Source: an uncultured Alphaproteobacteria bacterium (GTDB lineage Bacteria; Pseudomonadota; Alphaproteobacteria; Rs-D84). Taken from it: a stretch of DNA of 63,757 bases. This document shows, one piece after another, positions 1-63,757 of the stretch. The first letter of the stretch is position 1; each line of letters begins with the position of its first letter. The stretch spans positions 1-63,757 of the forward strand of contig CALXLG010000006.1 of the NCBI GenBank assembly GCA_944389135.1. Reading direction: 5' to 3'. The notes under the pieces were generated by a model, which worked only from the letters and a program-made list of their open reading frames with translations, had not been told where the DNA came from and made no database searches. The position numbers and the translations under genes are program-made.

Positions 1-131
1 CCAAGAGCTATTAAGAAAAATTCAATATCATTTTCTTCCCACGCAGCTTCAAGATAGTTAGCGATATCTTCTTCTGTTTTAAGATGATCAAGAATGTTCC
101 ATTCTGTCACCTTGTTACGCTCCTTTTTCAT
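1..131 (-). CDS. addiction-module antitoxin, N-terminal part only
   Basis: About 43 codons are present and the frame runs off the left edge of the window. The start ATG (131-129) follows AAAGGAG at good spacing, and the gene lies 31 bp downstream of the toxin stop on the same strand. The visible N-terminus (MKKERNKVTEWNILDHL, then LKTEEDIANYLEAAWEE) has the acidic 'DxLxxEEDIAxYLEAAxEE' pattern of the HTH antidote proteins paired with Gp49/HigB-like killer proteins. The DNA-binding HTH would lie outside the window. A GTG eight codons in also has an AAGGAG in front of it and is a possible second start. The family call rests on the short visible part plus the toxin next to it. Confidence 0.7.
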   Translation of the reverse strand, partial: MKKERNKVTEWNILDHLKTEEDIANYLEAAWEENDIEFFLIAL

Positions 132-162
132 TTTTTACTCCTTTGAGTAAAGTAGTTTCATA

Positions 163-453
163 CTACTGGTTTGCCAAAATTTTCTTGGCTTTTTCTATAT
201 CTGACTGTTGGGTTGATTTATCGCCGCCAATCAGTAACAAGATTATTTCCTCGCCTCGTTGGGTGTAATAAACCCTATAGCCTGGACCATAATCTATGCG
301 CAACTCGAAGATGCTATCCCCCACAGATTTGCAATCGCCAAAATGTTCTTGGGTAGCAATTCGTCTGAGCCGGACGTCTATCCTTGCCTTCGCTTTACTA
401 TCTTTTAATTTGTTATACCACCTTAAATACTCGTTTGTTTCTACTATTACCAT
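163..453 (-). CDS. RelE/ParE-superfamily toxin (addiction-module killer, Gp49-like)
   Basis: This 96-residue protein shows the family core: an N-terminal helix with KLKDSKAKARI, a central GDCKSVGDSIFELRI strand, YGPGYRVYY, and the GGDKSTQQSDIEKAK tail. Family members are small ribosome- or gyrase-directed toxins; which target applies is not visible. I take the ATG at 453-451 rather than the TTG two codons upstream because GGAG lies 8 nt before the ATG but only 2 nt before the TTG. The toxin comes first and the antitoxin second, the usual order for this subgroup. A 28-codon ORF with its own GGGAG (413-499, same strand) overlaps the toxin start in another frame and could tune toxin translation. 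Confidence 0.85.
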   Translation of the reverse strand: MVIVETNEYLRWYNKLKDSKAKARIDVRLRRIATQEHFGDCKSVGDSIFELRIDYGPGYRVYYTQRGEEIILLLIGGDKSTQQSDIEKAKKILANQ

Positions 454-530
454 TTTCAAAGCTCCATAACTGATTTCGTCCAGTCCCTACGTCCTTCATA
501 TACTCTCCCTTGTTGTTTTTGTTCGTTATT

Positions 531-559
531 ATTGTATCCAAATGGATACAAAAAGTCAA
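531..559 (-). promoter_or_regulatory. toxin-antitoxin promoter with palindromic operator
   Basis: On the minus strand TTGACT (559-554) and TACAAT (536-531) are 17 bp apart. A perfect 7-bp inverted repeat, TGTATCC-AAAT-GGATACA (533-550), fills the spacer and overlaps the -10 box. This is the usual geometry for autorepression by an antitoxin or toxin-antitoxin complex. Confidence 0.75.
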
Positions 560-579
560 GAATTTTTTTATAAAAATTT

Positions 580-798
580 TCACTGTGCTAAAACAGTCTT
601 TTTCCACGATGCAGCCATTTGGGATAATTTGCGCTGGAGGCAGCGCAGTAGCCAAGCCTGGCGAAAGGTAAGTTTGCCGCCATTTGTTCTGCGTATTGCC
701 GCTTCTAGTTTGCATAACGAACGACAGGCGGCAAAGTAGAGCATAGTAAAATTTGTATTATGGTTAGGTTGTATCTCGTCAAAGTGCTTATACTTCAT
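580..798 (-). CDS. small hypothetical protein (doubtful)
   Basis: A 72-residue frame starts at an ATG with AAGGGGA five bases upstream, a good ribosome binding site. The product begins MKYKHFDEIQPN and is basic towards the C-terminus, with several Trp and Cys residues. I recognise no family. The same frame stays open further upstream, but without a plausible start signal. It lies between the toxin-antitoxin promoter and the repeat array in a gene-poor stretch, so it may be a remnant of an accessory gene or a chance frame. Confidence 0.3.
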   Translation of the reverse strand: MKYKHFDEIQPNHNTNFTMLYFAACRSLCKLEAAIRRTNGGKLTFRQAWLLRCLQRKLSQMAASWKKTVLAQ

Positions 799-1008
799 GT
801 GCGTCCCCTTAAAAAAGTTGTCGTATTTGTGCTTATCTTTCCAAGATTGTCCAGTCATTTGTTCATAATGACAAAAATAAAAATACACAGATGTACACCA
901 GATGTGTGATTTTTGGCAGAAAAAAGTTGGTATGCTGCGGTTTTTACTTTTGTGACAGACGGACCAGCGTTCCATAGTTCGCTGGCAAAAAGAGGCTCTT
1001 TTCAGGTA

Positions 1009-1121
1009 TGAAATCAATACTGAAATCAGCACTGAAATCATACTGAAATCAGGTATGATTTCATCACGATTTCATCTATGATTTCAAGTATGAAATCTGT
1101 GTGATTTCAGAGATGATTTCA
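1009..1121. repeat. phased array of ten TGA-NN-TCA motifs
   Basis: Ten copies of an 8-bp motif start at 1009, 1021, 1033, 1044, 1056, 1067, 1079, 1091, 1102 and 1114, so they are always 11 or 12 bp apart. The first four read TGAAATCA, then TGATTTCA (with one CGATTTCA), then TGAAATCT, then two TGATTTCA. Each copy has the self-complementary arms TGA/TCA around AA or TT. A 7-bp inverted repeat CAGTAAT/ATTACTG follows at 1123-1143. The even spacing suggests a binding-site array (iteron-like or operator cluster); no binding protein is identified. Confidence 0.85.
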
Positions 1122-1230
1122 GCAGTAATGGTATATATTACTGTGTGTCAAATATGTGTTTTTGTTTTACAACTAGGGCAATTTAGAGCAACTTTCATCC
1201 AATTTCGCATAAAAACGGGGTAGAAGACAG

Positions 1231-1260
1231 ACAATAAAAAATCCGCAGAAATCTGCGGAA
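1231..1260 (-). terminator. intrinsic terminator of tRNA-Asn
   Basis: On the minus strand TCCGCAG, a four-base loop and CTGCGGA are followed by a T run. It lies directly downstream of the tRNA. Confidence 0.85.
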
Positions 1261-1265
1261 ATCTG

Positions 1266-1341
1266 TGGCTCGGGCAACTGGACTCGAACCAGTGACATAC
1301 GGATTAACAGTCCGTTGTTCTACCGACTGAACTATGCCCGA
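1266..1341 (-). tRNA. tRNA-Asn (GTT)
   Basis: The 76-nt gene folds as a cloverleaf on the minus strand. The acceptor arms TCGGGCA and TGCCCGA pair, the anticodon loop is CTGTTAA with anticodon GTT, the T-loop holds TTCGAGT, and CCA is encoded. It separates the accessory left end from fabI. Confidence 0.97.
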
Positions 1342-1353
1342 ATAACGTGCTCT

Positions 1354-1382
1354 ATATTATACAACTTTTTTAACCTTTTCAA
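1354..1382 (-). promoter_or_regulatory. tRNA-Asn promoter
   Basis: TTGAAA (1382-1377) and TAATAT (1359-1354) on the minus strand are 17 bp apart and end 12 bp before the tRNA. Confidence 0.65.
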
Positions 1383-1398
1383 GTGTTTTTTTTATTTA

Positions 1399-1427
1399 TT
1401 GATACTTTCTTTTTTCAGTGCTATATT
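1399..1427 (+). promoter_or_regulatory. fabI promoter
   Basis: TTGATA (1399-1404), a 17-bp spacer and TATATT (1422-1427) precede fabI and give a 5' leader of about 30 nt. Confidence 0.7.
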
Positions 1428-1463
1428 TCTTCCGTCCAATTATATAAATATAAGGAAGTAATT

Positions 1464-2276
1464 ATGTTATTAAAAGGAAAAAAGATTCTTATTACTGGTG
1501 TTGCTAACGATTGGTCCATGGCTTGGGCTATTGCTAAACGCGCCCATGAAGAAGGCGCTGAAATCGCTATGCCTTATGCTATGCCTAATCTTGAAAAACG
1601 TGTTCGTCCGTTGGCCGAATCAATCGACGCTAAATTCGTCCAAGAATGTAATGTTCAAAACGATGAACAAATGGATGCTTTGTTCGGTGCAATTGAAAAA
1701 GAATGGGGACGTTTAGATGGTATGTTGCATGCTATCGCTTTCTCAGATAAAAACGAATTGACAGGACGTTACGCCGATACAACACGTGCTAACTTTAAGA
1801 ATACTATGGATATTTCTGTATATTCTTTGGTTGATTTAACTAGGCGCGCATCTAAATTAATGACAGATGGCGGCAGTATTGTTGCTTTGACTTATTATGG
1901 CGGTGAAAAATCTGTTCCTAACTACAATGTTATGGGTGTCGCAAAATCTGCTTTGGATAGTAGCGTTCGTTACCTGGCGTCTGATCTTGGTAAAGACAAA
2001 ATACGTGTTAATGCAATTAGTGCCGGACCAATTATGACATTGGCTTCTTCTGGCGTAGGCGGTTTTAAGGCAATGTTGCGCTTGAATGCCGAAACAACGC
2101 CTTTGCGTCGTAATATGACGCTGGAAGATGTTTCAGGTGCTGCTGTTTATTTGTTCAGTAATCTTTCTAGTGCTGTAACTGGTGAAGTTCATCACGTAGA
2201 CTGTGGTTATTCAACAACAGGTATGATGCCAAATGAAATGAAAGACATTTTGTTAAAAGGCTTGGATGAACAATAA
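1464..2276 (+). CDS. fabI: enoyl-[acyl-carrier-protein] reductase, NADH-type
   Basis: FabI performs the last reduction of each fatty-acid elongation cycle, turning trans-2-enoyl-ACP into acyl-ACP with NADH. The 270-residue protein has a Rossmann-fold N-terminus (ITGVANDWSMAWAIA) and the FabI catalytic set Tyr144, Tyr154 and Lys161, with the 10- and 7-residue spacings of this atypical short-chain reductase. The length is normal. AAGGAAG lies just before the ATG. The gene stands alone between its own promoter and a strong terminator. Confidence 0.96.
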   Translation: MLLKGKKILITGVANDWSMAWAIAKRAHEEGAEIAMPYAMPNLEKRVRPLAESIDAKFVQECNVQNDEQMDALFGAIEKEWGRLDGMLHAIAFSDKNELTGRYADTTRANFKNTMDISVYSLVDLTRRASKLMTDGGSIVALTYYGGEKSVPNYNVMGVAKSALDSSVRYLASDLGKDKIRVNAISAGPIMTLASSGVGGFKAMLRLNAETTPLRRNMTLEDVSGAAVYLFSNLSSAVTGEVHHVDCGYSTTGMMPNEMKDILLKGLDEQ

Positions 2277-2298
2277 ATAAATTCGTGTTTTTCTAATA

Positions 2299-2325
2299 AA
2301 AACCCGCTAAAAAGCGGGTTTTTTG
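2299..2325 (+). terminator. fabI terminator
   Basis: An 8-bp stem, AACCCGCT-AAAA-AGCGGGTT, is followed by a T run. Confidence 0.92.
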
Positions 2326-2433
2326 TGTACGATTATTTTCTTATAAAAATAAATTGATTTAATATAAGAATTCAATCATAATTAGAATATTATCTTATTG
2401 ATAAAGGTCTGCAAAAGAAAAACGGAGAGAAAC

Positions 2434-4738
<2,305 letters not shown>

Positions 4739-4767
4739 TATAATTCACATAATGTATAGGAGGTTGT

Positions 4768-6534
4768 ATGTTTTTCAAGTCGCGCGAAAAAGTAGAACCA
4801 GAAAAGAAAACGCCATCTATCAAATTACGAATATTCGTTTGGTGTGTTGACTTGTTTATGTTGGCACTGGTTGGCGTGGCAATTTATGTTGTAATTGTAT
4901 TCTTGCAGATGCCTTCGTTAGATGCAATTTTACATGAGACGCGCCCCGCTGCAGTTGTATTTTTAGATAAAGACGGTAATGAACTTAGGGCTTCTAACAG
5001 AATTATGGGAACACCCGTTTCTGTTGAAACTTTGCCACCTTATGTCTGGCAAGCAATTGTTGCAATTGAAGATAAAAGATTCTTTGAGCACGGACCAATA
5101 GATATTCGTGGTATAACCAGGGCGATGTTGTCTAATTTAATTCATGGACGTTTTGCAGCTGGTGGGTCTTCCATTACTCAGCAAACAGCAAAAAACGTTT
5201 TCTTATCGCGTGAAAAAAAGATATCTCGTAAAGTTCAGGAATTGATATTGTCTTATTGGTTGGAAAACAGATTTGATAAAAATCAGATTCTAGATTTGTA
5301 TATGAATAGGGTGTCTTTGGTTGGTGGAATGCGCGGGATAGATGCAGCTGCCCGAGTAATGTTTCAAACGTCTGCAAATAAGTTAAGTATTGCCCAGGCT
5401 GCACAAATAGCAGCTATGTTAAAAGCACCGACTACTTACAGCCCTTTGGCAAACCCTGAAAAAAATATTGCGCGTGCCAGAATAATTTTGCAAGAAATGG
5501 TTCGTCAAGGTTTTATTTCTTTGAATCAGGCGCGAATTGCAGCAAAGCAACTGGCGCCTGCAACGCCTGCGACAAATACAAATATATATCGTTATTGGAC
5601 AGATTTTGTTTTAGATGAAGTTCATTCAATGATTGGCGCTTTTGAATCAGATATGTACGTGTTTACCACAATGGATACAGGTTTACAGGAACATATTGCC
5701 GACATTTTGCCAAGTAAAGTTGGTGATTATCAGGGGGCAGCGGTCGTTATGAATACGGATGGTGCGTTGCGTGCAATGGTTGGTGGAACAGACTATCAGG
5801 AAAGTCAATTTAACAGAGTGTTGGCTATGCGTCAGCCAGGAAGTTCTTTTAAGCCAGTTGTTTATTTAGTTGCGCTTGAAAATGGGATGACGCCTGATTC
5901 TTATGTTAATGATTCTCCTTTTGCGATTGGTGATTATAACCCGAAAAATTATAACAGTCGTTATTATGGTGATATAACTTTGGCGACCGCTTTTGCAAAA
6001 AGTGTAAATTCTGTTCCGTTAAAATTGACTGAAACATATGGAATAGATAATGTATTAAATATGGCAGCAAGGTTAGGTGTGGGTAATAAGCTTAGACGTG
6101 AATATTCTACGGTTTTGGGGGCGTCCGAGATGTCTTTGTTAGACCTTACGACAATATACGCCGTTATATGGAATAATGGACAGTCGGTAAGACCGTATTC
6201 AATTACAAAAATAACGGACTTTAAGGGCAATGTTTTATATGAACGTAATCCGTCCGAACCGATACAAGTTTTAATGCCACAAACTGTTGAATATATGACG
6301 CAGTTATTAAACGATGTTGTTCAAGTTGGTGGCACAGGGCATCGTGCAGTTGTACCAGGTATCTTGGGTGGGAAGACAGGAACAAGTAATAATAATAGGG
6401 ATGCATGGTTTGTTGGTGCGGTCAAAGATACGGTAATGGGTGTATGGATGGGAAACGATGACTTTACACCTATGTCATCAAAGATAACAGGTGGCACGAT
6501 ACCGGCAGAAATTTTCCATGATGTTATGAAGTAA
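4768..6534 (+). CDS. bifunctional penicillin-binding protein (class A, PBP1-like)
   Basis: The 588-residue enzyme polymerises and cross-links peptidoglycan from the periplasmic side of the inner membrane. A cytoplasmic tail and one membrane segment (about 22-47) precede the GT51 transglycosylase domain, with the EDKRFFEHG motif at 101-109 and GGSSITQQ at 132-139. The transpeptidase domain has SSFK (Ser360), SVN and KTGT. At under 600 residues it is compact for a PBP1a/1c relative, with a short linker and no C-terminal extension. AGGAGG lies 4 nt before the ATG, and a TATAAT lies at 4739-4744 just after ligA. The exact orthologue (MrcA, PbpC or PbpF type) cannot be set here. Confidence 0.9.
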   Translation: MFFKSREKVEPEKKTPSIKLRIFVWCVDLFMLALVGVAIYVVIVFLQMPSLDAILHETRPAAVVFLDKDGNELRASNRIMGTPVSVETLPPYVWQAIVAIEDKRFFEHGPIDIRGITRAMLSNLIHGRFAAGGSSITQQTAKNVFLSREKKISRKVQELILSYWLENRFDKNQILDLYMNRVSLVGGMRGIDAAARVMFQTSANKLSIAQAAQIAAMLKAPTTYSPLANPEKNIARARIILQEMVRQGFISLNQARIAAKQLAPATPATNTNIYRYWTDFVLDEVHSMIGAFESDMYVFTTMDTGLQEHIADILPSKVGDYQGAAVVMNTDGALRAMVGGTDYQESQFNRVLAMRQPGSSFKPVVYLVALENGMTPDSYVNDSPFAIGDYNPKNYNSRYYGDITLATAFAKSVNSVPLKLTETYGIDNVLNMAARLGVGNKLRREYSTVLGASEMSLLDLTTIYAVIWNNGQSVRPYSITKITDFKGNVLYERNPSEPIQVLMPQTVEYMTQLLNDVVQVGGTGHRAVVPGILGGKTGTSNNNRDAWFVGAVKDTVMGVWMGNDDFTPMSSKITGGTIPAEIFHDVMK

Positions 6535-6557
6535 AATCTTGAACTGTATAATGATAT

Positions 6558-8345
6558 ATGGTAGTAGTTAATATCGCTATGTCACAAAAAAACACTTTAC
6601 CAAAATCTTTATTTGTTTTTTATATTAAGCATGCTATTCGTGGTCATTGGTTGCTGGTGCTTTTTTGGTGCGTGCTGTTTTTTGCAGTAGCAAGTGATGG
6701 AATATTATTTCCAATGTTTCAGCGCTGGTTTGTATCATTGTTTGAACAATCTGTACCTGCTAATCAAACGTTTTTACAATTTGCTATGCCAACAATTATA
6801 ACTATTACAGGCATTTTTATTTTGTGGGATATATGTTTAGTATTACGTGCACTTACACGTGCGCGTTGGCAGCCTACGATATCAAATCAAATATCAGAAG
6901 TTTTAAATGATTTTGTGCAAAATCAGTCTATGTCATTTTGGACAGGACGAATGGCAGGGAAAATAAAATCGCAGATAGATTATGTGTCTAGAGGGTTTGA
7001 TGTTATTATAAATTTTATGGAAATGCTTTCTGCGGGTATAGTAATAATTATAAATGTTGGGTTGATTTTAGATATTAATATTTATGTTGCTTTCGTGTTT
7101 GCTTTTGTTTTTTTATTCAGAATAGTATACGGCGCTTTATTAATACAGCCGATGAGTAAGGCTTCAAAGCGGTCTAGTGATTCTAATAGCTCTTTATCTG
7201 GTAAAATAATAGATAGTATATCTAATTATTCTGTTGTAAAACTGTTTGCTGGTGCAGAAAAAGAAAGAAAATATTTGGAAAAATCTCGTAAGAAATCTAT
7301 AAAAGACCATATTCACTCTTATTTTGTACAGCGCTGGTTTTGGTCAGTGCCAAATTTTATTTGGGATTTGTCGTTTGGTATCACAATGATTTTATGTGTG
7401 GTTTTGTTTTCTGAAGGTAATATGAAAATATCAGATATTGTTTTTACAGTGTCTGTATTCTTTTCTGTTATGGGAACAATTGGGCAAATAATAAATCAAA
7501 TACCTGTTATTGTTGATACTTTGGGCAGCGCAAAAAAATCTTATGAAGAGTTAAATGTGCCTATGGAAGTTATTGATATAGAAAACGCTCCGGACTTAAT
7601 AGTAAGTCGTGGAAAAATCGAGTTTAAGCACGTTTGGTTTAAGTATAAAAAGAAGTGGATACTAAAAGACTTTAATTTAACAATTAATCCTGGAGAAAGT
7701 ATCGGTTTAGTTGGTGCGTCTGGTGCAGGAAAAACTACATTGGTAAGTTTGTTAATGCGTTTTTATAACCCAAACCGCGGAAAGATTCTTATAGATGGTC
7801 AAGATATTAGCATGGTAAATCAAGATTCTTTACGTCGTAATGTGGCTTTTATTCCTCAGGAACCGACTATGTTTAATAGAAATCTGAAAGAAAATATTGG
7901 TTATGGACGGGACGGAGCTACGATGAAAGAAATAAAATCGGCAGCAATTAAAGCGTCGGCGGATAAGTTTATAATGGATACAGAAAATAAATATGATTCT
8001 TTGGTGGGGGACAGGGGAATAAAATTATCTGGAGGACAACGCCAACGTATTGCAATTGCGCGTGCGTTTTTGAAAAATGCTCCTATATTAGTTTTAGACG
8101 AGGCAACTTCTGCTCTGGACAGTGAAACTGAAATATCAATACAAAAATCGTTTGAAGAACTATCTTTGGGAAGAACAACGATTGCAATTGCACATAGGTT
8201 ATCAACTCTTCGCAATATGGATAGAATAGTTGTTTTGAATGACGGAAAAATAATAGAGCAAGGAAGTCACAACCAGTTAATAAGGGCCAAAGGCGAGTAT
8301 TGCCGTCTATGGAATATGCAGTCTGGTGGTTTTTTACAGGAATAA
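6558..8345 (+). CDS. ABC transporter, fused permease and ATPase (MsbA-like)
   Basis: The 595-residue half-transporter has an N-terminal six-helix exporter domain and a C-terminal ATPase with Walker A (GASGAGKTT), signature KLSGGQRQR, Walker B (ILVLDEATSALD) and the H-loop AHRLST. Such proteins flip lipids or export drugs or peptides as homodimers; the substrate is not visible. TATAAT (6547-6552) lies only 5 nt before the ATG and no ribosome binding site is seen, so the mRNA is probably leaderless. A second ATG at 6579 is possible. It follows the penicillin-binding protein by 23 bp but seems to have its own promoter. Confidence 0.9.
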   Translation: MVVVNIAMSQKNTLPKSLFVFYIKHAIRGHWLLVLFWCVLFFAVASDGILFPMFQRWFVSLFEQSVPANQTFLQFAMPTIITITGIFILWDICLVLRALTRARWQPTISNQISEVLNDFVQNQSMSFWTGRMAGKIKSQIDYVSRGFDVIINFMEMLSAGIVIIINVGLILDINIYVAFVFAFVFLFRIVYGALLIQPMSKASKRSSDSNSSLSGKIIDSISNYSVVKLFAGAEKERKYLEKSRKKSIKDHIHSYFVQRWFWSVPNFIWDLSFGITMILCVVLFSEGNMKISDIVFTVSVFFSVMGTIGQIINQIPVIVDTLGSAKKSYEELNVPMEVIDIENAPDLIVSRGKIEFKHVWFKYKKKWILKDFNLTINPGESIGLVGASGAGKTTLVSLLMRFYNPNRGKILIDGQDISMVNQDSLRRNVAFIPQEPTMFNRNLKENIGYGRDGATMKEIKSAAIKASADKFIMDTENKYDSLVGDRGIKLSGGQRQRIAIARAFLKNAPILVLDEATSALDSETEISIQKSFEELSLGRTTIAIAHRLSTLRNMDRIVVLNDGKIIEQGSHNQLIRAKGEYCRLWNMQSGGFLQE

Positions 8346-8398
8346 ATTTCCATAAAATGTATTTTTATCGTGTGGGATTTTGTGATATAATATAAGGC

Positions 8399-9376
8399 AT
8401 GAGAAGTAGGAATTTGCTTTTTATACCTTTTTTATCATGCCTTATTTTCGGCGCTGCTAGTGCGAATTGGCAGTATTCTGGCAGTTATGTCGGTGATGGT
8501 TGGTACCAAGATGATGGCAGTCGTTTCACTATTGCTTTTCGTGGTGGGGCGTCATTGGCTAATGGGGGTATAAAAAATGATGTCGGTTCTTTGACAACGG
8601 AATATTATATTGATCCAGCAAGTGGTTGGGTTGTTTCTTCAGAATATTATTTGGCATGTAAAGACGGCGGCGGATGTGATACATTTGTTTATGCTGGTGT
8701 TGGCAATATCGGTGATTTGCCGGCGGGTAAAGATTTTTCTTCTTTGTCTTTTGCAGCAGGGGCCAGTGTTGGTTGGACCGTTCCAAATAAACCACAATGG
8801 CGTATAGAATTAGGCTGGGACCACATTTCAGAAAATGAATATAATGTTTCCCCTTTGTTTGAAGGTGAATTAGAACTAGAGGGTGGCGATGTAACCGGGG
8901 TTTCTGTGCTTGTTCAAAGTGGCGGTGTTCAGTCAAGTGTTTCAACCGATATAATCAGTGCAATGGCTTTTTATGATTTTTATGATGGCCTGCAAAAGCC
9001 AATGCGCCAAGCAATACCTTATGTTGGTTTTGGTTTAGGTTATGCAGATTCTAGAACTGTATTAAACTTATCAGATTTGTATGGTGATTTATCTCCATCT
9101 GTTGATTTACAAAATTTTGGTAAGTTAGATGAATACGGAATTTTGCAGTTCTATAGGTCAGAGCAAACTTCCGCAAATATCGCGGCATTAGTTGCGGTTG
9201 GCTTGTCTTATGGTATTTCTGACGGTGTGTTTTTAGATTTAGGTGCGCGTGTGGCGTATGTCCCGAAAATAAAGTGGGCTTTGACTAACGAAGATGATAC
9301 TCGTCAACGTGATTGGTTTAGTGCACAAAATGTTATATATGCAAATGTTATGTTAGGACTGCGATTTGAATTTTAA
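8399..9376 (+). CDS. outer-membrane beta-barrel protein
   Basis: The 325-residue protein has a clear signal peptide (hydrophobic core LLFIPFLSCLIFG, cut after ASA) and many alternating-hydrophobicity strands. It ends in Phe (YANVMLGLRFEF), the usual recognition end of an outer-membrane barrel. Gly-rich turns and the GLSYGISDG segment resemble small OMP/surface-antigen families of alphaproteobacteria, but I cannot name one. TATAAT (8386-8391) ends 7 nt before the ATG and there is no Shine-Dalgarno sequence, so this is another probable leaderless gene. Confidence 0.75.
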   Translation: MRSRNLLFIPFLSCLIFGAASANWQYSGSYVGDGWYQDDGSRFTIAFRGGASLANGGIKNDVGSLTTEYYIDPASGWVVSSEYYLACKDGGGCDTFVYAGVGNIGDLPAGKDFSSLSFAAGASVGWTVPNKPQWRIELGWDHISENEYNVSPLFEGELELEGGDVTGVSVLVQSGGVQSSVSTDIISAMAFYDFYDGLQKPMRQAIPYVGFGLGYADSRTVLNLSDLYGDLSPSVDLQNFGKLDEYGILQFYRSEQTSANIAALVAVGLSYGISDGVFLDLGARVAYVPKIKWALTNEDDTRQRDWFSAQNVIYANVMLGLRFEF

Positions 9377-9400
9377 AAAAAGCCCTTTGGGGCGTTTTTT
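9375..9400. terminator. bidirectional terminator, OMP gene and comM
   Basis: A short GCCC/GGGC hairpin has an A run on one side and a T run on the other, between convergent genes. Confidence 0.75.
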
Positions 9401-9401
9401 A

Positions 9402-10925
9402 TTATGCTTTTGCACCGTATTTGCCACGATTAATTGGGCGGTAAGATAACGCTTCGGCAAGGTCTTGCATTTCAATATTGTCTGCACCACGTAAATCAGC
9501 GATTGTTCTTGCAATACGCTTTATACGATTGTATCCACGGGCGGACATGCCCATCTTTTCTGCAGCAGAATTTAAGAAGCTTGTTAGCTCTTCGGATAAT
9601 GGGGCGAATTTCTCAAGTTCTGGCCCGTCTAGCAATGCGTTATGCTTGCCCTGACGCTTAATTTGCCGTTCATATGCGGCCACAACCCTTGTGCGTATTT
9701 GCGCACTGGTTTCAGCAGGTTCTTCACTTATGCTTTTCATTTCCCATGGATTTACAGGGTCAACGTCAACATGCAGGTCAATTCTGTCTAATAGTGGGCC
9801 CGATATTTTGTTTTGGTATGCTTCGGCGCATCTGGGGGCCTTTGTACAAGCCAAAGCTGCATTCCCTAAATGTCCGCATGGGCATGGATTCATTGCCGCA
9901 ATTAATTGAAATCTTGCTGGGTATGTCGCTGTTCTTTTGGCGCGTGAAACCAGTATTTTCCCTGATTCCATTGGTTGACGTAGAATTTCCAGTGTTGTGC
10001 GATTAAATTCCGGTAATTCGTCTAAAAACAGAACGCCATTATGCGCCAGTGAAATTTCCCCAGGTTTTGCGTCTGCGCCACCACCAGCTAAGGCAACCGC
10101 ACTCGACGTATGGTGAACGCTTCGGAAAGGTCTGGTTGAAATTAGACCTTTGTTATTTAATTGGCCTGCAATAGAATATATTATTGATGTTTCTAATATC
10201 TCGTTCGGTGTCATTTCTGGTAAAATAGTTGGTAATCTTGACGCCAACATTGTTTTTCCAGACCCTGGCGGTCCAACCATTAACATTGCGTGTCCGCCGG
10301 CCGCAGCAATTTCTAATGCGCGCTTTGCCGCAGTTTGACCATGCACATCGGACATATCAACGTTGTATTCGGTAGTGTTTTCTAAAGATATTGTTTCTGG
10401 CAGTGGTAAAACTTGTGTGCCCTTAAAGTGATTTATTAATTCTAACACATGAAATGGTGCAAGTATGTTTGTGTGACCAGCCCAACGTGCTTCACCGCCT
10501 TGTTCGCCAGGGCATATAATTCCAAGATTGTGCTGGTTTGCCCAGACGCTGGTAGGTAAAACACCGCTAGTTTTTAAGATTGTCCCGTTTAAGCCAACCT
10601 CACCAATAATAACATACTTAGATAACTCTGCTTCAGGCAGAATACCAATAGCACAAAGAATTCCACATAATATAGGCAAGTCAAAATGAGAACCTGTCTT
10701 TTCAACGTCAGCCGGTGATAAGTTAACTGTTAATCTTTTGGGCGGTAAAGAAAGATTTAATGCAGATAAGACATTGCGAATTCTTTCAGCAGATTCTTTT
10801 ACTGCGCGGTCGGCAAGACCGATTATATTAAATTCTGGTTTTGCAAGTCCTGACGACAATTGTACTTGTACGTCAATTGGCGTTGCGTCCATGCCATTAA
10901 ATATGATTGAATTCAAAGAAATCAT
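9402..10925 (-). CDS. comM: ComM/YifB family AAA+ ATPase
   Basis: ComM is a hexameric helicase that extends branch migration when incoming single-stranded DNA is recombined in natural transformation. The 507-residue protein has the N-terminal ChlI/Lon-like domain, Walker A GPPGSGKT at 218-225, a Cys cluster (NPCPCGHLG then CTKAPRC) and the C-terminal Mg-chelatase domain. A TAATAT box (10937-10932) ends 6 nt before the ATG, and TTGAAT lies 17 bp further up (10960-10955), so translation is probably leaderless. The gene is divergent from lepB, and the promoters of the two interleave. Confidence 0.94.
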   Translation of the reverse strand: MISLNSIIFNGMDATPIDVQVQLSSGLAKPEFNIIGLADRAVKESAERIRNVLSALNLSLPPKRLTVNLSPADVEKTGSHFDLPILCGILCAIGILPEAELSKYVIIGEVGLNGTILKTSGVLPTSVWANQHNLGIICPGEQGGEARWAGHTNILAPFHVLELINHFKGTQVLPLPETISLENTTEYNVDMSDVHGQTAAKRALEIAAAGGHAMLMVGPPGSGKTMLASRLPTILPEMTPNEILETSIIYSIAGQLNNKGLISTRPFRSVHHTSSAVALAGGGADAKPGEISLAHNGVLFLDELPEFNRTTLEILRQPMESGKILVSRAKRTATYPARFQLIAAMNPCPCGHLGNAALACTKAPRCAEAYQNKISGPLLDRIDLHVDVDPVNPWEMKSISEEPAETSAQIRTRVVAAYERQIKRQGKHNALLDGPELEKFAPLSEELTSFLNSAAEKMGMSARGYNRIKRIARTIADLRGADNIEMQDLAEALSYRPINRGKYGAKA

Positions 10926-10931
10926 ATTCGT

Positions 10932-10970
10932 ATATTAAAACTTGCGCTGGGACAATTCAAGTTATAAAAT
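10932..10970. promoter_or_regulatory. interleaved divergent promoters of comM (-) and lepB (+)
   Basis: Minus strand: TTGAAT (10960-10955), 17 bp, TAATAT (10937-10932), 6 nt to the comM ATG. Plus strand: TTGCGC (10942-10947), 17 bp, TAAAAT (10965-10970). The two polymerase footprints overlap, so the genes may exclude each other. Confidence 0.55.
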
Positions 10971-10993
10971 AACGCGAACGAAGGATGAAATCT

Positions 10994-11872
10994 ATGCCAG
11001 CAAAAAAGACTAACGTTGCCCGTGATTGGTTTAATACAATATTCTATGGTGCTTTGATTGCTATTGTGTTCAGAAGTTTTTTACTTGAACCATTTAATAT
11101 ACCGTCAGGTTCTATGATACCGACATTACATATCGGGGACCATATTTTTGTAGAAAAGTGGGCATATGGTTATTCGCGGTATTCTTTCCCGTTTGGTTCT
11201 TGGAAGTTATGGAATGGGCGCTTCTGGGCAACAGAGCCAGAAATTGGTGATGTAATTGTTTTTAGAAATCCTATAAACGAGTCGCAAGATTATGTAAAGC
11301 GCTTGATTGGTAAACCTGGTGATACAATACAAATGATAGGTGGGCGTTTGCATATAAACGGAGTTCAAGTTCCACGTGAAAACCCAAGACCTTATATTGT
11401 TGCAACATTACCAAAATCTTTAAAGCGCGTTGGTTTTTATACGGACAAGATGTCAATAAAAGGTAATAAAATTTGGGTAGATAATAAACCAGCTGACTTT
11501 AATTATACTATTGAATATAAAGATGATAAGTTCTGTAAGATGTATGAATATGCGTGCGGTGTATTTGAAGCAACGGAATATACCGAAACATTACCAAACG
11601 GGGTAAAGCATAGTATAATAGAAATGTCTGATAACGAACGTTTTGATGATACTATGGCATTTACTGTGCCAGAGAACCATTATTTCTTTATGGGGGATAA
11701 TCGTGATAACAGTGGCGACAGTCGTGCTGATATTGGCTATGTTCCGCGTGATAATGTTTTGGGTAAAGTATGGTTTATATGGTATTCGCATAATTATTAT
11801 TCACCTATGTTGGCTGTATGGGACTGGGGTAATAAAATGCGCTGGAACAGATTTGGAATGGGGATAGAATAA
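10994..11872 (+). CDS. lepB: signal peptidase I
   Basis: LepB cuts signal peptides from exported proteins at the inner membrane. The 292-residue protein has an N-terminal membrane anchor (about 14-33), the catalytic serine in PSGSM (Ser40), and the general-base lysine in YVKRLIGKPGD (Lys102). The C-terminal box is GDNRDNSGDSR. I prefer the ATG at 10994 over the one at 10985 because AAGGA has 8-nt spacing to the former and none to the latter. A long insert between the catalytic boxes contains two Cys. The gene heads lepB-rnc-secG; rnc starts one base after the lepB stop. Confidence 0.95.
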   Translation: MPAKKTNVARDWFNTIFYGALIAIVFRSFLLEPFNIPSGSMIPTLHIGDHIFVEKWAYGYSRYSFPFGSWKLWNGRFWATEPEIGDVIVFRNPINESQDYVKRLIGKPGDTIQMIGGRLHINGVQVPRENPRPYIVATLPKSLKRVGFYTDKMSIKGNKIWVDNKPADFNYTIEYKDDKFCKMYEYACGVFEATEYTETLPNGVKHSIIEMSDNERFDDTMAFTVPENHYFFMGDNRDNSGDSRADIGYVPRDNVLGKVWFIWYSHNYYSPMLAVWDWGNKMRWNRFGMGIE

Positions 11873-11873
11873 A

Positions 11874-12506
11874 TTGTCAAAACTAAATTATACTTTTAAA
11901 GATAGTAGCTTGTTAGATTTAGCATTAACACAAAGTGGTGTTGATGCCAAACATAACAACGAAAGACTAGAGTTTATCGGTGACCGTGTTTTAGGTCTTA
12001 GTGTTGCTGCATTGTTATATGATATGTTTCCCGCAGAAGCTGAAGGTGAATTGGCGCGTCGTCATGCTGTTTTGGTTTCAACGGAAACTTTGGCGGGTGT
12101 GGCAAATAGTTTAGGCTTGGCAAATAAAGTCCGTCATGGACATATGACTGCTGGCAGAATACAGCATGTTTTGGCTAATGCGATGGAGGCTGTATTTGGT
12201 GCTATTTTCTTAGATGGCGGTTTTGCTGCTGCCCAGCATGTTATTACAGAGATATGGCGTGATTTAGCTGCGGCAGAGTTGTCCGCACCAAAGGATGCGA
12301 AAACTGCATTGCAAGAACTGGTTCAGAAACGCGATAAGGGTGCGTTGCCTGAGTATGAGTACCTAGAGCCAACCGGTGCGGCGCATAATCCTGTTTTTAA
12401 TGTAAAGGTGTCTGCTTTGGGGCATAGTGCAATGGGGCAGGGAACGTCTAAAAAGACGGCCAGTATTGCAGCGGCAGAAGAACTATTGAAAATTCTTGCA
12501 ATTTGA
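11874..12506 (+). CDS. rnc: ribonuclease III
   Basis: RNase III cuts double-stranded RNA in rRNA processing and mRNA control. The 210-residue protein has the nuclease signature NERLEFIGDRVLGL, in which the usual Ser after GD is Arg, then the metal-binding Glu in NAMEAVFGAIFLDGG. A C-terminal dsRNA-binding domain ends with SKKTASIAAAEELL. The start codon is TTG, supported by GGGGA 9 nt upstream and by the family N-terminus. It lies directly behind lepB, the usual alphaproteobacterial arrangement. Confidence 0.94.
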   Translation: MSKLNYTFKDSSLLDLALTQSGVDAKHNNERLEFIGDRVLGLSVAALLYDMFPAEAEGELARRHAVLVSTETLAGVANSLGLANKVRHGHMTAGRIQHVLANAMEAVFGAIFLDGGFAAAQHVITEIWRDLAAAELSAPKDAKTALQELVQKRDKGALPEYEYLEPTGAAHNPVFNVKVSALGHSAMGQGTSKKTASIAAAEELLKILAI

Positions 12507-12550
12507 TTATTTGATGGGTAAAATCTGCAGGTAATTAAAGGATAAAAATA

Positions 12551-12889
12551 ATGTTTTCTATTTTATTAGTTTTGTTAATCATAGTTTCTGTTTTTATGAT
12601 AGGTTTGATTTTGTTGCAGAAATCAGAAGGTAGTGGTATGTCCGGTTCTTCTGCTGCATCAATGTTTGGTGGTGCGCTGACAGGGGCTGCTGCAGGTAAT
12701 TTCTTAACTCGCGCAACAGCATGGCTTGCAACAATATTTTTTGTTTTGTGTGCGGCATTGGCATTGGTCGCCTCAAAGTCAGATATGGCACGCCAACAAA
12801 GTGATTTGCGTCAAGAATTGATACAACAAGAAAACGCAGCTTCTAATGCAGTTTCTGAATTACCGGTTCAACAACCTGTTTCTGAATAA
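12551..12889 (+). CDS. secG: preprotein translocase subunit SecG
   Basis: SecG is a small two-helix subunit of the SecYEG channel. The 112-residue protein has helix one (about 4-23), the conserved LLQKSEGSGMSG loop and a Gly/Ala-rich GGALTGAAAGNFLTRAT segment. Helix two (about 57-76) is followed by a polar Gln-rich tail. AAAGGA precedes the ATG. It closes the lepB-rnc-secG group and is followed by a terminator. Confidence 0.93.
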   Translation: MFSILLVLLIIVSVFMIGLILLQKSEGSGMSGSSAASMFGGALTGAAAGNFLTRATAWLATIFFVLCAALALVASKSDMARQQSDLRQELIQQENAASNAVSELPVQQPVSE

Positions 12890-12908
12890 GAATAGTTCTT
12901 ATAATAAA

Positions 12909-12936
12909 AAAATCCGGTATTAAACCGGATTTTTTA
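12909..12936. terminator. bidirectional terminator after secG
   Basis: AATCCGGT and ACCGGATT form an 8-bp stem with T runs on both strands, between convergent genes. Confidence 0.88.
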
Positions 12937-13203
12937 TTTCTTAGTTGTTTTTTTAGAAGCTTTCTTTTTTACAGTTGCCTTTTTTGTGGCTACTGGTGTT
13001 GTCTTTGTTGCGGTAAATTCTTTCTTTATTTCTTTGTACAGCATAACCGCACAAGTATAAGCAACAAGTGCGCTGATAGCGGTTAATATACCTGGAATTA
13101 AGCCGTCAGAGAAATATGCGAAGAATATAATCGCAATAATCAAAACAATTGTATAACCTAGGTTTTTACCAAAAACACCTAAAAATTTTTCAAAAGAATT
13201 CAT
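12934..13203 (-). CDS. small two-helix membrane protein with Lys/Thr-rich tail
   Basis: The 89-residue protein has two hydrophobic segments (about 15-32 and 36-55) and a very basic tail from about 58 made of Lys, Thr and Ala (TKTTPVATKKATVKKKASKK). I recognise no family. The tail resembles the N-terminus of the protein at 56237, and both probably lie in the cytoplasm and may touch nucleic acid. AAGGGAAG precedes the ATG. The next gene upstream on this strand ends with its own terminator, so the two are probably separate units. Confidence 0.7.
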   Translation of the reverse strand: MNSFEKFLGVFGKNLGYTIVLIIAIIFFAYFSDGLIPGILTAISALVAYTCAVMLYKEIKKEFTATKTTPVATKKATVKKKASKKTTKK

Positions 13204-13262
13204 TTTTCTTCCCTTCGTTTGGACGGATATATTATACCATATTTTTAGAAAAAAATCTATAA

Positions 13263-13291
13263 AAAACGACCGCTAAATTTGCGGTCGTTTT
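13263..13291 (-). terminator. terminator of the 13299 gene
   Basis: A 9-bp stem, AACGACCGC/GCGGTCGTT, is followed by T residues on the minus strand. Confidence 0.88.
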
Positions 13292-13298
13292 ATCCCTT

Positions 13299-14069
13299 TT
13301 ATAATATCACATTTCCACCTATTCTTGCTGTGCGTGGAATAGGACCAAAAGATGAATCTGGACTTACATAAATGTTGCCTTTTACGGTAAAATCACCACA
13401 GAACTGCAACATATTTATGTCGCGTAAGAAAAGATTGCCTTCTATTTTTATGTTGCATGGCAACGTGTATTTGCGCATATGTTGTATGTATAGATTGCCA
13501 TTGATTTTATCGCCCGCATTCAACATAGTTGCTGCACCACGACTGTCAATAATTACATCTCCGTACATTGTATTTTCTATACGCGCTGTTTGGCGTTCTG
13601 CAACAATATCTTTTTTTACAGGGACAACATTAATTGGTGCATCAATAAATTTACGTGTGTACGCATCTTTTTTTAATGGTAGTGGTGCAGGGTGATTGGC
13701 TTTCTTTATGTCTTGTGGCGCCATCGTATTTGTTATCTGTATTTGTTGAGTTGTTGTTATTTCGTTTTTTGCAACAACGACAACAGGCTTTTTATTGCAA
13801 CCAGTAAAATCAATTATCAACATAGAAAACAAAACAATTATTGCAGACAATAAAGTAATGTTTACAAGTCCAACTAAATCTATATTGCAAACCCAATTCC
13901 AAAAACGTTTGAACAATTTTGCGATATACTTAAAAGGTTTCGCAATAATTGCCTTTGTTTTTGCCCATGTGTTATTTGTGGCTTGTTTGCGTGCTTTTTT
14001 AGTTGCTTTACGAGCGCTCTTTTTTTCAAGACGTTTTGTAGCAAGTTTTAATTGAATCTTTTTTAACAT
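13299..14069 (-). CDS. membrane-anchored protein with bactofilin-like repeats (tentative)
   Basis: The 256-residue protein has a strongly basic N-terminus (about 1-60), one membrane segment (about 72-92) with a Cys just after it, a Pro/Lys-rich linker, and a C-terminal repeat region. There GDVIID, GNLYIQ, GNLFLR, GDFTVKGNIYV and GGNVIL recur about every 20 residues. Repeats of G-N/D-hydrophobic pairs suggest a short beta-helix like that of bactofilins, which polymerise at the membrane, but the match is by pattern only. AAGGGTG supports this ATG over one 22 codons upstream. Two Cys in the repeat region could form a disulfide. Confidence 0.6.
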   Translation of the reverse strand: MLKKIQLKLATKRLEKKSARKATKKARKQATNNTWAKTKAIIAKPFKYIAKLFKRFWNWVCNIDLVGLVNITLLSAIIVLFSMLIIDFTGCNKKPVVVVAKNEITTTQQIQITNTMAPQDIKKANHPAPLPLKKDAYTRKFIDAPINVVPVKKDIVAERQTARIENTMYGDVIIDSRGAATMLNAGDKINGNLYIQHMRKYTLPCNIKIEGNLFLRDINMLQFCGDFTVKGNIYVSPDSSFGPIPRTARIGGNVIL

Positions 14070-14095
14070 CAGTTCACCCTTTTGGTTATAAGCAT

Positions 14096-14123
14096 AATAT
14101 AACCCCAAAAAATATTTTGTCAA
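14096..14123 (-). promoter_or_regulatory. promoter of the 13299 gene with repeated -35 motifs
   Basis: TTGACA (14123-14118), 16 bp and TATATT (14101-14096) lie on the minus strand. The TTGACAAAA motif is repeated three times at 12-13 bp spacing (14115-14148), so several -35 choices, or a repeated binding site, lie upstream. Confidence 0.55.
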
Positions 14124-14170
14124 GTATTTTGTCAATTGTTTTTGTCAAAATAAAAAAGTTAGAAAAATTA

Positions 14171-14198
14171 TTGACAATTGTGTATTTTGTATTATTAT
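14171..14198 (+). promoter_or_regulatory. promoter of the acetyltransferase gene
   Basis: TTGACA (14171-14176), 16 bp and TATTAT (14193-14198) end 9 nt before the ATG; no ribosome binding site is seen. Confidence 0.6.
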
Positions 14199-14207
14199 TT
14201 TGTGGCT

Positions 14208-14942
14208 ATGAAAGATATAACTATTTTGCCTATTTTTAATCAGTCTGTTCCAGGTGTCTGGGATGATTTTCTGAATATTCGTAAGAATGCGATGCATGAA
14301 GTTTATAATTATAAGACAACGCCAGAAAATGATATAAGCACTTTAAAAGAACTAAAGAAAGATTTTACTTATTGTGGGTATAATTTTGCTTTTGGGGCAT
14401 ATGATAAGAAAAATATGATAGGTTTTATTCAAGGTAATTGTGTACATAAAAAAGCAATTATTAAAAATTTATATGTATTACCTGATTATATGCGTCAAAA
14501 AGTAGGGTTTCGTTTATTAAATCAGGCTGAAAAAGCCTTGGGGTTGAACGCAACGTCTATAGAGCTTGTATCTTTGGCATATGCACAAAAATTTTATGAG
14601 AATAATTCTTTTAAGCCAACTTCTGCTGGCAGCAATCATTATATAAAGTTCGTTGAAGGTAAGGTAAAATGTGATATTTTGCCAATGTTTGGTTTAAGCG
14701 ATGCTTTAAGATATGCTTATAGTAAAATTACAGAAGAGAATAAAGATACCGATGCTTTATCTTATCTAAGAAAAGCACATGTTCCTGTTTTTGTATATCT
14801 AGACATAAAAGCTAAAGTTCAGGGGTTTGTAATAGGAAATGAATATGCTGACGGATGTAAAGCATTTGTTGTTCCTGGTCAACCTAGACTTATAAAAGAT
14901 AGGTTGTTACGCGAATTTAACTTCTATAAATCAAGCAGATAA
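14208..14942 (+). CDS. GNAT-family N-acetyltransferase-like protein
   Basis: The 244-residue protein has a GNAT core in its first 150 residues: GFIQGNCVHKKAIIKNLYVLPDY is the beta4 strand (shown as GFIQGN and IKNLYVLPDY), followed by the acetyl-CoA loop MRQKVGFRLLNQAEK, a shortened version of Q/RxxGxG/A. SIELVSLAYAQKFYENNSFK is typical of the GNAT end (AQKFYENNSF). The C-terminal 90 residues match nothing I know. The acceptor is unknown. The gene is followed after 5 bp by the methyltransferase-like gene, so the two are probably cotranscribed. Confidence 0.7.
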   Translation: MKDITILPIFNQSVPGVWDDFLNIRKNAMHEVYNYKTTPENDISTLKELKKDFTYCGYNFAFGAYDKKNMIGFIQGNCVHKKAIIKNLYVLPDYMRQKVGFRLLNQAEKALGLNATSIELVSLAYAQKFYENNSFKPTSAGSNHYIKFVEGKVKCDILPMFGLSDALRYAYSKITEENKDTDALSYLRKAHVPVFVYLDIKAKVQGFVIGNEYADGCKAFVVPGQPRLIKDRLLREFNFYKSSR

Positions 14943-14947
14943 GCAAA

Positions 14948-15811
14948 ATGAAAAAGCAGGATTCTTTTGGGGTATTTGATATACCACTGTCATGTAGCGT
15001 TTTTTTAGAACCAGCACTTCAAAAGTATTCTAAAACGATTTGTCCTATAACAAAAGAAACCAAAAAGTTTATTCACGAGTGGAATAAAGCTTTGATAGAC
15101 ATTCTTAAAAGCGGCAAATACTCTATGTTTATAGGCAATGTTGGAAATAAGATAATATCTCAAACACTGAAATCTGATAAATTCCCTTCAAAATGTGTAG
15201 AAAATGCCAAGAACGTACCTTTGCATTCATTACATTACGCGATACGCTTTTCAGAAAGTGTTAATTTTATTTCAAAAAAGTTAAATTCTGGAATGACTGT
15301 AAACTTTGTCGAACTTGGGTGTGGTTTTTCACCGTTATCTGGTATTTTACAGTCAGAGTATAAACTTGAAACTGTAAATTATATAGATTTACCAGAAATA
15401 ACAGAAGTTTATTCTTTGGCAGCAGAAAAGGTATACGGACATTGTCCGACTGCTATTTCTTGGGAAAATGCAAAAAAATTAGCAACAGAAAAAAAGTTAA
15501 ACACTATCATTGCAATGGGGGTGTTGCCTTATATGGCTATCGAAGAGCAAGTATCTAGATTAAAGTTTATAAACTCATATTTTCAAAACTTTTTATTAGA
15601 AATAAAATATAACAATAATGCAGAATCAGCAGGGCAAAATGTATTTGATTTAAAGCAACTACAGAAATTAAAAATGGATGTAGAAAATGCGCAAACCCTT
15701 GAAACAACAATGATAAAAAACTCTATGCGGTATCTACATAAATTTATATGTGCGCTACCAGACAAGAAATATTTTTTAGTAAATGACAGAAGTTTGTTTT
15801 TAAGTAGATAA
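14948..15811 (+). CDS. class I SAM-dependent methyltransferase-like protein
   Basis: The 287-residue protein has a probable SAM-binding motif I near residue 120 (FVELGCGFSPLSG) followed by a motif II-like acidic end (VNYIDLPEI). The later strands (TIIAMGVLPYM, FLLEIKY) fit a Rossmann-type methyltransferase. The N-terminal 100 residues are not recognised. There is no clear ribosome binding site; translation may be coupled to the acetyltransferase gene 5 bp upstream. The substrate cannot be guessed. Confidence 0.6.
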   Translation: MKKQDSFGVFDIPLSCSVFLEPALQKYSKTICPITKETKKFIHEWNKALIDILKSGKYSMFIGNVGNKIISQTLKSDKFPSKCVENAKNVPLHSLHYAIRFSESVNFISKKLNSGMTVNFVELGCGFSPLSGILQSEYKLETVNYIDLPEITEVYSLAAEKVYGHCPTAISWENAKKLATEKKLNTIIAMGVLPYMAIEEQVSRLKFINSYFQNFLLEIKYNNNAESAGQNVFDLKQLQKLKMDVENAQTLETTMIKNSMRYLHKFICALPDKKYFLVNDRSLFLSR

Positions 15812-15814
15812 AAG

Positions 15815-15838
15815 AAAAGCCCCAAATTTGGGGCTTTT
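15815..15838. terminator. bidirectional terminator before groEL
   Basis: A 12-bp palindrome, AAAAGCCCCAAA and its complement, gives T runs on both strands between convergent genes. Confidence 0.9.
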
Positions 15839-15845
15839 TATTCTT

Positions 15846-17462
15846 TTACATCATACCTGGCATACCACCTGGCATTTGTTGTGCAGTTTTTTCTTCTGGT
15901 ATTTCAGACATAACCGCACCAGTTGTTAATAATACGCCAGCTGTGCTTGCCGCAGCTTGGATTGCTGTCTTTACGACTTTTGCAGGGTCAATAATACCTG
16001 CTTTCATCATATCGACATATTCGCCTGTTTGTGCGTTATATCCAAAGTTATAGTCTTTAGATTCCATAACTTTACCAACAACGATTTCACCGGACACACC
16101 AGCATTTTCTGCAATTTGTGCACATGGTGCAACCAGTGCGCGACGAACAATGTCAATACCAACATTTTGGTCTTGGTTTGCACCAGATAAGTTTTCAAGC
16201 GCATTGCCTGCACGAACAAGTGCAATACCACCACCAGCAACGATACCTTCTGCAACTGCAGCACGTGTTGCTGCCAAAGCGTCATCAACGCGGTCTTTCT
16301 TTTCTTTTACTTCTACTTCTGTCATACCGCCAACTTTGATAACTGCGACGCCACCGACTAATTTAGCCAAACGTTCTGATAACTTTTCTTTATCATAGTC
16401 GCTTGTGCTGGTTGACAGCAGCTTACGAATTTCATCTGCGCGTGCTTCAATTGCTTTTTTATCACCGCCACCTTGCGCAAGCAGAGTAGAATCTTTACTT
16501 ACAACTACTTTCTTTGCAGTACCCAAAACTTCTGCTGTAATGTTTTCAAAAGTCATACCCATATCATCAGATACAACTGTTGCACCTGTGACAGCGGCAA
16601 TATCTTTCAGCATTTCTTTGCGTCTGTCGCCAAAACCTGGGGCTTTTACAGCACAAACTTTTAAACCACCGCGTAATTTATTTAATACCAATGTTGCCAA
16701 GGCTTCTGATTCAACATCTTCTGCGATAATTAACAATGGGCGACCAGATTGTGCAATAGGTTCCAAAATAGGCAATAATGCTTGCAACCCTGTAATTTTC
16801 TTTTCTGAAACCAAAATTTGTGCGCCGTCAAGTTCTGCCAACATCTTTTCGCTGTTTGTAACAAAATATGGTGACATAAATCCTTGATCAAATTGCATAC
16901 CTTCAACAACATCAATCTCTGTTTCCAAACCTTTGGCTTCTTCAACGGTTATAACACCTTCTTTGCCAACCTTTTCCATTGCGTCAGCAATTTTTTCACC
17001 TATGTCGTGATCGCTGTTTGCGGATATTGTCGCAACCTGCGCTATTTCAGCACTGTCTTTTACAGGGCGTGCATGCTTTTCAATATCTGCAACAACAGCT
17101 GCTGTTGCTAGGTCTATTCCACGTTTTACGTCCATTGGGTTCATTCCAGCTGCAATGACGCGTCTGCCTTCACGAATAAGCTTTTGTGCCAAGACGGTTG
17201 CTGTTGTTGTGCCGTCACCAGCGTCATCGCCAGCTTTCTTGGCAACTTCTTGAACCATACGTGCGCCGATATTTTCTTGTGGGTCTTTTAAAGATACTGC
17301 TTTTGCAACTGTTACACCGTCTTTTGTCGCAACAGGTGCACCATAAGATTTTTCAATAACAACAGTGCGACCCTTGGGACCCATAGTAATTTTTACTGCG
17401 TTTGCTAGTTTGTCTACACCTGCTGCTAATTTATCTGTGTCAAAAACGATTTCTTTTGCCAT
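15846..17462 (-). CDS. groEL: 60 kDa chaperonin GroEL
   Basis: GroEL forms the double-ring chamber that folds proteins with ATP. The 538-residue protein has the usual N-terminus ([19 protein letters not shown]), the ATP-binding [10 protein letters not shown], and the C-terminal Gly/Met tail ending GGMPGMM. The length is normal. It follows groES by 18 bp on the same strand and should share its heat-shock promoter. Confidence 0.98.
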
Positions 17463-17480
17463 AGTTTATTCCTCTTTTAA

Positions 17481-17768
17481 TTATTCTAATATGCCTAAGA
17501 TATCTGTTTCTTTAATTAATACGTATTCTTTTCCGTCAATTTTTACTTCGTTTGCACTGGATGCCCACTTTGCAAATAATACAACGTCATTAACTTTTAC
17601 AGTCATCGGAATACGGTCATCGCCATCAAAAGCGCCTTCGCCAATTGCAATTACGCGCCCACGAGAAGGTTTTTCTTTTGCATTATCTGGGATGATTATT
17701 CCACCAGCTGTTCTATTTTCTTCTTCGATACGTTCCAAAAGAACATAATTATGTAAGGGTTTAAACAT
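17481..17768 (-). CDS. groES: 10 kDa co-chaperonin GroES
   Basis: The 95-residue lid of the GroEL chamber begins FKPLHNYVLLERIEEE and has the mobile loop ENRTAGGIIIPDNAKEKP and the C-terminal YVLIKETDILGILE. AAGGAG lies 8 nt before the ATG. It is the first gene of the groES-groEL operon. Confidence 0.98.
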   Translation of the reverse strand: MFKPLHNYVLLERIEEENRTAGGIIIPDNAKEKPSRGRVIAIGEGAFDGDDRIPMTVKVNDVVLFAKWASSANEVKIDGKEYVLIKETDILGILE

Positions 17769-17801
17769 ATTTAATTCTCCTTAATCTACTTCTGGGCATA
17801 G

Positions 17802-17829
17802 ATATAGTGCGATGTGCAAAGATTTCAAG
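17802..17829 (-). promoter_or_regulatory. groES promoter, RpoH-like
   Basis: CTTGAA (17829-17824), 16 bp and CTATAT (17807-17802) on the minus strand resemble the alphaproteobacterial heat-shock sigma factor consensus. No CIRCE operator (TTAGCACTC inverted repeat) is present, so HrcA control is not supported. Confidence 0.6.
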
Positions 17830-17884
17830 GCTTGATTTTACGATTTGGATATAATACGCTTATTTGAAACAAAAAGGACGGAAA

Positions 17885-18259
17885 ATGTACGATAAAAATA
17901 ACATTTTTGCAAAGATTATAAGAAAAGAAATTCCAACAAATGTGATTGTGGAAAACGATTATGCACTAAGTTTTAATGATATAAACCCACTGTTTGAAAA
18001 ACATGTTTTGGTTATACCAAAAGGCGAATATGAAAACATTTTAGATTTTGTCAAAAACGCAACACCAGAAGAACAAGAAGGTTTCTGGGCATGCTTTAAG
18101 GAAACGGCTGATAAAATGGCTGTATGTCAGAATTTTAATGTTTTAGTTAACGCAGGTGCAGGCGCGCCTTTTATAAAACAATCTGTATTTCATTTTCATT
18201 TGCATTTGGTTGCAGGTGCCAAGAAACCAGAATTAAAGAAAGTTTTAGAAGAAATATGA
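17885..18259 (+). CDS. HIT-family nucleotide hydrolase
   Basis: The 124-residue protein has the histidine-triad active site HFHLHLVAG near its end and the N-terminal FAKIIRKEIPTNVIVENDYALSF typical of the HinT/PKCI branch (FAKIIRKEIP). These enzymes hydrolyse phosphoramidate-linked AMP and related nucleotides. AAAGGACGG precedes the ATG, and a TATAAT lies at 17850-17855. The stop overlaps the DUF167 start as ATGA, so the two are translationally coupled. Confidence 0.92.
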   Translation: MYDKNNIFAKIIRKEIPTNVIVENDYALSFNDINPLFEKHVLVIPKGEYENILDFVKNATPEEQEGFWACFKETADKMAVCQNFNVLVNAGAGAPFIKQSVFHFHLHLVAGAKKPELKKVLEEI

Positions 18260-18471
18260 TTGTAAATATTCGCGTTATTCCGCGCGCGCGTCAGAATAAA
18301 ATAACTATTGACCCAGACGGAACGGTTCGGGTTCATACTGTTGCCGCGCCTTCGGACGGGCAGGCAAATGATGCAGTAATAAAAATGCTGGCGGAATATT
18401 ATAAAATACCCAAAACCAGCATAAGAATACTTCGTGGTCAGACGTCACGAAATAAAGTTATAGAATTTTAA
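18256..18471 (+). CDS. DUF167/YggU family protein
   Basis: The 71-residue protein shows the family pattern VIPRARQNKI, VAAPSDGQANDAVIKMLA and SIRILRGQTSRNKVIEF. Function in bacteria is unknown; the family is a small alpha/beta fold. It overlaps the HIT gene by 4 nt (ATGA) and ends in a TTAA that also carries the stop of the opposing LOG gene. Confidence 0.92.
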   Translation: MIVNIRVIPRARQNKITIDPDGTVRVHTVAAPSDGQANDAVIKMLAEYYKIPKTSIRILRGQTSRNKVIEF

Positions 18472-19019
18472 TAGTTTTTTATGATTTCTATTAATTCTTC
18501 TGGGGTGCTGCCGACATGTATGTTATAGTCGTTCATATTTTCAATAAAGCCGCTTGCTTGCATGTGTACGAACAAGCGACCAAAAGGACTCCAGAATTTT
18601 CCAGAATTTAAGAAAAACAAAGGTTTTCTAGATTCTCCAATTTGTTGCATAGTCATTATGTCTGTTAATTCGTTTAATGTTCCAATGCCACCAGGCAAAA
18701 TTATGAAACCGTCGGATAAATCGTACATTTTTTGTTTTCTTTCATTAACACCTGCAACGACTTCTACGTCTACGCCTTCATGAACAGGTTCTTGCTTTTC
18801 AATAACATTATGAGTTGATACGCCAACAACGTGGGCACCGTTTTCAAGTGCAGCTGTTGCGACTGTTCCCATAAGACCAACGTCACCACCACCAAAAACC
18901 ATATTAAATTTGTTTCGTCCCAAAAGTTCGCCGACTTTTTTAGCATCTGCTGCAAATACAGGGTCTGTTCCATATTGATGTCCACAATATACCGCGATAG
19001 TTTTTAAGTTATGAGCCAT
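18468..19019 (-). CDS. LOG-family nucleoside-5'-monophosphate phosphoribohydrolase
   Basis: The 183-residue protein has the two family motifs: GGGDVGLMGTVA for phosphate binding and PGGIGTLNELTDIMT for catalysis. LOG proteins release the base from AMP-type nucleotides; some make free cytokinin, but the bacterial role is often unclear. I chose the ATG at 19019 because AAAGGA precedes it and the family N-terminus (IAVYCGHQYG) follows. The C-terminus converges on DUF167 with a 4-nt overlap. Confidence 0.88.
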   Translation of the reverse strand: MAHNLKTIAVYCGHQYGTDPVFAADAKKVGELLGRNKFNMVFGGGDVGLMGTVATAALENGAHVVGVSTHNVIEKQEPVHEGVDVEVVAGVNERKQKMYDLSDGFIILPGGIGTLNELTDIMTMQQIGESRKPLFFLNSGKFWSPFGRLFVHMQASGFIENMNDYNIHVGSTPEELIEIIKNY

Positions 19020-19068
19020 ATTTCTTTTTCCTTTATTTTTGCGAATTATAGCATAAAATGTCAAAGTT

Positions 19069-20061
19069 ATGAATAAAAACTTTGTTGATTTTATGCGAAA
19101 GTATTCAAACCAGAAACTGGCAGTTGCTGTCAGTGGAGGCGTTGATTCTGTCTGTTTGTTGTGTTGGCTAGCGCAGTTGAGGCAAGATTTTGTTTGTCTA
19201 CATGTGAATCATGGTCTGCGTGCGAATGCTGATATAGAGACGGAATATGTTAAAGATTTGTGTAAAAAACTGGGAGTCGGATGTCAGATTTTCTATTGGA
19301 CAGGTGAAAAACCAGTTAATGGGCTAGAAGCTGCCGCCAGAGAAGCGCGATACAAACTGATGACAGATTATTGCCAAGAAAACGGAATAGATGCACTGTT
19401 AGTTGCGCATCATGCAGACGACCAGATTGAAACTTTCTTGATGAATTTGGGACGGGGCAGTGGATTATACGGGCTATCCGCAATGCGAACAGAATCTTGG
19501 CGTAATGGCGTAAAAATTGTTAGACCGCTGTTAAAAGTTTACCGTAAAGAAATCAAAAAGTATTGTGAAGATAATAATATCAAATACTTTCAAGATGAAA
19601 TGAACGACGACCCACATTATACACGTGTTCGTATTCGTCAGAACAGACATTTACTGTATGACAAGCTTGGAATTTCTGATGATAGAATTTTATTGGCTAT
19701 TGAGAATCTGGCGCGTGTGCGTGATGCGTTGGACGCGGAAGTAGAAAATTATATTGCGCAAGTGCTTAGTGAAAGGCGTGCTGTATTTTCTGATTCTTTT
19801 CTATTTGACCAATCCCCCGATGTTAGACTAAAGTTTCTTGGAACGTTAATTCAACGCATTGGGGGGGACGAATATCAACCACGCTTGAATTCGCTGTCAA
19901 ACGCACTAAATAAATTGACAAGTGATTGTAAATTTACATTGGGGCATTGCACAATTCGTAGGCTTGGTCAAAGAATATTGATTGTTCCAGAAGGTGCAAA
20001 AACAAGTTTTAGGAAAAGACATGGAAAACAAAAAAAGCAGAAAGATGAACTTAAAAAATAA
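19069..20061 (+). CDS. tilS: tRNA(Ile)-lysidine synthase
   Basis: TilS attaches lysine to C34 of the CAU-anticodon tRNA-Ile so that it reads AUA codons. The 330-residue protein has the PP-loop SGGVDS at 22-27, then HVNHGLR and the AHHADDQIETFLMNLGRGSGLYGL region. The C-terminal substrate-binding part is short. There is no clear ribosome binding site; TAAAAT (19054-19059) lies 9 nt before the ATG. Its 3' end overlaps ftsH by 41 nt. Confidence 0.94.
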   Translation: MNKNFVDFMRKYSNQKLAVAVSGGVDSVCLLCWLAQLRQDFVCLHVNHGLRANADIETEYVKDLCKKLGVGCQIFYWTGEKPVNGLEAAAREARYKLMTDYCQENGIDALLVAHHADDQIETFLMNLGRGSGLYGLSAMRTESWRNGVKIVRPLLKVYRKEIKKYCEDNNIKYFQDEMNDDPHYTRVRIRQNRHLLYDKLGISDDRILLAIENLARVRDALDAEVENYIAQVLSERRAVFSDSFLFDQSPDVRLKFLGTLIQRIGGDEYQPRLNSLSNALNKLTSDCKFTLGHCTIRRLGQRILIVPEGAKTSFRKRHGKQKKQKDELKK

Positions 20062-21934
20062 ATTAAAAAACAATAAATGGGACGGTTCGTCCGTATTCTT
20101 GGTTATATTTGCAATAATGTTTGTTGCGATGGTTATCAGGGCGTTTATTATCGGGGGCAGTGCGCCACAGATGTTGCCAAACGGCCAGATAGTTCAGCAA
20201 AATAGACCGATAGAATTGTCTTTCTCTGACGTATTGCGTCGTGCACCAGATATTCAGACAATGGAAATTCGTGGAAATGATGCCAAAGGTACTTTACGTG
20301 ACGGAACAAAATATAACGCAACAATAACCTATGACCCAGAATTGTTATCAAAAATTTCAGAAAACGGTGCAACAATAACTATTGATAACTCAAAATCATG
20401 GGTTGATTATTTAGGAACTTGGGTTCCTATTTTGATGGGCTTGTTCTTTATCTGGTGGATATTTCGTGGTTTTAAAGGCGGGGCAGGTGGTATCAGTCGC
20501 ACACTGGCACAGCAAAACCCAACAAAAATAACAACGGGCAAGACAAAGACTACGTTCAAAGACGTTGCTGGAATTGATTCCGAAAAGCAAGAATTAATGG
20601 AAATAGTAGATTTCTTGAAGAATAAAGAAAAGTTCAAGGAAGTTGGGGCTCGTGTTCCACGTGGTATATTATTGTCGGGTGAACCAGGAACAGGTAAAAC
20701 GTTGTTGGCGCGTGCAATTGCGGGCGAAGCAAACGTTCCATTCTTTGCGGCATCAGGCAGTGATTTTTCAGGTATAATAGTTGGTCTGGGGGTTGCCAAG
20801 ATAAAAGAAATTTTTGAAATGGCAAAGCGCAATTCGCCGTGCATATTGTTCATTGATGAAATAGATGCTATTGGGCAACGTCGCAGCACTCATTCTTATA
20901 ACGACCAAGACCGTGAACAGACGTTAAATCAGTTGCTGATTGAAATGGACGGCTTTTCTAATGAAACGGGCATAATCGTTATCGGTGCAACAAATAGACC
21001 TGATATGTTGGATCCTGCTTTATTAAGACCAGGCCGCTTTGACAGACAGGTATATATTGAATTGCCGGACTTATCAGGACGCCGAGAAATTTTAGATTTG
21101 TATTCCAAGAAAGTAAAAATTGCCCCAGATGTAGATTTACAAGATTTGGCACGTGGCACAACGGGCTTTTCTGGTGCAGACCTAGAAAACTTATTAAATG
21201 AGGCGGCTTTGCATGCTGTACGTGGAGGTCGTAAAGAAATCGCACAGGTTGACGTAGAAGAAGCGCGCGACAAGATTTTAATGGGACCACGTAAAGTTCG
21301 CAAAATGCGCCCGGAAGATATCAAGCTGACCGCATATCACGAAGCTGGACATGCTTTTGTAAGCATAATGTATGCAGACATTACAGATCCTATTCATAAA
21401 GCAACAATAATACCGCGCGGTCGTGCGCTGGGTATGGTTCAGCACTTGCCAATTGATGACAAGGTTTCAATGACAATTGAAGAAGTGAAAGCAAACCTTG
21501 CAATTGCATTGGCGGGGCGTGCGGCCGAGGAAACTTTCTTTGGTATGAATAAGATAACAACTGGTGCAGAAAGTGATATTGCGATGGCAACCCGCTTGGC
21601 GCGTTATTCTATAACAACGGCAGGCTTATCCGCAAAAGTCGGTTTGGCTGCGATAAACCAAGTTAATAATTTTGGCAGCCGCAGTGCGCTGGAAAATGCG
21701 TCTGAGAAAACTGCTGAATTAGTTGATAACGAGGTTAAAGCTTGGTTGGATGTCGCACATGCCGATGCAGTTAAATTGTTATCAAAGAATAAAGAAACTG
21801 TTAAAAAATTAGCAGAAGAATTATTAGCACGTGAAACATTGACCGGGGATGAAATCAAAGAAATTGTTTCGGGTGCAAAAAAGAAAACAACGTCAAAAAA
21901 GACCGTTAAAAAGGTAAAGAAAAATGCAAAATAA
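20021..21934 (+). CDS. ftsH: ATP-dependent zinc metalloprotease FtsH
   Basis: FtsH extracts and degrades membrane and short-lived proteins at the inner membrane. The 637-residue protein has two membrane segments (about 25-44 and 133-149), Walker A GEPGTGKT at 220-227, Walker B ILFIDEIDA and the second region of homology (ATNRPDMLDPALLRPGRFDRQ, shown here as 'ATNRPDMLDPALLRPGRF'). The protease motif is HEAGH at 440-444. The pore loop reads SDFSGIIVGLGV, where FtsH proteins usually have SDFVEMFVGVGA, so the aromatic residue of the F-V-G motif is Ile. AGGA before the ATG at 20021 decides the start. The Lys-rich end overlaps the next gene by 11 nt. Confidence 0.96.
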   Translation: MENKKSRKMNLKNKLKNNKWDGSSVFLVIFAIMFVAMVIRAFIIGGSAPQMLPNGQIVQQNRPIELSFSDVLRRAPDIQTMEIRGNDAKGTLRDGTKYNATITYDPELLSKISENGATITIDNSKSWVDYLGTWVPILMGLFFIWWIFRGFKGGAGGISRTLAQQNPTKITTGKTKTTFKDVAGIDSEKQELMEIVDFLKNKEKFKEVGARVPRGILLSGEPGTGKTLLARAIAGEANVPFFAASGSDFSGIIVGLGVAKIKEIFEMAKRNSPCILFIDEIDAIGQRRSTHSYNDQDREQTLNQLLIEMDGFSNETGIIVIGATNRPDMLDPALLRPGRFDRQVYIELPDLSGRREILDLYSKKVKIAPDVDLQDLARGTTGFSGADLENLLNEAALHAVRGGRKEIAQVDVEEARDKILMGPRKVRKMRPEDIKLTAYHEAGHAFVSIMYADITDPIHKATIIPRGRALGMVQHLPIDDKVSMTIEEVKANLAIALAGRAAEETFFGMNKITTGAESDIAMATRLARYSITTAGLSAKVGLAAINQVNNFGSRSALENASEKTAELVDNEVKAWLDVAHADAVKLLSKNKETVKKLAEELLARETLTGDEIKEIVSGAKKKTTSKKTVKKVKKNAK

Positions 21935-22634
21935 CGAACCTAAATTTGAAGTTTTGCATATGCCACCAGAAAATACGAATTCTGTATTAGTTTCTTGTGG
22001 TGATGATGCTGTTATATTTGACGCATGGGGGCGTGCAGAAGATTGGGAAAAGCTGCTGTCAGATAGAAAGCTAAATTTGTGTGCGATATATTCAACGCAC
22101 GGGCACAGCGACCATATTTCTGCGGCGCCTAGTTTGGCGGAAAAATATAATGTTCCTTGGTACTTAAATTCTGGTGATGAATCTTTAATTATGTGGGGTA
22201 ATGCTTTACTAGATTTTTTTGAAATGCCACATATAAATTCAGACTACAAGAAACCCGAAGACTTGCATGCAGAAGACCGGTACATATTGCCGAATGTTTT
22301 AATGCAGGTTATTGAAACACCAGGCCATTCTGCAGGTGGGGTTTCTTTTTATTTTCCAGATTATAGAGTATTATTAACGGGCGATACGTTATTTCGTGAT
22401 AGTTTTGGCAGATATGATTTACCTGGTGGAAACCCACATCAATTACAACAATCTATATCAAAGTTATATGATATGAAATTTCCTGATGATACATATGTCG
22501 TTCATGGACATGGTGTTGATTCAACAATAGAGATTTTGAAAAAACAAAATCCATATTTTGTACCACATAAATGTTGCTGTGATAACGCAGAAGAACACAA
22601 GTGTTGTTGTCATGGGCATTGTGGTTGTAAATAA
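21924..22634 (+). CDS. metallo-beta-lactamase fold hydrolase with Cys/His-rich tail
   Basis: The 236-residue protein has the glyoxalase-II-like metal site: H59-G-H61-S-D63-H64, ETPGHSAGGVSFY, the GDTLF strand, and a late HGHG. It probably hydrolyses a thioester such as a glutathione adduct, but the substrate is not known. The last 20 residues are unusual: six Cys in two CCC clusters, a CGC end, and His between them (HKCCC, then HKCCCHGHCGCK). That resembles a metal-binding tail and is not part of the hydrolase fold. The gene overlaps ftsH by 11 nt, so tilS-ftsH-this gene form one unit. Confidence 0.85.
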   Translation: MQNNEPKFEVLHMPPENTNSVLVSCGDDAVIFDAWGRAEDWEKLLSDRKLNLCAIYSTHGHSDHISAAPSLAEKYNVPWYLNSGDESLIMWGNALLDFFEMPHINSDYKKPEDLHAEDRYILPNVLMQVIETPGHSAGGVSFYFPDYRVLLTGDTLFRDSFGRYDLPGGNPHQLQQSISKLYDMKFPDDTYVVHGHGVDSTIEILKKQNPYFVPHKCCCDNAEEHKCCCHGHCGCK

Positions 22635-22658
22635 AAATCCGCAAAATGCGGATTTTTT
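22634..22658. terminator. bidirectional terminator before prmC
   Basis: AAATCCGC and GCGGATTT form an 8-bp stem with T runs on both strands. Confidence 0.88.
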
Positions 22659-23427
22659 ATTTTTGAAAAACTAAAACTCTTTCTATGCCAGCCAAATCTT
22701 TTTCAGAACGGACAAATTGCCAACCTTCATTTTCAAAAATTTGCTTTACTGCGCGCCCCATATCAATTCCGATTTCAAGGTATATTTTGCCACCATTTTT
22801 TATCCAGTTTTTTGCGTTTTTTGCAATTGCTTCATATGCGGCCAGCCCGTTGTCCTTTGCGTATAATGCAATGTCTGGGTCGTAATGCGCGCCGTCATTA
22901 ACACGTTTATCGTTTTTTGCGATGTATGGTGGGTTAGAAACAATTATATCAAACGATTGCGGCAGCCCAGATGATTTATAAAAATCTTTGTGTAATATTT
23001 TAATTTTATCGGATATGCCAAGTGCTTTTATGTTCTTTTTAGCAACACGAATTGCACGCCAAGATTTGTCTATTCCAACACCTGTTGCGCCATATATGTT
23101 TTTTACCAGTGCCGATATGATGCAACCTGTGCCAGTGCCGACATCTAATATTCTGATTTTTTTATTTTCGCTGCAGTCAGATATGACGGCAGATACCAGT
23201 GTTTCAGTATCTGGTCGTGGGTCCAGTGTATATTTGTTTGTGTAAAATTTTAATCCATAAAACCACTTTTGATGTATGATTTTAGCGACAGGAACGCCCT
23301 TGCGCAATTGACGGCAGAAAAACCATAATTTTAGTTTAGAAAAATTCTTTGTATTTTCAACGATTACCCGTGCAGCACGTATGCCACCGGCTTTTCTAAG
23401 AGATTCAAAAACTTGATTTATTTCCAT
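22657..23427 (-). CDS. prmC: peptide chain release factor N5-glutamine methyltransferase
   Basis: PrmC methylates the GGQ glutamine of release factors RF1 and RF2. The 256-residue protein has the N-terminal helical domain, RPDTETLV, motif I LDVGTGTGCI and the catalytic NPPY in IIVSNPPYIAKND. The length is slightly under the usual 270-290. The start codon lies 6 nt from a -10 box (23439-23434) that is shared with the divergent M23 gene, and no ribosome binding site is present. Confidence 0.94.
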   Translation of the reverse strand: MEINQVFESLRKAGGIRAARVIVENTKNFSKLKLWFFCRQLRKGVPVAKIIHQKWFYGLKFYTNKYTLDPRPDTETLVSAVISDCSENKKIRILDVGTGTGCIISALVKNIYGATGVGIDKSWRAIRVAKKNIKALGISDKIKILHKDFYKSSGLPQSFDIIVSNPPYIAKNDKRVNDGAHYDPDIALYAKDNGLAAYEAIAKNAKNWIKNGGKIYLEIGIDMGRAVKQIFENEGWQFVRSEKDLAGIERVLVFQK

Positions 23428-23462
23428 AAAGCCATTATAATCGCACTTATGAAAAAAGCAAA
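23413..23462. promoter_or_regulatory. divergent promoters sharing a palindromic -10 (prmC / M23 gene)
   Basis: The self-complementary ATTATAAT (23434-23441) serves as -10 on both strands. Plus: TTGATT (23413-23418), 17 bp, TATAAT, then 7 nt to the ATG at 23449. Minus: TTGCTT (23461-23456), 16 bp, TATAAT, then 6 nt to the prmC ATG. Only 21 bp separate the start codons, so both mRNAs should be leaderless and initiation at one should block the other. Confidence 0.65.
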
Positions 23463-24705
23463 AGATATTCTAACTTCAAATAATGTAGTGCGCGCAGTTC
23501 TTGGGTTGGCGATATTGTTGACATTGATAGCTGTTGCGTTGGTTGTGTCTCGTCATATTGGTGGGGGGCGTGGGTATTCTGAAAACGTTTATAAATCGTT
23601 GGTAACAGTTGAATCTGGGGATACTTTATCAAAATTACTTTTGGCGCAGGGTTTTACTAATAATGATGTTTTACAGATTGCAAAAGTTTTAAAGTCAGAT
23701 GCAGATATAACAAGCTTGCGTGCAGATAATGATAAAATAGAATTTGTTCGTACAGATGAAAATTCGCCTGTATCCAAGATTGTAATAATACCGTCCCCAT
23801 GGCGTCAGGTTGAACTGACTTGTGGTGATGCGGGACAGTGGCAATGCAAGACAGTAGATATAGAACGTGATACCAGGGTTGTATATCGTGCAGGTGAAAT
23901 ACTGGACGGTGATAGTTTTTATTTAGCAGGTATGCGTGCAGGCATACCTGCAGGGATATTGGCAGAAGTTTATGATTTGTTAGCGTTTGAAATGGACTTT
24001 GAACGTGATGTACGCGCTGGTCAGAAATTTTCTGTGCTGTATGAAGAGAATTTTTCAAATGGTAAGAAGATAGATAATGGTCGCGTCTTGGCAGTAGAAT
24101 TTGAGGCCTTGCGTGGTAATGTAAAAATGTACAGGTTTAAAAAGTCAGACGGTAAGACGGGGTATTATGACGAGAATGGAAACGGGGCTATAAAATCATT
24201 AAAACGTACGCCGATTAATAATGCCAAGGTTACCAGCAGCTTTTCAAATAGCCGCAAGCATCCTGTTCTTGGTTATACTCGTGCGCATAAGGGGGTTGAC
24301 TTCCGCGCATCGACAGGTACGCCAATTCCAGCCGCCGGTGCAGGTCGTGTAGTTGCACGCAGCTATAATAGGGGACATGGTAATTATGTAAAAATTAGAC
24401 ATAACGGTTCTTATGAAACACTTTATGCACATATGTCTAGATTTGCTAAAGGTGTTGTTGTTGGTACAACTGTAAAGCAGGGGCAGACAATTGGTTATGT
24501 CGGTTCAACAGGATTGTCAACAGGGCCGCACTTGCATTATGAAATTATAAAAGACGGCAAGCATGTAAACCCAATGACTGTAAAATTGCCGGCTATAAAT
24601 AATTTGGACAAGGAAGACAAAAAGAAATTCTTAGAATACAGAAAGGCCTTGGATAAGGGTATGGAGCAACTGTCAAAGAACCCAAATTGGTTTATACAGT
24701 TATAG
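23449..24705 (+). CDS. M23 peptidoglycan endopeptidase, MepM-like
   Basis: The 418-residue protein cuts peptidoglycan peptide links in the periplasm. After a membrane anchor (about 15-35) comes an OapA/LysM-like segment (VESGDTLSKLLLAQGF), a middle domain, and the LytM/M23 catalytic domain from about residue 285. Zinc ligands are visible in HKGVDF and HLHYEI, with the usual GNYVKIRHNG and STGPHLHYE surroundings. The layout is that of MepM/YebA. The ATG at 23449 fits both the anchor and the promoter; a longer frame upstream lacks support. Confidence 0.9.
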   Translation: MKKAKDILTSNNVVRAVLGLAILLTLIAVALVVSRHIGGGRGYSENVYKSLVTVESGDTLSKLLLAQGFTNNDVLQIAKVLKSDADITSLRADNDKIEFVRTDENSPVSKIVIIPSPWRQVELTCGDAGQWQCKTVDIERDTRVVYRAGEILDGDSFYLAGMRAGIPAGILAEVYDLLAFEMDFERDVRAGQKFSVLYEENFSNGKKIDNGRVLAVEFEALRGNVKMYRFKKSDGKTGYYDENGNGAIKSLKRTPINNAKVTSSFSNSRKHPVLGYTRAHKGVDFRASTGTPIPAAGAGRVVARSYNRGHGNYVKIRHNGSYETLYAHMSRFAKGVVVGTTVKQGQTIGYVGSTGLSTGPHLHYEIIKDGKHVNPMTVKLPAINNLDKEDKKKFLEYRKALDKGMEQLSKNPNWFIQL

Positions 24706-24732
24706 AAATCTGGCATATGCCAGATTTTTTAT
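24706..24732 (+). terminator. terminator of the M23 gene
   Basis: A perfect palindrome, AAATCTGGCAT and its complement, is followed by a T run. Confidence 0.9.
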
Positions 24733-24767
24733 TGTCAAAAGAATTATTTTTTAGGAATATAAAACTA

Positions 24768-24795
24768 TTGACAAATATATTTTACGTGTTAATAT
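24768..24795 (+). promoter_or_regulatory. promoter of the small Cys-rich gene
   Basis: TTGACA (24768-24773), 16 bp and TAATAT (24790-24795) precede the gene at 24830. Confidence 0.6.
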
Positions 24796-24829
24796 TTTCC
24801 TCGGTAAAATAAAAACAAAAGGATTTTAT

Positions 24830-25021
24830 ATGTCATATTGTGTAATTTGTTCTAATAAGGACACTTGTGGAAATTGTACTTATACAGGTAATTGCGCTGT
24901 AAAAGAATTAAAGGCAAGAGAAGCAAAATTTGCATTAGAAAATGCAACAACATCTACTTTTAATCCTTTTCAACGCGGTAATGGTTGTATATTGGAAACA
25001 ATGAAACAGAAAGTTCGTTAA
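24830..25021 (+). CDS. small Cys-rich protein, possible zinc-binding
   Basis: The 63-residue protein has Cys at 4, 7, 13, 16, 22 and 53; the first four make two CxxC pairs (CVIC and CGNC) that could hold a zinc ion. The rest is helical and basic. I recognise no family. It has its own promoter, a good AAAGGA before the ATG and its own terminator, which supports real expression of a single-gene unit. Confidence 0.7.
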   Translation: MSYCVICSNKDTCGNCTYTGNCAVKELKAREAKFALENATTSTFNPFQRGNGCILETMKQKVR

Positions 25022-25039
25022 TTAGTAGCTTATGTTTGA

Positions 25040-25073
25040 AAAGCGGTGCTTATGCGCCGCTTTGTTCTTTTTT
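25040..25073 (+). terminator. terminator of the small Cys-rich gene
   Basis: AAAGCGG and CCGCTTT are followed by a T-rich stretch. The hairpin overlaps the 3' end of ogt on the other strand. Confidence 0.7.
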
Positions 25074-25355
25074 TAATAGACGTATTTTTTCTTTAATGCC
25101 GCCTTTTGCAGAATAGCCACCTATATTTCCATCGCTACGAATAACCCTGTGGCATGGAATTATTGGGGGCAGCGGGTTTTTACTGATTGCATTTGCAACC
25201 GCCCGAACAGCGTTTGGGTGTCCTGCCATTTTGGCGACTTGTGCATAAGTTCTTGTCTCACCATATGGAATTTTTAATAGTGCTTGCCAAACATCGTGCT
25301 GAAAGGCAGTGCCAGGTAAATTGTCTATATCTGTGTCGGTTATTTTACTTTGCAT
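25050..25355 (-). CDS. ogt: methylated-DNA-cysteine methyltransferase, catalytic domain only
   Basis: The 101-residue protein carries the active-site IPCHRVI and the DNA-binding helix of O6-alkylguanine alkyltransferases (VWQALLKIPYGETRTYAQVAK, seen as PYGETRTYAQVA). It lacks the usual N-terminal domain of Ogt/Ada proteins and so is close to the ATL/MGMT core, but it keeps the acceptor Cys and can probably still remove alkyl groups. It overlaps the tfoX-like gene by 11 nt, so the two are one operon. Confidence 0.88.
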   Translation of the reverse strand: MQSKITDTDIDNLPGTAFQHDVWQALLKIPYGETRTYAQVAKMAGHPNAVRAVANAISKNPLPPIIPCHRVIRSDGNIGGYSAKGGIKEKIRLLKKEQSGA

Positions 25356-25686
25356 TTTTGCGTTTCTTCTTTTTTGGTACAGGCAGTATTTTTGCTAATA
25401 ATTGTACCATTTCAATAGATAAATCTGAATTTTCTATATCCAAAATATAATGTGGGCGCGCACATTTGAAAGGGACGCCAATATCTGGGATAACATTATG
25501 TTGGTTAAATAAAGCGGTTGTTTCTGGTATTTGCTTTACATAAACTGTATCATCGCATATAAGTAAGACAGGTTTCTGATTACAAAACAACATATAATCA
25601 CCGAACATTTTACGATAAGTTATATCGTCAGATGCGCTGATTACTTGGTCATAAACGAAATCCATAAAATCTTTACTTGAAGCCAT
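25345..25686 (-). CDS. TfoX N-terminal domain protein
   Basis: The 113-residue protein matches the TfoX/Sxy N-terminal domain (SASDDITYRKMFGDYMLFCNQKPVLLICDD, seen as YRKMFGDYMLF and KPVLLICDD). It lacks the C-terminal domain of full TfoX competence regulators. The tail is Lys-rich. It comes before ogt and overlaps it by 11 nt. Single-domain versions are widespread and of unknown role; a link to DNA uptake with comM is only a guess. Confidence 0.82.
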   Translation of the reverse strand: MASSKDFMDFVYDQVISASDDITYRKMFGDYMLFCNQKPVLLICDDTVYVKQIPETTALFNQHNVIPDIGVPFKCARPHYILDIENSDLSIEMVQLLAKILPVPKKKKRKNAK

Positions 25687-25731
25687 ATATTTAGAATATC
25701 AAAGTTAATAAAAGTTATCAATTACATATAA

Positions 25732-26058
25732 TTATGAAAGTTTAATTTTTATTCCGACAACACCTTTATCAAGTTGGCGATGAATTGGATAGAATGTTTC
25801 CATTATATCTAAAGCTTCTTTAACAGAACTGAAACCGGCATCAGTTGGTTTAATTATTGTAAAAAGGTTTTTAAAAGTATCTGATAAGATGAGACCTGTT
25901 ACAGTCATAATAATTGACTTTTCTTTATTAATGAATTCTAATCTATCCCCAATTTTAATTTGCTGGAAAGGTAATGTATATAAGCGCAGTTCAACTGTTT
26001 TTTGACCGCTTTTTATAAGATTAAAATATTTCTCTTTTATTGTGATTTTATGTATCAT
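25732..26058 (-). CDS. ASCH-domain protein
   Basis: The 108-residue protein fits the ASCH fold, a small RNA-binding beta-barrel related to PUA: KITIKEKYFNLIKSGQKTVELRLY (seen as IKSGQKTVELRL) and IGDRLEFINKEKSIIMTVTG. The E-x-R after the G-x-K loop is the family signature. Function is probably RNA-related but unknown. TTGTAA (26093-26088), 17 bp and TATGAT (26070-26065) end 6 nt before the ATG, and no ribosome binding site exists, so the mRNA is probably leaderless. Confidence 0.8.
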   Translation of the reverse strand: MIHKITIKEKYFNLIKSGQKTVELRLYTLPFQQIKIGDRLEFINKEKSIIMTVTGLILSDTFKNLFTIIKPTDAGFSSVKEALDIMETFYPIHRQLDKGVVGIKIKLS

Positions 26059-26064
26059 GGCAAT

Positions 26065-26093
26065 ATCATAAAACTAAAAAATACGTTTTACAA
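26065..26093 (-). promoter_or_regulatory. ASCH gene promoter, leaderless type
   Basis: TTGTAA, a 17-bp spacer and TATGAT on the minus strand end six bases before the ATG. Confidence 0.6.
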
Positions 26094-26129
26094 ATAAAAA
26101 AACAAAACCACTCGTAAAAGGTAGTTTTG
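26094..26129 (-). terminator. intrinsic terminator of a minus-strand RNA
   Basis: CAAAACTAC and GTGGTTTTG pair over 9 bp on the minus strand and a run of seven T follows. No coding gene ends here; the upstream RNA at 26130-26265 is the candidate. Confidence 0.8.
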
Positions 26130-26265
26130 TATTCTGGCGCGCCCAGAAGATTCCCTTGGACAATATTGTCCTGCGGGGCATTCGTAACGTTTCGCCTGTG
26201 CTGACGCTTGGCTCAACTACTCATTGTCGAACCCTCTGTTTCGGGTTAAATCCTTGGGCTTGCAA
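26130..26265 (-). ncRNA. possible structured RNA beside tRNA-Arg (family unknown)
   Basis: This stretch holds no gene but several hairpins: AACCC/GGGTT (minus), a perfect palindrome GGACAATATTGTCC (26158-26171), and a partial copy of the tRNA-Arg 3' end. That copy, TTCTGGCGCGCCCAGAAG at 26132-26149, is identical to 26299-26316, and a near-copy of the next few bases follows. It ends in a strong terminator. No tmRNA tag, RNase P or SRP motif is visible. It may be an independent RNA or a degenerate duplication of the tRNA locus. Confidence 0.35.
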
Positions 26266-26294
26266 CAAAATTAAAACCAGCACAAAGCCGGTTT
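26266..26294 (-). terminator. tRNA-Arg terminator
   Basis: AAACCGGC, a five-base loop and GCTGGTTT are followed by a T-rich stretch on the minus strand. Confidence 0.75.
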
Positions 26295-26301
26295 GAATTT
26301 C

Positions 26302-26378
26302 TGGCGCGCCCAGAAGGATTCGAACCCTCAACCTTCTGATCCGTAGTCAGATGCTCTATCCAATTGAGCCATGGGCGC
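26302..26378 (-). tRNA. tRNA-Arg (ACG)
   Basis: The 77-nt gene folds as a cloverleaf on the minus strand. Acceptor arms GCGCCCA and TGGGCGC pair, the anticodon loop is CTACGGA (ACG, which needs A34 deamination to read CGN), the T-loop is TTCGAAT, and CCA is encoded. Confidence 0.97.
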
Positions 26379-26435
26379 AACGTTCGTTTATTTTATACTT
26401 TTTTATCACAATTGCAAGTAAAATTATACACTTTT

Positions 26436-27026
26436 TTATCTGCCTTTTCTACCGTCTTTTTCAACCGCATGATAAAACATATTAAAATGTTTGCGGCATA
26501 CCGATTTATAATTGCTGTCGCCAACTGCGATTTGTGCGCCTTCTCGTACAACATTCCCAGCGGAATCAAAACGTAGATGATGTGTTGCCAAGTGCATACA
26601 ACCAGAAATTTGACAGGTTGATTCCATACGATGTAATTTTGCACCAACTTCTACTAATCTGCGCGATGCTGGAAATATGTGCTCATTACTATCAACCATT
26701 AACCCATAGCACATTATTATTATTGGTTTGCTGTCGGCAATGCGAACCAGTGTATCTATGTCTTCTGGGCTAAAAAACTGAATTTCATCAATTAAAACCA
26801 TTTTTGTATCTGGGGCAGGACTCCAACCTTGTAAAGAAGAAAGGACTTTGGCATCAGCAGATATGCCAACGCGAGAATTTACTTTATCTTCACTAAAACG
26901 GTTGTCTATTTTAGGTTTTATTATCTCGGTTTTATTTCCGTTTTTGTTTTGGTTATAAGCGTTTATTACAAGTTGGGCTGTTTTAGAGCACCCCATAGTT
27001 CCGTAATGAAAGTGTAAATTTGCCAT
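26436..27026 (-). CDS. tdk: thymidine kinase
   Basis: Tdk phosphorylates thymidine for salvage into dTTP. The 196-residue protein has the P-loop HYGTMGCSKTAQ (where many Tdks have GPMFSGKT), the Walker-B-like VLIDEIQFF, the lasso FPASRRLVEVGAKLHRMESTC region and the late CRKHF motif. The P-loop variant GTMGCSKT occurs in a bacterial subgroup. It lies 13 bp downstream of htpX on the same strand and is probably cotranscribed. A dcd homologue at 33735 supplies the same pyrimidine pool. Confidence 0.92.
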   Translation of the reverse strand: MANLHFHYGTMGCSKTAQLVINAYNQNKNGNKTEIIKPKIDNRFSEDKVNSRVGISADAKVLSSLQGWSPAPDTKMVLIDEIQFFSPEDIDTLVRIADSKPIIIMCYGLMVDSNEHIFPASRRLVEVGAKLHRMESTCQISGCMHLATHHLRFDSAGNVVREGAQIAVGDSNYKSVCRKHFNMFYHAVEKDGRKGR

Positions 27027-27039
27027 TTTTTGTACCTCA

Positions 27040-27969
27040 TTAAGACATAGATTCTAATCTTTTTATACGTTCTTCTACAGGCGGATGTGTTGCCATAAGC
27101 GAGCTAATAAATTCTCGTGGCCCCCCAGGGTAAGCAATGCAAACAGCCGCCATTGATTTTACTTTATCTAAACATTCCACGCGGGAATCTGTAGTTATTT
27201 TTCTAAGTGCGTTTGCCAGCGCTTTGGGGTTGCGTGTTATTTGTGCGCCGGTTGCGTCGGCGGCATATTCACGGTTTCTTGATACAGCCATACGTAAAAT
27301 TGGTGTAATTATCCAATTAAATACCATAAACGCCAGCCATACCATCAGCAAAATTGCAGCGCTGTTTTTGTTATCATCTCTATTACCACCGCCATAAATA
27401 GCAGTGCGTAAAATGACATCGGCCGCAAAAACGGTTACGCCGACACCGGTTATTAATAACATATCTAGTCTTATATCACGATTGCCAATATGCGCCATTT
27501 CGTGTGCAATTACGCCTTCTAGTTCTAGTCTGTCTAGCTTTTTTATTATACCGCGTGTTAAAGCGACAGAGGCGTCTTTTGGGGTTCTGCCGGTTGCAAA
27601 GGCATTCATAGAATCGTCATCAATGATATATACACGTGGGCAAGGTAGCCCTGCTGCAAGAGCAACATTTTCAACGGCCCTAAATATCTCTTTGTTTTTA
27701 GGGTCTTCGTTTGATATTTCGTGTGCGTGCGCAGAATTTAGCATCATAGAATCACCAAATGCCCACGATATAAGCAACCATACCGCACATGCAATAAATG
27801 TAGGAATTGCCACACCAACTGTTGTGCTAAAAGCTTGGTCTGCGGGTACAACTATCCAAGTGAATAAAAATATAAGCAAAATGAAAATAATCGGGAAAGA
27901 AATGACCAGCAATAAAGTCTTTATATTATTGCTGCGAATATGGTCATAAACTGTTTTGATTTGCTTCAT
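27040..27969 (-). CDS. htpX: HtpX-type membrane zinc metalloprotease
   Basis: HtpX degrades misfolded inner-membrane proteins in envelope stress. The 309-residue protein has two N-terminal membrane segments, the zinc motif HEMAH in LEGVIAHEMAHIGNRDIR, a second helix pair, and the third ligand in NREYAADATGAQITRNP. AGGAA precedes the ATG. Its common partner lemA is here, but apart, at 45393. The gene is divergent from the barrel gene at 28037. Confidence 0.94.
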   Translation of the reverse strand: MKQIKTVYDHIRSNNIKTLLLVISFPIIFILLIFLFTWIVVPADQAFSTTVGVAIPTFIACAVWLLISWAFGDSMMLNSAHAHEISNEDPKNKEIFRAVENVALAAGLPCPRVYIIDDDSMNAFATGRTPKDASVALTRGIIKKLDRLELEGVIAHEMAHIGNRDIRLDMLLITGVGVTVFAADVILRTAIYGGGNRDDNKNSAAILLMVWLAFMVFNWIITPILRMAVSRNREYAADATGAQITRNPKALANALRKITTDSRVECLDKVKSMAAVCIAYPGGPREFISSLMATHPPVEERIKRLESMS

Positions 27970-28036
27970 AGTAAATGGTTCCTGTTAAAAAAATGCTTTT
28001 CGCCTTTTATTATAAACAAAAACATTAAGGCGAGTC

Positions 28037-29191
28037 ATGAAAAATATTTTATTTTTTTCTTTACTAATATTTGGCTTTAATATTTATTCTGCGCAGGCAC
28101 AATCTATATTGCAGTTTCCTGTTAATTACCTATCAAATGCAGCGAATGCTTGGACCAGCGTATTAAGTGATTTTGGTATCAGCGGGGAAATAGCAACATA
28201 TGTTAAAAATAACCAGAGCGCAGCTTCTGTTGGATACATAGACGCAATCTCTACCTTGGCTTTTAATACCAGCGCAATAAGTTTATTTGAAATAAATCAT
28301 CATATAAATCAGGCGTTTTCTGTAATTGCTGAACCTATTATTTCACGCAGAAATACTTGTGTTAAAAATTTGCCAGATTGTACACAAAAAGATAAAAGAA
28401 TTGTATTAAGTGGTGATGTTTTCGGTGCTTTTGCAGACTATGATTCAGATAAAAACGGTTCTTTTAAAACGCGAAATACAGGACTTTCTGTTAATGCAAA
28501 AAGTTTTATAACAGATGGTTGGGAAATAGGAATTGGTTATACTCGCAGCATGACAGATACCGAAGATAGTAATGTTTATACAGATGCGGTCAGTAATAGT
28601 ATAACTTTATTTTCTGAATATCTGGCAAAAAATGGTTTCTTTATGAATGTTGGATTAAATGTGGGGCATACCAGCTGGACTGCAGATAAAAACTTTGCAG
28701 GAATTTCTAATACCAGCGCGTATGATACAGACTTTATCGCAGGGCAAACAAATTTAGGTGTTCGTATCCAAGGACGCAAGATTTCTTTTATTCCACAAAT
28801 GGGTGTTAAATATATGCGTGTTATGGCAGATAAATATACTGATGATGCCACGCAAGAGTTTGATGATTGGTGGTATAACTATTTAACGGGTTTCGCTGGT
28901 ATGACATTAGGCTTTGATTTTATTGCCGAAGGGTTGCTTATCAGACCTGTTTTAACCGCTGGTGGCAGTTATGATGCAATTAGCAACGGTACAGATAATA
29001 TAAGGGTTCAACTGATTAATTCTAGTATATATAACATACCGATTGAAAGTCCTGCTCGTATGGCATTAAATGCCGGTGCCGGGATAGAAGTGTATGGGGA
29101 AAATTTTGTAGTTGGTGCCTCATATAGATTAGACTACAGAGAAAATTACACCGTAAATACCGCAACTATTAACTTGAAGATAGCGTTTTAA
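28037..29191 (+). CDS. autotransporter-type outer-membrane barrel protein
   Basis: The 384-residue protein has a signal peptide ending AQA and an N-terminal stretch of about 100 residues that contains two Cys. From about 120 it has barrel strands of the autotransporter domain (GDVFGAFADYD, WEIGIGYTRS, GLNVGHTSW) and ends in Phe (TATINLKIAF). There is no long passenger, so it may be a stand-alone barrel. AAGGCGAG precedes the ATG. It is followed after 33 bp by an M23 peptidase gene with its own promoter-like boxes. Confidence 0.75.
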   Translation: MKNILFFSLLIFGFNIYSAQAQSILQFPVNYLSNAANAWTSVLSDFGISGEIATYVKNNQSAASVGYIDAISTLAFNTSAISLFEINHHINQAFSVIAEPIISRRNTCVKNLPDCTQKDKRIVLSGDVFGAFADYDSDKNGSFKTRNTGLSVNAKSFITDGWEIGIGYTRSMTDTEDSNVYTDAVSNSITLFSEYLAKNGFFMNVGLNVGHTSWTADKNFAGISNTSAYDTDFIAGQTNLGVRIQGRKISFIPQMGVKYMRVMADKYTDDATQEFDDWWYNYLTGFAGMTLGFDFIAEGLLIRPVLTAGGSYDAISNGTDNIRVQLINSSIYNIPIESPARMALNAGAGIEVYGENFVVGASYRLDYRENYTVNTATINLKIAF

Positions 29192-29224
29192 TTATTTCTT
29201 ATAATATGTTATAATATCATAGTT

Positions 29225-30034
29225 ATGAGAAATGTTGTTGGGGAATGCTTTTTATTTGTGCTATTAATGCTGGCGCAGGACGTTTATGCGGCAAGTTTGT
29301 TAAAATCTCAATCTTTTCCCAAGACTTTTCAAGACCTTTCTTTTACGCAACGTATAAATGTTTTATCAGAAGGATATGAACCATGGGAATCAGAATACGA
29401 TGCATCAGGGCGTTGTATATCTGGGTGTGCATATGCAGGGATAACCATTGCCCAAGAATTAGAAAATATTGATAATAACACCAAAAGCGCACAAAATAAT
29501 TTGTATAAAAGCGGTTATTCTGTAAACCAAAATGGTTTGGTATATAAAACATCGGGCGGTGTGTCGGCGGGACAAAAAATAGTTGAAAATATACCCCGTT
29601 GCTATCCTTATCAGCCAGATATAGCAGCAGGGCAGGTTGTTCCGGTGGGCGAACCTTTAACAGGTAAAACACAGATAACATCGCCTTATGGCAGACGCGT
29701 CCATCCTGTGTCGGGCAATGATTCTGTTCATAGTGGGGTTGATTTTGCGGCTGCGTCAGGCACATCGGTTTTTTCACCTGCTTCTGGTACAGTTGCGTCT
29801 GTTTGGACAGATGATTCTTGTGGAAAAGGTGTTCGTATATCGCACTCTGCAGGCTATGAAACTGTTTATTGTCATCTTAGTCAGCAGTTAGTGTCTGCGG
29901 GCGATACAGTTGCTGCAGGGTGTGAAATTGCAAAAACTGGTAATACAGGCAGAAGCACAGGACCACACTTACACTATGGAATAAAATATAATGGTCAATA
30001 TATTAACCCGACAAGCTGGATAGGCAGGGACTAA
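29225..30034 (+). CDS. secreted M23-family peptidase
   Basis: The 269-residue protein has a signal peptide (cut near YAA), a non-conserved middle with two Cys pairs, and a C-terminal LytM domain from about 155: SPYGRRVHPVSG, HSGVDFAAASGT, VYCHL and GPHLHYGI. These give the zinc ligands and catalytic His. It is probably a periplasmic peptidoglycan endopeptidase. Two TATAAT boxes (29200-29205 and 29210-29215) lie just upstream, the nearer one 9 nt from the ATG; no ribosome binding site is seen. Its stop overlaps that of the opposing smr gene (CTAA). Confidence 0.88.
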   Translation: MRNVVGECFLFVLLMLAQDVYAASLLKSQSFPKTFQDLSFTQRINVLSEGYEPWESEYDASGRCISGCAYAGITIAQELENIDNNTKSAQNNLYKSGYSVNQNGLVYKTSGGVSAGQKIVENIPRCYPYQPDIAAGQVVPVGEPLTGKTQITSPYGRRVHPVSGNDSVHSGVDFAAASGTSVFSPASGTVASVWTDDSCGKGVRISHSAGYETVYCHLSQQLVSAGDTVAAGCEIAKTGNTGRSTGPHLHYGIKYNGQYINPTSWIGRD

Positions 30035-30402
30035 TCTATTTTCTTTCTAAATTTTACAGAAAAACTGCCGTTATTTATAGGGGTCATAGATATAAAATAT
30101 TTAGAGATAATGCTGTCTTGCGCCCACTGTTGAAATTTTATTTTTAATATCCCGCTGGCGCCGGTAATAATTTTGGCTGTGCGAACGCCGTTAGAAATCA
30201 GTTCGTTTATCGCTGTCCAGGCTTGTTCTTCTGTATAATTATGTAAATCTAAGACCACATTATTAGTTTTAATTGTAGGGGAATTAAAATATTCGCGTGT
30301 TGATAAATGCAGTTCCGCCCGAACTTGGTTGCGCGTTTTTTCATCAGGTATAAATTTACCTAATGACATGAGTTCAATATCTGCTGCGGATAATTTTTTC
30401 AT
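30031..30402 (-). CDS. Smr-domain protein
   Basis: The 123-residue protein has the Smr signature VVLDLHNYTEEQAWTAINELI (shown as LDLHNYTEEQA) and the IITGASGILKIKFQQW core, in which the usual TGxG reads TGASG. Small Smr proteins are linked to nucleic-acid cutting and rescue of stalled ribosomes. A TATAAT (30415-30410) lies 7 nt before the ATG and no ribosome binding site is seen, so it is probably leaderless. The gene sits behind the rlpA terminator. Confidence 0.85.
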   Translation of the reverse strand: MKKLSAADIELMSLGKFIPDEKTRNQVRAELHLSTREYFNSPTIKTNNVVLDLHNYTEEQAWTAINELISNGVRTAKIITGASGILKIKFQQWAQDSIISKYFISMTPINNGSFSVKFRKKID

Positions 30403-30440
30403 AAAACACATTATAAAAAGAATTTATTTTTATGGTATAA

Positions 30441-30467
30441 AAAAATGCCCCGCAGGGCATTTTTTTA
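30441..30467 (-). terminator. rlpA terminator
   Basis: AAAAATGCCC and its complement form a 10-bp stem with a four-base loop and T run directly after the rlpA stop. Confidence 0.9.
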
Positions 30468-31361
30468 AATACTGTCGGCGTTTATCCAACGTCCATTTTG
30501 TAACAAACCGGGTGCCATGCCTTCGTTTGCACGCAACGCATCTATTACGCTACGAGCTTGGGCGGCATCCAGACCAACAATACGAACTTTATACATGTCG
30601 CCTTCTAGCACGACGTTCGCATTGCCGTATTTGCGCATTCTTGCTGCCAATGCATCTGCGCTGTCTTGTGAGTAGAACGCCGCAACCTGAACACTGTAAT
30701 CACCTGCTGTATGTGTTGTTGCAACAGGTGCTTGAGTTGTTGTTACAACCGTTGTTGTTTCAACAGTTTCTACTGGTTGTGATACATATTGTGTCTGTGT
30801 TGTACCCAATGTTGCGTTTTTAACACGCATAGATTCTTCTGCCATTACTTGAACTTGAACTTTAGTTTGACCGTTCATGCCAATTTTTTGTGCAGCAGCA
30901 GGGGACAAGTCCATTATACGTGTATTAACGAATGGACCACGATTGTTTACACGAACAACAACAGACTGACCGTTATCAAGATTTGTTACGCGTGCAATTG
31001 TTGGTAATGGTAATGTTTTGCTGGTCGCAACCATTTGGTTCGCATCGAACATTTCACCATTGCTTGTTTTTGTACCGTTTAATTCTGCTGGAATAATACC
31101 CGCAATACCTGTTTGATTATAATTTAAGTCTTCTACAGGGATATATTGTACATCTTCTACTTTGTACGCAGTTCCAACATAGTATTTTGGTGCAGCAGCA
31201 AACAAATACGCATCATTCAAAGATGGGGTATCTGTTGTGATAAGTGTTTCTTCACCAAAACCATCATATCCATAATCACTTGCTGAACCTGTTGTGCTAG
31301 AATTCATAGAACATGCAGATAAAACAGCTGTCAAAACTGTTAATGAAACTATTTTTTTCAT
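30465..31361 (-). CDS. rlpA: RlpA-like septal lipoprotein
   Basis: RlpA is an outer-membrane lipoprotein and lytic transglycosylase that works at the septum on peptide-free glycan. The 298-residue protein has a lipobox LSAC, a double-psi beta-barrel domain (NGEMFDANQMVATSKTLPLP, then VVVRVNNRGPF and RIMDLSPAAA), a linker rich in Thr and Val, and a C-terminal SPOR domain (YSVQVAAFYSQDSADALA) that binds denuded glycan. AAGGAG before the ATG at 31361 decides against a longer frame. The length is typical. Confidence 0.93.
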   Translation of the reverse strand: MKKIVSLTVLTAVLSACSMNSSTTGSASDYGYDGFGEETLITTDTPSLNDAYLFAAAPKYYVGTAYKVEDVQYIPVEDLNYNQTGIAGIIPAELNGTKTSNGEMFDANQMVATSKTLPLPTIARVTNLDNGQSVVVRVNNRGPFVNTRIMDLSPAAAQKIGMNGQTKVQVQVMAEESMRVKNATLGTTQTQYVSQPVETVETTTVVTTTQAPVATTHTAGDYSVQVAAFYSQDSADALAARMRKYGNANVVLEGDMYKVRIVGLDAAQARSVIDALRANEGMAPGLLQNGRWINADSI

Positions 31362-31429
31362 CTTGGGACTCCTTACATTCTTAATAAAGATTGTATCATA
31401 AGTTATTTTTAGTTTCAACTTTATTTTGA

Positions 31430-32890
31430 CTATATTTTTTTATCAATAAGGTATGCAAGTGGCAGATAAATTACACCAAAAATAGCGATAGATAAAAACA
31501 TTATCCAGATACTGGTTATTGGTATCATCCACAAACCAATGCCCATTATTACGGACAGTAAAGTAAAGCAAAAGATTGCTTTGATTGTCTTTTTATCAGT
31601 TTTAATAAGAGTTTTTTTCTTGCAAGCACGCCCTAATAAGTAGTTTTTCAAGTATCCACTTATTACCACACCAACAGGAATTGCCAGATATCCTATAAAT
31701 GGGAACAGTGCCAGATATAATACTGACGCAGCCCCCAAAGAAATCATACTCGTTTTAACTGGTGTTCTGACGTCTTGACTGGCGTATAAAGTCTTGCTGT
31801 ATATTTGGCTTATCATCATTGCTGGTAATACGAATACTTGTATCATAATTGCGACAGCAACAGCGTGTGTAGAATGGGCTGTCCATGCACCATATTCAAA
31901 CAGATATTTAATTATAGGTTCGGCCAAAACAAATAAACCAACCAAGCAAGGCATTATAAGCATCATAGATTTACGCATAGAAGAGTTTTGCTGAATATAA
32001 ACGCTGCGCATATTTTTTTCTGCCAGTGCATTTGAGATTGATGACATTAACACAGTACCAACAGCCAGACCTATCATTGCAAAAGGAAGTTGTACAATTC
32101 TGTCCGAGTAATATAACCAAGAAACAGCACCGTTTTGAAAGCTGGCAACCAGTGTACCGATAATAATGGTAATTTGATAGAACCCATTACCGATTATGCT
32201 AATTCCTAGTCTTTTGAAAAGGCTTTTTATTCCAGGGGTCCATTTAGGCTTTATAAGGTGTAAGCCAAAATGATGACGTCTGATTCTGTTCAATAAAACG
32301 CCGAATTGTATTATACCAGATAAAACGACGGTGCCTGCCATTATATAAAGAATTGTACCAGAGGCGAAAAATGCAGATAACAGCAAAGCACCAATCAGCA
32401 TTATATTTAACAGCACAGGCATAAAAGCCGCCAACAAGAATTTTGAAAAAGCATTTAATATTGCAGATAAAAACGCTGCCCCACATACAAATATGACATA
32501 GAAGAACATTATTCTAGCAATCAGAACTGTAAGTTCCATTTTTCCAGGGTCTTCGGCAAAACCAGGTGCCAAAATCCATACAACCAACGGCATAAAGATT
32601 TCAAAAACAATAGTTATTCCAAGAAGTATTGTCATCAACCACGAAAAGACATTTTTAGCAAAGTTATCGTCTTTTTTCAGGTCGGTATACATTGGAATAA
32701 AAATGGCAGACAAGGCGCCTTCGCCCAGCAGGTCGCGAAATAAGTTTGGTAATTTGAAAGCCGCCAAGAAGATATCAGACAGCCTGCCAGCACCTAAAAC
32801 ACGCGCAATTAACATGTCGCGGATAAAGCCAAATATGCGACTAATACCCGTCATTGCGCCAACACCGAAAATATGTTTGCCTAGTTTCAT
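31430..32890 (-). CDS. murJ: lipid II flippase MurJ
   Basis: MurJ flips lipid-linked peptidoglycan precursors to the periplasm. The 486-residue protein has about 14 hydrophobic segments and the conserved start TGISRIFGFIRDMLIARVLGAGRLSDIFLAAFKLPN, seen here as SRIFGFIRDML and AFKLPNLFR, followed by GEGALSAIFIPMY. I choose the ATG at 32890 because TATAAT (32903-32898) ends 7 nt before it; a GTG at 32908 lies upstream of that box. The gene is divergent from bamD and probably leaderless. Confidence 0.94.
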   Translation of the reverse strand: MKLGKHIFGVGAMTGISRIFGFIRDMLIARVLGAGRLSDIFLAAFKLPNLFRDLLGEGALSAIFIPMYTDLKKDDNFAKNVFSWLMTILLGITIVFEIFMPLVVWILAPGFAEDPGKMELTVLIARIMFFYVIFVCGAAFLSAILNAFSKFLLAAFMPVLLNIMLIGALLLSAFFASGTILYIMAGTVVLSGIIQFGVLLNRIRRHHFGLHLIKPKWTPGIKSLFKRLGISIIGNGFYQITIIIGTLVASFQNGAVSWLYYSDRIVQLPFAMIGLAVGTVLMSSISNALAEKNMRSVYIQQNSSMRKSMMLIMPCLVGLFVLAEPIIKYLFEYGAWTAHSTHAVAVAIMIQVFVLPAMMISQIYSKTLYASQDVRTPVKTSMISLGAASVLYLALFPFIGYLAIPVGVVISGYLKNYLLGRACKKKTLIKTDKKTIKAIFCFTLLSVIMGIGLWMIPITSIWIMFLSIAIFGVIYLPLAYLIDKKI

Positions 32891-32893
32891 AGT

Positions 32894-32927
32894 TTCGATT
32901 ATACTCACCTTTAAGATATAAAATCAA
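32894..32927. promoter_or_regulatory. interleaved divergent promoters of murJ (-) and bamD (+)
   Basis: Minus: TTGATT (32927-32922), 18 bp, TATAAT (32903-32898). Plus: TTCGAT (32894-32899), 17 bp, TATAAA (32917-32922). Each -35 lies almost on the other's -10, so binding should be mutually exclusive. Confidence 0.6.
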
Positions 32928-32943
32928 GGCAGGAATAAAAACT

Positions 32944-33708
32944 ATGAAAAAAATATTTATGCTTATGGGTGCTTTGGCTGTTTTAGCCGGTTGCGCTGGG
33001 ACAGATAAAGAAATAGAGGCAGATAAGCCTTTAAAAGAAATATATGAAACAGCATATGCAGAGTTTAATGATGAGAATTATGAAGCGGCGGCGGCAGAAT
33101 TTCTAAAAGCAGAAAATCAGTATCCGTCTAGTTCGTGGGCTGCGGACGCGCTTGTTATGGCAGCGTATTCGCAATATATGGATAAAGACTTTGCCGGTGC
33201 AATCTTGACAGCAGACAGATTTATGCGTTTCCACCCAGGTCATAGGGATGTACCTTACATTTTATATTTGCGTGGTATGTGCTATTACCGTCAAGTAAGT
33301 GATGTAAGACGTGAACCGGGGATGTCAGTATACGCTTTACAACAATTTCAGCAGCTAGTAGAGCGTTTCCCAAAATCTGAATATGCCAAAAATGCAGAAA
33401 ACAAAATAATAATTTTGAAAAATTATATTGCGGGCAAGATGATGTATTCTGCACGTGCGGATATGCAGAAAGAAAATTGGCCCAGTGCGATTTCTAAGTT
33501 TCAATCAGTTGTATCTGGCGCACAAGAAACAGTGATGACACCAGAAGCTATGTTCAGATTAACAGAATGCTATACTGCAATTGGTTTGCCTCAGCAGGCA
33601 CAAGGTTATGCAGAAATGCTAAAATTAAATTTCCCAGATAATGAATGGACAAAAAAATTAGAAAAGAAGTCTGGCGATTTTGAGCAAGGCTTGAAAAGCA
33701 GTAAATAA
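32944..33708 (+). CDS. bamD: outer-membrane assembly lipoprotein BamD
   Basis: BamD is the essential TPR lipoprotein of the BAM complex that folds barrels into the outer membrane. The 254-residue protein has a lipobox LAGC and TPR-like repeats (YAEFNDENYEAAAAEFLKAENQYPSS, seen as YEAAAAEFLKAENQYP, then YALQQFQQLVERFPKSEYA). AAGGCAGGA precedes the ATG. The window also holds outer-membrane barrels (8399, 28037) that would use it. Confidence 0.92.
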   Translation: MKKIFMLMGALAVLAGCAGTDKEIEADKPLKEIYETAYAEFNDENYEAAAAEFLKAENQYPSSSWAADALVMAAYSQYMDKDFAGAILTADRFMRFHPGHRDVPYILYLRGMCYYRQVSDVRREPGMSVYALQQFQQLVERFPKSEYAKNAENKIIILKNYIAGKMMYSARADMQKENWPSAISKFQSVVSGAQETVMTPEAMFRLTECYTAIGLPQQAQGYAEMLKLNFPDNEWTKKLEKKSGDFEQGLKSSK

Positions 33709-33736
33709 AAAAATCCGGTTTTAACCGGATTTTTTT
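33708..33736. terminator. bidirectional terminator after bamD
   Basis: AAAATCCGGTT and AACCGGATTTT pair, with T runs on both strands between convergent genes. Confidence 0.9.
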
Positions 33737-34445
33737 AACGTATCTTTTCAATTTGTATTTTTGCGGCGGCTGTTGGACCCATTTGATTATTATAATGACT
33801 GGATTTGTTTAAATCATATGGTTTGCGTTCGCCGATAAATGTTTCGTAATATATTTGCCCAATACGCATGTATGGATATACAACGGTTGGATATAGTGTG
33901 TTTATTTCTAGTGTCCATGTGCCACAGAATCCGTCATCACCACGACCAGCGGTGTGGTGGTTTAATATAAAATGACGCCCGACAGAAGATTTACCATCAA
34001 TATAAGGAAAAAGATTTCTTGTCTCTGTATATTCAATGGTGGACCCCAAATACCCAATTTGAGGAGATAAAATAAGCCCGGTTTCTGGTATTTCTATGTC
34101 TATTGTATCTTTGGCTTTTTCGTCACAAGGGTCTAATAAATATTGAGGATTTAGTGTGCTATATACTGTGCTATCATGAGCAAATTTTAAATAATCGTCA
34201 TAAGATTCAAACCAGTCAGCAATATTATGACGTTTGGGGTTTCCTTTATATGGTATTGCGGGTTTCATACCTTGGGGCAGGGTTTGCTTATATACTTTCA
34301 GCTTATTATCTAAGTGCAAATCATAACTATTGCTGCCCAAGCAACATTCATTGAAAGGGGTTATAATTATATCCGGTTTTTTATCAGGATTTTTTGGGTT
34401 TGATATTTGCATTCTTCGCAAAATTTCTGGGCCGGTTAGCTGCAT
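33735..34445 (-). CDS. dcd: dCTP deaminase family protein, long form
   Basis: Dcd turns dCTP into dUTP for thymidylate synthesis; some members also hydrolyse dUTP. The 236-residue protein has the N-terminal LTGPEILRRM, the GKSSVGR phosphate loop, HHTAGRGDDGFCGTWTLEI with the catalytic Glu in TLE, and the YMRIGQIYYE strand. It is about 45 residues longer than usual Dcd, with extra sequence between about 50 and 110. No strong ribosome binding site precedes the ATG. The fused deaminase/dUTPase type is possible. Confidence 0.88.
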   Translation of the reverse strand: MQLTGPEILRRMQISNPKNPDKKPDIIITPFNECCLGSNSYDLHLDNKLKVYKQTLPQGMKPAIPYKGNPKRHNIADWFESYDDYLKFAHDSTVYSTLNPQYLLDPCDEKAKDTIDIEIPETGLILSPQIGYLGSTIEYTETRNLFPYIDGKSSVGRHFILNHHTAGRGDDGFCGTWTLEINTLYPTVVYPYMRIGQIYYETFIGERKPYDLNKSSHYNNQMGPTAAAKIQIEKIR

Positions 34446-34547
34446 TTTTACCCCCTAGGTTATTTTTCCTGCCGGCAGTGTACAACAAGTAATTTTTTAT
34501 GCAAGATTTTTATTCACTTTTTAATCAGTTGTGGTAATGTGAAAGAC

Positions 34548-35441
34548 ATGACAAAAAAGACATATTCAGGATTTATTACAATAGTCGGACCGACTAACGC
34601 AGGAAAAAGTACCTTGATGAACCAGATAATGGGGCGCAAGGTTTCAATTGTTTCACACAAAGTTCAAACTACACGTACGCGTCTGCGTGCGGTAAAGATG
34701 ATTGGTTGTCGCCAGCTGATTTTTGTTGATACCCCAGGTGTCTTTAAGCCATCACGTCGTTTGGACAGGGCGATGGTTGGTGCTGCGATGGACGCAGTAT
34801 CAGATGCGGATGCTGTTTTGCTGGTTATAGACGCACAAAAGGGTATTACGGATACGGTTCGTAATTTGGTTGAGAAAATCAAAGAACATAAAAATTTATT
34901 TGTTGCGCTTAATAAAGCGGACGCCATAAGAAAGCAAGATTTATTGCCAATTGCTGCGGAATTATCGCAAATGGCGGAATTCAAAGAAATCTTTATGATT
35001 TCTGCGCTAAAGAATGACGGGGTAAAGCAAATGTTAGATTCTTTGGCAGAGGTTATGCCAGAATCTCCATATTTGTTTGATACAAAAGATGCTTCAGATG
35101 TTCCAGATGCGTTATATTTATCAGAACTAACGCGCGAAAAGATATATAAGTATATTCATCAAGAGTTGCCTTATCATATAAACGTTTTGACAGAAAGGGT
35201 AGAGGTTGATGATGAGGGTGTTTTGGATATATATCAAAAGATAGCTGTTCAGAACGAGGCGCATAAGAAAATAGTAATCGGTCGTGGGGGGGCGCAGTTA
35301 AAGAGAATAGGAACCGCTGCCAGACATGATATACAGAATCAGTGGGGGGTAAATGCACGCCTTCACCTGTTCGTACGTGTAGAACCAGATTGGGAGAATA
35401 AAGCAGAAAATTACGAAGAGCAGGGGTTGGAGTTTAAATAA
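34548..35441 (+). CDS. era: GTPase Era
   Basis: Era binds 16S rRNA near its 3' end and helps assemble the small subunit. The 297-residue protein has G1 GPTNAGKST, G3 DTPGVF, G4 NKAD and a C-terminal KH domain with GRGGAQLKRIG. A GTG three codons upstream is another possible start. The ATG is preferred because a weak TAATGT box (34535-34540) lies 7 nt before it. It heads the era-35441-queA-M16-tgt-39324 operon; the next gene overlaps its stop by one base. Confidence 0.94.
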   Translation: MTKKTYSGFITIVGPTNAGKSTLMNQIMGRKVSIVSHKVQTTRTRLRAVKMIGCRQLIFVDTPGVFKPSRRLDRAMVGAAMDAVSDADAVLLVIDAQKGITDTVRNLVEKIKEHKNLFVALNKADAIRKQDLLPIAAELSQMAEFKEIFMISALKNDGVKQMLDSLAEVMPESPYLFDTKDASDVPDALYLSELTREKIYKYIHQELPYHINVLTERVEVDDEGVLDIYQKIAVQNEAHKKIVIGRGGAQLKRIGTAARHDIQNQWGVNARLHLFVRVEPDWENKAENYEEQGLEFK

Positions 35442-35848
35442 TGGAAAGTAAAAAGGTAAAAGATTCGATGCCATTTGTATTGATTTTATCTGGCGTGATT
35501 TTGTTTGTTTCGGTGTTTGCTTACTCTAATCGTGGTATAAAAGTAGTTGTAACTAATAAAGGTGACAATAAAATTGCTTTTAAGAAGTTGAATGCAAAAA
35601 AAGATACGGCAATACGTATAATTCAATTTGAAGATGTTGCAAATGGTATGGATTATTATAAAGCCATAAAGGTAAATGATACTTTAACAGTATCAAAAAT
35701 AGATGAAGATTTGGTTTATAAAAACTATTTAGATTTATATTATGATAAGGAATCTAGAATAAAAAAAGTTAATGGTAAAACATTAAGCGAAATTAAAGAA
35801 ATTGCTAAGCGTGATAGTTTGCTAAAACAAATGCAGAAGGTAAGATAA
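35441..35848 (+). CDS. hypothetical single-pass membrane protein
   Basis: The 135-residue protein has one N-terminal membrane segment (about 11-28) and a charged, Lys/Asp-rich remainder. I recognise no domain. Translation should be coupled to era (TAATG overlap); GGAG is 8 nt upstream. It lies between era and queA in a tightly packed operon and probably faces the periplasm. Confidence 0.75.
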   Translation: MESKKVKDSMPFVLILSGVILFVSVFAYSNRGIKVVVTNKGDNKIAFKKLNAKKDTAIRIIQFEDVANGMDYYKAIKVNDTLTVSKIDEDLVYKNYLDLYYDKESRIKKVNGKTLSEIKEIAKRDSLLKQMQKVR

Positions 35849-35852
35849 TTTT

Positions 35853-36890
35853 ATGGAAACACTACATACATCAGATTTTGATTTTGACCTGCCACCAGAG
35901 TTAATTGCATCGCATCCGTTGCATCAGCGTGATGCATCCAGAATGCTTGTTGTGAACGGCGAAGAAATTGCGGATAAGCATATTCGTGATTTTTTAGATT
36001 ATTTGCGACCCGGTGATGTGGTTGTTTTTAATAATTCCAAGGTTATACCTGCGCGCTTTAATGCATCAGGTCATGAGATAACTTTACATACCGCAGTTAA
36101 TGATAAAGTCTGGTGGGGGTTATGCAAAAAGTTCAACAAGATAAATATTGGTGAAGTATTAACTCTTGATGACGACACGCAAGTAAAAGTTATTGATAAA
36201 GATGAAGAAAGTGGGCTAAAACTAGAATTCATGTGTGATAGTGTGTTTGAGGTTTTGGACAAAGTTGGCAAAATGCCGTTGCCACCATATATGAAGCGCG
36301 AGGCAGAAACCGAAGACCGTGAACGTTATCAGACCGTATATGCAGACCCTGTTGGGTCAATGGCGGCGCCAACCGCGGGTTTACACTTTACGCCAGAATT
36401 AATGCAAGAGATAGAAGCCCGTGGTGCAAAGATAGTAAAGATAACCCTGCATGTTGGGGCAGGTACTTGGATGCCTGTGAAAACAGAAGATTTATCACAG
36501 CATAAAATGCACAGTGAATGGTGTTGTATTACACCAGAACAAGCAGATATAATAAATAATGCAAAACGTGTAATTGCGGTTGGAACGACCTCTATGCGAA
36601 CACTTGAAAGTGCGGCAATAGACAACTGTAATTTGCCGGAAAACGAAAGAAATAAAAGAGTTGTACCAATTTGTCGCAGTACAAATATATTTATTACACC
36701 GGGGTATAAGTTTGGGGCAGTTGATATATTGCTGACGAATTTTCATTTACCTAAATCTACGTTATTTATGTTGGTATCTGCGTTTGCGGGGCTTGCGGAA
36801 ATGAAGAAAGCTTATGCACATGCGATTGCTGAAAAATATAGATTTTTCTCGTATGGCGATTGTTGTTTGTTGTTTAAGAAGGGGGAATAA
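35853..36890 (+). CDS. queA: S-adenosylmethionine:tRNA ribosyltransferase-isomerase
   Basis: QueA transfers ribosyl from SAM to preQ1 in tRNA to make epoxyqueuosine. The 345-residue protein has the family start FDFDLPPELIASHPLHQRDASRML (seen as LPPELIASHPLHQRDASRM), the VFNNSKVIPAR region, GSMAAPTAGLHFTPELM (GSMAAPTAGLHFT) and the C-terminal TNFHLPKSTL. It is followed without a gap by the M16 gene and then tgt, so two steps of queuosine synthesis are in one operon. Confidence 0.96.
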   Translation: METLHTSDFDFDLPPELIASHPLHQRDASRMLVVNGEEIADKHIRDFLDYLRPGDVVVFNNSKVIPARFNASGHEITLHTAVNDKVWWGLCKKFNKINIGEVLTLDDDTQVKVIDKDEESGLKLEFMCDSVFEVLDKVGKMPLPPYMKREAETEDRERYQTVYADPVGSMAAPTAGLHFTPELMQEIEARGAKIVKITLHVGAGTWMPVKTEDLSQHKMHSEWCCITPEQADIINNAKRVIAVGTTSMRTLESAAIDNCNLPENERNKRVVPICRSTNIFITPGYKFGAVDILLTNFHLPKSTLFMLVSAFAGLAEMKKAYAHAIAEKYRFFSYGDCCLLFKKGE

Positions 36891-39322
<2,432 letters not shown>

Positions 39323-39323
39323 T

Positions 39324-39671
39324 ATGTTTGAAAAATTAAAAACAAATTTAGCAATTAAATGGTTAAAGCAGAATAAAGATGCGCCGAAAATGTCGTTAAA
39401 TTCTTCGGATAATTTATATTTAGCCGTATCAAAGAAAAGTGTAGGCAATTTAATTTATATATATACATTATGTAATATGAAAGCATCCCATAATCAATGG
39501 AATTTAAATACGACAATTTCTATAAAAACGTTTGATAAAAAAAGTAAAGCAGAAGTGTATTATAAAACTTTGGTGGAAATTATGAAACTTCAACATAAAA
39601 ATCCAGGTGTACAGGTTATAGTAGATGTATTCAAGGAAGAAATTAAAAGATTTAAAGAAAATACCAGATAA
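39324..39671 (+). CDS. hypothetical protein, end of the era-tgt operon
   Basis: The 115-residue protein is basic and has no domain I recognise. A GTG start at 39312 inside the tgt end would add four residues; I prefer the ATG at 39324, since the start signals there are only GGTGAAGA and coupling with tgt. Mixed alpha/beta segments are likely (YLAVSKKSVGNLIYIYTL). Confidence 0.6.
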   Translation: MFEKLKTNLAIKWLKQNKDAPKMSLNSSDNLYLAVSKKSVGNLIYIYTLCNMKASHNQWNLNTTISIKTFDKKSKAEVYYKTLVEIMKLQHKNPGVQVIVDVFKEEIKRFKENTR

Positions 39672-39677
39672 AAAGTA

Positions 39678-39707
39678 TTGAAAAAAATTGGTTGGTTTTA
39701 TTATACT
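39678..39707 (+). promoter_or_regulatory. promoter of the 39732 gene
   Basis: TTGAAA (39678-39683), 18 bp and TATACT (39702-39707) lie just after the preceding stop and give a leader of about 20 nt. Confidence 0.6.
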
Positions 39708-39731
39708 GCCTATATAAAGAAAGGAGAAAAA

Positions 39732-40763
39732 ATGCCTGCAAAGAAAAAAGAAGTAGAAGTCATAGATAATGGCGGGGCAAAAACCGTTAAGAAAAAGACT
39801 TCTTTTGTAACGCATACAAAGCGAATTTTTGCAATATTATCAATTATATGGATTGCGCTGGTAATATGGGCACCTTTATGGGTAAAGAATACGTATTCAC
39901 AGCCAATTAAGAAATCTATTGTTGTATCAATGTTCTTTGATCTGCAAAGAAATATTGTAGAGCAATATGAAAAGTTATTAGATGGTATAAAAGATTCTAT
40001 AAACTTAGAAGAACCGGTTGCTTTTGCAATAGATAAGGTACGTATGGCAGAAGATGCAGTAGACAAGGTAACTGATACAACGGCAAAAGCAAAAGACGCA
40101 ACTGCTAAGGCAGAAGAGACAACTGATAAAGTTCAAGAAACAACAGATAAGGTTCAAAAACTAAGCGGTTTGGCAAGTAAGTTTGGAATTAATACCAGTG
40201 GCGTTGATAAAGCACTAGACAGTGTTAATAAAGGTGTTGATGCTGCAAATTCTGGTATAGATAAAGCGAATGAAACGATTCAAAAAGTTGATGATACTGC
40301 TGCGCTGGTAAATAAAAAGCTGGATGAAATAGAAATGGATTTGACGGGTGTATTACAAGTTCAAATTGATGATATGATTGACAGTGCAATAAAATCGCAA
40401 TTGGATAAAAGCAGCGGTGGTTTGGGTACAACATTGCTAACTAATTATGGTATAGAACATGTTTATCCATGGCGTCCGTCTTCTTGGCCTGTTGCAACGA
40501 AGATTTATAATGATTTAGAGAAATCAAGTTTAAGCACGATTACAATCATAACAGATACAGTAAACAAGTATTTTGGTTATGTTGCATGGGGTTTAGTAAT
40601 TGCTGTTTGGGCATTAGGATTATTGATATGGATTTCAGCGTTTAAGAAAGTTAAAGCGATGATTTCTCCATTTATAGTATGTCCAAGATGCGGTCATACA
40701 TTTACAGATAAGCGTACGGCATATAGCTTATTGAAAGTATTGCAACCGTGGAAATGGTTATAA
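39732..40763 (+). CDS. two-pass membrane protein with central coiled coil and C-terminal CxxC
   Basis: The 343-residue protein has a basic cytoplasmic start, membrane segment one (about 32-51), and a long helical stretch (about 95-205) of repeated Ala-Lys-Asp-Thr heptads (AEDAVDKVTDTTAKAKDATA) ending in Gly/Asp-rich repeats. A second membrane segment is at about 283-305. Near the end is one knuckle, CPRCGHTF, of zinc-ribbon type. The coiled coil resembles apolipoprotein-like bacterial envelope proteins. I recognise no named family. AAAGGAG precedes the ATG. Confidence 0.75.
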   Translation: MPAKKKEVEVIDNGGAKTVKKKTSFVTHTKRIFAILSIIWIALVIWAPLWVKNTYSQPIKKSIVVSMFFDLQRNIVEQYEKLLDGIKDSINLEEPVAFAIDKVRMAEDAVDKVTDTTAKAKDATAKAEETTDKVQETTDKVQKLSGLASKFGINTSGVDKALDSVNKGVDAANSGIDKANETIQKVDDTAALVNKKLDEIEMDLTGVLQVQIDDMIDSAIKSQLDKSSGGLGTTLLTNYGIEHVYPWRPSSWPVATKIYNDLEKSSLSTITIITDTVNKYFGYVAWGLVIAVWALGLLIWISAFKKVKAMISPFIVCPRCGHTFTDKRTAYSLLKVLQPWKWL

Positions 40764-40772
40764 GAAGGCTTA

Positions 40773-40803
40773 AAAACCCGCATTTTTGCGGGTTTTGTTT
40801 TTT
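40773..40803 (+). terminator. terminator of the 39732 gene
   Basis: AAAACCCGCA and TGCGGGTTTT form a 10-bp stem with a T-rich end. Confidence 0.9.
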
Positions 40804-40857
40804 ATATAAAAAACGCTTGCAATTATAAATAATATATGTCAAAATACTGCACACAGT

Positions 40858-40934
40858 GCGAGCGTAGCTCAGTTGGCTAGAGCGCAACCTTGCCAAGGTT
40901 GAGGTCGAGGGTTCGAGCCCCTTTGCTCGCACCA
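40858..40934 (+). tRNA. tRNA-Gly (GCC)
   Basis: The 77-nt gene folds as a cloverleaf. Acceptor arms GCGAGCG and TGCTCGC pair (one G-T), the anticodon loop TTGCCAA holds GCC, the T-loop is TTCGAGC and CCA is encoded. Confidence 0.97.
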
Positions 40935-40941
40935 GAGTTTT

Positions 40942-40969
40942 AAAGAGTTCATTTGAACTCTTTTTTTTT
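40942..40969 (+). terminator. tRNA-Gly terminator
   Basis: AAAGAGTTC and GAACTCTTT form a 9-bp stem with a long T run. Confidence 0.88.
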
Positions 40970-40974
40970 GTAAA

Positions 40975-40999
40975 AAAATAACCGCTATTTTTAGCGGTT
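40975..40999 (-). terminator. terminator of the 41004 gene
   Basis: On the minus strand AACCGCT and AGCGGTT pair and a T run follows. Confidence 0.85.
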
Positions 41000-41003
41000 G
41001 TTT

Positions 41004-41615
41004 TTAATAAGATTTTGCTTGTCCCCACAGAATTTCATTTAATCTTTCAACATCTATATTTGTTCCAGAATTTTTGCTGGTTACAAGATATTTGGTTGCA
41101 TTTTGCAGAACTTCAAATTTTTTCTTGCTGGAAGATGCGGTAAACCTTGTTTTTTCAGCAGCCGTTTGCAATATTCTTTCTTGAAGTGTTAAAAGTTCTT
41201 TTATTTTTTTCTCTAATTCTTGCTTTTCTTTGTCTTGTTGCAGGATTAAATTTTCTAATTGTAGGTTATTATTAATTAATGTTTGCTGAGAATAATTACT
41301 TTGTTTACTTTTTGCTTTGGCTATTTTTTCCACTAATTCTTTTAGTTTTTCAAAAGAAAAAGATGATTTATAAGCTTGGGTATAAGCAATTTCTTTTTTT
41401 AGGGTGTCTTCCGCATACAGCTTAAAAAACCAATTTATTTCGTCTTGGCTATTGCATTGTAATAATCGTTGAATATTTGCAATAAGCTTGATTGTTTTTA
41501 TATCAGGATTGCTTATAACATCCTGAACTTGTGGCAGGAATTTTTTTAATGATTTTATTAATTCGTAACTTTCGCTTACTTTTACTTTTGTATTAGTCGC
41601 AGTTTCTTTAAGCAT
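41004..41615 (-). CDS. coiled-coil hypothetical protein
   Basis: The 203-residue protein is mostly helical with a Gln/Lys/Glu-rich coiled coil (about 110-155: LQLENLILQQDKEKQELEKK) and a Ser/Lys-rich C-terminus. I recognise no family. AAAGGAG lies 5 nt before the ATG at 41615 and rules out the ATG five bases upstream. TATAAT lies about 25 bp upstream on the minus strand. It is divergent from lysS. Confidence 0.7.
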   Translation of the reverse strand: MLKETATNTKVKVSESYELIKSLKKFLPQVQDVISNPDIKTIKLIANIQRLLQCNSQDEINWFFKLYAEDTLKKEIAYTQAYKSSFSFEKLKELVEKIAKAKSKQSNYSQQTLINNNLQLENLILQQDKEKQELEKKIKELLTLQERILQTAAEKTRFTASSSKKKFEVLQNATKYLVTSKNSGTNIDVERLNEILWGQAKSY

Positions 41616-41742
41616 AACATCTCCTTTCAATTATTGACATTATATCATATCTAATTGTTTGAATAAATTTATTTTTTATTGGTGGTCATTGGTGATTTAT
41701 GGTTTTATGGCAATTAATACTTTACTTTTAAATTTTTTTTAG

Positions 41743-41748
41743 TAATAA
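41743..41748 (+). promoter_or_regulatory. candidate -10 of the lysS leader
   Basis: TAATAA here is 16 bp after TTTACT (41721-41726). A start near 41755 would give a leader of about 137 nt containing the short ORF and the terminator. The match to consensus is only moderate. Confidence 0.4.
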
Positions 41749-41782
41749 TAACACTCAACTGGTCAGCATTACAGGGGCAAAG

Positions 41783-41812
41783 ATGTTTATTTGTAAAAAA
41801 ATTTTTTATTGA
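41783..41812 (+). CDS. lysS leader peptide (candidate)
   Basis: A 9-codon ORF, MFICKKIFY, has AGGGG five bases upstream of its ATG and two consecutive AAA Lys codons at 41795-41800. The stop is three bases before the first arm of an antiterminator. Two Lys codons in a low-GC genome are weak evidence alone; the position relative to the terminator and lysS is what makes it notable. Confidence 0.45.
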   Translation: MFICKKIFY

Positions 41813-41815
41813 TAC

Positions 41816-41866
41816 AGTGCGACCTTCAAAGTTATGACGGACGCACTTTTATGCGTCCGTTTTTTA
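41816..41866 (+). promoter_or_regulatory. lysS transcription attenuator (candidate)
   Basis: A 9-bp terminator stem (ACGGACGCA 41837-41845, TGCGTCCGT 41852-41860, then six T) lies 26 bp before lysS although no plus-strand gene ends upstream. AGTGCG-A-CC (41816-41824) can instead pair with GG-A-CGCACT (41839-41847), which overlaps the 5' arm of the terminator. A ribosome stalled on the Lys codons would leave this pairing free; one at the stop codon would cover it and let the terminator form. No reporter or structure data are available. Confidence 0.55.
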
Positions 41867-41891
41867 ATTAACCGCTTAAAAGGAAAAGAAA

Positions 41892-43370
41892 ATGTCAGAA
41901 AATACAAACAACACTACAAAAATATCTTCAAATGAATTAGAAGCGCGCTTGCAAAAGGCTGAAAATATTCGTAAGCGTGATGGGGTTGTTTGGAAAGATA
42001 AATTTGAACGCAGCAGTACGATTGCTGATGCACGTAATTTGTCCGATGGTGCTAAAGTAAAGCTTGCAGGGCGTGTGACCGCTTTGCGTTGGTTAGGCAA
42101 GCTTATGTTTGGGCGTATTTATGATATTGATGGTGAAATTCAATTCTCTATGTCCCGTGAAGAACTGGGTGAGGAGCAATATAAGTTTATGAAAGCGAAT
42201 GTAGACTTGGGTGATTTCATCGGTATTACAGGTGAACTTTATCATACGACAGCAGGTGAATTAACTGTCAAAGTAGCGTCTTATGAAATTTTATCCAAGG
42301 CTTTACGTCCTTTGCCAGAAAAGTTTCATGGGCTTACGGATATGGAAACTAGGTATCGTCAACGCTATCTGGATATAATTTCAAATGAAGATACGCGTAA
42401 TACCATGAAAATGCGCTTTAAGATGTTACGTCTTATTCGTGAATATTTGAATGCAAATGGTTTTGTAGAAGTTGAAACACCGATTATGCAGGTCGTTGCA
42501 AGTGGTGCAGCGGCAAGGCCGTTCATTACTCACCATAATGCGTTGGATGCAGATTTTTATTTACGTATTGCCCCAGAATTATTCTTAAAGCAGACAATTG
42601 CTGCTGGTTTTGATAGGGTTTACGAACTGGGTAAGAACTTCCGCAATGAAGGTATGGACGCAATGCATTTACAAGAATTTACTATGTTGGAATGGTATGC
42701 GGCTTACTGGAATTATAAAGATAACATAGAATTTTCTTGGAATATGGTTCAGAAGCTTATCAAAGACCTGCGTGGTAGCTTGCAGATTGAATACCAAGGT
42801 ACAATGTTAGATTTTAGTAAATATGAAGAAATAGATTACACAGCGCGTATGAATGATTTGCTTGGTGTGGATATTTTAGAATTCAAGGATACAGATGCAT
42901 TGAAAAAGCAACTGGTTGAAAAGGGTATGTTCCCAGCAGATGAGTTAGAACCGTTAAAGTCTGTTCCTTCTATAGTTGACTATGTGTTTAAGCGTAAAAT
43001 CCGTGATCAAATAGTTCAACCAGCGATAGTTTATAATTATCCTGCATATTTGATACCGTTGGCGCGTCGCAATGATGAAGATAATAGACGTATTGATATA
43101 TTCCAGCTTATTGTATGTGGGGCGGAATTAATCAAGGCGTATTCAGAACTTGTTGACCCAATTGTTCAACGTGCTGCATTTGAAGAGCAGGCAAGAAATA
43201 AAGCGGCAGGTGATGAAGAAGCATTTGATTTAGATGAAGATTTCTTGCGTGCAATGGAACACGGTATGCCACCTATTTCTGGGCTTGGATTAGGAATAGA
43301 TAGATTTTTCTCTATTATTGCTAATCAGCCAACTTTAAGAGACGTAATATTGTTCCCAATTATGAAATAG
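41892..43370 (+). CDS. lysS: lysyl-tRNA synthetase, class II
   Basis: LysRS charges tRNA-Lys. The 492-residue protein has an N-terminal OB fold (about 55-150), motif 1 around VEVETPIMQ, motif 2 FRNEGMDAMHLQEFTMLEWY, seen as FRNEGMDAMHLQEFTMLE, and motif 3 GLGLGIDRF. Many alphaproteobacteria use class I LysRS instead, so a class II enzyme is of note. Motif 2 differs from the common [20 protein letters not shown], and some active-site segments (PAYLIPLAR, HGMPP) are also variant. AAAGGAAAAG precedes the ATG. Confidence 0.93.
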   Translation: MSENTNNTTKISSNELEARLQKAENIRKRDGVVWKDKFERSSTIADARNLSDGAKVKLAGRVTALRWLGKLMFGRIYDIDGEIQFSMSREELGEEQYKFMKANVDLGDFIGITGELYHTTAGELTVKVASYEILSKALRPLPEKFHGLTDMETRYRQRYLDIISNEDTRNTMKMRFKMLRLIREYLNANGFVEVETPIMQVVASGAAARPFITHHNALDADFYLRIAPELFLKQTIAAGFDRVYELGKNFRNEGMDAMHLQEFTMLEWYAAYWNYKDNIEFSWNMVQKLIKDLRGSLQIEYQGTMLDFSKYEEIDYTARMNDLLGVDILEFKDTDALKKQLVEKGMFPADELEPLKSVPSIVDYVFKRKIRDQIVQPAIVYNYPAYLIPLARRNDEDNRRIDIFQLIVCGAELIKAYSELVDPIVQRAAFEEQARNKAAGDEEAFDLDEDFLRAMEHGMPPISGLGLGIDRFFSIIANQPTLRDVILFPIMK

Positions 43371-43390
43371 CAAAGGAAGGAGGCTAATAT

Positions 43391-44791
43391 ATGCCTGGCC
43401 GATATTCAGAAAGTTATGCATCAGTTTTATCTGCTGAACAAGATAGAAAAAACCAGATTGCTATTAAAAAAGCACTAGAGTCTGGACGTATAAATGATGA
43501 AGCTGCGCAATATCTATCAGAGTTATATACAGATAGTTTTGTTTGGTTTCGTGAGGTATTTTATTTCTTAGGAAAGTGCTTTGGTGCGCCTAAAGCTCCT
43601 GTTATGAGATATGACTATGAAACAGACAGTGCGATAGATGAACCAATCAAAATTTCTGATATAAACCCATTACATCCCTATATTGTGCATCATCGTTTGG
43701 ATGCAGATCCTATGCGAAACCAGTTTTTTACTAGTGGTGCAGGTCATAAGATTGATTTGGCTGTGTCATCCATTGTAACGGTAATCGTTGGTGCACAGAA
43801 AAATATTGACCGTGCTTTGGATAAAATTACTGGTAAATATTATTCAGCGTATGTTGAAGATGTTGCAAATACAGTTTATCAAGTAATTGCAAAAAACGAA
43901 CGTGAAGCTTCTGCGCGTGCGGTGGCAGACAAAATCCGTGTAAAGCTAAATGAAAAATATGTTTCAACACCAGCGGAAACAGTACTTTCAATAATTGGTT
44001 CTGGACACGAGAAATTGGCTGTAGAATTGGTGCGCGAATTAGATAAGGTCAAACGTCCAAGAATGCGCCTGCAGGATGTTTGGCGTGTAAAATGCTTGTT
44101 TGATTTGATTCCACAGGCAAGAACATTTATAGAACGTGTACAGGCTATGATGCCGGACAGAATTTTGTCTATAAAAGATAAATTTTATGATATGGAAAAC
44201 CCACGTAATTATCGTGATGCAAAGTTAATAATTGATATTGGTAAGGATGGCAGGGTAGTGCCACTAGAGATTATTTGCCAAGTTAGAATGTTTTTTGAGT
44301 TTGAACGTAAAACACATGGTAATTATGAAATTACAAGAAAATCACGAAGCGGCAAAGTTGAAAACAAACGAAAAGCAATTGGGTGCCTCCACGAAGACGG
44401 TATTAAGGAATATAACCTTATGATATGTCAATGCTTAGAAGATTTGTTTGAACGTGTGGGTTGGAATATTTTATACAGTCGTGATAATGGTGTATCTATG
44501 TTTGAAGGTTTCCCAAAACCGTGTACGCTTTATTATCCGCCAAAGATATTAGATATAATAATAGATAAGTTGGATAATGCTATAGAGAATGAGGTATTTC
44601 ATGTTACAAATGCCCCAGCAAAACTGACCCAAGCCCAAGAAAGTGAAATCTTTCGTTTTATGGCGCGGTTCGTTTTAATTGCGGCCATGCCTTATGTTAA
44701 TGTAGATTGGGACGTGCCATCAGATACAATGGCTGGCAAATTGTTTAATTTTGTTATGACAGAAATTCAAAGGTATTATAAAAAAAGTTAA
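43391..44791 (+). CDS. protein with RelA/SpoT-like nucleotidyltransferase region (tentative)
   Basis: The 466-residue protein is mostly unrecognised. Its middle third has features of the Rel/Spo domain: a basic KRPRMRLQDVWRVKCLF helix, IKDKFYDMENPRNYRDAKLII, which resembles the K-D-x-Y/NYRD substrate loop, and PLEIICQVRMFF, which resembles the EIQ-VR strand. Whether it makes or breaks (p)ppGpp, or something else, is unknown; the HD hydrolase motif is not seen. GGAGG precedes the ATG and the gene follows lysS by 20 bp, so it probably shares its control. Confidence 0.5.
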   Translation: MPGRYSESYASVLSAEQDRKNQIAIKKALESGRINDEAAQYLSELYTDSFVWFREVFYFLGKCFGAPKAPVMRYDYETDSAIDEPIKISDINPLHPYIVHHRLDADPMRNQFFTSGAGHKIDLAVSSIVTVIVGAQKNIDRALDKITGKYYSAYVEDVANTVYQVIAKNEREASARAVADKIRVKLNEKYVSTPAETVLSIIGSGHEKLAVELVRELDKVKRPRMRLQDVWRVKCLFDLIPQARTFIERVQAMMPDRILSIKDKFYDMENPRNYRDAKLIIDIGKDGRVVPLEIICQVRMFFEFERKTHGNYEITRKSRSGKVENKRKAIGCLHEDGIKEYNLMICQCLEDLFERVGWNILYSRDNGVSMFEGFPKPCTLYYPPKILDIIIDKLDNAIENEVFHVTNAPAKLTQAQESEIFRFMARFVLIAAMPYVNVDWDVPSDTMAGKLFNFVMTEIQRYYKKS

Positions 44792-44812
44792 AGGGAAATA
44801 TCGTGTTGTTTG

Positions 44813-44848
44813 CCCCATAGGAAATCAAACTATGGGGTGCTTTTTATT
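44813..44848 (+). terminator. terminator of the lysS operon
   Basis: CCCCATAG, a nine-base loop and CTATGGGG are followed by a T-rich stretch. Confidence 0.85.
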
Positions 44849-44941
44849 TTTGCTTGCTTTAGTTTTTCTAATCGGCAACAATTGTTTCAGGACCTCGTGT
44901 TTTTATGGGGACCATAACAAGCATAAGAAAGGAAAGTAATT

Positions 44942-45286
44942 ATGCGTCAAGGTAAAGTAAAATGGTATAATGGTAAGAAGTGCTTCGGGTTCATTACGCC
45001 GGACGCACCGAACGAAAACGGCAATACAGATGATGTATTTGTTCATTCTAGTGCTTTAAAGGCGGCAGGCATCAGGTTCTTGAACGAAAATGATATTGTC
45101 GAATTTGAAGAGGAAGTCCGAAACGATAAATTATCTGTAACTACTTTGAAATTAATCCAGCGTGATGAAGAATCTGCTAAAAGATTTCAAGAACGTCGTG
45201 CGGAACGTCGTCGTGCAAGGGAAGACAGAAAGCAGCGCGAAGAAAAGACAGAACGTCGTTCGGGTTTTGCTTTTTGGAAAAAGTAA
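44942..45286 (+). CDS. cold-shock domain protein with basic tail
   Basis: The 114-residue protein has the cold-shock domain (GKVKWYNGKKCFGFITP with an RNP1-like FGFI, then DVFVHSSAL as RNP2-like) in its first 70 residues. A strongly basic Arg/Glu-rich tail (RFQERRAERRRAREDRK) follows, which is longer than in typical CspA. It probably binds single-stranded RNA as a chaperone. AAAGGAAAG precedes the ATG, and about 90 nt of untranslated leader may allow cold induction. Confidence 0.88.
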   Translation: MRQGKVKWYNGKKCFGFITPDAPNENGNTDDVFVHSSALKAAGIRFLNENDIVEFEEEVRNDKLSVTTLKLIQRDEESAKRFQERRAERRRAREDRKQREEKTERRSGFAFWKK

Positions 45287-45305
45287 TTTTTAATGATTTT
45301 ATTTT

Positions 45306-45330
45306 AACGCCCCTACTGGGGCGTTTTTTA
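45306..45330 (+). terminator. terminator of the cold-shock gene
   Basis: AACGCCCC, TACT and GGGGCGTT form the stem and loop, followed by T residues. Confidence 0.92.
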
Positions 45331-45392
45331 TTCTGTTGATTGCGTAATTTTTTTATGAAATAATTCTATTATTGGATAATAAGGAGTAAATT

Positions 45393-45932
45393 ATGTGGAC
45401 ATTTATAGCTGTCGTTGTCATATTTTTATTATATTTTATTGCGTTATATAATGGATTGATTGCCAGAAAGAATCAAGTTAAAGAAGCTTGGGCGACAGTA
45501 GATACTCAATTAAAAAGAAGATATGACCTTATTCCGAATTTGGTAGAAACAGTGAAAGGTGCGGCAAAACACGAAAAAGAAACGTTGCAATCTGTAATTG
45601 CGGCGCGTGATGCGGCAATGTCTGCAAACGGTCCAGATAAAGCAGATGCCGAGAATCACTTAACGGAAACATTGAAAAGTATTTTTGCGTTATCGGAAAA
45701 TTATCCAACATTGCGTGCAAATGAAAATTTCTTAGAACTACAGCGCGAGTTAACTGATACCGAGACAAAAATCCAAGCTGCACGTCAGTTTTATAATACT
45801 GTTGTTATGGGGCTAAATACTCAAATTCAACAGTTTCCAAGTAATTTGGTTGCAAACATGTTTCATATTACAGAAGAAAAGATGTTTGAAATGGATGATG
45901 CAGAAAAAGTTGCGCCAAAGGTAAAATTTTAG
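45393..45932 (+). CDS. lemA: LemA family protein
   Basis: LemA proteins are membrane-anchored helical proteins of unclear role, often near htpX. The 179-residue protein has one N-terminal membrane segment (about 2-20) and the signature YNGLIARKNQVKEAWATVDTQLKRRYDLIPNLVETVKG, seen as KEAWATVDTQLKRRYDLIPN. AAGGAG precedes the ATG. The gene forms its own unit here. Confidence 0.94.
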   Translation: MWTFIAVVVIFLLYFIALYNGLIARKNQVKEAWATVDTQLKRRYDLIPNLVETVKGAAKHEKETLQSVIAARDAAMSANGPDKADAENHLTETLKSIFALSENYPTLRANENFLELQRELTDTETKIQAARQFYNTVVMGLNTQIQQFPSNLVANMFHITEEKMFEMDDAEKVAPKVKF

Positions 45933-45938
45933 GTTACG

Positions 45939-45958
45939 CCCGCGTCAGCGGGTTTTTT
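45939..45958 (+). terminator. lemA terminator
   Basis: CCCGC, GTCA and GCGGG are followed by six T. Confidence 0.85.
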
Positions 45959-46100
45959 ACTTGATTTTTTAGAAAAAACAGTATAAACTGAGCCACGCTG
46001 GATAACCAGAACTGAATAAGCAGTATGTCTTTTGGTCATATTAGTGATAAGGATTCTGTGAAATGTTCGGCACAAAACAAAAAACCAAAAGGAAAAAATT

Positions 46101-46733
46101 ATGGCAAGAGCAGGTGCAAAACGTAGCACTAGAAAATTGAAAATTGGACGTAGCTTGGGCGTAAATTTATGGGGTCAGGCGAAATCTCCATTTAACAAAC
46201 GTAAATATAAACCTGGTCAGCATGGTCCAACATCTCGTGGTGGTAATTCTTCAGATTACGCAAAGCAGATGCGTGCAAAGCAGACATTGAAAGGTTATTA
46301 TGGTAATATCGGGGAAAAGAAATTCCGTGCTTATTACTTAGAAGCTGCCAATATGAAGGGTGACACACCAGATAACTTAATCGGTTTGTTGGAACGTCGT
46401 TTGGATGCAGTTGTATATCGTGCAAAATTGGCACCAACAGTATTCTCATCTCGTCAGTTGGTAAGCCACGGTCATATCTATGTAAATGGCAAGCGCGTTA
46501 AAATTGCTTCTTATCAGGTAAAACCTGGTGATGTAATCACAGTAAGTGAAAAAGCAAAACAGATGCCATTGGTAGTTTTGGCATTGGAATCTGCAGAACG
46601 CACATTCCCAGATTATATCAATGTAGATAGCGCAAACTTTACAGCGACATTTACTCGCGTACCTATGTTTGCAGACGTACCATATCCTGTTCAGATGTTC
46701 CCAGAATTGGTCGTCGAATTCTATTCTCGTTAA
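46101..46733 (+). CDS. rpsD: 30S ribosomal protein S4
   Basis: S4 binds 16S rRNA early in small-subunit assembly and is a classic translational repressor of its own operon in enterics. The 210-residue protein has the long N-terminal extension and the S4 RNA-binding region [33 protein letters not shown], seen as [28 protein letters not shown] precedes the ATG. TTGATT (45961-45966) and TATAAA (45982-45987) upstream are close to consensus but only 15 bp apart. The unit has a terminator shared with the next locus. Confidence 0.97.
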
Positions 46734-46743
46734 TAGAAAAAAC

Positions 46744-46768
46744 AAACCGCCGTTTTGGCGGTTTTTTA
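46744..46768. terminator. bidirectional terminator after rpsD
   Basis: AACCGCC, GTTTT and GGCGGTT form a 7-bp stem with T runs on both strands. On the minus strand it would end the RNA candidate at 46769-47027. Confidence 0.88.
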
Positions 46769-47027
46769 ATTGCTTTTTTGGTGGGTCTGCCCCTTTTGTG
46801 TGGAGATAAGATTTTTTTGCACCGTATATAGAAAGTGCAACAGGGCAGAGCCCAAAAAATAACCACCATGGTTAATTCAGGGTGGTTGGAGTTTCTAAAC
46901 AATAACTTGAATTGCGTGCTTATTCAGTATATTCACACACTCCAACCAAAAACAAGGTTGGAGATATTTTTCGTCATCTCTGACGCAAGTTAGGGCTTAG
47001 AATTCCCGTGTGGTAACCCACCATCAC
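46769..47027 (-). ncRNA. structured non-coding RNA candidate, family unknown
   Basis: No gene lies between rpsD and trpS here, but helices are dense. On the minus strand: a 5' GTG/TGGT hairpin with ACCACAC, CGTCA-GAGA-TGACG with a GNRA tetraloop (46972-46985), CTCCAACC/GGTTGGAG (46940-46963) with a second CTCCAACC at 46884-46891 that can pair with the same partner, AACCACC/GGTGGTT (46861-46887), and a long stem with GGGCAGAGCCC (46843-46853) against 46782-46792. A promoter (TATACA, 17 bp, TATACT at 47039-47034) and a terminator bound it. The GNRA loop favours the minus strand. Confidence 0.45.
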
Positions 47028-47033
47028 ACTACA

Positions 47034-47062
47034 AGTATACAATATTTTATTTCATTTGTATA
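47034..47062 (-). promoter_or_regulatory. possible promoter of the 46769-47027 RNA
   Basis: TATACA (47062-47057), 17 bp and TATACT (47039-47034) on the minus strand. The -35 match is partial. Confidence 0.4.
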
Positions 47063-47083
47063 TTTTTATTTATGTGTTATTAT
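47056..47083 (+). promoter_or_regulatory. trpS leader promoter, leaderless type
   Basis: TTGTAT (47056-47061), 16 bp and TATTAT (47078-47083) end 7 nt before the leader-peptide ATG. Confidence 0.55.
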
Positions 47084-47090
47084 TCAAATT

Positions 47091-47141
47091 ATGAGTAGAA
47101 CAGTTCCTTTTGTTTGTTTAATGCGTTGGTGGCACCGCTAA
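47091..47141 (+). CDS. Trp-rich leader peptide of trpS (candidate)
   Basis: A 16-codon ORF encodes MSRTVPFVCLMRWWHR, with two adjacent TGG codons at 47127-47132, three codons before the stop. It begins 7 nt after a -10 box without a ribosome binding site, as leaderless trpL genes of rhizobia do. GGCACC (47131-47136) and GGTTGCC (47142-47148) can form a hairpin across the stop. Only weak hairpins, no strong terminator, lie between it and trpS 88 bp further on, so the mechanism is open. Confidence 0.6.
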   Translation: MSRTVPFVCLMRWWHR

Positions 47142-47229
47142 GGTTGCCTGATTTATTATACTTTTAGCATTTTGTGCTTTTATTTTATGAACAAACAAAT
47201 TATCATAATATCTAAATAAGGATTTTATT

Positions 47230-48285
47230 ATGTCAGATTCAAAAAATATCGTATTAACGGGTATCAGACCAACTGGCGCATTACATATTGGGCATCTTGT
47301 TGGGGCGCTGATTGCAAATGTTGAAATTCAGAATCAAGGCGATTATGCACGTATGTACGGTATGATTGCCGATGCACAGGGATTAACGGATAACTTTGAT
47401 AACCCAGACAAAGTACGTGAAAATGTTATGGAAGTTGCTTTGGATATGCTGGCGGTTGGGTATGACCCCAAAAAGACAACAATGTTTATTCAATCTGAAG
47501 TTGCAGAATTAACAGAATTAACTTTTTATTACATGAACCTTGTTACTGTTGCAAGATTGCAGCGCAATCCAACGGTAAAGACGGAAATTGCACAGAAAGA
47601 AAAATTTAATGGTGGCGTACCAGTTGGGTTCTTTACGTATCCTATATCTCAGGCGGCGGATATAACTGCTTTTGGTGCAAATATAGTTCCTGTTGGGCAA
47701 GATCAGTTGCCGATGATAGAGCAGACTGCGGAAATAGTTAATAAGTTCAATAACATTTATGGTGAAACTTTGGTTTTACCGCATGCCGTTGTTCCAAAAG
47801 CGCAGGCAGCGGCAAGATTGCCTGGTACAGACGGTAATGCCAAGATGAGCAAGTCTTTGAATAACTGTATTTACTTAAAAGATTCTGCCGAAGATATTGC
47901 GGCAAAGGTAAAGACAATGTTTACAGACCCCAATCATTTGCGTGTAGAAGACCCAGGTAATACAAAAGATAATCCTGTGTTTATATATCTGTCCGTTTTT
48001 GCAAAACCAGAACACTTTGCAGCATTTTTGCCAGAGTATGCAAACTATGAAGAATTAGCAGCGCATTATGAACGTGGTGGTTTAGGTGATGTAAAGGTAA
48101 AAAAGTTTTTGAATTCGGTGCTGCAAGAAACATTAGAGCCTATCAGGGCAAGACGTGAAAGCTTTGTTGCCAGACCCGATGATGTAATGGATATATTACG
48201 TGAAGGTACAAAGGTTGCGCGTGCAGCAGCAGCAGAAACTGTTAATCACGTAAAGCGTGCAATGAAGTTAAATTATTTTGAATAA
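47230..48285 (+). CDS. trpS: tryptophanyl-tRNA synthetase
   Basis: TrpRS charges tRNA-Trp. The 351-residue class I enzyme has [17 protein letters not shown] with the HIGH box, the KMSKS loop ([10 protein letters not shown]) and the usual C-terminal helix. AAGGA lies 7 nt before the ATG. It follows a leader peptide with two Trp codons and precedes the SIMPL gene by 22 bp. Confidence 0.97.
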
Positions 48286-48307
48286 AAAATAATGGAAAGG
48301 AGAAATA

Positions 48308-49054
48308 ATGAATATGAAAAAGTCATTTATTTGGTTTGGTAGCGTCATTGGCGCAGGTGCTGTTATGGCGTTGTTGTTTGGTATGTTTACTCAGCCGCGT
48401 GAACAGCGCTTAATTGCGGTTTCTGGCGAGTGCTTAACGACAGTACCAAAAGATAGAATTGCGATAACTTTGCGTGTTACTACATTGGATAAAAACGCGG
48501 CAGTATCCATGAAGCAAGCAACCGAGAAGATTGCTGAAATAACAAATTATTTAAAAACGCAAGACGTAAAAATGCAGACAACTGAATTCAATTCTTATGA
48601 AAAGTCCGAATGGAATCGCGAATTAGAAAAATCAGTAGTTCTTGGCATAGAAACTACTATAGCCATAGAAGTATCTGCAGATAATATAGAAATGATAGAA
48701 AATGTATTATCTAAATTTGCGGGGCAGGCGAATATTTATTCTGAAAATATTCGTATGTATACCAGTGCAGAAACGATGAAACCAGCATTAGAGAAATGTT
48801 TAGGACAAGCTGTTGAAAACGCGCGTGAACGTGCAAATGCATTGGCATCAGGAGACGGGCGTCAGGCCGGTAAATTGGTAAGCGTTTCTTATAATGCAAA
48901 CACAACTTCTTCTATTCAACCAAGGGCATCTAATTTCTTAGTAGCTAGCACAAAGATGGCTGTTGCAGACGAAGCGGCATTTAGTGCAGGTAGTATAGTT
49001 GCAAAAGATACAGAAGTTTCCGTCAGTGTTTCCGCAACGTTTGACATAAAGTAA
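48308..49054 (+). CDS. SIMPL-domain (DUF541) protein
   Basis: The 248-residue protein has an N-terminal membrane or signal segment (about 5-27) and then the SIMPL fold: VSGECLTTVPKDRIAITLRVTTLD, seen as ISGE/VSGE-x-VPKDRIAITL, with ALEKCLGQAVENARERANALA and a late VSVSVSATFDIK strand. Periplasmic members bind unknown ligands; some are linked to oxidative stress. AGGAG precedes the ATG. It overlaps the xerC start as TAATG. Confidence 0.85.
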   Translation: MNMKKSFIWFGSVIGAGAVMALLFGMFTQPREQRLIAVSGECLTTVPKDRIAITLRVTTLDKNAAVSMKQATEKIAEITNYLKTQDVKMQTTEFNSYEKSEWNRELEKSVVLGIETTIAIEVSADNIEMIENVLSKFAGQANIYSENIRMYTSAETMKPALEKCLGQAVENARERANALASGDGRQAGKLVSVSYNANTTSSIQPRASNFLVASTKMAVADEAAFSAGSIVAKDTEVSVSVSATFDIK

Positions 49055-49977
49055 TGAATGAAGTAATTGTCGAGTTTATAAATTATTTAACGCAGACCAA
49101 GAATTATTCTGCGCATACGGCAATTGCATATGAAACGGATATCCGCGATTTTATAAAGTTTTATGAAAACTTTATAAGCGCGGATGTTTTTGTAAAAGAT
49201 TTATCTCGGGTTGATACAATTGCTTTTCGGTCTTGGTTGGCAGACAGGCAAAAGCGTGATTTATCACATAAATCTACTGCGCGTGCGTTATCATCTGTTC
49301 GTGGTTTTTATAAATTCTTGGCAAGAAATTACGGCATAAAAAACGACGCAATTGGTTTAATTTCTTCCCCTAAAGTTCCACGTAAATTATCCAAGGCAAT
49401 AGAAGTAAGTGATGTTGAGCATATGCATGACGCAATAAAAGAAATAGATGCAACAGAACCTTGGATAGCGGCGCGTGATTGGGCTTTGGTCTTGCTGATA
49501 TTTGGTTGCGGACTGCGTATATCGGAAGCTTTATCATTAAAAAATACTGATATAGTTAATCGTCCTGATTCTTTGCGTATATTGGGTAAAGGAAGTAAAG
49601 AACGCATTGTGCCTATATTGCCTGCCGTATTAGATGCAATAGATAAATATATAAAAGTGCGACCATTTGGTAATGCGCCAGAAGACGAATTGTTCAGAAG
49701 TGTTCGTGGTCTTCCTATGTCTGCACGTATGGCAGAAAAAGTGGTAGAAAAATTACGTCATTATTTACAGTTGCCTGATTATGTTACACCGCATGCATTG
49801 CGTCATACCTTTGCAACGGCGTTGTTGGCAGGTGGTGCAGATTTGCGTAGCTTACAAGAATTATTAGGGCATTCTTCGCTATCAACTACTCAGTTATATA
49901 CCAAGGTTAATATGTCTGAAATTATGAATATATACGAACATGCGCATCCAATGGCACATGATAAATCAGAAGATTAA
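49054..49977 (+). CDS. xerC: tyrosine recombinase XerC
   Basis: XerC acts with XerD at dif to resolve chromosome dimers. The 307-residue protein has an N-terminal SAM-like domain and the catalytic set: Arg in GCGLRISEAL, Lys in GKGSKERIVP, HxxR in HALRHTFA, His in LLGHSSLSTTQ and Tyr in QLYTKV. The sequence around WIAARDWALVLLIFGCGLRISEA is of alphaproteobacterial XerC type (seen as WIAARDWALVL and GCGLRISEAL). The start overlaps the SIMPL stop by one base. Confidence 0.93.
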   Translation: MNEVIVEFINYLTQTKNYSAHTAIAYETDIRDFIKFYENFISADVFVKDLSRVDTIAFRSWLADRQKRDLSHKSTARALSSVRGFYKFLARNYGIKNDAIGLISSPKVPRKLSKAIEVSDVEHMHDAIKEIDATEPWIAARDWALVLLIFGCGLRISEALSLKNTDIVNRPDSLRILGKGSKERIVPILPAVLDAIDKYIKVRPFGNAPEDELFRSVRGLPMSARMAEKVVEKLRHYLQLPDYVTPHALRHTFATALLAGGADLRSLQELLGHSSLSTTQLYTKVNMSEIMNIYEHAHPMAHDKSED

Positions 49978-49978
49978 A

Positions 49979-50003
49979 AAAACTCCCAAATGGGAGTTTT
50001 TTA
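49979..50003. terminator. bidirectional terminator between xerC and rnj
   Basis: ACTCCCA and TGGGAGT pair with T residues on both strands. Confidence 0.88.
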
Positions 50004-51803
50004 TTTTTGGATAAAATGAACGCTGTATTGCGGTTTTTTATCAGCACCCAGTGATGCACGTATAACTTTATTAGATGCAGTTTGAACTGCACGGAATAAA
50101 TTATCACGGTCTTTTCTTTCGGCTTTTGTTAAACCATCAATAGCTTTTGTTATTTCTATTTGAATTTGGCGTTTCATAAATCCAGTAGTATCTGTTTCAA
50201 AAATACCTGCACTGGATACTTCAGGTACGCCTTTTAAGAAACCGCGCTTATCAACAGGCAAGGTTACAAATACGGCACCATTAGTTGCGATTTTCTTGCG
50301 GTTTTTATATACTTGGTCATCAGCGTTACGTTCTGTTTCACCTTCCATAACGACAAAGCGCGTTTCAATTGTTTCAGCGACATAAGGTGCTTCGCCGTCT
50401 TTCAAGGCAATCATTTCACCATTATGAACAACCATCATATGCTTTGCACCACCGCGTTCCATCGCCATTTTACCGTTTAGCATTTCGTTGATATAGTCGC
50501 CGTGCATAGGTATGGATACCTGTGGATGTACCATATCATAGAAGCGTTCAAATTCAGGGCGTCCCGCATGACCACTGGCATGTAAATGGTCTGTATCAAA
50601 TATTGTGTGAGTTTTTATGCCCATACGAGCAAGTTTGTTGTATAAGTATGATACGTCTTGTTCACGACCTGGAATAACAATGGCACTAAATAAAACGGTG
50701 TCTGTTGGTTGCAGTTTCATTTCTTTTACGTGTCCACGACATAGACGTGTTAACATCGCGTATTGTTCACCTTGCGAACCAGTTAAGAAAATCGCTTGCT
50801 TTTCTGCAGGTAAATCTTTTATTTCGCTGTGCAGATAAACATCGTCTTTGTTAATATAACCAAATTCTATTCCAATTTCACGGAATTCTGGTAAACCAAC
50901 GAATGGTACAGGATTAGGGTTGCTGCGTTCTTTTATTGTGGCAACTCTGCCTGCGGCGCGGGCAGCTTCGGCAAACATTTTCATACGTGCCAAGCTGCGC
51001 GAATAACCTGTTACCAAAACGCGCCCTGGTGCGTTTTTCATTATTTCTGTTAATGTTTCGCGAACTTGAACTTCTGTTGTTTGTGGTTCTTGACGTGATA
51101 CAGATGTTGAATCAGATGCACATGCCAATAATTTGGGGTCGGAACCAATTTCGCTTAATCTGGCGTAATCAGTTGGCGCTTCTATTGGGTTATCATCATT
51201 AAAAGTCCAGTCGCCAGTATGCAATACTTTACCAGCAGGCGTTTTTATGATTAGCATTTGTGCTTCTGGTACCGAGTGGGAAACATGGAAAGTTTCTACT
51301 TCAAACGGGTCCAGCTTTAGTGTCGCACCATGGTGATCAAAAACGACGATATCCTTTTCTGGGTTAAAATCTAATTCAATACCCTTGAATGTTTGCATCA
51401 AGATTTCTGCTGGAAAACGAGTGCAGTAAATAGGCTTTCTAAATTTTGGCCATATATATTTCAATGCGCCGATATGGTCTTCGTGACCGTGCGTTATAAC
51501 AAAACCAACAACGTCTTTTTTGCGCTTTTCCAGCCAAGTTGTGTCGCAATATTGAACATCCCCAGCACCAATTTCTTCTTCCAAGAAACCCATACCGCAA
51601 TCTACGACCAGGTATTTGCCTTTGTATTTATAAATATACATATTTTGACCGACGTGTTCCAAACCGCCCAACGCCATAAAGTATAATTTATCATCGTTTT
51701 TATCGTTTTCGTGCTTGTTCATGCCCGAAATTTTTTCGGGCTTTACTTGTTCTTCATTTGTATCTGCAACTGGTGCAGTCTTTTTTTCTCTTACTTTTAC
51801 CAT
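50001..51803 (-). CDS. rnj: ribonuclease J
   Basis: RNase J is a beta-CASP metallo-beta-lactamase nuclease with endo- and 5'-exonuclease activity in RNA decay; alphaproteobacteria use it alongside RNase E. The 600-residue protein has a 45-residue Lys/Glu-rich start, the HGHEDHIGALKY metal site, the beta-CASP motifs (GYSRSLARMK and SAIVIPGREQD) and HASGHAG. AAAAGGA lies 7 nt before the ATG at 51803. The frame is open 45 codons further upstream, but without a start signal. The leader carries stable stems (51833-51897). Confidence 0.94.
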   Translation of the reverse strand: MVKVREKKTAPVADTNEEQVKPEKISGMNKHENDKNDDKLYFMALGGLEHVGQNMYIYKYKGKYLVVDCGMGFLEEEIGAGDVQYCDTTWLEKRKKDVVGFVITHGHEDHIGALKYIWPKFRKPIYCTRFPAEILMQTFKGIELDFNPEKDIVVFDHHGATLKLDPFEVETFHVSHSVPEAQMLIIKTPAGKVLHTGDWTFNDDNPIEAPTDYARLSEIGSDPKLLACASDSTSVSRQEPQTTEVQVRETLTEIMKNAPGRVLVTGYSRSLARMKMFAEAARAAGRVATIKERSNPNPVPFVGLPEFREIGIEFGYINKDDVYLHSEIKDLPAEKQAIFLTGSQGEQYAMLTRLCRGHVKEMKLQPTDTVLFSAIVIPGREQDVSYLYNKLARMGIKTHTIFDTDHLHASGHAGRPEFERFYDMVHPQVSIPMHGDYINEMLNGKMAMERGGAKHMMVVHNGEMIALKDGEAPYVAETIETRFVVMEGETERNADDQVYKNRKKIATNGAVFVTLPVDKRGFLKGVPEVSSAGIFETDTTGFMKRQIQIEITKAIDGLTKAERKDRDNLFRAVQTASNKVIRASLGADKKPQYSVHFIQK

Positions 51804-51832
51804 ATATAAATCCTTTTTTAAGTTACCTTTAT

Positions 51833-51897
51833 GCGTTGCCCAAAATCCATTGCTAATAAAGAAGTTTTCTTTATTTGTAGTGAATCTGTGGCAACGC
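51833..51897 (-). promoter_or_regulatory. structured 5' leader of the RNase J mRNA
   Basis: On the minus strand GCGTTGCC pairs over 8 bp with GGCAACGC across about 50 nt, and inside it AATAAAGAA pairs with TTCTTTATT. The whole lies 30-95 nt before the start codon. A perfect GATATATA-AAAA-TATATATC repeat is further upstream at 51961-51980. Confidence 0.55.
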
Positions 51898-52040
51898 GCC
51901 ATTTTTGCCCCCACGTGGCATTGGTTATCTGTAATCAAACAACATAGGGGTTATTTTGTTGATATATAAAAATATATATCTTAAATATCTCTCACCCTAT
52001 AAATGATACAAAAATATCGTGAATTTGCAAGAATTTAATT

Positions 52041-52064
52041 ACCTGCCTAGATTCCTAGGCAGGT
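52041..52064 (-). terminator. hairpin after alaS
   Basis: ACCTGCCTAG and CTAGGCAGGT form a perfect 10-bp stem with a four-base loop. The following sequence is only AT-rich, so termination may be imperfect. Confidence 0.6.
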
Positions 52065-52072
52065 ATAAGAAA

Positions 52073-54130
52073 CTATTCAGCCAAAGTACCAACAGACATA
52101 GTTATTCTGCGAATACCACTGCTGATAGATTTTTCTTTGTTTATTTTTGCACGAATTATTTCACCTGTGTGATAAATATGCGTTCCACCACAAAGTTCGC
52201 AAGATACATCACCTGCGGTAATAACCTTTACTGTATCGCCGTACTTTTCACCGAACAGGGCCATTGCGCCTTTTGATTTGGCTTCGTCCAATGACATTTC
52301 TTCGTGCTTAACAGGCATATCTGCGTTAATCCATTGGTTTATTAAGTCTTCTGTTGCTTGCTTTTCTTCTGGTGTCATCGCACGTCCGAAAGAAAAGTCA
52401 AAACGAACAGAATCTGGTGAAACCTTGGAACCGCGCTGTTCTACATCTTCATTTAACACATGGCGCAACGCCGCTTGTAATAAGTGGGTCGCAGTATGTG
52501 CGCGTGCTGTTTGTTGACGGGCAGATTGGTTAATTATAGTCTTTACAGTATCACCAACGTTTAAGGAATCAGTCAAAACACCTTTATGTATAACGACGTT
52601 ATTAACGCGTGCAGCTTCTGAAACGTTCATTACAGTATTGTCGTCTTTTTTTATTTCGCCACTGTCGCCAACTTGGCCACCTTGGGTGCCATAGAAATTG
52701 GTTTTGTCTAAAGCAACTTCTACTTCATCACCGGCGTTTGCACTTTGAACAAATTCGCCATTGCGTAATATAGAAAGAACTTTGGATTCCATTTCATTTT
52801 CAGGCATATACTTTTTTGTATCGTCTGTGTCAGATAACTGTGTCTGCGATTCCCATAACGTGCGTGTGCCCTTGGTATTAGCGCGACTGCGTTCTTTCTG
52901 TTCTGCCATAGATTTTTCAAACCCAGCAACATCAACGTCTATATTCTTATCGCGTAATATCATCTGTGTTAAGTCCAGCGGGAATCCGTAAGTGTCAAAC
53001 AATTTGAAAGCAACTTCCCCAGGCAACACATTGTTATTTACTTTTGGTATTTCGTTTTCCAACAGTTTCATACCGTTTTGTAACATATCGGCAAAAGCGT
53101 TTTCTTCATTTTGAATAATTTCAACAACTCTTGATTCTTCACGTGCAAGTTCAGGATATGCAGCGCCCATTTCTGTAATAAGGGCAGGGTATAACTTTGA
53201 TAACAAAGCCCCCTTGTGTCCCAGCATTTGTCCGTGGCGCATTGCACGACGTAATATACGGCGAATAACATATCCGCGGTCTGTATTACTTGGAATAACG
53301 CCGTCCGCAATTGCAAAGCCAACTGCACGCAGGTGGTCAGCAATTACTTTGAAAGAAGGTGTGTTTTCTGCATTTTTCTGTACACCTACAACGTCTTCTA
53401 TAGATTTCATTAAACCAACAAATAAATCTGTATCGTAATTATCTACTTTACCTTGCATGATTGCAGCCCAACGTTCCAAACCACCACCAGTATCAACGTT
53501 TTTCTTTGGCAGTGGTGTCAGATTACCATTAGCATCACGATCATATTGCATAAATACGTCGTTCCAGATTTCTACCCATCTGTCATCTTCGTTTTCTATA
53601 TCCGCACCAAAGTCATAGAATATTTCTGTACAAGGACCACAAGGACCAGTATCACCAGCAGACCACCAATTATCTTTGTCGCCCAAGCGAATTGCGTCTT
53701 TGCCGGCAACTTTTTTCCATATTGCCGTAGATTCTTCATCCGTTTCGTGTGTTGTTACACGCAATTTGGCTGGGTCTAAACCTAGTACTTTTGTCAGTAG
53801 TTCCCAAGAATATTCAATTGCGCCTTCTTTAAAGTAATCACCAAAAGACCAATTGCCGACCATTTCAAAAAAAGTATGATGGCGCCCGTCATACCCGACT
53901 TCGTCTAAATCATTATGTTTACCACCTGCGCGGATGCACTTCTGCACGTCCGCAACACGTGGCGCAAAAGCAGGTTCTGTTCCTTGCAGAATTCCTTTCC
54001 ATGGTACCATACCAGCAACTGTGAATAATAGAGTTGGGTCGTTTGGTATCAATGAAGCAGACGGAACAATTTTGTGCCCCTTGGATTCAAAAAAGTCTAA
54101 AAACGTTTTACGTATTTCGTTGTATTTCAT
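52073..54130 (-). CDS. alaS: alanyl-tRNA synthetase lacking the C-terminal C-Ala domain
   Basis: AlaRS charges tRNA-Ala and edits Ser/Gly mischarging. The 685-residue protein has the class II catalytic core (RKTFLDFFESKGHKIVPSASLIPNDPTLLFTVAGM region, seen as FFESKGHKIVPSASLIP), the tRNA-recognition part, and the editing domain to HTATHLLQAALRHVL (first metal site) and CELCGGTHIYHTGEI (second). It stops about 20 residues after CGGTH, where most AlaRS continue for about 190 more. A stem-loop follows the stop and no split C-Ala gene is in this window. AAGGAA precedes the ATG. Confidence 0.93.
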   Translation of the reverse strand: MKYNEIRKTFLDFFESKGHKIVPSASLIPNDPTLLFTVAGMVPWKGILQGTEPAFAPRVADVQKCIRAGGKHNDLDEVGYDGRHHTFFEMVGNWSFGDYFKEGAIEYSWELLTKVLGLDPAKLRVTTHETDEESTAIWKKVAGKDAIRLGDKDNWWSAGDTGPCGPCTEIFYDFGADIENEDDRWVEIWNDVFMQYDRDANGNLTPLPKKNVDTGGGLERWAAIMQGKVDNYDTDLFVGLMKSIEDVVGVQKNAENTPSFKVIADHLRAVGFAIADGVIPSNTDRGYVIRRILRRAMRHGQMLGHKGALLSKLYPALITEMGAAYPELAREESRVVEIIQNEENAFADMLQNGMKLLENEIPKVNNNVLPGEVAFKLFDTYGFPLDLTQMILRDKNIDVDVAGFEKSMAEQKERSRANTKGTRTLWESQTQLSDTDDTKKYMPENEMESKVLSILRNGEFVQSANAGDEVEVALDKTNFYGTQGGQVGDSGEIKKDDNTVMNVSEAARVNNVVIHKGVLTDSLNVGDTVKTIINQSARQQTARAHTATHLLQAALRHVLNEDVEQRGSKVSPDSVRFDFSFGRAMTPEEKQATEDLINQWINADMPVKHEEMSLDEAKSKGAMALFGEKYGDTVKVITAGDVSCELCGGTHIYHTGEIIRAKINKEKSISSGIRRITMSVGTLAE

Positions 54131-54219
54131 TCTTTTATTCCTTATTTATCGTTGCAATTTTATAAACATTGCATTGCACTTTCAATCATATTTTATCTGT
54201 AAGAATTGATTTTTTATAG

Positions 54220-55035
54220 TTAGCCCCGTGGGGCTGCAGCATCAAGAGCCTTGTTTATTGCAGTTTCATATCTGCTTAATGCACGCTGATAATGGTCTGT
54301 AATGTTGCGAACAGGGTGGTTTAACTTGTCGTATTTTTTAGGGTTTGAATCTAAATCTATTTTTATGTAATTTATTTTATCCATGTAGATAGGTACAGAA
54401 ACATCACCTGTTCTTTGAGAATATATTGTGAACAACAATTTCATCAATGCATCAATTGGTGGCATATAATCCAGACTTTCATCAATCTTTTTAATGTCTT
54501 CAAGTGCACACGAAACTAGTTGAAATACTGCGGATAGATATTTAACCCTAAATAACGTTCCTGCAAAGCTGACATTCGGTCTGGATAAAACAACATTTTC
54601 GCCGTCAATTACATAATCTTTTGGGTTGTCCATTACACGCAACAAGTCCATAACTCTATGCTTTATAATTACTGAGTTTTGAATTATAGCATTGTTTTCT
54701 GGGTTAACGTTTGGAATAGTAATATCTGTAATAATATCATCATCGTCATTAAAAATAATCCAATCAGGTTTAATTTTTAGTTGTGGAATTGCATTAAGTA
54801 TATTTATTCTTCCACGAAACAAACCAACATTTTCAGCACTGTTTATGATATGTAAATCACCGCAATACCCAAGTCTTCTTATTTGCTTCTTGCTGACGGT
54901 TGTCATCGGATTATCGTTGTGTATTATCAAGAAAAATTTTTGATTAAGCTTACCCAACGCCGGTATAGAAATACGCAACATTTCATTATTAAAAGTAGTC
55001 AGACCGATAACAAGATTAGGTTTCTTAGATAACAT
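54220..55035 (-). CDS. glycosyltransferase family 2-like protein
   Basis: The 271-residue protein has a GT-A-like N-terminus (NLVIGLTTFNNEMLRISIPAL, seen as VIGLTTFNNE) and a strand that ends in four Asp (DWIIFNDDDDI), matching the metal-binding DxD position. NSAENVGLFRGRIN is typical of such enzymes. Donor and acceptor are unknown. The gene starts 7 nt after TAATAT (55048-55043), with TTGCAA 17 bp above, so it is probably leaderless. It lies 89 bp before alaS on the same strand. Confidence 0.7.
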   Translation of the reverse strand: MLSKKPNLVIGLTTFNNEMLRISIPALGKLNQKFFLIIHNDNPMTTVSKKQIRRLGYCGDLHIINSAENVGLFRGRINILNAIPQLKIKPDWIIFNDDDDIITDITIPNVNPENNAIIQNSVIIKHRVMDLLRVMDNPKDYVIDGENVVLSRPNVSFAGTLFRVKYLSAVFQLVSCALEDIKKIDESLDYMPPIDALMKLLFTIYSQRTGDVSVPIYMDKINYIKIDLDSNPKKYDKLNHPVRNITDHYQRALSRYETAINKALDAAAPRG

Positions 55036-55042
55036 GCAACGA

Positions 55043-55095
55043 ATATTAAATCAAAGTTTATAAAATTGCAAACGCTTAGTTATTTATGATATAAT
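55043..55095. promoter_or_regulatory. divergent promoters sharing a palindromic -35 (GT2 / 55130)
   Basis: TTGCAA (55066-55071) is its own reverse complement and serves as -35 on both strands. Minus: 17 bp to TAATAT (55048-55043), 7 nt to the ATG. Plus: 18 bp to TATAAT (55090-55095). Only one polymerase can bind at a time. Confidence 0.6.
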
Positions 55096-55129
55096 AAAAT
55101 AAGAAATTTTTGATAAGGACATAACAGAA

Positions 55130-55606
55130 ATGAAACCAAATTTTTTATTTGCAATAATTGCGCTGATTTCAATAGTTATAATATCGTCATTTGATTTGCA
55201 GTTGGCGCCGAACGCCGCATTGCAAGTTCCTGCAAATGTAGCAGGGCAGGCATTATATGTTTGTCCTGCAGAAAGTTCTGTTTGGTCATCGGTAGCGCAG
55301 ATGTTGCAGCCTGTTTCTAAGTATATAACTATTGCATTTTTCTTTATAGTAATGCTGTTATTGTTTAATTGGGGCTGGGCACTGTATCAGAATTTATTAA
55401 GTGATTCTTTTAAAAGGGAAAGCTTTTCAAAACCGTGGCAGTTTACGAAACTTACTTTCTGGGCTGGTGTGATAGTTTTACTGTTGGTATTTACACCAAA
55501 TTATTATAGAACGGTTCACATAGAAGGCGCTGCAGGGGAATGGGTTTTGTGTGAAAGTGATACTCCAGGGGCACTGGCAGTACGTGCAGAATTGGTAACG
55601 GATTAA
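55130..55606 (+). CDS. hypothetical membrane protein, about three segments
   Basis: The 158-residue protein has hydrophobic segments at about 5-22, 67-88 and 110-128. The first may be a signal anchor, with a Cys at 45 and another near the C-terminus in a periplasmic stretch. I recognise no family. AAGGA lies about 12 nt before the ATG, a long but usable spacing. It shares a promoter element with the divergent GT2 gene. Confidence 0.7.
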   Translation: MKPNFLFAIIALISIVIISSFDLQLAPNAALQVPANVAGQALYVCPAESSVWSSVAQMLQPVSKYITIAFFFIVMLLLFNWGWALYQNLLSDSFKRESFSKPWQFTKLTFWAGVIVLLLVFTPNYYRTVHIEGAAGEWVLCESDTPGALAVRAELVTD

Positions 55607-55658
55607 ATTTTATAAATTTGTCAACATTATGAAAAATATCTAAAAAATAAATATAGGC

Positions 55659-55687
55659 TTGACTTAAAGGCGCGATTTCTCTACGAT
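55659..55687 (+). promoter_or_regulatory. HU promoter
   Basis: TTGACT (55659-55664), 17 bp and TACGAT (55682-55687) give a leader of about 145 nt. Confidence 0.6.
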
Positions 55688-55703
55688 TCGTATAAGCAGT
55701 ACA

Positions 55704-55792
55704 GGCAATGTCCTTGAAATGTAGTAAGTTGCGGTGAAACGTTTTTTTGAAATGGCGGTAATCTGCGATTATAAGATTTCAAAGGCATTGCC
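55704..55792 (+). promoter_or_regulatory. long stem-loop in the HU leader
   Basis: GGCAATGTCCTTGAAAT (55704-55720) pairs with ATTTCAAAGGCATTGCC (55776-55792) with one mismatch and one G-T. The 55-nt loop holds a T run and several short repeats. It ends 46 nt before the HU start. It could be a leader control element or a small RNA. Confidence 0.5.
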
Positions 55793-55838
55793 GAAAACCT
55801 GCGGGACACCTTAAATAAATTTATGAAAGGAGAAACAT

Positions 55839-56111
55839 ATGAACAAACAGCAATTGATTGAAGCAATCGCAAATGAAGTTGAAGTAACAAAAGCAACAGC
55901 AGCTTCTTGCTTGGATGCATTTATTAACACAGTAACAAAAGTTTTGAAAAAGAAAGGTGAAGTTCGCTTGGTAGGTTTTGGTACATTCACAACAGCAAAA
56001 CGTAAAGCAACAACAGGTCGCAACCCACAGACAGGTGCAGCGATTAAGATTCCTGCTTCTACACAGCCAAAATTCAAACCAGGTAAAGCATTGAAAGATG
56101 CATTGAACTAA
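55839..56111 (+). CDS. HU-family nucleoid protein
   Basis: The 90-residue protein is a standard HU: helical start MNKQQLIEAIANEVEVTKATA, seen as NKQQLIEAIANEVE, the GFGTF turn, and the GRNPQTGAAIKIPASTQPKFKPGKALKDAL arm region (GRNPQTGAAIKIPA and FKPGKALKDA). It bends and packs DNA as a dimer. GAAAGGAG precedes the ATG. Only one HU-type gene is in the window. Confidence 0.95.
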   Translation: MNKQQLIEAIANEVEVTKATAASCLDAFINTVTKVLKKKGEVRLVGFGTFTTAKRKATTGRNPQTGAAIKIPASTQPKFKPGKALKDALN

Positions 56112-56139
56112 AGATATCTTAATAGGTTTGAAAAATTAT

Positions 56140-56170
56140 AAAGCCCCATAATTTTGGGGCTTTATTTTAT
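56140..56170 (+). terminator. HU terminator
   Basis: AAAGCCCCA and TGGGGCTTT form a 9-bp stem followed by T residues. Confidence 0.9.
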
Positions 56171-56236
56171 AAAAATATTCTTTACTTGATTTTCATTATT
56201 TAATAAAATGTTTTTGTTAAACAAAAAGGAAGGAAT

Positions 56237-56776
56237 ATGCCAGCAAAAACAACAAAAAAAACAACTGTAAAAAAACCAGTTGCAAAAAAAGCAACTGTTA
56301 AAAAAGCTGCAACTAAAAAAGTAGTTGCCGAAGAAGTAAAAGAATTTGTACCAGAAACACATGAATGTGCTTGCGGTCATGAATGCAAGTGCGGTTGCCA
56401 TGGTGGTTGTGGCTCAAAATTCGGTCGTTTCTTGAAAAAATTAATAATTGCATTAGTCATTTTTGCGTTGGGTTTTGCCGCTGCAAAAATGTGCGATTAC
56501 GGACGTCATTTTCGTACTCCGCGCGTTGATTTTGATAACGGTTGCTTGGATGTTGCCTCTGTTAAATGCCCAGCGTTGGCAGAAAAGTTGCCTTTGATGG
56601 ATGTTAACAAAGATGGTTGCATCAGCAAAGAAGAGTATAAAATGTTCAAAAAAGATTGCCCACGCGCACGTCGTGCAATGAACGAAGCAAAGCGCGAAGT
56701 TCGTGAAGAATTACGTGAAGCAAGACAAGAAGTTCGTGAAGAAATGCGTGAAGCAAGACAAGCTTTGGTTGATTAA
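56237..56776 (+). CDS. Lys-rich / Cys-His cluster / membrane / EF-hand / coiled-coil protein
   Basis: The 179-residue protein has five distinct parts. Residues 1-35 are Lys/Ala/Thr-rich, like a histone H1 tail. At about 42-60 is a Cys/His cluster (HECACGHECKCGCHGGCG). At about 68-85 is a membrane segment. Then a consensus EF-hand loop, DVNKDGCISKEE, with Asp/Asn/Asp/Gly/Glu in the expected places, precedes a charged coiled coil with near-repeats of EVREELREAR. I know no such family. AAGGAAGGAA precedes the ATG. The topology (Lys/Cys part in the cytoplasm, EF-hand in the periplasm) is an inference. Confidence 0.75.
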   Translation: MPAKTTKKTTVKKPVAKKATVKKAATKKVVAEEVKEFVPETHECACGHECKCGCHGGCGSKFGRFLKKLIIALVIFALGFAAAKMCDYGRHFRTPRVDFDNGCLDVASVKCPALAEKLPLMDVNKDGCISKEEYKMFKKDCPRARRAMNEAKREVREELREARQEVREEMREARQALVD

Positions 56777-56790
56777 TTAATACGGTTAAT

Positions 56791-56820
56791 AAAAAAGCGC
56801 GCATATAGCGCGTTTTTTTT
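56791..56820. terminator. bidirectional terminator before smpB
   Basis: CGCGC, ATATA and GCGCG form the hairpin, with A and T runs on either side. Confidence 0.85.
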
Positions 56821-57286
56821 AACCTTTTAATATTCTAGATTTATTTTTATTCCATTCACGTTGTTTAATTGTTTCGCGTTTATCTACCTTGTTTTTACCA
56901 TACCCAACGCCCAACAATACTTTTAATCTGCCACGGTTATTAAAATAAAGCTTTAGCGGTACAATGGTTGCGCCTTTTTCTTGTAATTTTCCTATTAACC
57001 GATTTATTTGTGCACGATGCAATAATAATTGGCGCGGTCTGCGTTCGTCAAAGTTAACAATTCTAGCAGCAGTTGGCAGTTTTTGAATCTCTATACCAGC
57101 CAGATACAAACTAGTGCCACGTCTTTGAACGAACCCGTCAACTATGGTTACTAAACCGTAACGAATAGATTTTATTTCTGCACCTGTTAAAGAAATTCCG
57201 GCCTCTATTGTATCTTCAATAGAGTAGTTATACCGCGCTTTGCGGTTTTCAGATACTTGACCAAATTTTATTATTTGACGTGGCAT
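56819..57286 (-). CDS. smpB: SsrA-binding protein SmpB
   Basis: SmpB brings tmRNA to stalled ribosomes. The 155-residue protein has the fold core NRKARYNYSIEDTIEAGISLTG, seen as ARYNYSIEDTIEAGI, the GAEIKSIR strand and the basic C-terminal tail KRETIKQREWNK that lies in the mRNA channel. It overlaps tatD by 16 nt and ends the mtaB-to-smpB operon. No ribosome binding site is clear; it is probably coupled to tatD. The tmRNA gene itself is not recognised in this window. Confidence 0.96.
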   Translation of the reverse strand: MPRQIIKFGQVSENRKARYNYSIEDTIEAGISLTGAEIKSIRYGLVTIVDGFVQRRGTSLYLAGIEIQKLPTAARIVNFDERRPRQLLLHRAQINRLIGKLQEKGATIVPLKLYFNNRGRLKVLLGVGYGKNKVDKRETIKQREWNKNKSRILKG

Positions 57287-58029
57287 TTTGGATATAACTT
57301 TTTAGTGTTTTCGCTAAGTATAACAGCCAAATCGTCCAGTTGCAAATTTTTGATTTGGGCCAGTACTTTTGCGGTCTCAATTACCATAGCGGGTTCGCAT
57401 ACTTTCCCACGATAAGGAACTGGTGCGCAGTATGGCGCATCTGTTTCAATTACTATTTTATCAACAGGAATTTTTGTAAATGTGTCGCGAACTTCTTGGG
57501 CATTTTTGAAAGTTAAAATTCCACTGGCAGAAAAGAAGAAACCACGGTCTAACATAACTTTTGCTAATTCCCAAGAACTTGTAAAGCAATGCATTACCCC
57601 GTGAAATTCATCTGTTAGTATAGCTTTTGTATCTTCTTCTGCGTCCCGAGTATGAATTGCAACAGGCAGATTATATTTTTTTGATAAGTCTAATTGCTGT
57701 TCAAATAATTTAATCTGTGCATTACGGTTTTCAAGACCACTGTGATAGTCTAAACCAATTTCACCAATACCAATTACACGCGGGTGTGTCAAAACAGATT
57801 CTGTTAAAAATTGTTTTGCATCTATGCCTGCATATTCAGGATGTATACCAATCGTAGCAAATATGTTGTCATATTTTTCTGCAATCTGCAATGCGCTATT
57901 TATGTCCTGTGGGTCTGCCGTTGGACAAATTAAAGTTGTAACGTTCTGATTCCTGGCGCGACAAATTACGTCATTTATATCGCCAGAAACATAATTATCT
58001 GTTAAATGACAGTGAGTATCTATAAACAT
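57271..58029 (-). CDS. tatD: TatD-family metal-dependent deoxyribonuclease
   Basis: TatD proteins are TIM-barrel metal hydrolases with 3'-5' exonuclease activity on damaged DNA. The 252-residue protein has the metal ligands DTHCHL, GEIGLDYH, HTRDAEEDT, MHCF and the late ETDAPY. It overlaps holB by 10 nt and smpB by 16 nt. Start signals are weak, so coupling to holB is likely. Confidence 0.94.
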   Translation of the reverse strand: MFIDTHCHLTDNYVSGDINDVICRARNQNVTTLICPTADPQDINSALQIAEKYDNIFATIGIHPEYAGIDAKQFLTESVLTHPRVIGIGEIGLDYHSGLENRNAQIKLFEQQLDLSKKYNLPVAIHTRDAEEDTKAILTDEFHGVMHCFTSSWELAKVMLDRGFFFSASGILTFKNAQEVRDTFTKIPVDKIVIETDAPYCAPVPYRGKVCEPAMVIETAKVLAQIKNLQLDDLAVILSENTKKLYPKCHVK

Positions 58030-58919
58030 TTTTTTATTTCATTCATTATTTTGAAAAGGGAAATTTCTGGTTCAAGGTATATTTTATTAACATCTGCAAT
58101 TGCCCGTGTTGCGACAGGGTATAGTTCTGCCAATCTAAAATGAGCAATTACGTCTAATAAAATTCCATAAAGCTCTGGTTGTAATGCAATTTTACGTGCC
58201 ATATTCATTAAGTCTGCACTGTTAGAATGCGAATCTTGCAACGTTTCAATAAGCTCTGCATAAATTTCATCGCCACCAGATTTTTTTAAGTTTGCAATTC
58301 TTCCAAAACTGCCGTTAGCAAGCGTTAGGGTTTCTGTACTTACTTCTTCATCTGGCATAAATTTTACGCAAAGTTCGCGTAACTGAGATATACTAAGTGG
58401 GCGCATTTTTTCAACTCGTGCACGCGAACGTATTGTCGGCAAAACGCTAGATAGTTGATGAACAATCAGCAAAAATAATGTTTTTGCTGGTGGTTCTTCT
58501 AATAATTTCAGCAAAGCATTTGAAGCAGCTGTATTCAGTTCATCAACGGAATCAATCAATATTACGCGCCAATCACCAGACATAGAAGACATTTGCATTT
58601 TCTCAATCATTGCGCGTACTGTGTAAACAGATATAACTTTACCGTCTGTCTTTGGTTTACCGTCTTTATCAATATTTCTTTCCATATCTATTATGAAGAA
58701 ATCGCCGACATTGCCGTAAACCATTTTTGCAATTTTATATGCCAATGTTGCTTTGCCAATTCCACGTGGTCCCGTCAGCATCCATACAGGGTGTATTGGG
58801 TATGATTCACGTGCGTTCCATGCAGATAAAAAATCATTTAAAACTTCATTGTGTCCAATTAGACAATCGTTGTCCATTGGGTGCGGGAAGTTATAAGAAT
58901 TTGTTTTTTTACTTGCCAT
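58020..58919 (-). CDS. holB: DNA polymerase III delta' subunit
   Basis: Delta' is part of the clamp loader. The 299-residue protein has GPRGIGKATLAYKIA, a Walker A with the Thr-Leu end, LIDSVDELNTAASNALLKLLEEPP (LIDSVDELNTAASNALLKLL) and the arginine finger region TIRSRARVEKMRPL. The zinc-binding Cys cluster of many delta'/tau proteins is absent. It starts 2 bp after the dacA stop and overlaps tatD. Confidence 0.9.
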   Translation of the reverse strand: MASKKTNSYNFPHPMDNDCLIGHNEVLNDFLSAWNARESYPIHPVWMLTGPRGIGKATLAYKIAKMVYGNVGDFFIIDMERNIDKDGKPKTDGKVISVYTVRAMIEKMQMSSMSGDWRVILIDSVDELNTAASNALLKLLEEPPAKTLFLLIVHQLSSVLPTIRSRARVEKMRPLSISQLRELCVKFMPDEEVSTETLTLANGSFGRIANLKKSGGDEIYAELIETLQDSHSNSADLMNMARKIALQPELYGILLDVIAHFRLAELYPVATRAIADVNKIYLEPEISLFKIMNEIKKCL

Positions 58920-58921
58920 TA

Positions 58922-60097
58922 TTAATTAATACCCAGAATTACTTTTATGTTTTTAATCACACGACCAAAGAACTGAGTTTTGCTAACTTTATCCATTGCG
59001 ATAAGTGGCGCACGTGCGATTACTTCACCGTTCTTTTCCGCAATTATTTCACCAATTTTATCGCCTTTTGCGATTGGTGCAGGGACTGGGTCATCATATC
59101 TTGCCAGAACACGTACACCATTTAATCCGTCAGATTTAGGTAAAGTTATCGCAAATGGCTTTTCAATTGTTGCAATTGCGAAAGGTTGACGACCATACCA
59201 AACTGGAATTTTCGCGATTTTATCACCTGGACGATAAAATACTTTATTTGTTGTTGTTGTATATCCATAATTTAACAGCTTTTTCATTTCGGCGGCCAAT
59301 GCATCATGACTATTTCCACGAAAGCCGTTTATTACGCCGATTAATCTGCGACCACCAATTTTAGCGCTTGCAACCATGCCATAACCACCGTCTTCGGTAT
59401 GACCTGTCTTCAGACCGTCTGCACCAGGCATTGTGAATAATAACTTGTTATAATTCATTGTGTGAGTGCGCCCCCATTCACGGCACCAGTCTGTTTGATG
59501 CTCTTTGAATTCAAACCTTTTTGTTGAAAACAACGGATATATATCTGGATGATTTGTTATGACATAATCTGCCAGCATGGCCAATTCACGACTGGTCATA
59601 AGGTTGTTAGGGTTGGGCAGACCACTGGCATTACCAAACGTAGATTGCGTCATACCTATTTCACGTGCTTTTTTCTGCATCATATCGGTAAAAGCAATTT
59701 CAGAGCCAGCTAATTTTTCAGCCACAACAACGCTGGCATCACCGCCAGATAAAACTATTAAACCTAAAATGGCATCACGAACACTGATTGTTTGCCCAGC
59801 AACCAGACATATCTTACTGGCAGGATACCACAAAGGGTTGTTATAGTCTGCGTTTTCACTGACTGTTAGCCTGTCGTCCATAGTTAAATTACCGGCCTTG
59901 ATTTCGTCAAACAGTACAGCCAATGTCATCAGCTTTATCATAGAAGAAGGCGGCATCAATGTATCGGCGTTTTTAGATACAATTTCAGCACCAGAATCAT
60001 AGTCTATTAAGAATGCAGACTTTGCACGTGTTGAAAACTCAGCATGTGCAGCAGATGTTATTAATGATAATAACAGAATAAATAATTTCTTTTTCAT
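58922..60097 (-). CDS. dacA: D-alanyl-D-alanine carboxypeptidase (PBP5/6-like)
   Basis: This low-molecular-mass penicillin-binding protein trims terminal D-Ala from peptidoglycan stems. The 391-residue protein has a signal peptide (cut after AHA), SSMIK as the active SxxK, and KTGH as the KTG box. The second motif reads LSGGDAS where most have SGND, so the Asn is Gly. A C-terminal PBP5 beta domain and an amphipathic end that may anchor it follow. No ribosome binding site is clear. It lies in the mtaB-dacA-holB-tatD-smpB run, 44 bp after mtaB. Confidence 0.92.
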   Translation of the reverse strand: MKKKLFILLLSLITSAAHAEFSTRAKSAFLIDYDSGAEIVSKNADTLMPPSSMIKLMTLAVLFDEIKAGNLTMDDRLTVSENADYNNPLWYPASKICLVAGQTISVRDAILGLIVLSGGDASVVVAEKLAGSEIAFTDMMQKKAREIGMTQSTFGNASGLPNPNNLMTSRELAMLADYVITNHPDIYPLFSTKRFEFKEHQTDWCREWGRTHTMNYNKLLFTMPGADGLKTGHTEDGGYGMVASAKIGGRRLIGVINGFRGNSHDALAAEMKKLLNYGYTTTTNKVFYRPGDKIAKIPVWYGRQPFAIATIEKPFAITLPKSDGLNGVRVLARYDDPVPAPIAKGDKIGEIIAEKNGEVIARAPLIAMDKVSKTQFFGRVIKNIKVILGIN

Positions 60098-60141
60098 GGT
60101 TCAGATGTTAGCAACTATAATTCGTCTTGCCAACAGATTTT

Positions 60142-61377
60142 TTATGCAATTTTTCCAATAAAGCCGTCGCCTGATATATCTGTCAGCACAACCTTGCAAA
60201 TTGTCTTAGCTGGTATAGGTTCACCAACGATTTTTACGTCAATATCGTTTGGGGTTCTGGCGATGTTTTTTTCTTCTACCAATACTTGAACGGTTTTATT
60301 AAGTTGTGCTTTCATAAATTCTTGACGATTTTTTTCAGCAAGTTCAGAGATAGTTTTTACTCTTTTCTTAGATATTTCTTTGTCTATTTGGCCGGGCAGA
60401 CTTGCAGCTTCTGTATCGGGCCGTGGCGAGAACGGAAACGCATGAACCTTTATTGGATGCGTTTCTTTTACTAAATTCAATGTTTCTTCAAATAATTGGT
60501 CTGTCTCTCCTGGGAAACCGCAAATTATATCCCAACTAAAAGTAATTTCTCCTTTCGCAGCAAGAAATATTTTTCTGACAGTTTGTGCGTTATGCCTGCG
60601 GTGCATTGCATTTAGAATTGTATCAGAACCAGATTGCATAGATAGATGCATATGCGGCATCATTCTGCTATCTGTATGAATCATTTCTATTATTTTGAAA
60701 ATTTCTGGTGACGCAGGGTCCATAGAAGACAGGCGCAACCGCTTGATTTCTGGAACATCTGTCAGTAATTTTTTACAAACATCAGAAATTAATAAACCGT
60801 CTTTTGCATAACTGGCAATATCAACGCCGGTTAAAACTATTTCATAAAATCCGTTTTTGATTGCATTTTGTGCATCTTGTAATATAGTTGCGTAATCAAA
60901 AGATACGGCAGGTCCTCGCAAAAGCCTTGTTACACAATAAGCACATTTATGATTGCAACCATTTTGTACTTGGATGAATTGTTTAGACAGTTTGGCACAA
61001 GAATGATTGAATTTATCAATTTTAGGTGCATCAAAGTGGCATGGCGCATTGTTCAAGGCTTCAACATAAGCTTGTAGGTTCAGTTTATCTTTGTTTTTTA
61101 TTACCAAAGTATTAGGAATTTGCGAAAACAGGGCAGGATTTCTGGTTGCTGCGCATCCTGTTACAAAAATTGGTGCGTTTGGGTTTTCACGTGATAGTTT
61201 TCGTATTGCTTGTCCAGATTGACGTTCTGCCTCGGCAGTAACGGCACATGTGTTAACTAAAATGGCAGTTTCCAGCACGTTGGATAGCATTGTTTGTATT
61301 TTTTCAGCCTCCAGAGCATTAAGTCTGCAGCCAAAAGAAAGAGTTTTAATATTAGTTTTTGTATTTTCTTCTTGCAT
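60142..61377 (-). CDS. mtaB: tRNA t6A37 methylthiotransferase MtaB
   Basis: MtaB adds a methylthio group to t6A at position 37 of ANN-reading tRNAs. The 411-residue protein has the three N-terminal cluster Cys (SFGCRLN, NTCAVT, TGCAAT), the radical-SAM CNHKCAYC, and a C-terminal TRAM-like stretch (NKTVQVLVEEKN). The N-terminal SFGCRLN and GCNHKCAYC context match MtaB rather than MiaB. It heads the minus-strand operon to smpB, with a promoter at 61396-61423. Confidence 0.92.
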   Translation of the reverse strand: MQEENTKTNIKTLSFGCRLNALEAEKIQTMLSNVLETAILVNTCAVTAEAERQSGQAIRKLSRENPNAPIFVTGCAATRNPALFSQIPNTLVIKNKDKLNLQAYVEALNNAPCHFDAPKIDKFNHSCAKLSKQFIQVQNGCNHKCAYCVTRLLRGPAVSFDYATILQDAQNAIKNGFYEIVLTGVDIASYAKDGLLISDVCKKLLTDVPEIKRLRLSSMDPASPEIFKIIEMIHTDSRMMPHMHLSMQSGSDTILNAMHRRHNAQTVRKIFLAAKGEITFSWDIICGFPGETDQLFEETLNLVKETHPIKVHAFPFSPRPDTEAASLPGQIDKEISKKRVKTISELAEKNRQEFMKAQLNKTVQVLVEEKNIARTPNDIDVKIVGEPIPAKTICKVVLTDISGDGFIGKIA

Positions 61378-61395
61378 TTTAACCGTCCATGGGGC

Positions 61396-61423
61396 ATTAT
61401 AGCGTGGTTAAAAACGTTTTCAA
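61396..61423 (-). promoter_or_regulatory. mtaB operon promoter
   Basis: TTGAAA (61423-61418), 16 bp and TATAAT (61401-61396) on the minus strand, 18 bp before the mtaB ATG. It overlaps the region upstream of rpoZ, so the two genes may compete. Confidence 0.65.
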
Positions 61424-61437
61424 CAAAGGATTTAAAA

Positions 61438-61821
61438 ATGGCGCGCACAACTAATTCAGATACATTACCATTTGTAGAAAGCCGTTACGAGCTTGGTATG
61501 TTGGCATCACAACGTGTAAGGGACTTAAATGGTGGGGCTCAGCCAGTTGTAGATAAGGGCAAGGATAAATTAACAGTTGTTGCATTACGCGAGATAGCGT
61601 CTGGTAAATTGGACATGGACGAGGTTCGTCATGAATTTGTACAGTCTTATAAAGAAACGCCTGCATTACCGGATGGTGAAGATTCCTTAGAAATAGTTAC
61701 GACAGAAGACCCAAAATTGCGTGAGATAGATGCAGAATTGGAAGAAACGTTATTAGAAGAAGCACCCGTTGTTGCGGAAGCTGGTGAAGATGACACACCG
61801 GACTCTGGAGAAGAAGAATAA
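61438..61821 (+). CDS. rpoZ: RNA polymerase omega subunit
   Basis: Omega assists assembly of RNA polymerase and, in many bacteria, binds ppGpp. The 127-residue protein has the core ASQRVRDLNGGAQPVVDKGKDKLTVVALREIASGKL (seen as RVRDLNGGAQPVVD and TVVALREIASGKL) and a long acidic tail. AAAGGA precedes the ATG at 61438, which rules out a 48-codon longer frame. It is divergent from mtaB. Confidence 0.95.
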   Translation: MARTTNSDTLPFVESRYELGMLASQRVRDLNGGAQPVVDKGKDKLTVVALREIASGKLDMDEVRHEFVQSYKETPALPDGEDSLEIVTTEDPKLREIDAELEETLLEEAPVVAEAGEDDTPDSGEEE

Positions 61822-61839
61822 TTTAAAGAGCAAGGCTTA

Positions 61840-61930
61840 GGAGACGTCGCATAGTTGGTCTAGTGCGCCACATTGGAAATGTGGTATACTCGCAAGGGTA
61901 TCAAGGGTTCGAATCCCTTCGTCTCCGCCA
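61840..61930 (+). tRNA. tRNA-Ser (GGA)
   Basis: The 91-nt gene has the long variable arm of tRNA-Ser. Acceptor arms GGAGACG and CGTCTCC pair, the anticodon loop TTGGAAA holds GGA, the T-loop is TTCGAAT and CCA is encoded. It lies at the edge of an accessory segment. Confidence 0.97.
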
Positions 61931-61959
61931 GGAATACAAAAAATTCAAAAAAGTTATAT

Positions 61960-61996
61960 AAAGTCCCACAAACCCGCCGGTTTCTGGGACTTTTTT
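61960..61996 (+). terminator. tRNA-Ser terminator
   Basis: AAAGTCCCA and TGGGACTTT form a stem with a further internal ACC/GGT pairing, followed by T residues. Confidence 0.85.
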
Positions 61997-62087
61997 AGTG
62001 CGTTAGTGCTCTGGTATGTCTTTACTTTTCCAAAATCTCCCATTTTACCCACTCTGACATACTTTGCCCAAATTCAGTGAGGCAATT

Positions 62088-62378
62088 TTATTTCTTTTTG
62101 CCCATAAAGCTGTACTCTGTACCGTATTTCTTAGCGTCTTGTTTGTGTGCATTCCAATGCGCTTGTTGGTTTTTGAAAATGTACAAATTATTTGGGTTAT
62201 TATTTTGTTTATTTCTGTCTATATGGTGTACGACCTCACAAGGATTTAATGGACGGCCGAGCTTTATTTCCGCCATATGTCGATGGACTAATATGCCCGT
62301 GTTATTATAAACACGATATCCGCTACTGTTAACGTGAGTTTTTGGTGCGCGAGGATAAGTATTAAAATTTTTTTTCAT
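62088..62378 (-). CDS. HNH endonuclease
   Basis: The 96-residue protein has the HNH motif CEVVHHIDRNKQNNNPNNL with the His-His and Asn residues of the beta-beta-alpha metal fold. An N-terminal strand (SSGYRVYNNTGILVHRHM) with YRVYNN resembles phage HNH proteins. GGAGGGGA precedes the ATG at 62378. It starts one base after the stop of the upstream gene and so belongs to its transcript. Confidence 0.88.
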   Translation of the reverse strand: MKKNFNTYPRAPKTHVNSSGYRVYNNTGILVHRHMAEIKLGRPLNPCEVVHHIDRNKQNNNPNNLYIFKNQQAHWNAHKQDAKKYGTEYSFMGKKK

Positions 62379-62379
62379 C

Positions 62380-63039
62380 TTATTTCCCCTCCGTTTCGGT
62401 ATCAACTGGTATTAAGTCTAGTAAATTTCCGTCACATTCTGGATAATGTTTACAGACTATTTCTTTGAAGTCATCTTCTTTGCCACCATTGAATTCCGCT
62501 TTTAATCTTCGTACTTTCACATCGCCGAACTTAAATAGTTGTCCACAATGTAAACATTTTACAATTGTGTCAGCGGGGAATCCCATATTATTTTTATAGC
62601 ACTCATCTATGCCAGCCTGTCTATCTTTGTCTGTTAATTCTTCATGATATGGGACGTCGCTTTCATTGTTATGGGAGAATTCAAAAACATCTCTGCCGTC
62701 AGGTGCAAAATTATGTCCGATAAAACCCGTTGATCCGTATTCGTTACTTTTATGATTTTCCAAGAATTTACGTGCTTCTGATAATTCTGATTCTGGCGCC
62801 TTTATTAATTCTGCCCACTTATTAAATCCAACAATTTGTGCGATAAGATGTTGTGCGTTTCCTAATGTAAATTCAAATTTTGGATCGTCGTCCATTATAT
62901 CGTAATCAAGAAAAAGACCGACAATGTCGAAATACTTTGTATCGTATTCATAAATGTCACCATCGTCTGATAGATGTCTTGTTTTATAATCTTTAAGAAG
63001 ATTTTTTGCTTGTAATTTAAAATATTCAATGTTTGTCAT
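62380..63039 (-). CDS. unknown protein with C-terminal zinc-ribbon-like Cys pairs
   Basis: The 219-residue protein has a conserved-looking start (YFKLQAKNLLKDYKTRH and NAQHLIAQIVGFNKWAELIKA) seen in uncharacterised accessory proteins, and a C-terminal CLHCGQLFKF with later CKHYPEC, a possible four-Cys zinc site. I cannot name the family. AAAGGAG precedes the ATG. A perfect 11-bp inverted repeat, GTTTTATTATC / GATAATAAAAC (63081-63131), lies upstream and may be an operator. Confidence 0.65.
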   Translation of the reverse strand: MTNIEYFKLQAKNLLKDYKTRHLSDDGDIYEYDTKYFDIVGLFLDYDIMDDDPKFEFTLGNAQHLIAQIVGFNKWAELIKAPESELSEARKFLENHKSNEYGSTGFIGHNFAPDGRDVFEFSHNNESDVPYHEELTDKDRQAGIDECYKNNMGFPADTIVKCLHCGQLFKFGDVKVRRLKAEFNGGKEDDFKEIVCKHYPECDGNLLDLIPVDTETEGK

Positions 63040-63080
63040 TGTAATATACTCCTTTTTGCGTATAAACGCACTCTGCCTAA

Positions 63081-63131
63081 GTTTTATTATCGGAAAGTTA
63101 TGCGTCAGTAATCTGTTTTTGATAATAAAAC
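63081..63131. repeat. inverted repeat upstream of the 62380 gene
   Basis: GTTTTATTATC (63081-63091) and GATAATAAAAC (63121-63131) are perfect 11-bp complements separated by 29 bp, in the promoter region of the accessory gene. Confidence 0.7.
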
Positions 63132-63247
63132 CTAGAAAGGTTTATATTACTTTTGTGTTGAGTGATGATATCTTTGCACTGACGGACTGGCTTCTCAACG
63201 AACCATATGTGTATTATGACTTAAAATAATATTAAATTCAAGTAAGT

Positions 63248-63757
63248 TTATAAAGTAAATAATGCTTCTTGCTCTTTAAAATCATAAGTTTGTGATACTT
63301 TGTCCAGTATATCACGGACGGACAGGTTGATTTTACCGCTTATAAGCTTGTTAGCGATCGTTGGGTTTATGCATGCCAGTGATAAATGCTTATAGACATA
63401 GCGCAGGGCTACATGTTCGTTCCTCGCGATTGTATCCACATCGCCACATTCTTCGTACATTTCACGATATCGCCACGCCGTTGCAAAGGCCTTGACGATA
63501 AGGTTGTTGTTTTCCGTAATTGTAAGCAGGCTTGTTTTTCCTTCGCTAAATTTGGTGTTCGCATACCTGCGGAAAACTATTGGCGTGGTTATTGTGACAG
63601 TGTATTCATTTGTAATAAATTCCATTGGTAAGCTTGATTGATTTACATATACATCTGTAATAAATGGTCGCACAGAGTTGGGCGATACGTCCAAATAGAT
63701 AATCAGTTGCTTGTTTGAGAAAATAGCCTTATCAACTATTGCTTGTATAAAGTCTCG
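63248..63757 (-). CDS. large serine recombinase, C-terminal part
   Basis: The frame stays open from the right edge of the window to 63248, giving about 169 residues of the C-terminal end. IVDKAIFSNKQLIIYLD matches the beta-strand near the end of serine recombinases, and AWRYREMYEECGDVDTIARNEHVALRYVYKHLSLA has the HTH-like final helices (seen as YREMYEECGDVDTIARNE and ALRYVYKHLSLACI). The N-terminal catalytic resolvase domain would lie outside. It probably mobilises the element at this end. Confidence 0.7.
   Translation of the reverse strand, partial: RDFIQAIVDKAIFSNKQLIIYLDVSPNSVRPFITDVYVNQSSLPMEFITNEYTVTITTPIVFRRYANTKFSEGKTSLLTITENNNLIVKAFATAWRYREMYEECGDVDTIARNEHVALRYVYKHLSLACINPTIANKLISGKINLSVRDILDKVSQTYDFKEQEALFTL

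Follow-up and report, generated by a model that had tools for sequence, protein, structure and literature searches.

The window (the whole 63,757-nucleotide stretch of DNA that was analysed) is a single contig and belongs to a 986,597-base genome. Among named bacteria the closest relatives are Candidatus Enterousia, which are uncultured Alphaproteobacteria of the gut, and the host of the window is a Candidatus Enterousia-like alphaproteobacterium with a genome of ~1 Mb in the GTDB order Rs-D84. Published Enterousia of this order have genomes of ~1 Mb and incomplete amino-acid biosynthesis (PMC12306168). The window carries lysS, the gene of a lysine–tRNA ligase (LysRS), preceded by a short leader with the following elements:

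41721-41749, plus strand: candidate sigma-70-like promoter, TTTACT-17-AATAAT (9 of 12 consensus positions, weak alone)
41761-41770, plus strand: region 1, GGTCAGCATT, able to pair with arm 2 in an untranslated leader (MFE fold; duplexes in relatives)
41773-41777, plus strand: Shine-Dalgarno-like AGGGG, 5 nt before the leader ORF
41783-41812, plus strand: leader ORF, ATGTTTATTTGTAAAAAAATTTTTTATTGA, nine codons (MFICKKIFY) and a TGA stop
41795-41800, plus strand: putative control codons AAA AAA (Lys5-Lys6)
41817-41824, plus strand: arm 2, GTGCGACC, the 5' arm of the antiterminator (conservation, pairing)
41839-41846, plus strand: arm 3, GGACGCAC, common to the antiterminator and the terminator (pairing conservation)
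41836-41866, plus strand: intrinsic terminator, stem 41836-41845/41852-41861, T run to 41865
41892-43370, plus strand: lysS, class II lysine–tRNA ligase of 492 aa, the regulated gene in our reading (TIGR00499, 513.9 bits; cut-off 427.6)

The nine-codon ORF with its Shine-Dalgarno sequence and two AAA codons was indeed found where the original prediction had placed it. The gene 5' of the leader is divergent, on the minus strand (41630-41004), and the tRNA-Gly gene (40858-40934) is followed by a terminator of its own (40942-40963). The terminator at 41836-41866 therefore serves no upstream plus-strand gene, as had been proposed. Its hairpin (41836-41861) reads GACGGACGCA-CTTTTA-TGCGTCCGTT and is followed by the T run, with the ATG of lysS at 41892, 26 nt on. 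The alternative pairing of AGTGCGACC (41816-41824) with GGACGCACT (41839-41847) is present and overlaps the 5' arm of the terminator, but it is not the unbroken 8-bp helix originally described, as it consists of five plus two pairs flanking one A-A mismatch, with a terminal A-T pair in addition. The first nucleotides of the two Lys codons lie 22 and 19 nt 5' of arm 2. The RNA 41756-41866 is more stable than 200 of 200 dinucleotide shuffles (z -3.1). A promoter-like sequence, TTTACTTTT...TAATAAT, was seen by eye, uncounted, 5' of the leaders in several relatives.

At the Rfam gathering score the window yielded tRNAs only and no known regulatory RNA family. Within 41630-41920, the only Rfam matches were chance sRNA matches with E 0.15 or worse, and neither a T-box nor a lysine riboswitch matched at E up to 10; identity as a T-box or as an L-box (lysine) riboswitch was rejected on these grounds. 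Immediately 3' of lysS lies a conserved gene of 466 aa (43391-44788), for which no NCBIfam match was found; similar proteins follow class I LysRS genes in relatives.

Conservation of the leader among relatives

Upstream DNA of LysRS genes was collected across the genus, family and order to which the window belongs. Leaders were selected by an ORF ending beside the arm-2 motif, and lysine was not a criterion; eleven motif-variant leaders were added manually after inspection, which amounts to mild selection, and one further leader, from genome G039, was counted apart. The resulting 129 non-identical leaders, from the genus and neighbouring genera of one family, share one plan: the ORF with its Lys codons is conserved jointly with the antiterminator arm and the terminator. 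The ORF has 8-11 codons in all 129, starting with ATG in 126, GTG in two and TTG in one, and ending with TAA, TGA or TAG. The leaders encode 111 distinct peptides, for example MFICKKIFY, MKLFIKRFN, MRTYGKKSLL and MSGQTKKFS, yet in every one of them one or more Lys codons stand 3-6 codons ahead of the stop, which itself always lies 0-7 nt upstream of arm 2. On the lysS DNA tree (85 tips), Lys in this pre-stop window underwent no change, against 23 changes for Ile, 18 for Phe and 17 for Leu. The identity of the stop codon changed 14 times, with the stop itself always present. The Lys codons of the leaders are AAA in 284 cases and AAG in 19, compared with 14 AAA and 17 AAG in the lysS gene of the window. 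Four leaders carry a single Lys, which is few for classical control codons.

Some genomes have LysRS genes without the leader (L180, L189, L100, L104, L193-L198). Many of the "no terminator" scores in the terminator search arise because the search required a perfect stem or ran into a contig end, and do not show absence. The original prediction had named a terminator kept in relatives without the ORF as evidence against itself; this arrangement does occur, in two genomes (L183 in G063 and L114 in G108), but only as rare losses. A second leader copy, encoding MVLNFKKIFK, is found on the minus strand of G007 (L229, C34:5710-5819) before an apparently broken lysS start, and the same contig also has an intact leader and lysS.

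The leader and exchange of the LysRS enzyme

A covariance model built on the lysS leaders was run against 201 genomes of the order. It matched 155 of them at E 0.01 or better, a few of these matches being weak, and exactly one match fell in the genome of the window. The class I LysRS fold is unrelated to that of class II. We nevertheless found the leader directly before a class I LysRS gene in seven genomes with no class II lysS match (G013, G095, G103, G105, G123, G127 and G169; the enzyme of G169 matches NCBIfam PRK00750 with 773 bits), and overall a class I LysRS lies behind the leader in eight genomes in which class II lysS is absent or displaced. The gene order in G125 is leader, class I LysRS, class II lysS (L228), and G165 has class I and then class II LysRS at a contig end (L182, L398); these tandems, each within one operon, are possible intermediates of an enzyme swap. 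G185 has a class II lysS with the leader peptide MSNNTKKFS and also a class I LysRS of a different type (TIGR00467, 484 bits), which is preceded by a second leader encoding MSYICKKLI. In G180 the leader also lies 5' of a distant class II LysRS. The leader of G203 was considered as an exception preceding an epimerase gene, which was rejected, as the very next gene is a class I LysRS. Class I LysRS copies located elsewhere in genomes of the genus had no leader (G019, G064, G102, G109, G121, G167).

The presence of the leader before non-homologous LysRS replacements ties it to LysRS function at one locus, and not to protein homology. A switch that persists across the replacement of an enzyme by a non-homologous one is a natural experiment and provides near-direct evidence for the signal that is sensed. 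The original proposal of attenuation of a class II lysS is thus supported but was too narrow, since the leader also precedes class I LysRS, and leaders precede other synthetases.

Outside the family, G039 has a LysRS 41% identical to that of the window, with an upstream ORF encoding MSLKRKQLKKFFAA; here TGCGATGTT pairs with AACATCGCA, and the terminator begins with the latter segment. This leader may be either an old common element changed past recognition or of independent origin. In other Alphaproteobacteria, none of 29 class I LysRS genes had an ORF with KK or KR plus a terminator within 250 nt, so the system is seemingly confined to the order Rs-D84, as far as sampled.

As regards the enzyme itself, the closest LysRS to that of the window beyond Enterousia and its relatives are those of Clostridia/Christensenella, at 55-58%, and those of other families of the order are only ~40% identical. 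It is possible, from these similarities, that the lysS of the window (41892-43370) was gained horizontally.

Competing RNA structures and a proposed mechanism

Arm 2 and the 3' arm of the terminator both target GG(A/G)CGCAC. In an alignment of 87 leaders, 93.7% of the cells of the terminator are paired, with 26 double-sided changes, and 97.9% of those of the antiterminator, with five double-sided changes; 0 of 500 shuffles reached either value. The covariation that the original prediction had called for is thus present in the terminator and to some extent in the antiterminator, where it is thin because arm 2 is almost invariant within the genus. In 120 of the 129 leaders, the A or G at the third position of arm 3 pairs with arm 4 (U or C) and is mismatched to arm 2; the terminator therefore covaries at a position where the antiterminator retains a mismatch.

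We folded the leaders with a masked ribosome, whose footprint was assumed to span 13 nt counted from the start of the A-site codon, at the stage before the 3' arm of the terminator exists. The mean probability of the antiterminator was 0.93 with the ribosome stalled at Lys and 0.005 with the ribosome at the stop. Arm 2 was entirely free in 129 of 129 leaders under the Lys stall, whereas a ribosome at the stop covered ~6.6 of its 8 nt. When the full RNA was folded at equilibrium under the Lys stall, the terminator had a mean probability of 0.68, and of 0.97 in the window's own leader. The terminator is thus favoured at equilibrium in many leaders despite the stall, and antitermination must therefore be kinetic. 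Duplexes between region 1 and arm 2 in relatives average -7.9 kcal/mol, compared with -5.9 kcal/mol in shuffles, 26% of which score as well, giving modest support to this pairing as a third structure.

Taken together, the locus combines a short ORF with cognate Lys codons, whose translation is indicated by the conservation of its frame, start and stop; an intrinsic terminator between this ORF and lysS; a mutually exclusive antiterminator that uses the 5' arm of the terminator; a spacing at which a ribosome masks arm 2 from the stop but not from the control codons; and a downstream LysRS gene, class II or class I, cognate to Lys. It is very likely, judging from sequence comparison, that the lysS leader acts as a transcription attenuator of the classical ribosome-mediated kind, sensing charged tRNA-Lys and controlling the supply of LysRS, and the comparison of 129 leaders, together with the exchanges of the LysRS enzyme, bears out the Lys leader-peptide reading proposed originally.

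Promoter use, stalling, sensing of charged tRNA, termination and readthrough, as we infer them, would proceed as follows. Transcription would start near 41756, and a ribosome translating MFICKKIFY would trail the RNA polymerase. With ample Lys-tRNA, the ribosome would get to the stop (41810-41812) and mask most of arm 2, so that arm 3 and the 3' arm of the terminator would pair and transcription would stop near 41862. With scarce Lys-tRNA, it would stall on the AAA codons and leave arm 2 free to pair with arm 3 ahead of the synthesis of the terminator 3' arm; the terminator would then fail and lysS would be transcribed. In an untranslated leader, region 1 may sequester arm 2 and the terminator would stay on.

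Stalling by the nascent leader peptide in the manner of SecM or SpeFL, with lysine, arginine or another ligand sensed and not hungry codons, would agree with the conserved K(K/R) core and with the Arg that follows the core Lys in 39 of 129 leaders. We consider it improbable, because the peptide otherwise varies greatly (111 sequences), because 8-11 residues are too few to extend deep into the exit tunnel, and because the Ile, Thr and His leaders before cognate synthetases described below are most simply explained by codon reading. Still less probable is that the terminator belongs to an independent small RNA or to a tRNA-Gly read-through transcript and that the ORF is incidental. The leader does directly follow a tRNA-Gly in several relatives (L002, L022, L039), and the two losses of the ORF noted above left a terminator behind; against this, the Lys codon, the stop position and the reading frame are constant in 129 leaders, the element stays with LysRS through enzyme exchange, and the tRNA-Gly of the window is separately terminated. 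Finally, Lys codons and U-tracts are common in AT-rich leaders, and the caution in the original prediction that two Lys codons are weak on their own was well placed, as short upstream ORFs with at least two Lys in six codons also precede 25-50% of other synthetase genes; but with 32 of 32 LysRS genes positive in the same test, and a leader plan conserved in 129 of 129 leaders with no change of Lys on the tree, a chance origin is effectively excluded.

Other synthetase leaders and comparison with known systems

Short ORFs rich in cognate codons also precede other synthetase genes in the genome of the window and its relatives, namely ileS (18 of 19), thrS (18 of 19) and hisS (16 of 18); the leaders of all three genes are conserved, and such codon runs are rare before the other genes. 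The ileS leader (L240-L259; own genome G000:C1, L200/L240) ends in three to four Ile codons, usually Lys, and the stop, as in MKLISIIIIK, and by eye has a terminator and, upstream of it, an arm that competes (TGCGCT versus GGGGCGC); from these features we regard it as a predicted Ile attenuator. The thrS leader (L295-L313; own genome L204/L295) encodes MINKSILLITMTTTTPLGV, ending in ...TTTTTTPLGV, with a CCCC-UUU-GGGG hairpin within the end of the ORF, and the hisS leader (L270-L287; own genome L208/L270) encodes MISKEYLYRLVHHALVGDCL, with ...FHHARAG...; by eye, neither has a clear terminator. In many hisS loci, a conserved TGATATAAT after the leader ORF resembles a second promoter within the leader region. 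Before metG (L325-L344; own genome L203/L325), a tiny ORF, MRMYN or MMRMYN, is accompanied by AACGGG/CCCGTT arms and a terminator (by eye), and the motif ATGCGNATG occurs in 8 of 20 loci and before none of the other genes; from its sequence, this is likely a Met attenuator-type leader.

It seems reasonably probable that auxotrophic, reduced-genome Enterousia control LysRS, IleRS, ThrRS, HisRS and probably also MetRS by cognate leaders, and that the Lys leader has outlived several exchanges of its enzyme, including those between the unrelated LysRS classes. This would suggest that cells of ~1 Mb without complete amino-acid biosynthesis (PMC12306168) still control tRNA charging amino acid by amino acid, and the lysS leader would be a hint of how a host-dependent bacterium tracks its amino-acid supply.

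A Lys-specific attenuator of LysRS was not found described in the literature searched, which yielded no report of a LysRS leader-peptide attenuator; the review by Lopatovskaya et al. 2010 (doi 10.1134/S0026893310010164), the likeliest place for one, lay outside the search. No lysine element was seen in Actinobacteria (PMC1262725). In Streptomyces, trpS and leuS are predicted to have classical leader-peptide attenuators in one or two species (PMC1262725); those concern other amino acids and another phylum, whereas more than 100 LysRS leaders are described here.

Other known systems resemble the lysS leader in part. T-boxes, which respond to uncharged tRNA, likewise regulate synthetase genes through transcription antitermination. 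Unlike the lysS leader, they and the L-box (lysine) riboswitches need no translation and sense tRNA or lysine directly; in scope, the Enterousia set of synthetase leaders, if true, would approximate the T-box regulon of Firmicutes. The pheST leader peptide, PheM, has Phe control codons, and its RNA forms competing antiterminator and terminator structures. The lysS leader is like this gamma-proteobacterial system in its cognate control codons, in the competition of antiterminator and terminator, and in having a synthetase as its target. Among classical attenuators, pheST is a named case (PMC1262725). The two differ in the amino acid, Phe there and Lys here, their sequences are unrelated, and the Lys leader has been kept across an exchange of enzyme class.

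Follow-up and report, generated by a model that had tools for sequence, protein, structure and literature searches.

Control by a leader peptide is textbook knowledge for amino-acid biosynthesis operons and is rare for aminoacyl-tRNA synthetases. Among the latter, the pheST operon of Escherichia coli is governed by an attenuator with the leader pheM, and trpRS1 of Streptomyces coelicolor by ribosome-mediated attenuation. In the translation attenuation of erm and cat, which senses antibiotics, a ribosome stalled on the leader alters access to the downstream Shine-Dalgarno (SD) sequence, and in Bacillus subtilis a ribosome positioned at the stop of a Trp-codon leader blocks rtpA, which lies behind a T-box. 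The T-box riboswitches of Firmicutes bind uncharged tRNA directly.

Classical attenuators have been predicted before trpS and leuS of Streptomyces, in a study that also cites pheST attenuation in gamma-proteobacteria (PMC1262725). Rhizobial trpL (Sinorhizobium meliloti trpLE(G), rnTrpL/peTrpL) is leaderless and controls trpE(G) by a transcription terminator (PMC7298713). The locus considered here stems from a genome-reduced gut alphaproteobacterium, Candidatus Enterousia (~0.99 Mb), and lies within a stretch of 63,757 nucleotides that was analysed as a whole and is called the window in the following. A sequence-only reading of this DNA had proposed a leaderless Trp-Trp leader peptide before trpS, similar to rhizobial trpL.

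The trpS leader in the window and in related genomes

The 51-nt ORF of 16 codons is located between rpsD (46101-46733) and trpS (Table 1), carries two adjacent TGG codons near its end, and lies exactly where the sequence-only reading had placed it. Its ATG stands 7 nt past the -10 box TATTAT, and inspection of the sequence ahead of it revealed no SD-like motif. The hairpin over the Trp codons and the stop can be drawn as described, and the downstream gene exceeds the TIGR00233 cut-off, which supports the claim that the ORF precedes trpS and not a trp biosynthesis gene. A short ORF with Trp codons in frame stands directly upstream of a Trp-related gene, as in ribosome-mediated Trp leader-peptide regulators generally. 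No terminator-like site is present between the leader and trpS (47141 to 47229), in line with the reading, which had noted no strong terminator and suggested that control could be by another mechanism. The minimum free energy (MFE) of the complete window leader RNA is not unusual (z -0.27), and none of the Rfam amino-acid leaders (Trp_leader, Thr_leader, Phe_leader and others) reaches its gathering score in the window.

Table 1. Features of the window at the trpS leader; peptides are given here and in the text up to the stop codon
Feature	Position	Strand	Remarks
Promoter P1 (predicted)	47056..47083	+	-35-like TTGTAT 47056-47061, 16 nt spacer, -10 TATTAT 47078-47083
Leader ORF MSRTVPFVCLMRWWHR	47091..47141	+	translation; ATG 47091, TAA 47139-47141; putatively leaderless
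UCCUU, remnant anti-SD in leader	47105..47109	+	predicted to pair with AAGGA 47218-47222
Leader segment UUUGUUUGUUUA	47109..47120	+	12 bp possible with 47188-47199; MFE structure of the window leader RNA
Trp codons (TGG TGG)	47127..47132	+	second one at codon 14, as in most of the family
Hairpin GGCACC-GCUAA-GGUUGCC	47131..47148	+	spans last Trp codon and stop
Second, weak hairpin AGCA/UGCU	47165..47177	+	directly 5' of CUUUUAUUUU
Putative second promoter P2	47177..47206	+	CTTTTA, 18 nt, TATCAT; would bypass the leader
UGAACAAACAAA	47188..47199	+	pairing partner of 47109-47120; MFE structure
trpS Shine-Dalgarno AAGGA	47218..47222	+	sequence
trpS, 351 aa	47230..48285	+	TIGR00233, 227.9 bits (cut-off 176.75)

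A structured repeat (46854-47035; MFE -46.7, z -3.3) occupies part of the region between rpsD and the leader. The genome holds five related copies of it, located close to tRNA-Val/metG and on contig C3, and a similar stretch precedes leuS in another species (L373); Rfam gave no match.

TrpRS genes were gathered from 156 genomes of the genus plus some of the order Rs-D84, and the upstream regions of 134 trpS loci from the genus and near relatives were read. Homologous leaders were found at 46 of these 134 loci, the leader being absent from about two thirds of those examined. Close relatives bear out the expected conservation of frame and WW codons, as eight of the nine loci whose TrpRS is at least 85% identical to that of the window have the leader, seven ending in WWRR or WWRH and one in CWRR. 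The usual endings overall are WWRR, WWRH and CWRIAA; the first two are typical of class A, to which the window belongs (e.g. MIKVNSCFYSFVWWRR in L019, MIEVNSYFCSFVWWRR in L041 and MINISSYFSFLVWWRR in L068), and the third is typical of class B (e.g. MLKKLFIFSVNKCWRIAA in L031 and MSIKNIIFSYVNCWRVAA in L034). From the start codon to the last TGG the distance is 39 nt in 41 loci and 36 nt in five, always in frame (46/46). A -10-like hexamer ends 6-10 nt before the ATG of every one of the 46 leaders (median 7), the mean promoter score is 11.2 against 8.6 in shuffled upstream sequence, and an SD-like motif precedes a single leader. The spacing of the -10 element (46/46) together with the missing SD (45/46) would imply a leaderless start, and the proposed identity as a Trp leader thus gains from a frame, a W codon and a promoter spacing that are conserved in relatives with almost no SD.

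Since the loci were selected for a TGG near the ORF end, the conservation of W within the 46 is partly a matter of construction, and for this reason a covariance model (R1) was built from class B alone, trained on 31 relatives without the window sequence and its whole class. R1 matches the window at exactly 47091-47232 (E 1.7e-6), its sole match in that genome, and also finds other class A leaders as well as trpS-upstream loci from further genera of the family, mostly with a readable Trp leader. The suggested conservation of stems is likewise seen, in that the hairpin over the Trp codon and stop displays compensatory changes among relatives (GGCGC/GCGCC, GGCGU/ACGCC, and GGCAC/GUGCC in L011). 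For the second hairpin, the arms match better within their own locus than after swapping in class B (12.45 vs 11.27, 0/10000); in class A this comparison was not significant.

A P2-like pattern occurs in 45 of the 46 leader loci as compared to 18 of 84 leader-free ones, and the putative promoter P2 would yield trpS mRNA without the leader. The second hairpin plus CUUUYAUUUU was considered as a promoter type of the whole genus and discarded, a related pattern being at chance level in the genome; the spacing allowed in this genome-wide count, however, fails to capture the trpS site, and P2 is retained as putative.

The TrpRS of the window belongs to a minority type of the genus and is ~33% identical to the type found in most members. 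At least three TrpRS types exist in one genus (as seen from the window gene, L009-L013 and L085-L091), with identities of ~33% and ~59% to that of the window, and one genome (G026) has three TrpRS genes. Since class A leaders precede two types that share only ~33% identity, leader and trpS gene have been combined more than once, and similar leaders stand before different, mutually replaced TrpRS genes. A third form of leader, class C, bears an SD and precedes the third TrpRS type (MIEQSYAFNDFMKSPFYERWRR in L085); its members (L085, L086, L087, L089) end in GRWRR or similar, UUAUGCUUUU being complementary to an SD-proximal AAAAGCAUAA and the stop region to the sequence just upstream. In five further trpS-upstream regions (L033, L036, L056, L108, L119), a conserved stretch like AATCAATATACAATCACTAAA is followed by a GC-rich hairpin; no Trp leader was found at loci of this type, and no Rfam match in the four that were scanned.

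Predicted pairing of the leader with the trpS Shine-Dalgarno sequence

Across the family, the stretch of leader codons ~5-9 shows complementarity to the trpS SD, and the two covary. In class B, a near-constant AUCUUU at codons 7-8 pairs with the SD AAAGGU, and the flanking bases track the SD. The pairs of anti-SD and SD read AUCUUUUC:GAAAAGGU in class B, AUCUUUGC:GCAAAGGU in L053 and L062, AUCUUUGUUG:CAACAAAGGU in L039, AUCUUUUGUG:CACAAAAGGAU in L097 and L109, and UUCUUAUU:AAUAAGGA in class A. Their complementarity is higher for own than for swapped partners, both over all loci (20.8 vs 16.3, sd 0.58, 0/10000) and in class B alone (19.8 vs 16.6, 0/10000), while in class A alone own pairs are not significantly better than swapped ones (679/10000), since leaders and SDs are nearly invariant in this class. 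The helix reaches 84% pairing over 31 class B sequences, three of its pairs having changed on both sides, and in the class B alignment every slid version of the whole two-helix structure was worse.

The predicted mean energy needed to open the SD is 4.34 kcal/mol for the native leaders, 1.71 with the codon order shuffled and 2.11 with synonymous codons (p values for shuffled and synonymous controls, 9e-9 and 1.5e-8 in class B, 0.005 and 0.003 in class A). As synonymous recoding lowers the opening cost, the SD pairing is not a by-product of the peptide sequence. If a ribosome is modelled as stalled at Trp-14, with textbook values as the limits of its footprint, the mean falls from 4.34 to 1.54 kcal/mol, compared to 3.85 with the ribosome at the stop. 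Ten further loci, mostly from other genera, gave 4.15 native, 2.68 shuffled (p 0.024) and 2.03 stalled (p 0.005). Sequestration of the SD and its relief by a stall are hence predicted by the models, and the suggestion that control proceeds by a mechanism other than termination is strengthened, since most relatives have no convincing terminator but do have an SD-sequestering helix.

The copy of the window departs from this picture. Its SD pairing comprises only 5 bp (UCCUU:AAGGA), whereas the anti-SD is longer in most relatives and reaches up to 17 bp. No extra sequestration is predicted for it (1.9 vs 2.3 kcal/mol with codons shuffled), and a modelled stall changes nothing (1.9 free, 2.0 stalled). 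In the models, a leader RNA that hides the trpS SD is thus found for the family and is weak in the window, and because the window's own pairing is weak we infer its exact switch from the relatives. The window leader RNA alone can, according to the prediction, form the 12-bp helix 47109-47120/47188-47199 upstream of the SD region, which may replace the SD pairing there. The copy is either a diverged version or a weakened one.

From our point of view, the ORF probably encodes a leader peptide with Trp codons, and translation of this leader would gate trpS; on the strength of the models the regulation looks translational. The conservation of the ORF, the fixed spacing of promoter, start and Trp codon, the covariation of anti-SD and SD, and the predicted SD sequestration with its relief are the data behind this reading; from them we infer transcript start, translation, stalling and induction. 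Leaders of like design before other synthetase genes (see below) speak for it as well. Against it stand the SD of the window copy, for which no sequestration is predicted, the many trpS loci that have no leader, the putative promoter P2, and the thrS, hisS and serS leaders, in which no general SD pairing was seen. The P1 transcript would begin at or beside the AUG, and ribosomes would load on the leaderless mRNA. With ample charged tRNA-Trp, a ribosome would pass Trp-14, reach the stop and leave, after which leader codons ~5-9 could pair with the trpS SD and keep initiation low. A shortage of charged tRNA-Trp, whether Trp itself or TrpRS activity is low, would stall the ribosome with its A site on codon 14. 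It would then cover approximately nt 22-52 of the leader, and with them the greater part of the anti-SD, which would free the SD and allow more TrpRS to be made. The spacing of 36-39 nt is what such a model needs, as a stall at codon 14 would cover most of the anti-SD and a ribosome at the stop would not.

Alternative explanations for the leader

In classical transcription attenuation, the second hairpin together with CUUUYAUUU would be an intrinsic terminator, and a stalled ribosome would favour an antiterminator. The second hairpin does covary in class B, terminator-like sites were found in 13 of the 46 loci by loose criteria, and in the same genus ileS leaders precede strong terminators in 7/8 loci (6-8 bp GC-rich stem plus U run). 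However, several of the 13 sites are the hairpin over the Trp codon, most trpS hairpins have 4-5 bp and a broken U tract, and the window has no terminator, so that termination was rejected as the main trpS output. In L021 and L015 the Trp-codon strand can pair with the 5' arm of the second hairpin, yet this antiterminator (GGCGCAU:AUGCGCC), clear in these two loci, is not general because it is broken in L035, L051, L052 and others, and its strand would be covered by the stalled ribosome. As attenuation also leaves the SD pairing unexplained, we consider it unlikely for trpS. The product of interest could also be the peptide itself, as a trans-acting small peptide or an arrest peptide, for which rhizobial peTrpL provides a precedent of trans action (PMC7298713). 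There is indeed conservation of IF at codons 7-8 and of an R following the W; the residues nevertheless track the SD, with IFS accompanying GAAAAGG, IFA accompanying GCAAAGG, and IFC or IFV where the SD differs. Given that sequestration falls on synonymous recoding and that class A peptides have little in common beyond WWR, a role of the peptide as such seems very improbable.

One could further imagine a real leader that, in this one genome, has ceased to regulate trpS, being a decaying copy beside constitutive transcription from P2. The weak SD pairing of the window, the presence of a P2-like site and the absence of the leader from most members of the genus would fit such a decay, but the copy has an intact frame and hairpin, the WW codons and the usual promoter spacing, leaders of its class are retained in several related species, and the predicted 12-bp helix would be available as a replacement. 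We therefore give this reading a limited, though not negligible, chance. A short ORF arising by chance behind AT-rich, promoter-like sequence might be suspected from the AT-rich genome and from the unremarkable folding of the whole leader; it is refuted by the comparative data, namely the match of an independently trained model (E 1.7e-6) and 46 homologues of fixed geometry plus those in other genera, and we attach practically no weight to it.

Leaders before other synthetase genes and comparison with known systems

Judging by sequence, the Trp-codon leader before trpS apparently forms part of a larger group of cognate-codon leaders that precede synthetase genes of the lineage. Several matches of model R1 outside trpS lie upstream of thrS and show Thr-rich leaders such as MKLFRFIFTTTTTTPLGV. 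A Thr-rich leader (e.g. MKKYCVFFVTTTTTTPAGV) was found at all 54 thrS loci read in the genus (L249-L298 among them), L286 being assigned by its visible ACAACTACTACAACCCC tract; that of the window's genome (L279) reads MINKSILLITMTTTTPLGV, and a Thr leader is also present at the majority of thrS loci from the family's other genera. The same genome has the leaders MKNYLNFFSKISSPFGVVLY before serS, MISKEYLYRLVHHALVGDCL before hisS and MKLISIIIIK before ileS, whose cognate Ser, His and Ile codons are kept in relatives. An HH leader is present in 14 of the 17 hisS loci read (in two of the rest the start could not be resolved), a Ser leader in 5/6 serS loci, and an Ile leader in all seven ileS loci with a resolved start. 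The loci with cognate leaders before serS (SSPFGV), hisS (HHA) and ileS (IIIIK) are L360, L363, L364 (window's genome) and L369-L393. In terms of gene identity, serS and ileS score above the NCBIfam cut-offs, and hisS, thrS and metG fragments were named by best match.

With the terminators mentioned above, the ileS leaders are, by their sequence features, consistent with classical attenuation; general pairing with the SD was not supported in the thrS, hisS and serS leaders. Some metG loci (L003, L394, L397) contain a tiny Met ORF (MRMQR, MRMYK, MMRMYN) followed by a strong hairpin. Met-rich ORFs of this kind, which are missing upstream of metG in L395, L396 and L398, are possible metG leaders. 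No cognate leader was seen before valS, proS, glyS or pheS at the loci that were read, and in the window none was seen before lysS; the Rfam amino-acid leader models matched the trpS, thrS, hisS, ileS, serS and metG loci at chance level only.

We thus think it likely that in Candidatus Enterousia and related genera (Rs-D84) a set of synthetases is regulated singly by mostly leaderless cognate-codon leader peptides. It would comprise trpS, thrS, serS, hisS, ileS and perhaps metG, employ SD sequestration at trpS and terminators at ileS, and represent a ribosome-based counterpart of the T-box regulon that has been kept despite the loss of amino-acid biosynthesis. Enterousia has been described as being without amino-acid biosynthesis (PMC12306168), and because this capacity is lacking, adjustment of each synthetase to amino-acid supply may be the main remaining response. 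Searches of the open-access literature yielded no account of leader peptides in Enterousia or jointly before thrS and hisS, nor of synthetase leaders as a set or in this lineage. The case would be one of Trp leader-peptide control of trpS, with a putatively leaderless start, an apparently translational mode and membership in a synthetase set. The trpS design is compact, with a putatively leaderless start, Trp at codon 14 and the anti-SD within the same ORF, is directly testable, and offers annotators a rule for spotting unlisted micro-ORFs.

With respect to rhizobial trpL, the likeness put forward by the sequence-only reading holds for the architecture, since both are short alphaproteobacterial ORFs (14-16 codons) that carry neighbouring Trp codons close to the end, the one described here being putatively leaderless as well. 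It does not extend to target gene and mechanism, as the gene downstream is trpS and not trpE(G), the window has no intrinsic terminator with antiterminator, no good terminator is found, and the family carries an SD-pairing segment. The Streptomyces trpS attenuators likewise have a leader peptide with Trp codons ahead of a TrpRS gene, yet they are actinobacterial, work by a classical terminator and antiterminator, and are not leaderless as far as described. In E. coli pheST, too, a cognate-codon leader controls an aminoacyl-tRNA synthetase operon, but by transcription termination, with an SD before the leader, and in one operon instead of a set. The control proposed here resembles that by T-boxes in acting gene by gene on many synthetase genes according to the charging of the cognate tRNA; T-boxes differ in their direct binding of uncharged tRNA, and none was detected by Rfam in the window and the synthetase loci scanned. 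Finally, as in erm, cat and rtpA, a ribosome on the leader would, according to the models, change access to the downstream SD, whereas in the trpS leader described here the Trp codon and the anti-SD reside inside one putatively leaderless ORF.
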